Source of the DNA: an uncultured Pelagibacteraceae bacterium
GTDB taxonomy: Bacteria > Pseudomonadota > Alphaproteobacteria > Pelagibacterales > Pelagibacteraceae
DNA: 35,576 nucleotides
Direction of reading: 5' to 3'
NCBI GenBank assembly: GCA_902517865.1
Contig: CABYDT010000008.1
Coordinates: forward strand, 1 to 35,576
The notes under the pieces were generated by a model, which saw nothing but the letters and a program-made list of their open reading frames with translations, did no database searches and was not told the origin of the DNA. Position 1 is the stretch's first letter. Each line of letters starts with the position of its first letter. Below, in pieces: positions 1 to 35,576 of this stretch. Position numbers and translations under genes: made by a program.

Positions 1-968
1 GTTAAAAAGATACCGACAAAAATAATAGTGGATGGTTTGGAATTACAGATAAATATTGGTTATCTGCCATAATTCCTCAGAAGGGTAAAAATTTCAATGC
101 AGAATTTACATATGATAAGCAGTTCAAGGCAAATTATATTATTACGGACCCAACAATAATTAATTCAAATGAAACTAAAAAGAACATAGCAACTTTATTT
201 ATTGGCGCCAAAGAAGTTTCTGTTGTTGACGGATATGCGGAACAATCAGGTATAAATAAATTTGATTTAGCAATTGACTGGGGCTGGTTTTTTTATTTTA
301 CAAAACCAATTTTTTTTGTAATCGATTATCTATATAAAATTTCCGGTAATTTTGGTATTGCAATTATTCTGTTAACAGCTGCAGTAAGATTAATATTTTT
401 TCCACTAGCTAATTATTCTTTTGTATCTATGGCAAAAATGAAAGCACTACAGCCGGAAATGCAAAGACTTAAGGATTTATATAAAGATGATAAACAAAAA
501 ATTCAAATGGAAATGATGAATTTGTATAAAAGAGAAAAGGTAAATCCAGTTAGTGGCTGCCTTCCAGTTTTAATACAATTGCCATTCTTCTTTGCAATTT
601 ATAAAGTGTTATTTGTAACCTTGGAGATGAGGCATGCTCCTTTTTTTGGATGGATACAAGATCTATCTGCACCTGATCCAACAACAATATTTAACTTATT
701 TGGACTAATACCTTGGGATCCACCTAGTTTCTTAATTATAGGGATATGGCCAATATTAATGGGATTGACAATGTGGATACAACAAAAACTTAATCCTGCT
801 CCTCCTGACCCTATTCAAGCAAAAATATTTATGTTTTTTCCTTTCTTTTTAACAATACTTTTAGCATCGTTCCCCTCTGGTCTTGTAGTTTACTGGACAA
901 TTAATAACGTACTTACCATGGCACAACAGTACGTGATAATAAGGAAAACAAAGACAAAAACAGTATAA
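1..968 (+). CDS. yidC: Membrane protein insertase YidC, C-terminal part (5' end outside window)
   Basis: YidC/Oxa1 inserts proteins into the inner membrane, alone or with SecYEG. An open frame runs from position 6 to the TAA at 966-968 (320 residues), about the C-terminal 60% of a usual ~550-residue protein. It holds the end of the periplasmic domain (GITDKYWL near residue 11) and then the Oxa1 core with five hydrophobic segments. A conserved Arg precedes an FFP motif (AVRLIFFPLA), and PVSGCLPVLIQLPFF is the second Oxa1 signature. In this frame codon 3-5 is TAA, directly before clear YidC sequence. A one-base length change in the A run at 4-8 would restore the frame, so an indel near the window edge is likely. 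The stop overlaps the argB start by one base (TAATG). Confidence 0.93.
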
Positions 969-1825
969 TGAATTTATCAGCAATTTGGCCTAAAGAAGCT
1001 CCTCCTGTAGATGAGGCTAAAAAGTTTCTTGAAAAATATAAAAATAAGAAAATAGTTCTAAAGTATGGAGGTCAAGTAATGGCTAGCCTAAAGTTATCAA
1101 AAGCATTTGCTGAAGATGCTGCCGTCTGTAACAAGATTGGAGTCAATACAGTGGTTGTTCACGGGGGAGGCCCTCAGATTCAGCAAAGATTAAATCAAAA
1201 TAAAATTGAAAGCAAATTTATAGATGGATTAAGGGTAACAGATAATAATATAATAGGAGTTGTTGAAGACGTATTACTAAATGAAATTAATCCAGATTTA
1301 GTTAAATCAATAGAAAAATACGGTGTTAATTCTGTCCCTGTAAACGCAAAAAATAGCGATATAATAAGAGTTAAAGGATCAAAAAACTCAAGCTTAGGAT
1401 TTGTTGCAGATCCCGATCAAATAAATGAAAAAATAATAAACGAATTATTAGCGAATAAAAAAATACCGGTTATTGCACCGATTGGAATTGATAAAACAGA
1501 ACAAGTCTATAATATAAATGCTGACACAGTTGCAGGAAAAATTTCAGAAAAAATAAAAGCTGATAGACTTTTGCTAATGACCGATGTACCGGGTGTAAAT
1601 GATAAATTTGGCAAATTGATTGAAAAATTAACAATTTCTGAGGCAAATAATTTAATTTCTAGCGGTGTAATTACCGGAGGAATGATACCTAAAATACTAA
1701 CATGTATATCATGTCTAAAAGAAGGTGTCTCAGGTGTAGTGATAATTGACGGAAGGAAACCACATGCAGTTTTATACGAATTGTTTTCTGAAGCTGGAGC
1801 AGGGACTCTAATAGTAAATGATTAG
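968..1825 (+). CDS. argB: Acetylglutamate kinase
   Basis: ArgB phosphorylates N-acetylglutamate, the second step of arginine synthesis. At 285 residues it is of normal length. Family motifs are in order: KYGGQ at 32-36 (glycine-rich phosphate loop), HGGGPQI at 65-71, FIDGLRVTD at 84-92, NINADTVAGK near 183, MTDVPGV near 205 and ITGGMIPK near 236. The first motif is usually KYGGNAM; here it reads KYGGQVM, an oddity but not an obvious loss of function. The gene starts inside the yidC stop and overlaps the next gene by 8 bases, so translation is probably coupled. The other arginine gene in the window, argH, lies 28 kb away, so arginine genes are dispersed. Confidence 0.95.
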   Translation: MNLSAIWPKEAPPVDEAKKFLEKYKNKKIVLKYGGQVMASLKLSKAFAEDAAVCNKIGVNTVVVHGGGPQIQQRLNQNKIESKFIDGLRVTDNNIIGVVEDVLLNEINPDLVKSIEKYGVNSVPVNAKNSDIIRVKGSKNSSLGFVADPDQINEKIINELLANKKIPVIAPIGIDKTEQVYNINADTVAGKISEKIKADRLLLMTDVPGVNDKFGKLIEKLTISEANNLISSGVITGGMIPKILTCISCLKEGVSGVVIIDGRKPHAVLYELFSEAGAGTLIVND

Positions 1826-2486
1826 TTTAAAAAATATTAAATTCTGGATTTTTGATTTAGATAATACTTTATATTCTTCAACCACAAATATTTTTAGTAA
1901 AATAGATAAAAAAATGTGCCAATTTATTATTGATGAGCTTCGTGTTGATGAACCTGAAGCTTTAAAAATAAAAAATAAATATTTTCACGAGCATGGAACA
2001 ACATTAAATGGATTAATGAAAAAACATAATATAAACGCTGAACGTTTTTTGGAATTTGTACACGATATAGATTATAGTTTTTTAAATAAGAACGAAAAGT
2101 TAAATTATGAATTGAAAAAGCTACCTGGATCAAAAATTATTTTTACAAACGGGTCAAAAAAACACGCTGAAACAACAATATTAAAATTGGGTATTAAAGA
2201 TAATTTCAGCGGAATTTTCGATATTGTTGACTCTGATTACATTCCTAAGCCAGATATTGCACCATATAAAAAATTGATTTCTAAATATAGAATCAATTGT
2301 TCTGAGAGTATTTTTTTTGAGGATATTGCTAAAAATTTACTGCCTGCACATAAGCTTGGTATAAAAACTGCATGGATAGAAAATGACGACAAATATTGCA
2401 AAGAGGGTTTTGATGGATATCATGTGGATTTTAGAGTAAAAAATTTGACTAAATTTTTAGAAGATATAAATAAGAAAGTAGCATGA
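1818..2486 (+). CDS. HAD-superfamily hydrolase, pyrimidine 5'-nucleotidase type
   Basis: A 222-residue haloacid-dehalogenase-fold phosphatase. Motif I is FDLDNTLY at 12-19 (nucleophile D13, acid D15), motif II is TNGS near 110, motif III is the Lys in PKPDIAPY, and motif IV is FFEDIAKN, with Glu-Asp in place of the common Asp-Asp. The helical cap after motif I and the PKPD segment match the SDT1/PHM8-like pyrimidine 5'-nucleotidases common next to argB and dapD in Alphaproteobacteria. The in vivo substrate cannot be read from sequence. It overlaps argB by 8 bases and dapD by 4 (ATGA), so it sits mid-operon. Confidence 0.88.
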   Translation: MISLKNIKFWIFDLDNTLYSSTTNIFSKIDKKMCQFIIDELRVDEPEALKIKNKYFHEHGTTLNGLMKKHNINAERFLEFVHDIDYSFLNKNEKLNYELKKLPGSKIIFTNGSKKHAETTILKLGIKDNFSGIFDIVDSDYIPKPDIAPYKKLISKYRINCSESIFFEDIAKNLLPAHKLGIKTAWIENDDKYCKEGFDGYHVDFRVKNLTKFLEDINKKVA

Positions 2487-3286
2487 CTATAGAAAAAATT
2501 ATAAATGAGGCATGGGATAATAAAGAAAAAATTAATCCTCAATCGAGCAAAGAAATTTTAGATTCTATAAGTGAAACTTTTGATCTTCTTGATAAAGGAA
2601 AGATTAGAGTTGCAGAAAAAAGAGATGATAAATGGATTACTAATCAATGGATTAAAAAAGCAATAATGCTGAGTTTCAGAACAAATCCAATGGATACACT
2701 TAGCGGGCCTTATAGTAGTTGGTATGATAAATCACATTTGTTGAAAGGTAAAACAGCAGGTTGGGGTAAAGATGAACATGAAAAAGCTGGTTTTAGATTT
2801 GTTCCAAATGGACAAGTTAGGAAAGGATCATTTATTGGAAAAGGTGTTGTTTTAATGCCATGTTACGTGAATTCAGGTGTCTACATTGATGAAGGTACTA
2901 TGATGGATACTTTTTCACGAGCTGGTAGTTGTTGCCAAATAGGTAAAAATTGTCATATTTCTGCTGGATCAGGTATTGGAGGAGTATTAGAGCCCGCTCA
3001 AGCTTTGCCTACTATAATTGAGGATAATGTATTTGTAGGTGCTATGTCTGAGGTAGTTGAAGGAGTGATTGTTGGCAAAGGGAGTGTTCTATCAATGGGG
3101 TGCTATATTGGACAAAGTACAAAAATAGTGAATCGATCGACAGGCGAAATCACAAAAGGATTTGTTCCGCCCTACTCTGTGATTGTGCCTGGTGCTCATA
3201 AAGATTTATATGCAGTACACATTATTAAAACAGTTGATGAAAAAACAAGATCAAAAACTAGCATCAATGATTTGCTAAGAGATTGA
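2483..3286 (+). CDS. dapD: 2,3,4,5-tetrahydropyridine-2,6-dicarboxylate N-succinyltransferase
   Basis: DapD succinylates tetrahydrodipicolinate in the succinylase branch of lysine/meso-diaminopimelate synthesis. At 267 residues it is close to the usual ~275. It has an N-terminal helical domain, then from about residue 100 a left-handed beta-helix of hexapeptide repeats (for example GKGVVLMPCYVNSGVYIDEGT and GKNCHISAGSGIGGVLEP). The conserved MMDTFSRAGSCCQIG segment near 140-155 contributes to the active site. It overlaps the HAD gene by 4 bases and is 3 bases from dapE, the next-but-one step of the same pathway. Confidence 0.96.
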   Translation: MTIEKIINEAWDNKEKINPQSSKEILDSISETFDLLDKGKIRVAEKRDDKWITNQWIKKAIMLSFRTNPMDTLSGPYSSWYDKSHLLKGKTAGWGKDEHEKAGFRFVPNGQVRKGSFIGKGVVLMPCYVNSGVYIDEGTMMDTFSRAGSCCQIGKNCHISAGSGIGGVLEPAQALPTIIEDNVFVGAMSEVVEGVIVGKGSVLSMGCYIGQSTKIVNRSTGEITKGFVPPYSVIVPGAHKDLYAVHIIKTVDEKTRSKTSINDLLRD

Positions 3287-3289
3287 GAA

Positions 3290-4438
3290 ATGAACGAAAT
3301 TAAGATTGCAAAAGATCTTGTGAAATTTGCAAGTGTAACGCCGCTTGATAAGGGGGCGATTAACTACGTAGCTAGATCTCTCAAAAAACTCGGCTTTAGT
3401 TGTAAAATTTTAGAATTCAAAGAGAAAGGTACATACAAAATTAAAAATTTGTACGCTAAGATTGGTACGAAGAGACCTCATTTATGTTTTGCTGGACATA
3501 CCGATGTTGTGCCTATAGGTGATTTAAAAAAGTGGTCAGTTAATCCTTTTGGAGGTCAAATAAAGAACGGGGTACTATACGGTCGGGGGATTGCTGACAT
3601 GAAAGGTAATATTGCAAGTTTTATTTCGGCAACCTATGAATTTTTAAAAGATAATAAAAACTTTAATGGCTCACTTAGCTTTTTGATCACAGGTGATGAA
3701 GAGAGTGTTGCTATTAATGGTACAAAAAAAGTTGTTAAATATTTAAAAAAAAAAAAGGAAAAAATAGACTTTTGTTTGATCGGTGAGCCAACAAACCCAA
3801 ACAAGCTTGGAGAAGAGATCAAAATAGGTAGAAGAGGCAGTATTACAGGATATATAACGATTAGCGGTATTCAAGGTCACGTCGCTTACCCAAATAAAGC
3901 AAGAAACCCGTCAACACCTTTAATTAAAATTCTAAATGAAATTAAAAGTAAAAAATTAGATAAAGGTTCTAAAAATTTTCAGGCTTCAAATTTGGAAATA
4001 GTAAAAATTAATATAAATAATCTTGCAGACAATGTAATCCCATCAAAAGCAAGTGCAATTTTTAATATTAGATACAATGATAGACATACAAGTGAAAGTC
4101 TTAGGAGCAAAATATCTAAAATAATTAAAAAAACAGCAAAAAAATATAAATGTAAATATGATATTAAATTTCAGGAAACAGGTGGCGTATTTCTTTGTAA
4201 ACCCAACTCAACTGTTAATATGATTAGGAATATAATTAAAAAAAGTACCGGTAGAAATACAAAATTAACCACAGGAGGAGGAACCTCTGATGGCAGATTT
4301 ATCAAAGATATAGCACCATGTATTGAATTTGGTCTTGTAAATAAAACGATTCACCAAGTAAATGAGAGAGTTCCTATAGCTGATTTAAAAAAATTAAAAA
4401 ATATATATAAAAAAATTTTACAAAATTATTATAAGTGA
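3290..4438 (+). CDS. dapE: Succinyl-diaminopimelate desuccinylase
   Basis: DapE removes succinate from N-succinyl-LL-diaminopimelate using two zinc ions. It has 382 residues (family 375-385). Metal ligands and catalytic residues of M20 peptidases are visible: GHTDVVP (H70, D72), RGIADMKG (D103), GDEES (catalytic E137, ligand E138), GEPTN near 166, and the C-terminal ligand His in TIHQVNE near 355. The dimerisation lid starts at GRRGSITGYI. A run of ten or more A bases near 3746 is read through in frame. The stop TGA overlaps the GTG start of the next gene. Confidence 0.96.
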   Translation: MNEIKIAKDLVKFASVTPLDKGAINYVARSLKKLGFSCKILEFKEKGTYKIKNLYAKIGTKRPHLCFAGHTDVVPIGDLKKWSVNPFGGQIKNGVLYGRGIADMKGNIASFISATYEFLKDNKNFNGSLSFLITGDEESVAINGTKKVVKYLKKKKEKIDFCLIGEPTNPNKLGEEIKIGRRGSITGYITISGIQGHVAYPNKARNPSTPLIKILNEIKSKKLDKGSKNFQASNLEIVKININNLADNVIPSKASAIFNIRYNDRHTSESLRSKISKIIKKTAKKYKCKYDIKFQETGGVFLCKPNSTVNMIRNIIKKSTGRNTKLTTGGGTSDGRFIKDIAPCIEFGLVNKTIHQVNERVPIADLKKLKNIYKKILQNYYK

Positions 4439-5358
4439 AGACTTGTCTGATCACTACAAAAACATATCAAAATCATGATAATGGGCCTGGGCATCCAGAA
4501 AATGTAAATAGGGTAACTTCAATCAATACTGCAATAGATAATATTAAAAATACAGAGTGGGTTGAAACAAAAAATTTTAGCACGAAATTGATTGAACTAG
4601 CTCATGACAAAAAATATATAGAAAAAGTAAATAATTCATTTCCTAATAATGGTTTAGCTTTTTTAGATTCAGATACAATTGTATCTCAAGGATCAAAACA
4701 AGCATCTTATGATGCAGTAAATTCTGTTCTTACTGCTATAGATAATGTCCAAGATGGATCTTATCAAAATGCATTTGTTAGCATAAGACCACCAGGACAT
4801 CACGCCCACAGCAATTTTGCTGCTGGTTTTTGTATATTTAATAACATCGCTATTGGAGCATGTTATTTAGTTAAAAATTATAACTTAAAAAGAGTATTGA
4901 TTTTAGATTGGGACGTGCATAGAGGTGATGGAACAGCTGAAATTATATCTAATAAAAAAAATATATTTTTAATTTCTTCACATCAATATCCATTTTATCC
5001 TCCTGGAGATGGTACTGAAAAGGTAAGAGGTCATTTTGATAACATTCGTTTCTTTCCTCTCAAAGCAGGTTTGTCATCAAATGAATTTCATAAGATTTAT
5101 GAAAAAATATTTATTGAAATCGACAAATATCAACCTGAATTTATATTAATATCCTGTGGTTTTGATGCCCATAAAAAAGACCCTTTAGCCGAGATTAATC
5201 TGGAATCAATTGATTATGAATATTTAACTCTTAAACTAAAAAAATATGCTGGAAAACATTGTGCTGGAAAAATAGTTTCCGTTTTAGAAGGTGGATATGA
5301 TTTAAAATCAATTTCAGAAAGCTCTAAATTTCACGTAAAGTCTTTAGCTAAAATCTAA
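4435..5358 (+). CDS. Histone-deacetylase-family (class II-like) deacetylase
   Basis: A 307-residue zinc-dependent amidohydrolase of the arginase/HDAC fold. The active-site His pair is in PGHHAH (H122, H123). The zinc ligands are D160 and H162 in DWDVHRGDG and D244 in CGFDAH, and LEGGYDL supplies the C-terminal Gly-Gly-Tyr that binds the acyl carbonyl. Bacterial members deacetylate acetylpolyamines, acetyl-lysine or related amides; the substrate here is not known. The start is GTG at 4435, inside the dapE stop. Position at the end of a dap operon could mean a link to acetylated diamino compounds, but that is only inference. Its stop overlaps the stop of the convergent DUF1192 gene by 4 bases. 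Confidence 0.9.
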   Translation: MKTCLITTKTYQNHDNGPGHPENVNRVTSINTAIDNIKNTEWVETKNFSTKLIELAHDKKYIEKVNNSFPNNGLAFLDSDTIVSQGSKQASYDAVNSVLTAIDNVQDGSYQNAFVSIRPPGHHAHSNFAAGFCIFNNIAIGACYLVKNYNLKRVLILDWDVHRGDGTAEIISNKKNIFLISSHQYPFYPPGDGTEKVRGHFDNIRFFPLKAGLSSNEFHKIYEKIFIEIDKYQPEFILISCGFDAHKKDPLAEINLESIDYEYLTLKLKKYAGKHCAGKIVSVLEGGYDLKSISESSKFHVKSLAKI

Positions 5359-5528
5359 TTTTTTTTAAAAATATTTTCTGCTTGAATTTGATCATTCTTT
5401 TTCTCAGAAATTTTATTTTCAAGATTGACTATTTTTTTTTTATATTCCTTAATCAATTCTTCAATTTCAGAAATGCTTAATTCATCAATCTTAATTTGTT
5501 TTTCCTTGATTATATCATCTTCATCCAT
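5355..5528 (-). CDS. DUF1192-family small protein
   Basis: A 57-residue acidic protein. It begins MDEDDIIKEK, has a central ELSISEIEELIKEYKKKI segment, a predicted coiled coil at about 15-45, and a C-terminal QAENIFKK. This matches what I recall of DUF1192, small alphaproteobacterial proteins with an LSxEELexRI core, a helical heptad stretch and an AexxFK end. The function is unknown. It starts one base after the stop of the acetoacetyl-CoA synthetase gene (TAATATG), so it is co-transcribed and probably coupled. Its 3' end overlaps the convergent deacetylase gene. Confidence 0.75.
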   Translation of the reverse strand: MDEDDIIKEKQIKIDELSISEIEELIKEYKKKIVNLENKISEKKNDQIQAENIFKKN

Positions 5529-5529
5529 A

Positions 5530-7464
5530 TTAATTTATTTTCAAATTTTTAAAAAATTCAAGTGATTCTGGATTTGCTATAGCCTCTAAATTGTTAATTT
5601 TTTCTCTATTTAATATTTTTCTGACTGCTATTTCAACAATTTTTCCGCTTTTGGTTTTAGGTATTTCTGGACATTCAATAATAATAGATGGCACATGTTT
5701 TGGTGAGCAATTTTGACGAATATTAAATTTAATTTTTTCTTGTAATTCACTGTTAAGTATATTTTGACCTTTCAAATTAATAAAAAGAATTATTCTGATA
5801 TCATCATGATAATTTTGTCCAACAACTAAAGCTTCATTTACTTCACTAAAATTTTCAACTTGACGATATATTTCTGCAGTACCTATTCTCACTCCGCCTG
5901 GTTTAAGTGTAGCGTCTGATCTACCAAAAATAATATATCCGTGATTTAATGTTTTTTGAATAAAATCGCCATGATACCAAATATTAGGATACTTATTAAA
6001 ATAAGCATCTTGCATTTTTTCTGAGTTATTGTCATTCCAAAATTTTATGGGCATTGAAGGGAAAGGTGTCTTAACAACTAATTCACCTTTATGATTGTTA
6101 GAAAGTTTTTTACCATCCTCGTCAAAAACATCAATATCTAGACCTAAGCTTGGGCCTTGGATCTCACCGGCATAAACTCCATCGTATAAATTACCTGCAA
6201 CTAAACATCCAACTACGTCCGTTCCACCACTGATAGAAGCTAAATGAACATCTTTTTTGATATATTTATAAACATAATTAAAACTCTCACTGATAAGTGG
6301 TGAGCCTGTTGAGCAAATAGTTTTTAAATTTTTTAAATCAAGATGTTTACTATTATAATTTTCATTTTTTAAATGATCTAAATATTTTGCGCCCACTCCA
6401 AACAATGTAAATTTTTTTCTTGAACAATATTTAAGTAATATATCAATTTCTGGGTATAAAGGTGATCCATCATACAAGTATATAGATGCTCCACAGGAAA
6501 GTGCAGCTACTTGCCAATTCCACATCATCCATCCTGTTGAAGTATAATAAAAAACCTTGTCATTTTTTTTTACATTACAATGAATTAAAAGTTCTTTTTT
6601 TTGTTCAATAAGTGCATTGCCAGATCCGTGAACAATGCATTTGGGTGTACCCGTTGTACCACTCGAGTAAAGAATATAAACAGGATGATTAAAATCAAAT
6701 TTTTGAAAGTTCGTATCTTTTTTTGAATTTTTAAGAACATCATAGTAAGATAAATATTTTTTATCGATTTTGGTATTATCGTAAGAAAATACTATTACTT
6801 TTTGAATAGAGGGAATTGATTTGGTAATAATTTCTACATTATCCAATATATTTATTTTTTTTCCATTATAATAGTAATGATCACAAGTAATTAAAACTTT
6901 TGGCTCAATTTGTTTAAATCTTTCAATCACGCCTTGTGGCCCGAAGTCTGGAGAACAGCTTGACCAAATGCAGCCGTTTTTAGTTGAACCAAGAAAAGCT
7001 ACGATAGTTTCAATTGTATTCGGAACGTAGGCTGCTACCACATCGCCTTTTTTGATATTTGTTTTAATCAAATAATCTGAAAATTTGCAAACATTACTAA
7101 ATAATTCTTCCCATGTTATAAAATCCTCTGTTCCATTCTCTTTTAAGCTAAATACAGCGATTTCTTTAGAGGTTAATGGAATTAAGTTTTCAGCAAAATT
7201 TAACTTCGCGTCTGGAAAGAAAATATTTTTGTAAAAGATTTTGTTTTTATCTAAAATTCTCTTACCCTTATCACCTTTTATATCTGAAAAATCCCATAGT
7301 TCTGACCAAAAAACTTCATTATTTTTAAGACTCCAATTCCAGAGAGAGTTAAAGTTTTTTTTAAAATTTATATTAAATTTATTTTCAACTTTTTTTGAAA
7401 ATTTATTAATATTAGATGATTCAATTATTTTATTGGAGGCTTTCCATAGAAGATTTTTGTTCAT
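5530..7464 (-). CDS. Acetoacetyl-CoA synthetase
   Basis: An AMP-forming ligase of 644 residues that activates acetoacetate, linking ketone bodies or PHB breakdown products to central metabolism. It has the N-terminal ACAS domain, the ATP loop YSSGTTGTPK, the family-typical GWMMWNWQVAAL and YDGSP, SGGTDVVG, the YHGDF aspartate motif, RSDATLKPGGVRIG hinge region and C-terminal catalytic Lys in PKTKSGKIVE. A longer frame opens with ATG at 7500, but that would overlap truA by 34 bases. The ATG at 7464 lies 2 bases after the truA stop, has AGGG just upstream and gives the family length, so I chose it. Confidence 0.9.
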   Translation of the reverse strand: MNKNLLWKASNKIIESSNINKFSKKVENKFNINFKKNFNSLWNWSLKNNEVFWSELWDFSDIKGDKGKRILDKNKIFYKNIFFPDAKLNFAENLIPLTSKEIAVFSLKENGTEDFITWEELFSNVCKFSDYLIKTNIKKGDVVAAYVPNTIETIVAFLGSTKNGCIWSSCSPDFGPQGVIERFKQIEPKVLITCDHYYYNGKKINILDNVEIITKSIPSIQKVIVFSYDNTKIDKKYLSYYDVLKNSKKDTNFQKFDFNHPVYILYSSGTTGTPKCIVHGSGNALIEQKKELLIHCNVKKNDKVFYYTSTGWMMWNWQVAALSCGASIYLYDGSPLYPEIDILLKYCSRKKFTLFGVGAKYLDHLKNENYNSKHLDLKNLKTICSTGSPLISESFNYVYKYIKKDVHLASISGGTDVVGCLVAGNLYDGVYAGEIQGPSLGLDIDVFDEDGKKLSNNHKGELVVKTPFPSMPIKFWNDNNSEKMQDAYFNKYPNIWYHGDFIQKTLNHGYIIFGRSDATLKPGGVRIGTAEIYRQVENFSEVNEALVVGQNYHDDIRIILFINLKGQNILNSELQEKIKFNIRQNCSPKHVPSIIIECPEIPKTKSGKIVEIAVRKILNREKINNLEAIANPESLEFFKNLKIN

Positions 7465-7466
7465 CC

Positions 7467-8204
7467 CTAATATTGTACTTTGAAGAGATATAAACCACAA
7501 GGAGGAGCCACAGGGGGACAGCTATTTCTATTCTTTTTTTCAATTGCCTTCTTTAAATCTTCAATATTCCACTTTCCTTCGCCGACATATTTTATAGCAC
7601 CAATCATTGATCGCACTTGATGTTGCAAAAATGATCTCGATTTTACAACATAAATGATTTTTTTATCAGATTTTTTTATTCTTGAGTATTCAATTGTCTT
7701 TATTGGCGACTTTGCATTACAGGATTTTGACCGAAAAGTTGTAAAGTCATGCATACCTAAAAATAGTTTTGCAGCATTTTGCATTTTTTTTATATCGAGT
7801 TTTTTTTTTACATGCCATGCCCTTCCATTCATTAGAGAGAGGTTAGATTTTCGGTTAATTATAATATAATGATAAATTCTTAAAATTGCATTTTTTCTTG
7901 AATTAAATTTTTTTTTAACTTTTTGAACTTTAATTATACTGATATTCTTTTTTTTTAGAAAGTGATTTGTTCCTTCTAAAATCTTAAAGGCTTGTAACCG
8001 ACCATCGTAGTCAAAGTGAAATACCTGACCGATGGCATGAACGCCAGAGTCAGTCCTACCAGATCCAAATATTTTAATTTTTTTTTTTATGATTTTTTGC
8101 AAAGCAGTTTCAATACACTGCTGTACTGTATTCCTATGAGGTTGAGACTGCCATCCGCAAAATTTTTTGCCATCGTACTCTACGATACATTTAAATCTGC
8201 TCAT
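7467..8204 (-). CDS. truA: tRNA pseudouridine(38-40) synthase TruA
   Basis: TruA isomerises uridines 38, 39 and 40 in the tRNA anticodon arm. It has 245 residues, normal for the family. The catalytic aspartate is D52 in the signature SGRTDSGVHA (48-57). N-terminal EYDGKKFCGWQSQP and the C-terminal FLQHQVRSMIGAI are family features. It overlaps fmt by 14 bases and ends 2 bases before acetoacetyl-CoA synthetase. The order def-fmt-truA is common in Alphaproteobacteria and supports the call. Confidence 0.95.
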   Translation of the reverse strand: MSRFKCIVEYDGKKFCGWQSQPHRNTVQQCIETALQKIIKKKIKIFGSGRTDSGVHAIGQVFHFDYDGRLQAFKILEGTNHFLKKKNISIIKVQKVKKKFNSRKNAILRIYHYIIINRKSNLSLMNGRAWHVKKKLDIKKMQNAAKLFLGMHDFTTFRSKSCNAKSPIKTIEYSRIKKSDKKIIYVVKSRSFLQHQVRSMIGAIKYVGEGKWNIEDLKKAIEKKNRNSCPPVAPPCGLYLFKVQY

Positions 8205-9096
8205 CGAATTTAAATCCTAAGATAAAATTTTCTTTTAGTTGAATTTTCTTTCCACTTCTTTGCAGTTCTAATATCTCTATTGAGCGATCCTTACACGATA
8301 TAATAATTTTTTTTGAGTCGATAATAATTCCAGGTTTACGTGCCTTTAAATCAGAAATTTTAGCTGAATACACTTTTATTTTTTCATTTTTATAATCAAA
8401 ATATGCCCCAGGTTTAGGATTTAATGCATTTATTTTAAAAATAATATTTTCTGCATTTTCATTCCAATCAATTTTCTCATCTAGCTTTGTAATTTTTTTT
8501 GCGTACGACACACCAATTTTATTTTGGGGAATATATTCTGCAGTTCCACTAAGTACTTTATTAATACAATCAACTATTACTTTTGACCCCAACTCTGATA
8601 GACTTTTTTCTAATTGACCAAACGTTAAATTTCCTGATTTAATAGATTTGCTTAGTAGGATTGGTCCACTGTCTAATTCCTTTTCAATTTTCATAATAGT
8701 TATACCTGTAATATTTTCACCAGACATAATCGATCTTTGTATTGGAGCAGCACCTCTCCATTTAGGTAGTAGGGAGGCATGAATGTTAATAAATCCATTT
8801 TTAGATAATTCCAGAATTTTGCTAGGTATTATTTGTCCATAAGCAACAACAACAGCAAGATCAATATTGATCTCTTTTAAATAATTATATTCATCTTCAA
8901 TTCTGTTTGGGGTTTTAATAATTAATTTGTTCTGCTCTGCAAAATTTTGTACTGGACTTTTCAAGATATTATGTCCTCTTTTTGCCTTTTTAGCTGGCTG
9001 AGAAATCACACAACTTAATTTAAAATATTTATTAATTTCTTTTAATGCTGGAATTGCAAAATCTGGAGTGCCCATAAAAATTATGTTTGATGACAT
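8191..9096 (-). CDS. fmt: Methionyl-tRNA formyltransferase
   Basis: Fmt formylates initiator Met-tRNA from 10-formyl-THF. It has 301 residues, slightly shorter than the usual ~310. The FMGTPDFA start, QPAKKAKRG loop, catalytic triad N104 and H106 (NIHASLLPKWRGAAP) and D142 (ELDSGPIL) are all present, followed by the C-terminal tRNA-binding domain from about 205. It sits 3 bases after def, the gene whose product later removes the formyl group. Confidence 0.95.
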   Translation of the reverse strand: MSSNIIFMGTPDFAIPALKEINKYFKLSCVISQPAKKAKRGHNILKSPVQNFAEQNKLIIKTPNRIEDEYNYLKEINIDLAVVVAYGQIIPSKILELSKNGFINIHASLLPKWRGAAPIQRSIMSGENITGITIMKIEKELDSGPILLSKSIKSGNLTFGQLEKSLSELGSKVIVDCINKVLSGTAEYIPQNKIGVSYAKKITKLDEKIDWNENAENIIFKINALNPKPGAYFDYKNEKIKVYSAKISDLKARKPGIIIDSKKIIISCKDRSIEILELQRSGKKIQLKENFILGFKFDEQI

Positions 9097-9099
9097 TTA

Positions 9100-9603
9100 T
9101 TATAAGTTGTTTTTTTGAATTTTCTTTTGAATAATCTCTCTTTTTAACTGTGATAAATGATCGATAAACAAAACTCCATTACAATGATCTATCTCATGCT
9201 GAATACATCTTGATAATAATCCGCTTACATTAATGTTATTTAGCTTTCCTTCAATATCCAAATACTCAACTTTACAACTTTCATACCTATCAACATTACC
9301 ATAGTATCCAGGTATAGAGAGACACCCTTCCTCGTTATTAACTACAGTATCGGATTTCCAGACAATTTTAGGATTAACCAAAAATATTGGATTTTTTTTC
9401 TCACCTTCTTTAGAAATATCCACCACAATAAGTCTTTTTAGTACGCCAACTTGAACCGCAGCCAATCCAATACCTGGGGCATTGTACATAGTCTCAAGCA
9501 TGTCTTTTGCTAAATTTTTTATCTCTTCATCAATAACGTGAATTTCTGCGGACTTTTGTCTCAGAAGTTTATTTGGTTCTCTTAAAATATTTAAAATTGA
9601 CAT
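9100..9603 (-). CDS. def: Peptide deformylase
   Basis: A metalloenzyme of 167 residues that removes the formyl group from nascent proteins. The three signature motifs are complete: GIGLAAVQ at 44-51, EEGCLSIPG with metal ligand C94, and QHEIDH with ligands H136 and H140 and catalytic E137. It starts right after the recR stop with no spacer and lies 3 bases before fmt. Confidence 0.97.
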   Translation of the reverse strand: MSILNILREPNKLLRQKSAEIHVIDEEIKNLAKDMLETMYNAPGIGLAAVQVGVLKRLIVVDISKEGEKKNPIFLVNPKIVWKSDTVVNNEEGCLSIPGYYGNVDRYESCKVEYLDIEGKLNNINVSGLLSRCIQHEIDHCNGVLFIDHLSQLKREIIQKKIQKNNL

Positions 9604-10212
9604 TTAATTTTTATTATTAAATGAATTTCTGTATTTAAAAGCAGAAAACAAGGTTCCATCATCCAAATACTCAATTTCACTTCCTACCGGTAATCCGTGT
9701 GCCAATTTGGTTATTTTAACATTAAGATTTTTTAAACTGTCATTTATATAATGTGCAGTGGTTTGACCTTCAATTGTTGCAGATATAGCTAAAATAACCT
9801 CTTTAATATTACACTTTTTAATTCGATCAATTAATGAATTAATTAGTAAATCTTCAGGATTAGATCCGTTTATTGCAGAAAGAGTTCCTCCTAAAATATG
9901 ATATTGACCCTTAAAAACACTTGTAGATTCTAATGCCCACATATCAGCGATATTTTCAACGACACATATTTGATCTGTTTTCATATCTAAGCAAGTACAT
10001 TTGCTCTCCTTAGAAGTTAAATTACCACAAACATTACATTTTATAATATTTGTATGAACGAGAGAAATTGCGTCACTCAAAGGTTTCATTAAGTTCGATT
10101 TATTTTTCAAAAGATAAAGCGCAATTCTTTTTGCTGATTTGGGGCCAAGACTAGGTAGCCTTGATAATAACTGAATCAAATTATCTAACTCCGGTTGTTT
10201 TGAGTTTGCCAT
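9604..10212 (-). CDS. recR: Recombination mediator RecR
   Basis: RecR works with RecO (and RecF) to load RecA on gapped DNA. It has 202 residues. Helix-hairpin-helix RLPSLGPKSAKRIA at 18-31 binds DNA, a C4 zinc motif uses C59, C62, C72 and C74 (the last pair spaced C-x-C), and a Toprim domain follows (CVVENIADMWALE, then HILGGTLSAING). It is preceded by ybaB and dnaX, the classical dnaX-ybaB-recR cluster. Confidence 0.96.
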   Translation of the reverse strand: MANSKQPELDNLIQLLSRLPSLGPKSAKRIALYLLKNKSNLMKPLSDAISLVHTNIIKCNVCGNLTSKESKCTCLDMKTDQICVVENIADMWALESTSVFKGQYHILGGTLSAINGSNPEDLLINSLIDRIKKCNIKEVILAISATIEGQTTAHYINDSLKNLNVKITKLAHGLPVGSEIEYLDDGTLFSAFKYRNSFNNKN

Positions 10213-10218
10213 ATTAAT

Positions 10219-10536
10219 TTAAAAAGGTAATTTTATTCCTGGAGGTAATTTTAAATCTCCAGTTAATTTTGACATTTCTTCCTGCGTTTTACTCTCAACA
10301 GCTTTTTTCGCATTATTAATTGCTGCCACTATTAAATCTTCTAAAACTCCCTTTTCTTCTCTAAAAACTTTATCATCTATTTTAATACCTACCAATTCAT
10401 TACTGCCATTCATGGTTGCAACCACAAGCCCTCCACCTGAAGTACCATCAGCTTTAACATTTTTTAATTTATCTTTCATTTCTTGAACTTTCTCTTGCAT
10501 TTCTTGAGCTTGTTTAAGCATTTTATTAAAGTCCAT
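10219..10536 (-). CDS. YbaB/EbfC nucleoid-associated protein
   Basis: A small DNA-binding protein of 105 residues, homodimeric in characterised relatives. It begins with an N-terminal amphipathic helix (MLKQAQEMQEKVQEMKDKL), then GTSGGGLVVATMNG strands, and ends with the family-typical KLPPGIKLPF. Its start codon overlaps the dnaX stop (ATGGAC frame within TAATGG) and it precedes recR by 6 bases, as in most proteobacteria. Confidence 0.93.
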   Translation of the reverse strand: MDFNKMLKQAQEMQEKVQEMKDKLKNVKADGTSGGGLVVATMNGSNELVGIKIDDKVFREEKGVLEDLIVAAINNAKKAVESKTQEEMSKLTGDLKLPPGIKLPF

Positions 10537-12152
10537 TAGTCATCCTCATTTACATTTTGTTTATTAATAAACTCAGCGTCAGGAAAGCTTTCCATAACAG
10601 ATTTATAAACTTCTGAGCTCTTTATATCTTCAAAGTTTTTTTCTTTATTCACAAGTCTATCGCTCTTATCGTTTGTGAAACTTATGACCCACTTTTTACC
10701 TGTCCATTCAAAAAGTTTATTTGTTAATAATTTGGGAAAATTTTTTGAAAGTTTGCTATTAAACTCAATATTTATTTTTCCTTGCTTAAAATCTACTACA
10801 CTTACGTTGCTTTCCAGATCTTTTTTAAGTTCTATTTCTTGTTTTTTGATAGCAATATTTACTAAGTCTTCAATATTATTTATTTTAGAAACAAAGTTTA
10901 TTATTTTGTTATCATTTTTTTTGCTTTCAGGAATTTTTTTTTCTTGGACAATTGTTTTTATTTGTGTTTTAACGACACTTTCTTCTTTAGAACTTAAAAC
11001 ATTTAGATCAACGTTATCTTCCCTCAGCTTTTGAGGATCAGGCATATCTTTTAATCTACATAGTCTCGTGGTTAACATCTGTAGCGCTATAAATGAATCC
11101 GGAAATAATTTAAGATCTTCAATACCCTTCAATAAGTAATGCCATAAAATTGAAGTATAAGTTAAATCTATTTTTTTTGAAAGCTCACATATTTGTTTTG
11201 ACTCATTTTCTGAAATCGACAAATCTGACGAAACATTACCCAAAGTTTGTTCTCTAGATATTAAGTATACTAACTCTAATAAATTTTCTAAAACTAATTG
11301 TGGATCTGATCCATAATCAAATATTTCATCTAAGACTAAACTAGAATACTTTTCATTGCCATCTATGATATTTGTAATTAATTTTAATAGTTTATCTTTA
11401 TCGGCTAATCCAAGCATTTTTCTAATATTCTCAGTAGAAATATTATCTTTTCCAATATTTATAATATTTGCTTGATCTAATATTGATAAAGCATCTCTGA
11501 CTGAACCTTCGGATGACTTAGCAATAAGTTGAATAGCATTGTTATCAATTTTAATATCTTCTTTATTAGATATATCAGTCAAATATTTAATCATTTCTTC
11601 AATTTTAATTCTTTTTAAATCAAATCTTTGGCATCTTGAAAGTATTGTTATTGGAATTTTTTTTATTTCAGTTGTCGCTAATATAAACTTTAAATGATCT
11701 GGAGGTTCTTCTAAAGTTTTTAATAAAGCATTAAATGCCTGCTTAGACAACATATGTGCCTCGTCAATTATAAAAACTTTATACTTTGCTACAGACGGAT
11801 GATATTTCGATGACTCTAATAAATCTCTAATATCATCAACTCCAGTTTTAGATGCGGCGTCCATTTCAAGCACATCTATGTGTTTTGATTTGGTAATATC
11901 ATCACACTCACAATAAACTTCATTATTTCGTTGAACTCCATGCTCAAAATGCTTATTGCAATTAATAGCTTTAGATATAATTCTTGCTGTTGTTGTTTTG
12001 CCTACCCCTCTTATGCCCGTCAAAATATATGCGTTATGCAGCTTATTTTTTTTTAAAGCACTCTTTAAAGATAAAACCATGGACTCTTGCCCAATCAACT
12101 CTTCAAAATTTTTTGGTCTATATTTAAGTGGTAGTATTGTTTTTTTATCCAT
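10536..12152 (-). CDS. dnaX: DNA polymerase III subunit tau/gamma
   Basis: The clamp-loader ATPase, 538 residues. YRPKNFEELIGQ at 11-21 opens the protein, Walker A is GIRGVGKT at 46-53, Walker B is FIIDEAHM at 127-134, and the SRC motif is 172-174. The zinc module is unusual: only C65, C81 and C83 are present, with C-x-C in place of the usual C-x2-C pair, so four-Cys coordination is not evident. The C-terminal third (~370-538) is Lys/Asn rich and poorly conserved. I did not identify a frameshift site for a gamma form. The 4.5S RNA gene lies just upstream on the same strand. Confidence 0.94.
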   Translation of the reverse strand: MDKKTILPLKYRPKNFEELIGQESMVLSLKSALKKNKLHNAYILTGIRGVGKTTTARIISKAINCNKHFEHGVQRNNEVYCECDDITKSKHIDVLEMDAASKTGVDDIRDLLESSKYHPSVAKYKVFIIDEAHMLSKQAFNALLKTLEEPPDHLKFILATTEIKKIPITILSRCQRFDLKRIKIEEMIKYLTDISNKEDIKIDNNAIQLIAKSSEGSVRDALSILDQANIINIGKDNISTENIRKMLGLADKDKLLKLITNIIDGNEKYSSLVLDEIFDYGSDPQLVLENLLELVYLISREQTLGNVSSDLSISENESKQICELSKKIDLTYTSILWHYLLKGIEDLKLFPDSFIALQMLTTRLCRLKDMPDPQKLREDNVDLNVLSSKEESVVKTQIKTIVQEKKIPESKKNDNKIINFVSKINNIEDLVNIAIKKQEIELKKDLESNVSVVDFKQGKINIEFNSKLSKNFPKLLTNKLFEWTGKKWVISFTNDKSDRLVNKEKNFEDIKSSEVYKSVMESFPDAEFINKQNVNEDD

Positions 12153-12159
12153 AATATTT

Positions 12160-12259
12160 ACGGGGAACTGAATAACAACCTGAAAAATTTACGTTACGGC
12201 TGCTTTCTTTCGAACCTGACCGGGTTAGCGCAACATCCACCTGTCACCAATCCCCCAAT
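12160..12259 (-). ncRNA. ffs: 4.5S (SRP) RNA, small bacterial type
   Basis: The RNA component of the signal recognition particle, about 100 nt. On the minus strand the Ffh-binding domain reads GGTCAGGTTCGAAAGAAAGC followed by AGCC, a close match to the conserved apex of bacterial 4.5S RNA, with a GAAA tetraloop rather than GGAA. Flanking GTTGCG and CGTAAC pair to extend this helix, and the ends GGGGGA and TTCCCC close the molecule. Exact ends are estimated from the closing helix. It lies between pheA and dnaX on the same strand, a usual place near dnaX. Confidence 0.9.
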
Positions 12260-12264
12260 AAGAG

Positions 12265-12270
12265 AATATA
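12265..12270 (-). promoter_or_regulatory. Possible -10 element of the 4.5S RNA gene
   Basis: TATATT on the minus strand ends 6-7 bases before the inferred 5' end of the 4.5S RNA. No convincing -35 hexamer is seen at the right distance, so this is a weak call in AT-rich DNA. Confidence 0.35.
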
Positions 12271-12300
12271 TCAATTTTAATTCAAATCGACCACAAAGAT

Positions 12301-13149
12301 TTATGATAATTTTTGATATCTATATGTAGATGCAGGATAAACTCCTAAAATATCCAACTTTTCAGTTTGCTTTTTTAAATCATTAAGTGAATCTGAAATT
12401 TTAGGATCATCTGGATGTCCTTCCATATCAAGATAAAATATGGCCTGAACAAAACTATTATCCAATGAAAAACTCTCTAATTTCGTTAAATTTATAGAAT
12501 TTTTTGCAAATCCTCCTAAGCATTTATGCAATGCTCCTGGAATTGATTTTAATTTAAAAATACAGGTTGTTATGTATTTTTTATTTTTTTCAAAATTCGC
12601 ATCATTACTTGAATTATCCATTACAAGAAAACGTGTAGTATTTCCTTCCATATCTTCAAAATTATTTTGTAATATTTTTAATTTATATATTTCAGCCGAG
12701 ATAGATGAAGCAATTACAGCTATCGTGTCATCGGGGTTCTCTGATAATAATTTAGCAGATCCAGCAGTATCTGCGGTAATTACAGGTATAAGATTATTGG
12801 AATGAATATTTTTTTGACATTGACTAATCGCGTGTGAATGACTTTTAACGTACTTAATTTTATTTATGTTACTACTAGGATTTGATATAAGACAATGTTC
12901 TATTCTTAAATAATGTTCACGTATAATTTTAGGCTTATATTTAACTAGCAATGAGTGAACATCTACAACTCTTCCAGCTAAAGAATTCTCAATTGGAATT
13001 ACGGTTTTAATATTTTTATCTGATTTTATTAAAGCAAACACATCTTCGAAGGTTTTACAAGGTGAGATATCAACATTACCAAATATTTCTTTAGCCGCTA
13101 GATGAGAGTATGCTCCTAATTCTCCTTGTATTGCAATTTTGGTTTTCAT
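12301..13149 (-). CDS. pheA: Prephenate dehydratase
   Basis: Converts prephenate to phenylpyruvate in phenylalanine synthesis. It has 282 residues with no fused chorismate mutase, the usual alphaproteobacterial form. Family motifs are QGELGAYSHLAA at 8-19, IPIENSLAGRV at 51-61 and the TRF motif at 172-174 (NTTRFLVM). A C-terminal ACT domain (~195-275) is expected to bind Phe for feedback control; its usual ESRP motif is replaced by KLESFSL. It starts inside the kdsB stop (4-base overlap). Confidence 0.95.
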   Translation of the reverse strand: MKTKIAIQGELGAYSHLAAKEIFGNVDISPCKTFEDVFALIKSDKNIKTVIPIENSLAGRVVDVHSLLVKYKPKIIREHYLRIEHCLISNPSSNINKIKYVKSHSHAISQCQKNIHSNNLIPVITADTAGSAKLLSENPDDTIAVIASSISAEIYKLKILQNNFEDMEGNTTRFLVMDNSSNDANFEKNKKYITTCIFKLKSIPGALHKCLGGFAKNSINLTKLESFSLDNSFVQAIFYLDMEGHPDDPKISDSLNDLKKQTEKLDILGVYPASTYRYQKLS

Positions 13150-13871
13150 TTTAGCAATTTTCTAATATTGTTTAGATCCTCTACAGTATCAACACTTAAC
13201 GGATTATGTTTTGTTAACCCTATTTTTATATCAATATTGTTATCAATCAACCTCATTTGCTCTAAACTACGGCTAATTTCATTTTTAGATTTTTTAAGAT
13301 CAACAAATTTTTTAAGCATACTTTTACGGAAAGCATATATACCAATATGATGATAAATATCAGTATTATTTTTTTCTGACGTTCTAAAAAAGTCAATAGC
13401 AGAGTTAAATTGCCCATGATCTAAAGTTTTGGATGTTCTAACTTTAACAACATTTGGGTTATTATAATCTTCTTTTTTAATATTCCCAGCGATAGTAGCA
13501 ACTTCAATGTTTGAATTTTTAATCATAAATTCATTTAATTTATTTATTGTATTCTTATTTATATTTGGCATATCCCCTTGAATATTTATGATGATGTCAT
13601 ATTGATTTTGAATTTTATTTAAAGCTTCGAAAATTCTATCAGTCCCATTAGTATGATGATTTCCGGTTTTAATTACCTCGCCTTGATTTTGAATTATAAT
13701 ATTTGAAATTTCATCATCTGGAGTTGCAACGTAAACTTTTTTAATATCTGACTTCTGCGAGTTTTTTAGCACATGCAATATTAAAGGTAATCCATTTATA
13801 TCAAGTAATGGTTTATTTGGTAATCTTTTTGCTTTCAAATGAGAAGGTATGATTATTACAGATTTTTCCAT
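13146..13871 (-). CDS. kdsB: 3-deoxy-manno-octulosonate cytidylyltransferase
   Basis: KdsB makes CMP-KDO for the lipopolysaccharide inner core. It has 241 residues. The nucleotide-binding start reads IIIPSHLKAKRLPNKPL (usually IPARxxSxRxPxKPL), followed by ATPDDEI, the NGTDRIFEA motif and INIQGDMP (usually QGDEP). These changes are shared in character with a fast-evolving AT-rich genome, and the order of motifs is intact. kdsB-pheA adjacency is common in Alphaproteobacteria. The gene presumably means that the cell makes KDO-containing LPS. Confidence 0.92.
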   Translation of the reverse strand: MEKSVIIIPSHLKAKRLPNKPLLDINGLPLILHVLKNSQKSDIKKVYVATPDDEISNIIIQNQGEVIKTGNHHTNGTDRIFEALNKIQNQYDIIINIQGDMPNINKNTINKLNEFMIKNSNIEVATIAGNIKKEDYNNPNVVKVRTSKTLDHGQFNSAIDFFRTSEKNNTDIYHHIGIYAFRKSMLKKFVDLKKSKNEISRSLEQMRLIDNNIDIKIGLTKHNPLSVDTVEDLNNIRKLLK

Positions 13872-13947
13872 ATTTTATAAGTGCGACATCTATATCTTTA
13901 AATTTTACTCTTAATATTAAATGAAATAATATAAGAATTAACTTTAA

Positions 13948-14493
13948 ATGGATAGTTTTGAATTTAACAAAATCGCTGCAGCTATATTAATTGTTGCACT
14001 TCTTTTTATTGGAATTAAGGAAATAGCAAACTCAATATATAATGTAGATAAACTAGAAAAGTCAGCATATAAAGTTGAAGGTTTAGAAAATGCTGATGAT
14101 AATAAAGTTCTAAAACCAAAAAAAGTAGTCGAAAACTTAAAACCAATAACTCCATTACTTGCGTCTGCAAACATAGAAAGTGGTGAAAAAATATTTAAAA
14201 AATGTGCTGCTTGTCATAGTATTCAAAAAGGTGGTGATAATCGTATAGGGCCAGCTTTATGGAATGTAGTTGACAGAAAAGTAGGTTCCTTAGACGGTTT
14301 TAAATATTCAGTTGCTCTAAAAAATTACAACAAAAACTGGACATATGAAGAGCTTAATGGTTTTTTACATAAACCCTTAAAGTATATAAAGGGTACTAAA
14401 ATGGCATTTGCTGGGCTAAGAAAAGAAATGGATAGAGCGAATATTATTGCTTATTTAAATAGTATGGGTGATAGTCCAAAGTCTTTAAAGTAA
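13948..14493 (+). CDS. Membrane-anchored c-type cytochrome (CycM/c552-like)
   Basis: A 181-residue protein with an N-terminal anchor (residues 9-24), a linker of about 50 residues and a class I cytochrome c domain. The haem motif is CAACH at 86-90, and M152 in GTKMAFAG is the likely sixth ligand. RIGPALWNVVDRKVG is typical of the mitochondrial/alphaproteobacterial cytochrome c2 family. Such anchored cytochromes carry electrons from the bc1 complex to the oxidase. It is divergent from kdsB with 76 bases between starts, where both promoters must lie. Confidence 0.92.
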   Translation: MDSFEFNKIAAAILIVALLFIGIKEIANSIYNVDKLEKSAYKVEGLENADDNKVLKPKKVVENLKPITPLLASANIESGEKIFKKCAACHSIQKGGDNRIGPALWNVVDRKVGSLDGFKYSVALKNYNKNWTYEELNGFLHKPLKYIKGTKMAFAGLRKEMDRANIIAYLNSMGDSPKSLK

Positions 14494-14522
14494 TAAACAA
14501 ATTAATAAAACCAGTTTAATTA

Positions 14523-15989
14523 ATGAAGTCCAAATTTAAATATTTTATTGATCAAAGATCTATAAGAATGTTTTTTCTGGGTTTCTCTGCAGGCTTACCG
14601 TTGCTCCTTGTTTTCTCTACTCTCTCGGTTTGGTTAACAAAAGCTGATATTGAAAGAAGCACGATTACACTTTTTAGCTGGGTTGGTTTTGCCTATTCCT
14701 TTAAATTTCTTTGGACACCAATAGTAGATCATTTTAAATTACCATTTTCTAACAATTTTGGTCATAGAAAATCGTGGTTATTCTTTTCTCAAATAATGAT
14801 TATTTTTTCTCTTATTTTAGCGTCTTTTTCAGATCCAAATCTAAGTTTATTTTTTATGGTAATATCTTTTATATTAATTGCATTTTCTAGTGCAACACAA
14901 GATATTGTTATTGATGCATTCAGAATTGAGTCAGTAAGTCAAAAACTTCAAGGAGCTTTATCCTCTATGTACTTGGCTGGTTATAGAATCGCAATGATAG
15001 TATCCGGTGCTGGTAGTCTATGGTTTGTTTCAATTCAGTCAGGCGAAACATATTTATTAGATAGCTGGCAATTTGTATATAGAATTATGGCATTGTTTAT
15101 GATTATTGGTATCATAACTACGATATTATCTAAAGAACCTAATATAAAAAGGAAAATAACAGGTTCAAGTAATGATCAAATTAAATTTACATTTTCTATT
15201 TTGACATCCATAATAATATTTTTTATTATTTATCTTAATTTTCCTGATTTATCTTATGAAAATAAATTATTAAGTTTCTCATATGATCTTATAAAGATTT
15301 TGATTTCATTTATTTCAATTTTATTGTTCTTAAATGTTTTTGTTAAAATCAATTTTATAAAAACAGATAAAGCAAAGATTGCTTATATACATCCCATCTT
15401 GGATTTTCTTAAAAGATATAACAAATTAGCAATTTTTATTTTATTATTAATTTCGTTATACAGAATTTCCGACATTGTAATGGGAGTAATGGCAAATATT
15501 TTCTATGTTGAAAAAGGTTACACATTAGAAGATATTGCATTTTTTTCGAAATTTTTAGGATTGTTTGCAACTATTTCTGGAGGAATATTAGGAGGGATAT
15601 TTGCAATGAATTTTGGTGCACTAAGAGCGCTACTTATTGGTTCTATCATTGCAGCTTTAACAAATATTTTGTTTGCAATATTAGCTATAAGTGAGATTGA
15701 TACTTTTTTATTAGCGTCTGTAATAATTGCTGATAATATTGCAAGTGGATTTGCTGGTGCAGCTTTTATAGTTTTTTTATCCTCAATAACCTCAATCAAA
15801 TTTACCGCAACTCAGTATGCATTATTTAGCTCATTAATGTTATTTATACCGAAATTAATTGCTGGATATTCAGGCTTGTTAGTTAATGTGGTTGGGTATC
15901 CATTTTTTTTCATTATTTCGGCAGTAATAGGTTTGCCAGTTATATTTTTAATACTTTTTATTAACAATATTCAAATAAGTAAAAAATGA
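14523..15989 (+). CDS. ampG: AmpG-family MFS permease
   Basis: A 488-residue inner-membrane protein with about 12-14 hydrophobic segments. The N-terminal MFFLGFSAGLPLLLVFSTL and FAYSFKFLWTPIVDH match the AmpG signature (GFSSGLP and YTLKFLWAPLVD in characterised members). AmpG imports anhydromuropeptides for peptidoglycan recycling, so that role is likely. SSATQDIVIDAFRIE near 120-134 is the conserved motif of helix 4-5. It is 29 bases downstream of the cytochrome c gene on the same strand and might share its transcript. Confidence 0.85.
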   Translation: MKSKFKYFIDQRSIRMFFLGFSAGLPLLLVFSTLSVWLTKADIERSTITLFSWVGFAYSFKFLWTPIVDHFKLPFSNNFGHRKSWLFFSQIMIIFSLILASFSDPNLSLFFMVISFILIAFSSATQDIVIDAFRIESVSQKLQGALSSMYLAGYRIAMIVSGAGSLWFVSIQSGETYLLDSWQFVYRIMALFMIIGIITTILSKEPNIKRKITGSSNDQIKFTFSILTSIIIFFIIYLNFPDLSYENKLLSFSYDLIKILISFISILLFLNVFVKINFIKTDKAKIAYIHPILDFLKRYNKLAIFILLLISLYRISDIVMGVMANIFYVEKGYTLEDIAFFSKFLGLFATISGGILGGIFAMNFGALRALLIGSIIAALTNILFAILAISEIDTFLLASVIIADNIASGFAGAAFIVFLSSITSIKFTATQYALFSSLMLFIPKLIAGYSGLLVNVVGYPFFFIISAVIGLPVIFLILFINNIQISKK

Positions 15990-16028
15990 CGTTTTACATT
16001 TTAGAATACGAATGTTAGAGGTCTATTT

Positions 16029-16337
16029 ATGAAATTTTTTTTAGTTTTAATTTTTGCTTTTTTGATATCTTCCGTATCGAATGCTAAAAACCACGACAAA
16101 ACAATTACGAAAAAAGAATTTTTAGATAAGAATCTAAAAGTTTTAGAAGCCAGATTTGACGCTGTAGATGAGAATAAAGATGGAAAAATTACCCCAGCAG
16201 AAAGGAAAAAGTTTGCTGAAAAAATTAACAAACAAAGACTAGCTCTATTAAAAAAAATCGACACCAATAATGATGGTAAAATTTCAAAGGCTGAAGAAAA
16301 AGCTTATAGAGAAAAAATGAAGAAAAAACCTAAGTAA
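16029..16337 (+). CDS. Secreted EF-hand protein
   Basis: A 102-residue protein with a Sec signal peptide (hydrophobic 3-15, likely cleavage after SNA at about 19). Two canonical 12-residue EF-hand loops follow: D47-E58 (DENKDGKITPAE) and D78-E89 (DTNNDGKISKAE). Both have Gly at position 6 and Ile at position 8. The mature protein is highly charged. It is probably a periplasmic calcium-binding protein; a partner is not known. Its stop overlaps the end of the convergent TauE/SafE gene by 8 bases. Confidence 0.88.
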   Translation: MKFFLVLIFAFLISSVSNAKNHDKTITKKEFLDKNLKVLEARFDAVDENKDGKITPAERKKFAEKINKQRLALLKKIDTNNDGKISKAEEKAYREKMKKKPK

Positions 16338-17088
16338 TAATTCTCGCAAAAATTACTAATCCCATAATTAATAGCATCAAATTGAATAAATTTTTAAAGA
16401 CAGTTTCGCTAATTCTTTTTCTTATAAGATTACCAATCACTAAGCCTGCGAATATAGGAATAATAGAAAATATAGAATACGCTAGTATTTTTGTATTTAT
16501 CATTTCTTGTGAATAAAACAAAATAATCTGAATAGAAGAAAATAAAAAAAATGTAATACCCATAAATTGAATGATTTTGTCTTTTGTATAACTTAAAGAC
16601 TGCAACATCAAAACTAACGGCATTGTATAGATTGAACAAACGCCTGTTGAAAAGCCAGTCAATATACCAATCCATACTTGATTTAGTATATTTTTTGGTT
16701 TTTTGATTTTAATGGTATTTTTTGACAGAGAAATAATAGAATTTAAAATTAGTAATAAAGACAGAATTCCCAATATAATTTTTGAATTAAAGTAAATTAA
16801 TAGCAAAAATCCTGGGGCTATCGAAATTATAGAGAAAACTAAAAAATATTTAGTATCTTTTATAATATCCTTTAAGTATTTTCCATCAATCATCTGATAA
16901 AAGTTAGTTAAAACAATAGGAATTAAAACTATTGCAATACTCTCTTTAATATCCAAAATGAAACTCAATAATGTAAGTGATACTGTTGGTAAACCAACTC
17001 CTATTACACCTTTAATAAGTCCTGCTAACACAAAAATAAGAAAGATAATTAGAATGAAATTAATATCCAAATGTTGTAAAATTTCCAT
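16330..17088 (-). CDS. TauE/SafE-family sulfite/anion exporter-type permease
   Basis: A 252-residue integral membrane protein with about 8 hydrophobic segments. The two family repeats are visible: FVLAGLIKGVIGVGLPTVSL near the N-terminus and GILTGFSTGVCSIYTMPLVL in the second half. Members are proposed to move sulfite, sulfonates or other small anions; the substrate here is unknown. The open frame extends upstream to 17199, but the ATG at 17088 puts the first membrane segment at the usual distance. The upstream part would also run into the divergent zinc-ribbon gene. Confidence 0.85.
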   Translation of the reverse strand: MEILQHLDINFILIIFLIFVLAGLIKGVIGVGLPTVSLTLLSFILDIKESIAIVLIPIVLTNFYQMIDGKYLKDIIKDTKYFLVFSIISIAPGFLLLIYFNSKIILGILSLLLILNSIISLSKNTIKIKKPKNILNQVWIGILTGFSTGVCSIYTMPLVLMLQSLSYTKDKIIQFMGITFFLFSSIQIILFYSQEMINTKILAYSIFSIIPIFAGLVIGNLIRKRISETVFKNLFNLMLLIMGLVIFARIIT

Positions 17089-17131
17089 ATGACAACTATT
17101 ACAGTAAATTATATATAGATCTATAAAATTT

Positions 17132-17533
17132 ATGATTATAATATGTGAGTGTAAATCTGAATTTGATATCCCAGACTCTGAACTTCCAAAAAAAAACACC
17201 TTGGTACAATGCTCTTTATGTGGAAAAGAATGGTATCAAGACTTTAAAAACAACAAAATTATTTCTGACAAAAAACAAATTAATCCATCTAAAATTAAAA
17301 ATTTAAATATAACAAATACTAATAAACCTAAAAGTTTAATAAATTATATTTTAGTGTTTGTAATATTCCTTTTATCTATTTACGGAATAATGATTATGTT
17401 TGAAAAAGAAATATTGAATAGTTTCCCGAAAATGGAAAGTTTTTATCTCTCAGTTGAAATTATGAATGAAATTATATCAGCTAATTTTAAATACTTATTG
17501 GAAATTTTAATCGGTGTATTTAAAGTTAATTAA
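17132..17533 (+). CDS. MJ0042-type zinc-ribbon membrane protein
   Basis: A 133-residue protein. The N-terminus carries a C4 zinc ribbon, CECKSEFDIPDSELP then VQCSLCGKEW, with the spacing and E-W tail of the MJ0042 zinc-finger family often found at the N-terminus of alphaproteobacterial proteins. A Lys/Asn-rich linker follows, then one membrane segment (about 71-90), then ~40 residues outside. Function unknown. It overlaps the next gene, an MFS permease, by 20 bases. Confidence 0.75.
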   Translation: MIIICECKSEFDIPDSELPKKNTLVQCSLCGKEWYQDFKNNKIISDKKQINPSKIKNLNITNTNKPKSLINYILVFVIFLLSIYGIMIMFEKEILNSFPKMESFYLSVEIMNEIISANFKYLLEILIGVFKVN

Positions 17534-19088
17534 TAATTCTTTTTTTTTCTCTTTAAAAAAAATAATTGGTGAACTCAGATTATCTTTTTTACCTCCGCTA
17601 CTAATATACTTGGCAGCTGGCACTTCGGGAATGACAAGTATAGTAGGAACTTTTTATGTCAAAGAATACTTAAATTTATCTGCTAGCTTTATTGCATCTT
17701 TAGGGTTTTGGATTACTTTGCCTTGGGCTCTAAAAATGCCTATAGGTCATTTAGTAGATCTTGCATGGAAAAGAAAAAATTACTTTGTTCTTGTTGGTGC
17801 ATTTCTAATATCTTTAAGTTTTTTAATTATGTATGGCATTATATCTTCCGAAGATTATTTTAATACGTATCTTTCACTTGAAGTATGGTTTGTGATTAGC
17901 TCAATATTAGCTCCGGTTGGATTTGTTTTACAAGATGTCGTGGCAGACGCAATGACCGTTGAAGCAATACCAGAAAAAAAAAATAATGGGGAAAATTTTG
18001 CGAGTCTTGAAATCAAATCCATGCATACCACTATGCAAACATTGGGCAGATTTTTTATTATTGGCGGTACAGTACTCGTTGGAGGAATTAATATCGTTTT
18101 TTTTAAAGACATAGAGGCGTTAGAGCAATCTGAGAAGCTTATTGTATATGGCAAGATATATCTTTTTGCTTTAATTGTGCCTTTAATTTCTATACTAGGC
18201 GTAATTATTTCAAATAAATTGCTAATAAAGAGAAAAGTTCAATTTCAAACTAAGCCGAACTTAAATATCATAATTGGAAGTTTTGTCTTTGTAATATTTA
18301 TAATATTTACTGGAATAATTGATTTGAAATATTCTCAAGAAATAATCTTTATAGGCTCTATATCAATAGTAGCTTTCTTAATGAAAAATCTCTGTAAATT
18401 TATGACGGATGAAGCAAAAAAAATCATAGTTGGTACAGCTTTGATTATTTTTATTTTTAGATCTATGCCAAATGTAGGAATAGGATTAAGCTGGTTTGAA
18501 ATTGATATTTTAAAATTCGATCAAAAATTTTTTTCTATTTTAGCACTATTAGCATCAATACTTACTATGTTTGGTATTTTAATATTTAGAGGTTTTATGG
18601 CAAATAATTCAATAGCAAAAATTATTGTGATACTATCTATTTTAAATTCAATTCTAATATTACCAAGCTTAGCTATGTATTATGGCTTTCATGATTGGAC
18701 ATCTCAAAAAACAATGGGTATTGTTGATGCAAGATTTATTGCCATAATTAACACTGCAATTGAGTCTCCGCTTGGTCAAGTATCAATGATACCTTTGCTT
18801 GCATGGATAGCAAAAAATGCGCCGAGCAATCTTAAAGCTACTTTTTTTGCTGTATTTGCATCATTTACTAATTTGGCCTTGAGTTTTAGTAATCTATTTA
18901 CAAAATACTTGAATGACATTTTTGTCGTTACCAGGGAAGTAAAAGATAAAATAAATGATAAGACTTTAATAAATTCAGACTATTCTGAACTTGGAATACT
19001 AATTTTCATAGTATTTATTATTACTTTAACAATACCTATACTCTCAGTTATAGTCATACAAAAAACTAAATATAAAACTAATGAGTAA
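17514..19088 (+). CDS. MFS permease, AmpG/BT1-like
   Basis: A 524-residue integral membrane protein with about 12-14 hydrophobic segments. LSFLPPLLIYLAAGTSGMTS, FWITLPWALKMPIGHLVDL and the helix 4-5 motif FVLQDVVADAMTVEAIP place it near the AmpG and BT1 (folate-biopterin transporter) branches of the major facilitator superfamily. The substrate is open. It is the second permease of this type in 4.6 kb, but the two proteins are clearly distinct in sequence. The start is GTG at 17514 and no in-frame ATG follows before the first membrane segment. It overlaps the NlpC/P60 gene by 8 bases, which may hint at a cell-wall fragment as cargo. Confidence 0.78.
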   Translation: MYLKLINNSFFFSLKKIIGELRLSFLPPLLIYLAAGTSGMTSIVGTFYVKEYLNLSASFIASLGFWITLPWALKMPIGHLVDLAWKRKNYFVLVGAFLISLSFLIMYGIISSEDYFNTYLSLEVWFVISSILAPVGFVLQDVVADAMTVEAIPEKKNNGENFASLEIKSMHTTMQTLGRFFIIGGTVLVGGINIVFFKDIEALEQSEKLIVYGKIYLFALIVPLISILGVIISNKLLIKRKVQFQTKPNLNIIIGSFVFVIFIIFTGIIDLKYSQEIIFIGSISIVAFLMKNLCKFMTDEAKKIIVGTALIIFIFRSMPNVGIGLSWFEIDILKFDQKFFSILALLASILTMFGILIFRGFMANNSIAKIIVILSILNSILILPSLAMYYGFHDWTSQKTMGIVDARFIAIINTAIESPLGQVSMIPLLAWIAKNAPSNLKATFFAVFASFTNLALSFSNLFTKYLNDIFVVTREVKDKINDKTLINSDYSELGILIFIVFIITLTIPILSVIVIQKTKYKTNE

Positions 19089-19824
19089 CAAATATACCCA
19101 TAAGTCTAAAATTTTAAATTTATACGATAAAAATAATAAAGTTGCTTCTCAATTATTATATGGAGAAACTTTTTCTATCATAAATAAAAAAGCCGGTAGA
19201 TATCATATAAAAACAACATATGACAATTATTCAGGTTTTATTAAAATAAAAAAAATTCTAAAATGTAAAAATAATCCAACTCATCAAATTGTATCAAAAA
19301 AAGCATTTACATATAAAAAAAAAAATAAAAAAATAGTTAAAAATGGCTATTTGTATTTTGGTTCAAAAATTGAAGTAAAAAAAATTGATAAAAAATTTAG
19401 TTACACGGATAAATTTTTGATAAAAAATAAAGACATATTATGTTTAAAAAAAAAGATAAATAAACCTTTAAGTTTTTTAAAAATTTTTCGAGGTACTAAA
19501 TACTTCTGGGGTGGAATTTCTATTAATGGTGTAGACTGCTCAGGTATGGTACAGTCTATTTACAAATTAAATGGTCAGTTTTTTCCAAGGGACACAAAAG
19601 ATCAAATTAAATTTATTAAAAATAAAATAAGTATTGATAAAGTACGTATGGGAGATCTTTTTTTTTGGAAAGGTCATGTTGGTTTAGCTTTAAATAAGAA
19701 ATTTTTAATTCACGCCTATGGACCTAAAAAAAAGGTTATTGTCTCTAAAATTAATGTTATTATTAATAAACTGCAAAAAAAGCGTTTAAGTTTACTTGCA
19801 ATAAAAAGATATAAGCTAAAATAA
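19081..19824 (+). CDS. SH3-domain NlpC/P60 endopeptidase
   Basis: A 247-residue protein with no obvious signal peptide. Residues ~8-60 and ~70-120 look like two SH3b-type domains. The C-terminal NlpC/P60 domain carries the nucleophile C153 in NGVDCSGMVQ, H199 in KGHVGLAL and a third residue H211 in LIHAYGP. YFWGG at 141-145 is the conserved substrate-side motif. Relatives cleave gamma-D-Glu-diamino-acid bonds in cell-wall peptides. Lack of a signal peptide suggests it acts on recycled muropeptides in the cytoplasm, which would fit the overlapping upstream permease gene; that is inference. Confidence 0.87.
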   Translation: MSNKYTHKSKILNLYDKNNKVASQLLYGETFSIINKKAGRYHIKTTYDNYSGFIKIKKILKCKNNPTHQIVSKKAFTYKKKNKKIVKNGYLYFGSKIEVKKIDKKFSYTDKFLIKNKDILCLKKKINKPLSFLKIFRGTKYFWGGISINGVDCSGMVQSIYKLNGQFFPRDTKDQIKFIKNKISIDKVRMGDLFFWKGHVGLALNKKFLIHAYGPKKKVIVSKINVIINKLQKKRLSLLAIKRYKLK

Positions 19825-19919
19825 GAACATTTTTCCTATTGATTCGGTCATGATTTATCCTTAATTTGTTCTTATTAAATTCAAAATGTAGTAGTCAAAT
19901 ATTTTAGGGACCATATATC

Positions 19920-22382
19920 ATGAATCAAAAAATTTTAGCAATATTAGGACCGACTAATACCGGTAAAACTCATATGGCAATTGAGAGAATGATGGAGCAC
20001 GCCAATGGCGTTATTGGTTTTCCTCTAAGACTTCTTGCGCGTGAAGTATACGATAAAGTTTCATCAAAAGTCGGCAAGGAAAGAGTTGCATTGATTACTG
20101 GAGAGGAAAAAATTATACCTCCAGGCGCCGATTATTATTTATGTACTGTAGAGTCTATACCTTTAGATATTAATTTTGAATTTGTAGCTATTGACGAAAT
20201 TCAAATGTGCGCTGATCCTGAGAGAGGTCATATTTTTACTGACAGATTAATTGATATTAGAGGGGATAAATTAACTTTATTTTTAGGTTCAAACATTATT
20301 AAAAATGTTATTAAACAACTTGTACCAAATTGTGAATTTATTCATAGAGAGAGATTGTCAAAACTTTCTTATTCAGGATATAAGAAAATTTCAAGAATAC
20401 AGCCACGAAGTGCCTTAATCGCATTTTCAATAGATGAAGTTTATGCTCTAGCTGAATTTGTTCGAAGACAAAGAGGTGGTGCGGCAATTGTAATGGGATC
20501 CTTAAGTCCAAAGACAAGAAATTCACAAGTAAAGTTATATCAATCAGGTGATGTTGATTTTCTAGTAGCAACTGATGCAATTGGCATGGGAATAAATATG
20601 GATATTGACCATGTAAGTTTTAGTAGCCTTAAAAAATTTGATGGTAAGCAAGTTAGAAAATTGAGAAATAGCGAGATAGGTCAAATTAGTGGAAGGGCTG
20701 GGAGATTCAAAAACGACGGTACTTTTGGGATAACAGGTAACTGTGAACAACTTAATGATGATCAAATTGAGAAGTTAGAAAGTCACTTATTTGATGATAT
20801 AACAAATATATATTGGAGGAACAATCATCTAAATTTTAAAACAAAGTCTGATTTGATTTCTTCATTAAATAAAAAACCTAACCTTGACTTTTTAAAAAGA
20901 AATAAAGATTTATTGGATGAAAATATATTAAGAAATTTTATTTATAACGACGATAATTTTAAAATACACGATGACCATCAATTTTTAGAAATCTTGTGGG
21001 AATGCTGTCAAATACCCGATTTTACTAAAAGTTCATACAATGAACATACTGAAATTATTAAAAAGGTTTTTAATTTTCTAGTCTCAAATAAAAACAGAAT
21101 TCCTAATGATTGGATGAAACTGCAATTAAAAGGTCTTGATAATTATGAAGGAAATATTGATGCACTTGCAAACAGAATTTCTTATGTAAGAACTTGGTCT
21201 TATGTTTCAAATAAGAGAAATTGGGTTGAGAATTCAGACTATTGGATAGCAAGAACAAAAGATATCGAAGATAGATTATCCGATAAATTACATAATGAAT
21301 TATCAAAAAGCTTTATAGACAAAAGAATTAGTATTCTATCAAGAAATCTAAAACAAGATATTAAACTAGAAACTAAAATCAACGAAAAAAATGAAATTAT
21401 AATTAATGGACAATTAGTTGGTAAGTTAAATGGTCTAAAAATTGAACTAGATTATTCTAAGAATAATTTACAATCAGACATAAAATCTATGAGGAAAGCT
21501 GCAAAAAGTGGTGCGTCAACAGAGTTGCAAGAAAGATGTAAAGATATAATAAACAATTCTGATAAACTATCATTAGAGCCTAATTGTAATATTTTATTTG
21601 AAAATGAAAAAATTGCTGAATTAAAACCAGGAAAAGATTATTTAAACCCTGATATTAAAATATTTGCGGATGAAGCGCTAGATTTAAAATATCAAAATGA
21701 ATTAATTTGGTTTCTTAAGGAATGGGTGGATACAAAAAAAAAATACTACTTATCAGATCTTTTAAAAATACGTGATCCTAACGTAAAAAATAGAACTATA
21801 CGAGGACTATGCTACCAGCTATTTGAAAATAATGGAGTATTAAAAAGAGAAAAAGTGAGTGAAGAAATAAAATCATTAGATCAGGAAGATAGAAAAATTT
21901 TAAGAAGTTTTGGTGTTAAGATTGGGAGATATCATATTTATCAACCTAGAATGATAAGACCAAACGCGATAAAAATAAAATCAATATTATGGACATGTTT
22001 TTATGAAAGTAAAAATAAAGAATATCCAGCTTTTGGTTTAAATTTTTTAACAAATTTTAAAAATAAAGATAAAAAATATTTATTAATTTGTGGTTTTGAG
22101 TCTTTTAAAAACGTTATTATAAGAATAGATATATTAGAGAGATTATTTGTAACGATTATGAACAATAAAAAAAAGGATATTTTTGAATTAAATTCTTCAG
22201 TATTAAATTTATTAGGGTGTAATAAAGAAAACTTTAAAATACTAATGGGAGAACTGAATTATAAACTGACAATTAAAGATAATATTGAGCAATTTAAATA
22301 TTTACCAAAAAAACACGCTATAAAAAAAGAAAAGAAAAAACCTGAAAATCCTTTTCAAATTCTTAAGTCATTGGAGCTATAA
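19920..22382 (+). CDS. Suv3-like superfamily 2 RNA helicase
   Basis: An 820-residue ATP-dependent helicase. Walker A is GPTNTGKTH at 10-18, motif II is DEIQ at 92-95 (the Suv3-type DExQ), and motif VI is ISGRAGRF near 255. The protein then continues for more than 500 residues with no motif I recognise beyond a charged C-terminus. In mitochondria the homologue Suv3 unwinds RNA for the degradosome. Alphaproteobacterial members commonly sit next to a 7Fe ferredoxin and CarD, as here. It is preceded by 95 bases without a gene, the likely promoter region, and its stop overlaps the next start (TAATG). Confidence 0.88.
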   Translation: MNQKILAILGPTNTGKTHMAIERMMEHANGVIGFPLRLLAREVYDKVSSKVGKERVALITGEEKIIPPGADYYLCTVESIPLDINFEFVAIDEIQMCADPERGHIFTDRLIDIRGDKLTLFLGSNIIKNVIKQLVPNCEFIHRERLSKLSYSGYKKISRIQPRSALIAFSIDEVYALAEFVRRQRGGAAIVMGSLSPKTRNSQVKLYQSGDVDFLVATDAIGMGINMDIDHVSFSSLKKFDGKQVRKLRNSEIGQISGRAGRFKNDGTFGITGNCEQLNDDQIEKLESHLFDDITNIYWRNNHLNFKTKSDLISSLNKKPNLDFLKRNKDLLDENILRNFIYNDDNFKIHDDHQFLEILWECCQIPDFTKSSYNEHTEIIKKVFNFLVSNKNRIPNDWMKLQLKGLDNYEGNIDALANRISYVRTWSYVSNKRNWVENSDYWIARTKDIEDRLSDKLHNELSKSFIDKRISILSRNLKQDIKLETKINEKNEIIINGQLVGKLNGLKIELDYSKNNLQSDIKSMRKAAKSGASTELQERCKDIINNSDKLSLEPNCNILFENEKIAELKPGKDYLNPDIKIFADEALDLKYQNELIWFLKEWVDTKKKYYLSDLLKIRDPNVKNRTIRGLCYQLFENNGVLKREKVSEEIKSLDQEDRKILRSFGVKIGRYHIYQPRMIRPNAIKIKSILWTCFYESKNKEYPAFGLNFLTNFKNKDKKYLLICGFESFKNVIIRIDILERLFVTIMNNKKKDIFELNSSVLNLLGCNKENFKILMGELNYKLTIKDNIEQFKYLPKKHAIKKEKKKPENPFQILKSLEL

Positions 22383-22792
22383 TGTTTAATTTATTTAAAA
22401 AAAATGAAGAAAAGACCTTTAAGAAAATGGAAATAGCCGTGTGTTCTCTTCTAATTCACGCGGCTAAATTAGACGGTGAATATAAAGATATAGAAAAAAA
22501 TACCATAAAAGTGTGCTTAAGAGAATTGGGTTTAAAAAATAAAGAATATATCGACGCACTGTTAATTAAAAGTGAAGAGTTAGAAAAAGATAGTATACAA
22601 ATCTTAGATATGACAAAAGAAATTAAAAAATTAGATTATGATAAAAGATTAGAAATAATTGAAATGCTTTTGAAAACAATATATTCAGATGAAAAAACTC
22701 ACCACTATGAAAATAATCTTGTAAGGAGAGTTGCTGGACTTGTTTATGTCGAAGATGTTCATATTGGTGAATTAAAGCAAAAATTAAAATGA
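22382..22792 (+). CDS. TerB-like helical protein
   Basis: A 136-residue, mostly helical, soluble protein. The segment [19 protein letters not shown] resembles the acidic metal-binding motif of the TerB/COG4103 family, and [19 protein letters not shown] near 110-128 matches the conserved end (E-x-x-L-x-R-R-x-A-x-L). The function of these short stand-alone proteins is unknown. It overlaps both neighbours by 1 and 4 bases, so the three-gene order helicase / TerB / ferredoxin is translationally linked. Confidence 0.75.
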
Positions 22793-23127
22793 CATACGTA
22801 GTTAATGATAAATGTATTAAATGTAAATTGACAGATTGTGTTGACGTCTGTCCTGTTGATTGTTTTTACGAAGGTGAAAACATGTTAGTAATAAATCCAG
22901 ATGAGTGTATTGACTGTGGAGTGTGTGAACCTGAATGCCCTATTGATGCTATAGAACCTGACACAAACCCTAACACAGAAAAATTAGTAGTTTTAAATAA
23001 AAGGCTTTCTGAAAAATGGCCGAACATCTCAAAAAAAAAAGAGCCTTTGAGTGATTGGGAAAATTTTAAAGATATGGACGGAAAAATGGAGAGTTTTTTT
23101 AGTGAAAAAGCTTTTAATGAGAAATAA
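22789..23127 (+). CDS. fdxA: 7Fe ferredoxin (3Fe-4S/4Fe-4S)
   Basis: A 112-residue ferredoxin of the FdxA type. The first cluster motif is [18 protein letters not shown] and the second is [16 protein letters not shown], giving the usual Cys spacing for one 3Fe-4S and one 4Fe-4S cluster. The C-terminal extension with [10 protein letters not shown] is family-typical. It is an electron carrier whose partner is not known. The start codon overlaps the upstream stop by 4 bases; 46 bases separate it from carD. Confidence 0.95.
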
Positions 23128-23173
23128 TAATATTTCTTGAATTAATTCAAAATTTCAGTTATTTCATCGCTCC

Positions 23174-23884
23174 ATGCCAAAGAAAAAAAAAAAAACGAAA
23201 ACTTTAAAAAAAAAAGATAAAAAAATAAAGGCAAAAAAATTAAGAAAATCAAAAAAAACTATAAATCCGAAAAATACAAAGGAACTAAAAAAGTCCCTTA
23301 CACAAAACCAACAATCAAATAACAATGAAATTATTGAAATTAAAAAAATTAAAAAACAAGATACAGAAAAAAGAATTTATAAGGTAAAGGAATTTGTTGT
23401 TTACCCAAAGCATGGGATTGGTCAAATCATGTCTGTAGAAAAAGATACAATAGCAGGTATAGATATTAGCTTTTATAAGATTGAAATCACAAAAGAAAAA
23501 CTTTTATTAACTATACCAACAAATCAACAAGGTAATTTAAGAGCTTTATCGAGCATAAACCAAGTCAATAAGGCAATTTCTATTTTAAAAGGAAAGGCCA
23601 AAATTAAAAGAACAATGTGGAGTAGAAGAGCGCAAGAATACGAACAAAAAATTAACTCTGGGGAAATATATCAAATTGCAGAAGTTGTAAGAGATTTAAA
23701 TAAAAATACTGATATGCCTATTGACCAGTCATATAGTGAAAGACAGCTGTTTGAAAAAGCCTATGATAGACTGTTAGGTGAGGTAGTTGCTGTTTTAAAT
23801 ATTGATGAAGAAGCTGGTAAACTTAAATTAAATAAAGCCTTGGGAAAAAAGCCAGAGGTAGTTCAAACAACAACACCAATATAA
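23174..23884 (+). CDS. carD: CarD/CdnL-family transcription regulator with Lys-rich extension
   Basis: CarD-type proteins bind RNA polymerase beta and stabilise the open complex at promoters. The 236-residue protein is longer than the usual ~170. The RNAP-interaction domain starts near residue 70 (YKVKEFVVYPKHGIGQI) and runs to about 130, and the helical DNA-binding domain follows (MWSRRAQEYEQKI, then SERQLFEKAYDRLLGEV). The first ~68 residues are almost entirely Lys, Thr, Asn and Gln (MPKKKKKTKTLKKKDKK onward). No internal ATG fits the core domain, so the extension appears genuine. A strong terminator follows 4 bases after the stop. Confidence 0.93.
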   Translation: MPKKKKKTKTLKKKDKKIKAKKLRKSKKTINPKNTKELKKSLTQNQQSNNNEIIEIKKIKKQDTEKRIYKVKEFVVYPKHGIGQIMSVEKDTIAGIDISFYKIEITKEKLLLTIPTNQQGNLRALSSINQVNKAISILKGKAKIKRTMWSRRAQEYEQKINSGEIYQIAEVVRDLNKNTDMPIDQSYSERQLFEKAYDRLLGEVVAVLNIDEEAGKLKLNKALGKKPEVVQTTTPI

Positions 23885-23888
23885 AAAA

Positions 23889-23921
23889 AACGCCCTTCAA
23901 TCTTATGAAGAGCGTTTTTTT
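23889..23921. terminator. Bidirectional intrinsic terminator between carD and the polycationic peptide gene
   Basis: AACGCCCTTC and GAAGAGCGTT form a 10-position stem with one C/A mismatch around an 8-base loop. Seven T residues follow on the plus strand. On the minus strand the same stem is followed by eight T residues (the A run at 23883-23890), so it can end transcription of both convergent genes. Confidence 0.88.
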
Positions 23922-23938
23922 CTAAAAGTAAAAAGAAA

Positions 23939-24037
23939 TTATCTTCTTTTTCTTCTTCTTTTCTTAGTAGCTTTTTTCTTCTTGCCGCCTTTTCTTTTTT
24001 TAGCAGCTTTTTTAGCTTTTTTTCTTCTTTTAGCCAT
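23939..24037 (-). CDS. 32-residue polycationic peptide
   Basis: A tiny protein made of Lys, Arg, Ala, Gly and a single Thr (MAKRRKKAKKAAKKRKGG, then more K/R), with more than 20 basic residues of 32 and no acidic one. It is preceded by the best ribosome binding site I saw in the window: GGGAGG 7 bases before ATG and a further GGAG next to it. An in-frame ATG at 24052 would add five residues but has no Shine-Dalgarno in front. The peptide resembles histone H1 C-terminal tails, so nucleic acid binding is a fair guess, but the function is unknown. A promoter-like TTGACA, a leader hairpin and a terminator frame the gene as a complete unit. Confidence 0.8.
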   Translation of the reverse strand: MAKRRKKAKKAAKKRKGGKKKKATKKRRRKRR

Positions 24038-24066
24038 CTCCGTTCCTCCCATTTTAAGTTTGGAGC

Positions 24067-24090
24067 ATCACTTAAAAAATATTAAGTGAT
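24067..24090 (-). promoter_or_regulatory. Leader hairpin or operator upstream of the polycationic peptide gene
   Basis: A perfect 9-base inverted repeat, ATCACTTAA and TTAAGTGAT, with a 6-base loop. It lies 15 bases upstream of the Shine-Dalgarno. It could fold in the mRNA leader or be a dimeric repressor site; sequence alone does not decide. Confidence 0.5.
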
Positions 24091-24100
24091 TCGTTATAAA

Positions 24101-24132
24101 ATCATATAAAAATAAAAAATTAGTAATGTCAA
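24101..24132 (-). promoter_or_regulatory. Possible promoter of the polycationic peptide gene
   Basis: On the minus strand a perfect TTGACA lies at 24132-24127. It is followed by TATATG (spacer 18) or TATGAT (spacer 20) at 24108-24101. The hairpin and the Shine-Dalgarno follow downstream. The spacing is slightly long and the DNA is AT-rich, so this is moderate. From here to 24254 I see no gene, only AT-rich sequence. Confidence 0.5.
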
Positions 24133-24254
24133 ATAATAATATTTTAATAAAAAATTTGTAAATTTTAATTTTTCAATTGAAAGTTTAAAAAATACGAAAT
24201 TTATTTAAAAAGTTAGCTAATTCAACGTTTTTTTAAAGTTTTTTTATTAAAAAA

Positions 24255-25949
24255 TTAATTTTTTTTATAAAAATTTTCTAAAATATTTTTATATTTATCT
24301 TTTATTTTATGTCTTTTAATCTTCATTGTAGGTGTCATTAAATCGTTTTCAATTGTAAATTCGTCATCTATTACATGAAATTTTTTTATTTTTTCAACGA
24401 TTGTTAAATTTTTATTTACGTTTTCTATAATTATTTTTATTTGTTCATTATTTATTTCAAGATTCTTATTCAAAACTAACAAACAAGATAAATATTTCTC
24501 GTTATCACCATGTACATAAGCTTGCTCTATCTCATTATTTAAACATAACAAATTTTCAATTTTAGATGGTGATATATTATCGCCTCCACTTGAAACTATT
24601 ATATCTTTTTTTCGATCGGTTATTTTTAAATAACCATCGTTATCTATTTCTCCAATATCACCAGTATATAACCATTGATCTTTTATGATTTCTTGAGTAG
24701 CATTTTCGTTTCTCCAATATCCCAACATAACATTTTCCCCCTTAACTAAAATTTCACCATCTGATGCTATTTTAACTTTTACATTCTTTAATGGTAAACC
24801 TACTGTATCTATTTTAATTTTGTCAATCGGATTACATGTTACTACCGGTGAGGTTTCTGTAAGTCCATAGCCTTGTAAGGTTTTTAAACCAAGAGCATTT
24901 AAAAAAATTCCTACATTTGAGTCTAATGGTCCTCCACCAGAAACGAAGGCTTTTAAATTTCCTCCAAAATTTTTATTAACCTTCTTTCTTACTAATATAT
25001 TTACAAAGATATTTATTAATTTTTCTTTAAAACTTGTAGATTTTTTTAGAAAGATTTTAGTTCCTATTTTTACAGTTTGAAAAAAAAGCCACCTTTTTAT
25101 ACCTGACGCTTTTGAAGCTCCTGTATTCATTTTACTGTATAAATTATTATAAAATCTGGGAACAGCTGTCATAATATCAGGTTTAGCTAATTTTATGTTT
25201 TCTAATAATTGCTCAATTTTTGTTGAATAGTAAATTTTTGCTCCAACTGCGATTTGAACAAATTGAATTGTATGTTCGTAAGAATGAGACAACGGTAACC
25301 ATGTGAGAAATTTAAAATTTTCTTTTTTTATCTTTTTAACAATTTCAAGCGCACCTTCGCAATTAGAAATAATACCTCCATGTGATAAAATTACTCCTTT
25401 GGGATTTCCCTGTGTCCCAGATGTATAAATTATACAAGCTGGATCTTTTCTACTTATTTTATCTTTCGATGCAAAATTTGAATTTTTTATATCATTGTAA
25501 TATTTCACATTACTTAAGCTACCGCTTTCGAATTGTATTACAAATTTAAAATCGTAAGATAACCCCTTTGCTGCAGACATAACTTTTTCAAATAATTGAG
25601 AATTAGATACGATTAAACCTTTTGGGGTACAATTCTTAATTACAAAAGAGAAATCTTTTTCAGTATATGTGGTATAATTTGGAACGGTGATAGCACCTAA
25701 ATTAATTATAGCTAAATCACTTATTAACCATTCTGGTCTATTTTCAGACACTAATAAAATACGATCACCTTTTATTACATTATTTTCAGAAAAAAAATTT
25801 GATAATGAATTAATTTTTTGATTAGTTTCCTCCCACTTTAAAGGCTTATACTTTCCATTTTCAAGAAAGTGTAGGAAGTCTTTATTTTGATTTTTTTTAT
25901 AATTTTCTGAAAAAATCTCAAATAAATTATTTTTGTTATCAAATTTCAT
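24255..25949 (-). CDS. Long-chain fatty acid-CoA ligase (FadD/FACL-like)
   Basis: A 564-residue AMP-forming ligase that would activate fatty acids as acyl-CoA. The ATP loop is IIYTSGTQGNPKGVILSHGG, followed by FLTWLPLSHSYEHT (the long-chain ACS signature), GYGLTETSP, YTGDIGEID and the hinge/linker DRKKDIIVSSGGDNISP. KIK and RHK near the C-terminus would hold the catalytic Lys. Length and motifs fit the bacterial FadD15-like branch. It starts 6 bases after the 3' end of tRNA-Leu, so it is probably read through from the tRNA promoter. Confidence 0.88.
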   Translation of the reverse strand: MKFDNKNNLFEIFSENYKKNQNKDFLHFLENGKYKPLKWEETNQKINSLSNFFSENNVIKGDRILLVSENRPEWLISDLAIINLGAITVPNYTTYTEKDFSFVIKNCTPKGLIVSNSQLFEKVMSAAKGLSYDFKFVIQFESGSLSNVKYYNDIKNSNFASKDKISRKDPACIIYTSGTQGNPKGVILSHGGIISNCEGALEIVKKIKKENFKFLTWLPLSHSYEHTIQFVQIAVGAKIYYSTKIEQLLENIKLAKPDIMTAVPRFYNNLYSKMNTGASKASGIKRWLFFQTVKIGTKIFLKKSTSFKEKLINIFVNILVRKKVNKNFGGNLKAFVSGGGPLDSNVGIFLNALGLKTLQGYGLTETSPVVTCNPIDKIKIDTVGLPLKNVKVKIASDGEILVKGENVMLGYWRNENATQEIIKDQWLYTGDIGEIDNDGYLKITDRKKDIIVSSGGDNISPSKIENLLCLNNEIEQAYVHGDNEKYLSCLLVLNKNLEINNEQIKIIIENVNKNLTIVEKIKKFHVIDDEFTIENDLMTPTMKIKRHKIKDKYKNILENFYKKN

Positions 25950-25955
25950 AATATT

Positions 25956-26038
<83 letters not shown>

Positions 26039-26125
26039 TATAAATTTATCAAGTATAAATTGTATTAAAAATAAATTCTTTAACATATTATTATTATAAT
26101 TCTTAAGTTATATTCATCAAACGAA

Positions 26126-26743
26126 ATGTTCAAAGATTTATTTAAAAAAACAGTATCTTTAGCCGGACATAAAAGTGCAAAATTCTTTCTATCTTTTGTA
26201 TGTGTGATTGAAAGCATATTTTTTCCAATTCCTCCCGATGTAATGATTATACCAATGACCATCGCAAAAAGAGTTGAATGGGCTTTAATTGCTACGATAG
26301 CTTCACTTTCGTCTGTAGTCGGTGGATGTATTGGGTATGCTATTGGATATTTTTTTTACAAAGAAATAGGTGTACACATATTTGAGTTTTACGGATTTGA
26401 AGGTTTTGCAAGTTTCAAAGATCAAGTTTCGATTGGAAAAGGATTTTATGCATGGATAGTTTTGCTAGTTATTGCAGGATTTACGCCTGTGCCATTTAAA
26501 TTATTAACTATATCAAGTGGATTTATTCACTTTAACTTTATTATATTTATTTTAGTTGCAAGTATTACAAGGGGATCAAGATTTTTTCTATTAGCCGGAT
26601 TGATTAATATCTTTGGAAAAAAAATTGTTCCATTGCTTGAGAAAGGATCTAGTAAAATTATGCTGATATTAATAGTTCTTTTATTAATAGGATTTTATGT
26701 TGGATATTTAATCTATAATAATTATGAATTATTCTTATCTTAA
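26126..26743 (+). CDS. YqaA/DedA-like membrane protein (VTT domain)
   Basis: A 205-residue integral membrane protein. FFPIPPDVMIIPMTIA and GGCIGYAIGYFFYKEIG early in the protein and PVPFKLLTISSGFIHFNF later are the paired motifs of the SNARE-associated/VTT (DedA) family, YqaA branch. DedA relatives flip or recycle membrane lipids such as undecaprenyl phosphate; the YqaA branch is less well defined. It overlaps dsbB by 20 bases and so starts the yqaA-dsbB-coq7 unit. Confidence 0.87.
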   Translation: MFKDLFKKTVSLAGHKSAKFFLSFVCVIESIFFPIPPDVMIIPMTIAKRVEWALIATIASLSSVVGGCIGYAIGYFFYKEIGVHIFEFYGFEGFASFKDQVSIGKGFYAWIVLLVIAGFTPVPFKLLTISSGFIHFNFIIFILVASITRGSRFFLLAGLINIFGKKIVPLLEKGSSKIMLILIVLLLIGFYVGYLIYNNYELFLS

Positions 26744-27230
26744 AAAAATAACTCAGCGAAAACTGTTCCTAACACTACTAATTTTTAAAGCTTTGATTAT
26801 ATTGAGCGCAATTTATATAGAATATATTCTAAAAGTACCCGCGTGTAACCTATGTTTGTACCAAAGAATACCTTACTATTTATCAATACTAATTTTATTT
26901 TATATTGTATTTAATAAATCTACTAATATTATACTGATAATATCTCTAGCCATTTTAATGTTTGTTAATATCGTGCTAAGTATCTATCATGTCGGGGTTG
27001 AACAACAAATAATAGCTGAGCCAATGTTATGCAGGTCAAATAGCAATATACAAAATGTCGATCAATTACTTGAAAATTTAAAGAATAATACTTTTATTAG
27101 TTGCAAGGATGCAAACTTCACTTTTTTAGGGTTTTCGCTTGCGTCAATTAATGTTTTGATTTCTTCTATTCTAGCTTATTTCTATGTGCTAATAATATTG
27201 AATGTCGAAAAAATTAGAAGAAATTATTAG
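26724..27230 (+). CDS. dsbB: Disulfide bond formation protein DsbB
   Basis: DsbB re-oxidises the periplasmic oxidant DsbA and passes electrons to quinone. The 168-residue protein has four hydrophobic segments. The first periplasmic pair is in PACNLCLYQR (C-x2-C), and the second pair is the Cys in MLCRSN and in ISCKD, about 30 residues apart. It overlaps the upstream gene by 20 bases and coq7 by 29 bases. Confidence 0.92.
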   Translation: MNYSYLKKITQRKLFLTLLIFKALIILSAIYIEYILKVPACNLCLYQRIPYYLSILILFYIVFNKSTNIILIISLAILMFVNIVLSIYHVGVEQQIIAEPMLCRSNSNIQNVDQLLENLKNNTFISCKDANFTFLGFSLASINVLISSILAYFYVLIILNVEKIRRNY

Positions 27231-27732
27231 AGTTGATCACGCTGGTGAAAGGGGGGCTATCAAAATATATGATGGGCAATTATTCGCTCTCCAACTATTA
27301 AAAGGCGACAAAGACTTAGAAAAAAAGGTGTCTGAGATGAAAGAGCATGAAAAAGAGCACTTAAAATATTTTGAGCAGCAACTAGCAGAAAGAAAAATTA
27401 GACCTACTATATTGTTGCCATTGTGGGATATTTTAGGGACTGCACTTGGTTTTGGAACAGCATTGCTTGGGAAGAAAGCAACAATGTTATGCACTGCTTC
27501 AGTAGAAGAAGTAATAGATCAACATTATAAAGATCAAATTGAATATATCTCAACCAATGAAAAAAAAGAAAAAGATCTTTTAAGTAAAGTTAAAAAATTT
27601 AGAGAAGACGAATTAGAACATAGAGATATTGCATATGAGGAAGGAGCAGATAAAGAGGGTATTTATGGTGTTCTTGATGCAATTATTAAAACTGGCTCAA
27701 GGACTGCAATCAAAATAAGTGAAAAAATCTAA
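27202..27732 (+). CDS. coq7: 3-demethoxyubiquinol 3-hydroxylase (Coq7)
   Basis: A di-iron monooxygenase of ubiquinone synthesis. It has 176 residues. Iron ligands follow the Coq7 pattern: E16 in HAGERGA, E50 and H53 in EHEKEHL, the Glu of SVEEVIDQHY near 102-107, and the C-terminal E-x-x-H in EDELEHRD. It takes the place of UbiF in this pathway. The gene overlaps dsbB by 29 bases and ends one base before the convergent HNH gene. Confidence 0.95.
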   Translation: MSKKLEEIIRVDHAGERGAIKIYDGQLFALQLLKGDKDLEKKVSEMKEHEKEHLKYFEQQLAERKIRPTILLPLWDILGTALGFGTALLGKKATMLCTASVEEVIDQHYKDQIEYISTNEKKEKDLLSKVKKFREDELEHRDIAYEEGADKEGIYGVLDAIIKTGSRTAIKISEKI

Positions 27733-27733
27733 A

Positions 27734-28303
27734 TTAATTTTCTAACTTTACATCCCAATAAAGATAGTCGAGCCAACTTTTATGTAGAAAATTTGGAGGA
27801 AAGTTTCTACCATTTTTGTGAAGTTGCTCTTCTGTTGGTTTATAAGGTTTAATTTTTGGGTACATTCCACATTGTGCAGGAAGCTTACCACCTTTTTTCA
27901 CATTACAAGTTGAGCAAGCAGAAGCAACATTTTCCCATGATGTTTGACCACCTTTAGACTTCGGAATGACGTGATCGAAAGTTAAATTTTTTCCTGCTCC
28001 ACAATAAAGACATGTAAATTTATCTCTTAAGAAAACATTAAACCTTGTAAAGTTTGGAAATTCAGAAGGTTTAATAAAAGCCTTTAATGAAATAACACTT
28101 GGTAAACGCATCGAAAATGATGGGCTCCTAATTACTCTGTCATACTCTGAAACAATATTAACTCTCTCTAAAAAAACATCCCTTACCGCATCTTGCCAAC
28201 TCCATAACGATAAAGGATAATAGCTTAAAGGACGATAGTCCGCGTTTAAAACTAATGCAGGACACTTTTCCAATGGTAAATTAAGTGAACTAGAAGCTAT
28301 CAT
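27734..28303 (-). CDS. HNH endonuclease-domain protein
   Basis: A 189-residue protein. The HNH/ββα-metal fold is in the middle: FTCLYCG, then LTFDHVIPKSKGG with the catalytic Asp-His, then WENVASACSTCNVKKGGK supplying the Asn and the second zinc pair. The N-terminal ALVLNADYRPLSYYPLSLWSWQDAV is typical of a chromosomal HNH family widespread in Alphaproteobacteria and cyanobacteria. Its function is not established; it does not sit in a defence cluster here. Its upstream region carries the palindrome ACTTGATCAAGT. Confidence 0.88.
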   Translation of the reverse strand: MIASSSLNLPLEKCPALVLNADYRPLSYYPLSLWSWQDAVRDVFLERVNIVSEYDRVIRSPSFSMRLPSVISLKAFIKPSEFPNFTRFNVFLRDKFTCLYCGAGKNLTFDHVIPKSKGGQTSWENVASACSTCNVKKGGKLPAQCGMYPKIKPYKPTEEQLHKNGRNFPPNFLHKSWLDYLYWDVKLEN

Positions 28304-28360
28304 TTACACTAAAGTATAAAAAAAATGATACTTGATCAAGTTAAAGTTTTATTAATAATG

Positions 28361-28999
28361 TCACACAAGTTTTCTTATAAAATTTAATCCCTCGCTTGTT
28401 CCCTCAGCACTAATAGAATGTCCACAATTCTCTAATATTTTGTATTTAATTTCAAAATCTAATTTTTTTAAAAAGTCAAAACTTTCATACATTTGTTCTA
28501 GAGGAATTACTTCATCCTTGCTTCCATGAATCATATAAATTTTTACTTTTGAATTAATAGAATTTTGTAGAAGTTGATGGTCATATATTTTACCCGAATA
28601 ACCCAAAACACCTTTAATTATTTCGACTGAATTTAATGCAGTATGGATTGCGAGCATTGTACCTTGAGAAAATCCTACGTAAATGACATCTTTGTACTTT
28701 AAATTATATTTTTTTAAAATTTTGTCTGTCAATATCTTTAATTTATCTACAGACTCAATTAATTCTTTTATTGTTTTATCTTTATCAGTTTGCATTAAGT
28801 CAAACCACTCATATCCAGCAGAATTAATTTGACACTTTCTAGGTGCATTAGGAGCGACAAATAACGTATTAGGTAAAAATCTGTGCCAATAGTTAGCTAA
28901 AGATAGAAAATCTTTTGCATCTGCACCATAACCATGCAACATAAATACGACCTGATTAATCTTAAGGTCGCTTTTTATTTCTTCATAAACTAAATCCAT
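28361..28999 (-). CDS. Phospholipase/carboxylesterase (alpha/beta hydrolase)
   Basis: A 212-residue hydrolase of the YpfH/acyl-protein thioesterase family. HGYGADAKDFL is the oxyanion region, the nucleophile Ser is in GFSQGT near 113, the Asp is in GSKDEVIP and the His is in CGHSIS. FVAPNAPRKC and YEWFDL are family motifs. Its natural substrate is unknown. It is a monocistronic minus-strand gene with its start 43 bases from the divergent HIG1 gene. Confidence 0.9.
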   Translation of the reverse strand: MDLVYEEIKSDLKINQVVFMLHGYGADAKDFLSLANYWHRFLPNTLFVAPNAPRKCQINSAGYEWFDLMQTDKDKTIKELIESVDKLKILTDKILKKYNLKYKDVIYVGFSQGTMLAIHTALNSVEIIKGVLGYSGKIYDHQLLQNSINSKVKIYMIHGSKDEVIPLEQMYESFDFLKKLDFEIKYKILENCGHSISAEGTSEGLNFIRKLV

Positions 29000-29042
29000 A
29001 ATTTTTATTACAAATATAAATATTTTGTGTTAAGTACAAGTT

Positions 29043-29246
29043 ATGTCTGAAAACTCATTAAGTTTTATAGCAATAATTGCAATTTTAGCTGTTACAATTG
29101 TTTTAATCAGGGGGCTCAAATCATTCTTTTCAGGCGGTGATATAAATGAGAAGAAAAAAAGTAATAAGCTTATGCAAATGAGAGTTTTTCTTCAATTTTG
29201 CGCTATAATTATTTTGATGAGTCTCGCTTATATTTACGGTAAATAA
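29043..29246 (+). CDS. HIG1-domain twin-transmembrane protein
   Basis: A 67-residue protein with two membrane segments (8-22 and 48-64). The stretch NKLMQMRVFLQFCAIIILM matches the HIG1 domain consensus (N-x-M-x-x-R-V-x-x-Q). In mitochondria HIG1 proteins associate with cytochrome oxidase and the bc1 supercomplex, and alphaproteobacterial members may do the same. It abuts the convergent TlpA gene with no spacer. Confidence 0.87.
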   Translation: MSENSLSFIAIIAILAVTIVLIRGLKSFFSGGDINEKKKSNKLMQMRVFLQFCAIIILMSLAYIYGK

Positions 29247-29789
29247 TTATAATTTATTAAGTTTATTAATAAAAATTTTACTATCAAATTCCAATGATCC
29301 TACAACTCTAGCAATTTCTTTACCTTCACTATTTAAAATTACAGTTATGGGTATTCCTCTAAGTTTTAATAATTTTGCAACTTCAAATTTATCATCAAAA
29401 TAAGTAGTAAAATTTTTTATTTCAAGATTTTTTAAAAATTTTATAGCTTTTTCTTTTTTTATTTTTTCAACATTTATTGCAATAATATTAATATTATTTT
29501 TTCCAAATTTTGTTACTAATTTATCTAAAGAGGGTAATTCTTCAACACAAGGAGCACACCAAGTGGCCCAAAAATTAATTAAAGTAAACCTTTTATGATA
29601 CTTATTAATTTTGACATCTCTGCCTGTGCTATCTTTTACATTTAATGTAGGAAAATCCTTGCTTTTACTATGAATAATCATATTTTTAAGGCTACTATCA
29701 AAATGCTCTTTTGATAAAGAAATGTTGGAATAATTAAAAAATATTGTGTAAAGAAATAAAATAGCTAAGTGTTTTATAATAATATTCAT
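29247..29789 (-). CDS. TlpA-like thiol:disulfide oxidoreductase
   Basis: A 180-residue exported thioredoxin-fold protein. An N-terminal hydrophobic stretch (5-20) serves as signal or anchor. The redox motif is WATWCAPC (C78, C81), and cis-Pro is in RGIPITVIL. Such proteins reduce periplasmic disulfides for cytochrome c or oxidase assembly. Its start codon is only 11 bases from the divergent argH start. Confidence 0.9.
   Translation of the reverse strand: MNIIIKHLAILFLYTIFFNYSNISLSKEHFDSSLKNMIIHSKSKDFPTLNVKDSTGRDVKINKYHKRFTLINFWATWCAPCVEELPSLDKLVTKFGKNNINIIAINVEKIKKEKAIKFLKNLEIKNFTTYFDDKFEVAKLLKLRGIPITVILNSEGKEIARVVGSLEFDSKIFINKLNKL
29775..29780 (+). promoter_or_regulatory. Possible -10 element for argH
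   Basis: A perfect TATAAT lies 20 bases before the argH ATG, inside the first codons of the divergent TlpA gene. No clear -35 is present at 16-18 bases, so the call is tentative. Confidence 0.3.
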
Positions 29790-29800
29790 AAGAAATATTA

Positions 29801-31192
29801 ATGAAAAAAAAATTTAATCATAATACCGTTTGGGGTAAAAGAATGAAAGGTAAAACTAATAATATCTTATTAGAAACAAATGCATCTATTGATGTAGATA
29901 AAGAACTTTACAGTGAAGATATTGACGCATCTATTATTCACTGCAAGATGTTAGCTAAACAAAGTGTTATACCGGCAAAAATTTCAAAAAAAATAGTTAA
30001 TTGTCTAGAAAAAATTAGAAGAGAAATTAAAAGTAAAAAATTTAAATTCAATAAAAAACATGAGGATATTCATTTAAATATAGAAAATAGATTATTTGAA
30101 TTAATTGGACCTGACGCTGGCTATTTACATACCGCGAGATCAAGAAATGATCAAGTCACAACAGATTTTAGATTATGGATTATTAAATCTGCCAAAAGTT
30201 TAAAACAGGACATAAAAAAAGTTATTTATGATTTAATTATTTTAGCGAAGAAAAATATTGATGTTATCATGCCAGGTTTTACCCATCTAAAAAATGCTCA
30301 GCCGGTATTATTTTCTCATTATATGCTTGCATACGTAGAAATGTTGAAAAGAGATTTAAAAAAAATTGAAAATTTAATATTGAATACTTCTGAAAACCCA
30401 TTAGGTTCTGGAGCATTAGCTGGGACTAGTATAAACATAGATAGAAACTATACCTCAAAAAAATTAAATTTTACAAAACCAACATCTAATTCAATGGACG
30501 CAGTTTCTGATAGAGATTATGTCTTAGAGTTTTTATTTGTTTGTAGTGTAAATGCAATGCACTTATCGAGATTTGCAGAGGAATTAATTATTTGGAATTC
30601 TGATCTAGTAGATATGATTACTATAAAAGATGACATGTTAACTGGATCATCTATGATGCCCCAGAAAAAAAATCCTGATTCAGCAGAAATAATTAGAGGG
30701 AAAACTGCCATTATTATATCTAGTTTAAATTCATTTTTTATAATTATGAAAGGCCTCCCACTCAGTTATTTTAAAGATATGCAGGATGATAAAAAAATTG
30801 TTTTTGAAAGTTATAATAATTTATCAAATAATTTAAAATTAACTTCTAATTTAATAAAATCAATGAAGCCGAATAAAAAAAAAATGTACAATTATAGCCT
30901 TAAAGGTTTTACAACAGCCACAGATTTTGCCGAGTACCTTGTCAAAAAAGGAGTAAGATTCAGAGAGGCCCATAAAAAATCCGCAATGTTAGTAAATATT
31001 GCTGAAAAACTAAATCTAACTTTGAACGAGTTAAAGCTTGAACACATCAAAAAGGTTTACAATAATTTCGACTCAAATGTATTAAATGTTTTAAAAGTTG
31101 AAAATTCTGTAAATTCTAAGAAATCTTTTGGCGGAACAAGTAAACAGAATGTTATTAAAATGATTAATAAAACTTTAAAGGAGTTAAGATGA
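29801..31192 (+). CDS. argH: Argininosuccinate lyase
   Basis: The last step of arginine synthesis, splitting argininosuccinate to arginine and fumarate. It has 463 residues. The fumarase/aspartase superfamily signature GSSMMPQKKNPDSAE (near 285) holds the catalytic Ser. HTARSRNDQV near 108 and TTATDFAEYL towards the C-terminus (GFTTATD) are ArgH motifs. The stop overlaps the lptM start by 3 bases, the argH-lptM-lysA order usual in Alphaproteobacteria. Confidence 0.96.
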   Translation: MKKKFNHNTVWGKRMKGKTNNILLETNASIDVDKELYSEDIDASIIHCKMLAKQSVIPAKISKKIVNCLEKIRREIKSKKFKFNKKHEDIHLNIENRLFELIGPDAGYLHTARSRNDQVTTDFRLWIIKSAKSLKQDIKKVIYDLIILAKKNIDVIMPGFTHLKNAQPVLFSHYMLAYVEMLKRDLKKIENLILNTSENPLGSGALAGTSINIDRNYTSKKLNFTKPTSNSMDAVSDRDYVLEFLFVCSVNAMHLSRFAEELIIWNSDLVDMITIKDDMLTGSSMMPQKKNPDSAEIIRGKTAIIISSLNSFFIIMKGLPLSYFKDMQDDKKIVFESYNNLSNNLKLTSNLIKSMKPNKKKMYNYSLKGFTTATDFAEYLVKKGVRFREAHKKSAMLVNIAEKLNLTLNELKLEHIKKVYNNFDSNVLNVLKVENSVNSKKSFGGTSKQNVIKMINKTLKELR

Positions 31193-31305
31193 AATTAATA
31201 GGAGTTTTTTATATTTTAGTAATACTTTTTCTTATACCAAGCTGTGGTAAAAAGGGTCCGCCAGAATATAAAAAACAAACAATCAAACATCACTATAAAA
31301 TATAA
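31189..31305 (+). CDS. lptM: LptM-type small lipoprotein
   Basis: A 38-residue lipoprotein. The signal peptide is MKLIGVFYILVILFLIPS, with lipobox IPSC and lipidated C19. The mature end CGKKGPPEY is the conserved core of LptM (formerly YifL), which in E. coli helps LptD assemble at the BAM complex. It overlaps argH by 4 bases (ATGA) and lysA by one (TAATG), so it is translated in a chain with both. The position before lysA matches the yifL-dapF and argH-yifL-lysA orders of proteobacteria. Confidence 0.88.
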   Translation: MKLIGVFYILVILFLIPSCGKKGPPEYKKQTIKHHYKI

Positions 31306-32534
31306 TGGAAAATTTTCGTTTTAAGGGCAACAAGCTCCTTTGGAATAATTATTCTTTGGATACAATAGCTAAAAAAAATAAAACACCTTTTTATTTATAC
31401 TCTTATAATCAATTAAAAACAAACGTAAGTAATTTTAAAAAAACTTTTAATAAAACAAATCCATTAATTTGTTTTTCTTTAAAATCAAACTCAAACCAAA
31501 AAATAATTAAAGAATACGCTGAATTAGGAATAGGCGCAGATGTAGTATCAATAGGAGAGCTGAAGTTGGCATTAAAATCAAATATTAAACCAAATAAAAT
31601 AGTTTTTTCGGGAGTAGGAAAAACAATAGAAGAGTTAAGATATGCAATCTCAAAGAAGATTTTTTTAATAAACTGCGAGTCATTTAGTGAAGTGAAATTG
31701 ATTAATTCTTTATCAAAAAAAATGAAATTAAAAACAAAAATTGGTCTTAGGCTAAATCCAAATATTAATGCAAAGACTCATAGTAAAATATCTACTGGTA
31801 ACGACAAAGATAAGTTTGGATTATCAAAATTAGAGTTCAAAAAAGTAATTATGAATTTTAAAAATAGCGATTTTATTGAAATATCAGCTTTAACTATTCA
31901 TATTGGTAGTCAAATTAAGGAAGTTTTTCCATTTAATAATTGTCTTAATTTTTTAAACAAAACTATAGCTGATCTAAAGAAAGCTAATATCAAAATTAAA
32001 TACGTTGATTTAGGAGGAGGTATGAGTATTCCATATGACTTTAAGGAAACCAAATTTCCCCTAAAAAAGTATGCTAGTAATGTTTATAATTTTAAGAAAA
32101 AGAACAATGTAAAAATAATATTTGAACCTGGACGTTTTTTAAGTGGTAATGTTGGCATTATTATATCCAAAATTATTTATATAAAAGAAGGAGCCAAAAA
32201 GAAGTTTATAGTAACAGATGCAGCAATGAATGATTTAATTAGAACTGCTTTATATGATGCAAATCATACAATATTGCCTATTAATCGTAGGAAAGAAATT
32301 AAGTCTAGGATAGAATTTGTTGGCCCAATTTGTGAAAGTAGTGATAAATTTGGTGAATATAAGAAGTTCTCCAGACTAGAAGAGAGTGACTATATATGTA
32401 TTACGAATACTGGCGCTTACGGGAGAAGCCTCTCATCAAATTACAATATGAGACCTTTGATTGCAGAATTGCTGATTAAAAATAACAAAATTTTAATTAT
32501 AAGAAAAAGACAAAATATAAATCAAATATCGTAA
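31305..32534 (+). CDS. lysA: Diaminopimelate decarboxylase
   Basis: A PLP enzyme of fold type III that converts meso-DAP to lysine, 409 residues. PLP-binding K60 is in CFSLKSNSN, HIGSQI and the Gly-rich DLGGGMSIPY position the phosphate, EPGRFL is the second family motif, and CESSDKF and NTGAYG contribute the active-site Cys and Tyr from the partner subunit. It completes the lysine pathway whose dapD and dapE lie at 2.5-4.4 kb. Confidence 0.96.
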   Translation: MENFRFKGNKLLWNNYSLDTIAKKNKTPFYLYSYNQLKTNVSNFKKTFNKTNPLICFSLKSNSNQKIIKEYAELGIGADVVSIGELKLALKSNIKPNKIVFSGVGKTIEELRYAISKKIFLINCESFSEVKLINSLSKKMKLKTKIGLRLNPNINAKTHSKISTGNDKDKFGLSKLEFKKVIMNFKNSDFIEISALTIHIGSQIKEVFPFNNCLNFLNKTIADLKKANIKIKYVDLGGGMSIPYDFKETKFPLKKYASNVYNFKKKNNVKIIFEPGRFLSGNVGIIISKIIYIKEGAKKKFIVTDAAMNDLIRTALYDANHTILPINRRKEIKSRIEFVGPICESSDKFGEYKKFSRLEESDYICITNTGAYGRSLSSNYNMRPLIAELLIKNNKILIIRKRQNINQIS

Positions 32535-32536
32535 AC

Positions 32537-33229
32537 GTGAAATTAATCAAATCTTTTATATTCAATATTTGTATCTTTGTTATGATTGCGATTACATGTA
32601 TAATTTCATTGCCTCTTTTGTTTTTGCCTAGAAAACAATTTCTTTCAAAGTTAGTCTATTTTTTAGGTTGGTATTTTATTTTTATATCAAAATTACTGTA
32701 TAATATAAAAATTGAAATATCAGGCCTTGAGAATCTTCATAAACATAATAACTTTATAATAGCGAGCGCACACCAATCTATGTTCGAAACCTTTGTATTT
32801 AATTATCTGGTGCCAGATGCTTTTTTTGTTATCAAAAAAGAACTGTTATTTATACCACTGTATAATTTATATTTAAAAAAACTTGGTTATGTTCCAATTG
32901 AAAGAGAAAAAGTTACTAAAAAAAATTTAAATTTTTATGAGAGAATTTCTCATAATGTATTAATAGAAAAAAGAAAATTAATCATATTTCCCCATGGTAC
33001 AAGAGTTAAAGCAGACCAAGAGTATCCAATAAAAAAGGGTGTTTACAAAATATATAAAAATTTGAATATTCCATGTATTCCAGTTTATCTTAATTCTGGA
33101 AATTTTTGGCCAAGGAATAGCTTCATGAAATACGCATCTAACATCAAGATAATTTTTAAAGAACCTATTTTAGAAGGATTGGAAAATGATGATTTCTTAA
33201 AACAATTATCTAATAAAATTCATTATTGA
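32537..33229 (+). CDS. plsC: 1-acyl-sn-glycerol-3-phosphate acyltransferase (PlsC-like)
   Basis: A 230-residue membrane-bound acyltransferase. An N-terminal membrane segment (~8-30) precedes the catalytic block: AHQSMFET at 78-85 is the H-x4-D/E motif (H79, E84, so the Glu variant), PIERE is block III and FPHGTR at 151-156 is the FPEGTR motif with His for Glu. Both variants resemble those of the proteobacterial KHQSAWET/FPQGTR branch. The start is GTG at 32537, two bases after lysA. Its end overlaps the convergent tyrA by 7 bases. Confidence 0.87.
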   Translation: MKLIKSFIFNICIFVMIAITCIISLPLLFLPRKQFLSKLVYFLGWYFIFISKLLYNIKIEISGLENLHKHNNFIIASAHQSMFETFVFNYLVPDAFFVIKKELLFIPLYNLYLKKLGYVPIEREKVTKKNLNFYERISHNVLIEKRKLIIFPHGTRVKADQEYPIKKGVYKIYKNLNIPCIPVYLNSGNFWPRNSFMKYASNIKIIFKEPILEGLENDDFLKQLSNKIHY

Positions 33230-34128
33230 TTTTTTCGTCCAAAGTTTGGTTCCTTAACATCTTGGCCTTCCTCAACAATTCGCTTCCTAATATCTCTAGT
33301 TTTATCAAAAATATTGAATAATTTTTCCTTATCATCATTTACAATTGCATTTTTCAATCCGTTCAAATCTTTTTCAAATTTCTCTAACATTTTAAGTATT
33401 GGTTCTTTATTACTAAGTATGATGTCTCTCCACATAGTAGGATCCGATGAAGCAATTCGTGTAAAATCTCTAAAACCACTTGCACTATATTTAATAACTT
33501 CCTCTTTAAGATTATCTTCTAATTCGGAAGCGGTACCTACTATATTATATGCAATGATATGGGGGATATGGCTAGTAATAGCCATAATAGAATCGTGATC
33601 GTTCATATCCATTATCTGAATTTTGCATCCAAATGATTTCCACAAATTAGAAATAATTTTAACACTTTTGTCATCAGAATTTTTACATGGTGTTATTATT
33701 AGCCATTTATTATTAAATAAACCTTTAAAACCAGACTCAGGACCACTTTGTTCTGTACCCGCAATAGGGTGTGCCGGTACAAATTTTATATTTTTAGTTA
33801 ATATATTTTGAGCATTTTTTATAACTTCAGTTTTACAGGAGCCAACATCAGTTATAATTGTTTCATTACTAAGCTTAAATTTGTTTAATTTCTCAAATAA
33901 AGATCTGTAAGCACTAATTGGCGTGCAGATAAAAATTATTTCAGTTTTATCTATAAATGTTGATATTTCCTCAAAATAATTATTACCTAAATTTAATTTT
34001 TTAGATTTCTCTAAGACCGTATTTGAATTATCAACAATATTAATAATAACATCATTATTTTTTTCTCTAATATCTCTTGCGATTGATGAACCTATTAATC
34101 CAATACCAATAATTGTTATGTTTTTCAT
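33223..34128 (-). CDS. tyrA: Prephenate/arogenate dehydrogenase
   Basis: An NAD(P)-dependent enzyme of tyrosine synthesis, 301 residues, with no fused mutase or ACT domain seen. The Rossmann motif is GIGLIG at 8-13, VGSCKTEV near 93 and PAHPIAGTEQSGP (catalytic His) near 120-132 follow, and the C-terminal helical dimerisation domain contains SHIPHIIAY and the GFRDFTRIASSDPTMW signature. It starts one base after the stop of the upstream chimeric gene, the usual hisC-tyrA linkage. Confidence 0.95.
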   Translation of the reverse strand: MKNITIIGIGLIGSSIARDIREKNNDVIINIVDNSNTVLEKSKKLNLGNNYFEEISTFIDKTEIIFICTPISAYRSLFEKLNKFKLSNETIITDVGSCKTEVIKNAQNILTKNIKFVPAHPIAGTEQSGPESGFKGLFNNKWLIITPCKNSDDKSVKIISNLWKSFGCKIQIMDMNDHDSIMAITSHIPHIIAYNIVGTASELEDNLKEEVIKYSASGFRDFTRIASSDPTMWRDIILSNKEPILKMLEKFEKDLNGLKNAIVNDDKEKLFNIFDKTRDIRKRIVEEGQDVKEPNFGRKNQ

Positions 34129-34129
34129 A

Positions 34130-35116
34130 TTAAATTTTACTCTCTAATACTTTTAAAAATTTTTTATTTTCTTTATCATTTCCAATCGATACTCTTAAGG
34201 AGTTTTTTATTCTATAAGAAGTCATTTTTCTTAATAAGATATTATACTTTAAGAATATATTAAAAATGTCATCTGAATTTAATTTAAGATTATCACAATT
34301 CATCAAAAAAAAATTTGCACAAGGCTTGTTAATTTTAAATTTCTTTTCTGACAATTTTTTATAGAAAATCTTTGACCATTTAGTGTTGTGTTTAATGTTT
34401 TTATTTAGCCATTTTTGATTGCCTAGCGAAGCAATACCCGCTTCCTGTGTTACACCCGAAATATTAAATGGTGGTCTAATCAAATTGAGAGATTTGACTA
34501 TTTCTTTTGAACTGTAACCCCAGCCAAGTCTCAGATTTGCTATACCATATATTTTAGAAAATGTTCTACAAACAATTACATTTTTAAAATCTTTGAATAA
34601 ATCTAGACCAGATCTAAAATCTTTACTAATCATAAATTCCGCATAGGCATCATCGATCATTAATAATATATGACTTGGAATAAGTGATCTTAATTTTAAA
34701 ATATCTTCTTTACCTAAGTATGTACCAGTTGGATTATTTGGATTTGCAATAAAAATTATTTTGGTTCTATTTGTTATAGATTTAATAGTTTCCTCACAAA
34801 TTTCTTTTGGACCTGTACTACCCATGCACCCACCAATTACATTAGCACAGATAACAAAATACTTGTTTGTATCAATTGGCTTATTTGCTCCAACTACTAA
34901 GTTCCACCAACCATCTTTCCCAGTTACTTTATTGATACCTGTAACAAATTGGTCTCCTGACAAGGCATGAAAAACTAGTATGGCATTTGTCTTGTTTTGG
35001 TCTAGTTTTCCATAAGTTTCAAACGCAATATTAAACTTATCTAGCTGAATACCACAATCCAACAGAAGTTTCTTATTAATAGTTAATTTATTTATTTTAT
35101 CAAAATTTAGTTTCAT
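34130..35116 (-). CDS. In-frame chimera: MetX N-terminus fused to HisC C-terminus
   Basis: A continuous 328-residue frame that joins two unrelated proteins. Residues 1 to ~105 are the start of homoserine O-acetyltransferase Met[35 protein letters not shown] and GGCMGSTGP. From about 107 on it is histidinol-phosphate aminotransferase HisC ([10 protein letters not shown] at 124-133, DDAYAEF at 155-161, [16 protein letters not shown] with PLP-Lys K188, C-terminal SLRVSIG). The join is near 34790-34804. The MetX part lacks the nucleophile Ser, the Asp and the His of its triad; the HisC part lacks the N-terminal ~140 residues. Neither activity is expected to be whole. It is preceded by a SAM-II riboswitch and followed one base later by tyrA. 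A genome rearrangement or an amplification/assembly artefact are both possible. Confidence 0.9.
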
Positions 35117-35121
35117 TCTTT

Positions 35122-35143
35122 AAATCGTATGTTGTTACGATTT
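35122..35143 (-). promoter_or_regulatory. Hairpin between riboswitch and start codon
   Basis: A perfect 8-base stem, AAATCGTA and TACGATTT, with a 6-base loop, sits between the riboswitch's terminal AAAAAGG and the ATG at 35116. Folded, it would bring the AAGG sequence close to the start codon, so it may allow this distant Shine-Dalgarno to act. It has no T run after it and does not look like a terminator. Confidence 0.55.
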
Positions 35144-35192
35144 CCTTTTTAGCAGTTTATGCCTGCAATTTGGCTAAATCGGCGCTTGCATG
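35144..35192 (-). promoter_or_regulatory. SAM-II (SAM-alpha) riboswitch
   Basis: On the minus strand the core reads GCGCC, GATTTAGCC, then TTGCA, GGCATAAA and TGCTAAAAAGG. This follows the SAM-II consensus I recall (GATTTxxCC, TTGCA, TAAA, GCTAAAaAGG), with loop spacing equal to the Agrobacterium metA example. TTTAGC in the loop and GCTAAA near the 3' end are complementary, as a pseudoknot needs. The P1 helix is weak here (clear only as GCC/GGC), which lowers certainty. SAM-II elements of Alphaproteobacteria control metA/metX by hiding the Shine-Dalgarno when SAM is bound. Confidence 0.82.
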
Positions 35193-35197
35193 TTGTA

Positions 35198-35220
35198 CTA
35201 AAAGGTAAAAAAATTGTCAA
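35198..35220 (-). promoter_or_regulatory. Promoter of the metX leader
   Basis: A perfect TTGACA at 35220-35215 on the minus strand is followed after 17 bases by TACAAC at 35197-35192, a 4/6 match to TATAAT. A start around 35186-35190 would place the riboswitch at the very 5' end of the transcript, as expected for SAM-II. Confidence 0.6.
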
Positions 35221-35253
35221 ACTATCTTAGGTTTTACAGTAATGAATAAGTAA

Positions 35254-35259
35254 TATAAT
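35254..35259 (+). promoter_or_regulatory. Possible -10 element for the plus-strand hisC fragment
   Basis: A perfect TATAAT lies 16 bases before the ATG at 35276. TTTACA at 35233-35238 could be the -35 but its spacing (15) is short. If used, the leader would be about 10 bases. Confidence 0.35.
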
Positions 35260-35275
35260 AAGACATAAAATAATA

Positions 35276-35576
35276 ATGAAGTTACCTACAGCAAAAAATA
35301 TACATATTGATAGCTACTCTTCTGGACTATCTAGAATAGTCAATAGCACTAATTTAATCAAATTATCTCAGAACGAGACACCACTTGGACCATGTTCTGA
35401 GGTATCTAAAATTATAAAAAAAAGTTTAATTAATGTGTCACGCTACCCTGACGGTAACTCAAGTTTATTAAGAGAAAAATTAAGTAAAAAATTTAAATTA
35501 AATAAAGATCAAATAATTATTGGATGTGGTTCTGATGAAATTATTAGTTTAGTTTGTCAAGCATTTTTAGATAAAG
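35276..35576 (+). CDS. hisC: Histidinol-phosphate aminotransferase, N-terminal part (runs off window)
   Basis: An open frame of 100 codons from ATG at 35276 to the window end. SQNETPLGP near 32-40, RYPDGNSSLLREKLSKKF and GCGSDEIISLVCQAF are the N-terminal hallmarks of HisC (substrate loop, Y-P-D/E-G, and the G-x-G/S-DE motif of the PLP cofactor site). The part seen stops before the PNNPTG motif. It is exactly the region missing from the chimeric gene on the opposite strand at 34130, and the two do not overlap in content. Whether it continues into the rest of HisC or into MetX is decided outside the window. Confidence 0.9.
   Translation, partial: MKLPTAKNIHIDSYSSGLSRIVNSTNLIKLSQNETPLGPCSEVSKIIKKSLINVSRYPDGNSSLLREKLSKKFKLNKDQIIIGCGSDEIISLVCQAFLDK

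Follow-up and report, generated by a model that had tools for sequence, protein, structure and literature searches.

The minus-strand frame at 34130-35116 begins as MetX (homoserine O-acetyl/succinyltransferase) and ends as HisC (histidinol-phosphate transaminase), which raises the question of whether these two proteins are truly fused in this bacterium. The window, i.e. the whole stretch of DNA that was analysed, is the complete contig C8 (35,576 bases), one of 16 contigs in an assembly that totals 962,553 bases and is 85.6% complete.

Extent and family split of the fused frame

The frame is open over 328 codons, without a single internal stop. Its MetX portion extends to about residue 110 and its HisC portion starts at about residue 108, with residues 9-113 matching the MetX model NF001209 (NCBIfam, 2.5e-38) and residues 104-325 matching the HisC model TIGR01141 (NCBIfam, 2.6e-53, profile positions 126-347 of 349). 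A search of the fused protein against the PDB splits it at the same place. On neither model does it score as a whole protein. The MetX match, covering residues 9-113 only, reaches 131.9 bits against a curated cut-off of 331, while the MetX of an intact relative reaches 511.8 bits on the same model; the HisC match (profile 126-347) reaches 181.1 bits against a curated cut-off of 276.55, with 304.8 and 297.1 bits for the HisC proteins of intact relatives.

The first ~110 residues are those of an ordinary MetX, but the frame leaves this family before it reaches the catalytic nucleophile, whose motif is LGGSMGG in an intact relative, and the remainder of MetX is missing. The last ~220 residues are those of an ordinary HisC lacking its N-terminal ~138 residues. 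The first 100 of these are encoded at the contig end, so that HisC, unlike in an ordinary gene, is present as two pieces on opposite strands, and the ~38 codons between them are absent from the contig. The first-pass annotation had placed the change of family at about residue 105 (34790-34804), in frame and without a stop, and had considered neither half a complete enzyme and bifunctionality unlikely. These points all stood, with the junction now set by DNA comparison at 34788-34792 (codons 109-110) and the HisC N-terminus found inverted next door. A bifunctional MetX-HisC enzyme is not supported.

Contig layout and comparison with relatives

The key to the fused frame lies in the last 300 bases of the contig (35276-35575, plus strand), which encode HisC residues 1-100, i.e. 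the N-terminus that is missing from the fusion, in divergent orientation to the MetX part. Among 40 relatives, 32 have metX and hisC in divergent orientation, as separate frames on opposite strands within ~1.5 kb of each other. The two genes are not neighbours in G007 (contig C1) and G020 (contigs C2 and C38), where they lie far apart or on different contigs. In the same-genus relative G002 (locus L034), both are full length, with hisC at 2593-3669 on the minus strand and metX at 3828-4961 on the plus strand, the latter being followed by metW, gloB and rplU as read from their translations.

Based on blastn, window positions 32001-34792 (tyrA and the hisC 3' part) are collinear with L034 464-3255 on the plus strand, and positions 34788-35575 (the metX 5' part, the intergenic region and the hisC 5' part) correspond to L034 4156-3370 on the minus strand. 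Since these two pieces are of opposite strand, the fusion point is an inverted junction, and the joined sites (L034 3255 and 4156) are ~900 bp apart. The gene tyrA (prephenate/arogenate dehydrogenase; 33223-34128, minus strand), the native downstream neighbour of hisC, has the same position as in L034. The hisC 3' part (34130-34792, minus strand; from about residue 139 to the end) matches the HisC model, is 86% identical to the HisC of G002 and precedes tyrA as it natively does, the collinearity with L034 extending to 3255. At 34788-34792 (GTTTC on the plus strand) the opposite-strand alignments overlap by 5 bp, as measured on the sequence of the relative and with one mismatch on the metX side. 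Then follow the metX 5' part (34788-35116, minus strand; ~110 codons), which matches the MetX model and L034 from 4156 downwards on its minus strand and is inverted with respect to its native orientation beside hisC, the inverted intergenic spacer that separates the divergent starts of metX and hisC (35117-35275, by alignment to L034) and the inverted hisC 5' part at 35276-35575, identified by both the HisC model and the L034 alignment and running off the contig end.

The junction is located 785 bp from the end of the contig. Another ~114 bp would have taken the inverted arm into hisC sequence that the contig already carries on the far side of the junction. Set against its relatives, what had been proposed as a real chimeric gene thus appears as an inverted junction between nearby sites, located where a contig ends. 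Contamination was rejected as a source, as the MetX and HisC halves are both closest to the same-genus relative.

Neither at the DNA nor at the protein level were the metX 3' part and the genes following it found in this assembly, one of these searches having no positive control of its own; the end of the contig thus coincides with a gap in the assembly. With hisD intact and a full-length PLP enzyme of Cys/Met metabolism at the end of contig C1, the histidine and methionine routes show no other sign of loss, and these apparently retained pathways would be interrupted if both hisC and metX had really been lost. None of the 20 other contig-end proteins examined with Pfam joins two families, indicating that chimeras of this kind are infrequent here, and the other contig ends carry no inverted repeats of note.

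A second case and a wider survey

The junction peptide was searched in 197 and then in 397 genomes of the family. A second fused frame was found in G072, which belongs to another genus, on contig C9 (150-1160), followed by tyrA as in the window and again at a contig end. The first-pass annotation had raised the possibility of many independent genomes sharing the same intact fusion; fused frames occur in 2 of the 397 genomes of the family, in each case at a contig end, and their breakpoints differ. The junction of G072 is also inverted when compared to three same-genus relatives, with a 14-bp alignment overlap (L068 463-476) that contains mismatches to these relatives. It joins codons for GPKE in metX to codons for AKEKN in hisC. 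Compared to the window, the breakpoints are approximately 5 codons apart in metX and 8 codons apart in hisC, and because they differ, the two events look independent. As for the window's assembly, the rest of metX and the genes following it were not found in G072, while this search recovered the entire region in the control genome G049.

No further fused frame was retrieved from a drawn sample of 397 genomes of the order, nor any reciprocal HisC_N-MetX_C frame from 197 genomes of the family. Genus-wide searches of g4 and g5 at 1e-25, which had no positive control for sensitivity, were empty as well. A match in G009 that spans the junction peptide was discarded, being an ordinary hisC frame with metX separate from it.

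By a crude estimate, random foldback would lead to 0.0002-0.02 further cases in 397 genomes. Two foldback junctions in two genera, a few codons apart in both genes, are more than this predicts. Microhomology, such as that of the GPKE and AKEKN codons in G072, may favour the place at which metX and hisC are joined, but no site near the junction stood out when a hotspot of long sequence shared by hisC and metX was looked for in the comparable loci of five relatives.

Origin of the fused frame

The fused frame is very probably an amplification or assembly artefact that stems from a foldback (inverted) DNA chimera. The organism itself almost certainly carries hisC-tyrA and metX as ordinary genes in divergent orientation. 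During amplification, which we infer for the sequenced DNA, a displaced 3' end would have copied tyrA and the hisC 3' part. It might then have switched strands: pairing by a few homologous bases with single-stranded metX sequence close by, it would have primed synthesis in the reverse direction, across the 5' end of metX, the intergenic region and the 5' end of hisC. The assembler would have followed this chimeric molecule to the contig end, and the frame would have been retained by chance (1 in 3).

The inversion, the short range, the 5-bp overlap, the contig end and the absence of the metX remainder match the published signature of foldback in multiple displacement amplification (MDA) and hence argue for an artefact. 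Among the MDA chimeras studied by Lasken and Stockwell (2007, PMC1855051), 85% combined an inversion with a deletion of the intervening sequence, the inverted pairs were mostly less than 10 kb apart, and most junctions had 2-21 nt of complementarity. Likewise, the second segment of the window is inverted with respect to the genomic orientation (34788-35575 minus and 32001-34792 plus, relative to L034), the ~900 bp between its joined sites is below 10 kb, and the overlaps of the window (5 bp) and of G072 (14 bp) fall within 2-21 nt. In contrast to the chimeras of that study, the one described here is found in an assembled contig and not in reads, and amplification of the sample is presumed. In a published single-cell pipeline, 100 bp is trimmed from each contig end and contigs above 2,000 bp are retained (PMC5519541), with which the shortest contig of this assembly (2,016 b) is compatible. 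If such end trimming was applied here, the untrimmed contig would have ended ~14 bp before the foldback arm meets its own copy.

A foldback chimera can thus yield a clean in-frame 'fusion gene' that is liable to enter protein databases, and nearly the same false fusion can arise in two genomes. Suspicion is therefore warranted for contig-end fusions whose component genes lie side by side in divergent orientation in relatives.

A real inversion in the cell, in which the segment from about codon 139 of hisC to about codon 110 of metX was flipped and both genes were inactivated, is improbable. It would give MetX_N-HisC_C at this position and HisC_N-MetX_C just beyond the contig end, and the layout up to the contig end is exactly as predicted; a nearly identical junction in a second genus, rare under random artefacts, also speaks for it. 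However, the second junction is missing here and its reciprocal frame was not found in the 197 family genomes surveyed, the two cases have different breakpoints and both lie at contig ends beside an assembly gap, and the breakpoint sites of the relatives show no conspicuous long inverted repeat or conserved site of recombination. Moreover, hisC and metX would be destroyed while hisD and the Cys/Met-metabolism enzyme remain. Due to the near-coincidence of the two breakpoints, a small probability, somewhat lower again, is left that the divergent promoter segment between hisC and metX truly inverts in a recurrent manner in marine Pelagibacter-like bacteria, turning both genes off together in the two genera. 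If true, the inversion would switch histidine and methionine synthesis as a pair.

A purely computational misjoin of unamplified reads, with no physical chimeric molecule, would also yield an inverted join at a contig end. However, assemblers normally require shared words far longer than the overlaps seen here (5 bp, and at most 14 bp in G072), which makes a physical junction-spanning molecule more likely, so this explanation is left with a slimmer chance still. Finally, a bifunctional or newly functional fusion protein is scarcely credible: the frame is open behind the native metX start and leader, but it lacks both the MetX nucleophile motif and the HisC N-terminus, the latter lying inverted beside it.

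Other features of the assembly

Contigs C15 (L066 1-2090) and C16 (L067 1-2016) each consist of a single end-to-end open frame, of 696 and 672 aa respectively. Neither frame has a match in Pfam, and both are perhaps pieces of one giant protein gene. Directly before metX in the window (35128-35192, minus strand), there is a sub-threshold match to the SAM_alpha riboswitch, in a stretch that is strongly conserved between this genome and G002. Sub-threshold SAM-II / SAM_alpha matches in this position before metX also occur in genus g3 (L068 61-120, L069 3564-3627 and L071 2518-2578), and the Rfam models seem to miss a divergent form of the riboswitch in these bacteria. At the other end of the window, the yidC frame, which runs in from beyond the contig, has a stop codon within its first bases (1-5). 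The YidC C-terminal part beside it is otherwise normal-looking, and the stop could be a contig-end error.

Follow-up and report, generated by a model that had tools for sequence, protein, structure and literature searches.

The last ~790 bases of the window (the whole 35,576-nucleotide stretch of DNA analyzed here, from an uncultured Pelagibacteraceae bacterium) are, with a probability that we put at roughly 0.9, a fold-back (inverted) chimera produced by DNA amplification, library making or assembly. The join was most likely made outside the cell, by a process of this type, and in the cell the gene order is most likely intact, with tyrA(-) and hisC(-) lying next to metX(+). An earlier sequence-only reading had noted that hisC is split onto opposite strands around the metX leader and had offered inversion or fold-back as the cause; the split is confirmed by NCBIfam matches and by DNA comparison with G002, a genome of the same genus, and, of the two causes, the indirect evidence favors the fold-back. 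The observation is sound and its origin is most likely ordinary, an artifact at a contig end.

A single open frame on the minus strand (34130-35116; 328 amino acids) joins part of MetX to part of HisC: residues 9-113 match positions 15-120 of the 381 in the MetX profile NF001209, and residues 104-325 match positions 126-347 of the 349 in the HisC profile TIGR01141 (NCBIfam). A second HisC frame begins at 35276 on the plus strand, matches positions 7-94/349 of the same profile (E = 2.3e-20) and stops at base 35576, which is the end both of the window and of contig C8; this start of the gene has 80% DNA identity to G002 over 301 bases. The DNA of G002 sets the codon limits, with MetX running up to codon ~110 and HisC resuming from codon ~139, so that the C-terminal part of hisC (codons ~139-358; 34130-34792, minus strand; 86% amino acid identity to G002) keeps its ancestral position and strand, and the first ~109 codons of metX (N-terminal part; 34793-35116, minus strand; 82% amino acid identity to G002), the metX leader (35117-35275, minus strand) and the N-terminal part of hisC (codons 1-100; 35276-35576, plus strand) are flipped relative to tyrA. 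HisC codons ~101-138 are absent from the window. Both the MetX and the HisC halves have clean reading frames and are free of decay. Everything to the left of 34790 retains the ancestral order, namely, a gene that we take to be lysA-like (31305-32534, plus strand; 70% identity to the G002 neighbor protein by tblastn), an acyltransferase gene that is presumably plsC-like (32537-33229, plus strand; 80% identity to G002), tyrA, encoding prephenate/arogenate dehydrogenase (33223-34128, minus strand; NF005694, E = 7.9e-119), and the C-terminal part of hisC. The sequence-only reading had placed the N-terminal 100 residues of HisC from 35276 on the plus strand with the C-terminal part on the minus strand, as the NCBIfam matches bear out, and its predicted breakpoints, at metX codon ~105 and hisC codon ~140, lie close to those observed at codons ~109/~110 and ~139.

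The ancestral order can be read directly in relatives. Across 29 relative loci HisC is complete or almost complete, and in 24 of them hisC and metX are divergently oriented and tyrA follows hisC, the layout tyrA(-) hisC(-) / metX(+) that had been proposed and relative to which the second segment of the window is inverted. The other five comprise one locus that lies too near a contig start and four in which metW takes the place of metX; in these four (L011, L013, L014 and L018, from genomes G007, G020, G028 and G036 of a single genus), metW adjoins the start of hisC and metX is found elsewhere. The nearest named relative among eight loci retrieved was the Candidatus Pelagibacter metagenome-assembled genome MED817, with 86% identity over HisC, which places the draft in the Pelagibacter group; the remaining seven loci were distant.

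At the junction (34788-34792, minus strand), located by DNA comparison with the intact metX and hisC of G002, GAAAC, read in the sense of each gene, is common to MetX codon ~109 and HisC codon ~139; the blastn pieces overlap here by 5 bases, a shared length deduced from the G002 genes. The joined segments lie ~0.9 kb apart in the ancestral arrangement, made up of ~415 bases of hisC, the leader of 159 bases and ~325 bases of metX. A growing strand that was copying hisC probably stopped near codon 139; its stalled 3' end would then have met a ~5-base match on the opposite strand, in metX codon ~109 at a distance of ~0.9 kb, and paired there, and copying would have run backwards from there to the metX start, through the leader and into the start of hisC. 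The contig ends ~114 bases before the point at which such a fold-back would re-enter hisC, and the duplicated arm is therefore not seen. The combination of a 100-base end trim with an overlap of k = 55, a value used by SPAdes, was rejected as the cause of this 114-base stop, as it predicts a stop ~68 bases further on.

The draft is divided into 16 contigs, totals 962,553 bases and is 85.59% complete. The junction lies 786 bases from a contig end, and by simple arithmetic a random point would fall within 800 bases of one of the 32 contig ends with a chance of ~2.7%; a true inversion thus needs a coincidence that an artifact does not. The content of the assembly was surveyed with proteins of G002, which holds all of MetX, MetW and GloB (the MetX query also has matches in G002 and G033). 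In this incomplete assembly the MetX query matched at residues 1-114 only, in the window, with nothing found after residue 114; neither MetW nor GloB was found, and the HisC query returned the two window pieces together with distant aminotransferases only. Neither a complete hisC nor a separate complete metX is therefore present in the assembled 85.59%, and the assembly lacks what follows metX codon ~110 on the chromosome. No useful overlap able to close the gap was found among the contig ends of the draft. With the remainder of metX, metW and gloB all absent, the contig stops where the true sequence gives out, and a fold-back chimera bordering on the lost region is a simple explanation of this.

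Joins of this kind have precedents. Among the chimeras from multiple displacement amplification (MDA) tallied in PMC1855051, 406 of 475 (85%) were inverted, most joined segments less than 10 kb apart, and most were primed by microhomology of 2 to 21 nucleotides. The window join resembles them in being inverted, in its ~0.9-kb span and in its ~5 shared bases, and differs from those reported in PMC1855051 in that amplification of this draft is undocumented and its re-entered arm would fall outside the contig. For marine single-cell genomes produced with WGA-X and SPAdes, the figures given in PMC9771814 include 1.5 misassemblies per 100 kb, and the workflow set out there trims 100 bases off contig ends; the window join, likewise a rearrangement close to the end of a contig in a draft of marine origin, is in keeping with the errors of such assemblies (PMC9771814), although the workflow behind our draft is itself undocumented. 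A sequence that continues as its own reverse complement reportedly marks the fold-back (palindromic) reads obtained in whole-genome amplification, and here only the loop side of that pattern is seen. One paper is also said to treat the hotspot preference of such amplification chimeras.

The best of the alternatives, that the segment comprising the start of hisC, the leader and the start of metX has truly inverted in the genome and destroyed both genes, is nevertheless improbable. It predicts the visible junction and the flipped segment, both of which are present, and a nearly equivalent join occurs in a genome of another genus (G080), but neither a second junction nor the MetX C terminus is found in the 85.59%-complete assembly, and each of the two genomes has its junction less than 0.8 kb from the end of a contig. 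Inversion would also have removed steps of the histidine and methionine pathways, yet neither frame has decayed. Nor do the breakpoints carry the inverted repeats that might be looked for: a repeat search revealed no long inverted-repeat arms at the two places, and the longest words common to the breakpoint regions, 5 to 9 nucleotides in 24 relatives, do not rise above a background mean of 6.7 (576 window pairs), so that a conserved inverted repeat is not supported as the cause. When the predicted reciprocal protein, HisC N terminus joined to MetX C terminus, was used as a query against 397 genomes of the family, none of the matches listed spanned the join; a spanning match is expected near the top of the ranking. 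Such a frame would be no proof of inversion in any case, because a fold-back from the other side yields it too.

The join in G080 weighs on the other side. With the chimeric protein as the query against the same 397 genomes, it was the sole end-to-end match besides the window among the matches listed, aligning over residues 5-325 at 56% identity without a stop; the 397 include the genome under study, and both this search and the reciprocal one detect in-frame joins only. Contig C9 of G080 (L077:1-1145) begins within the metX leader, joins MetX residues 1 to ~105 in frame to HisC residues ~129-354, and then keeps the ancestral succession of tyrA, plsC and lysA. Its breakpoints lie ~4 codons from those of the window in metX and ~10 in hisC, which marks it as an independent event; the shared sequence is GAAA within an imperfect CTAARGAAA, the blastn pieces overlap by 14 bases, and the join is ~0.47 kb from a contig end. 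Neither the MetX C terminus nor the HisC N terminus was found elsewhere in G080, no other genome of its genus (23 searched) has the same join, and in that genus metX and hisC are on opposite strands wherever both are listed on one contig. Since the words shared by the breakpoint regions are of background length, a conserved inverted repeat does not explain the recurrence, which points either to a hotspot for chimeras or to coincidence.

Two nearly equivalent in-frame joins in different genera exceed what random artifacts would lead one to expect, and this, together with the undocumented amplification and a re-entered arm that is not seen within the contig, counts against the chimera. If the G080 join is no coincidence, it marks either a hotspot for artifacts or a locus that is genuinely unstable, the latter being less likely. 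We consider it very unlikely that the hisC/metX locus of the Pelagibacteraceae truly and recurrently inverts, with breakpoints near metX codons 105-110 and hisC codons 129-139 and in-frame chimeras in at least two genera.

Still less probable is a partial duplication or translocation that has left intact hisC and metX genes in the unassembled part of the genome. An assembly that is 85.59% complete does leave room for missing parts, but no second copy of any part was found in it, and the neighboring genes are all in the ancestral order up to the junction. A functional MetX-HisC fusion protein can be dismissed as scarcely credible, for although the join is in frame in two genera, the product would be without the N-terminal third of HisC and two thirds of MetX, and among the matches listed it occurs end to end in just 2 of the 397 family genomes, in both near contig ends.

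Support for a fold-back chimera also comes from elsewhere in the same draft. Terminal frames at 27 of the 31 other contig ends were scanned with Pfam (the remaining four belong to contigs C15 and C16, which consist of N throughout), a procedure that detects in-frame joins only and that at the start of C4 took in the second frame and not the first. At five of the 27 (the starts of C6 and C9 and the ends of C4, C7 and C14), no Pfam match was obtained in the terminal frame. One further chimeric-looking frame emerged, in the last ~1.4 kb of contig C9 and ~0.3 kb from its end (L073:3641-4999, minus strand), and this second chimeric open frame counts in favor of the artifact. It matches the UDP-glucose/GDP-mannose dehydrogenase family in Pfam from profile position 66 only, at residue 99, and most dehydrogenase relatives align to it from residue ~92 only; residues ~18-112 match a separate frame of ~340 amino acids in other genomes. 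The N-terminal 93 residues gave no match in Pfam or NCBIfam, and this part may be glycosyltransferase-like. Exceptions are provided by G016 and G060, which align from residues 17-22, and by G052, which aligns from residue 16; these alignments count somewhat against a clean join in C9.

Taken at face value, the draft describes an organism without intact hisC and metX and with a MetX-HisC fusion, and the case serves as a warning: a split gene or a fused protein at the end of a draft contig can be a fold-back chimera.

The metX leader carried on the flipped segment has features of its own. Within the 159 bases that separate the hisC and metX starts, a promoter-like TTGACA box is conserved across 25 aligned leaders, and words of the SAM-II aptamer type (GATTTA, AATTGC and GCTAAA) occur on the metX strand with small changes among the 25. 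The corresponding model, RF00521 (SAM_alpha/SAM-II), scores 13.3 bits for the window leader and 26.2 bits for L027 against a gathering score of 36, and no Rfam match reached the gathering score in the window leader or in any of 20 sources. For Candidatus Pelagibacter ubique, a SAM-II riboswitch that precedes metX has already been published (PMC2704228), and the window leader, with a divergent, predicted SAM-II-like element at 35128-35192, would thus belong to a known kind as one of its low-scoring members. In both the window and G002, which belong to the same genus, the first stem of the element appears to be shortened to ~GCC/GGC.
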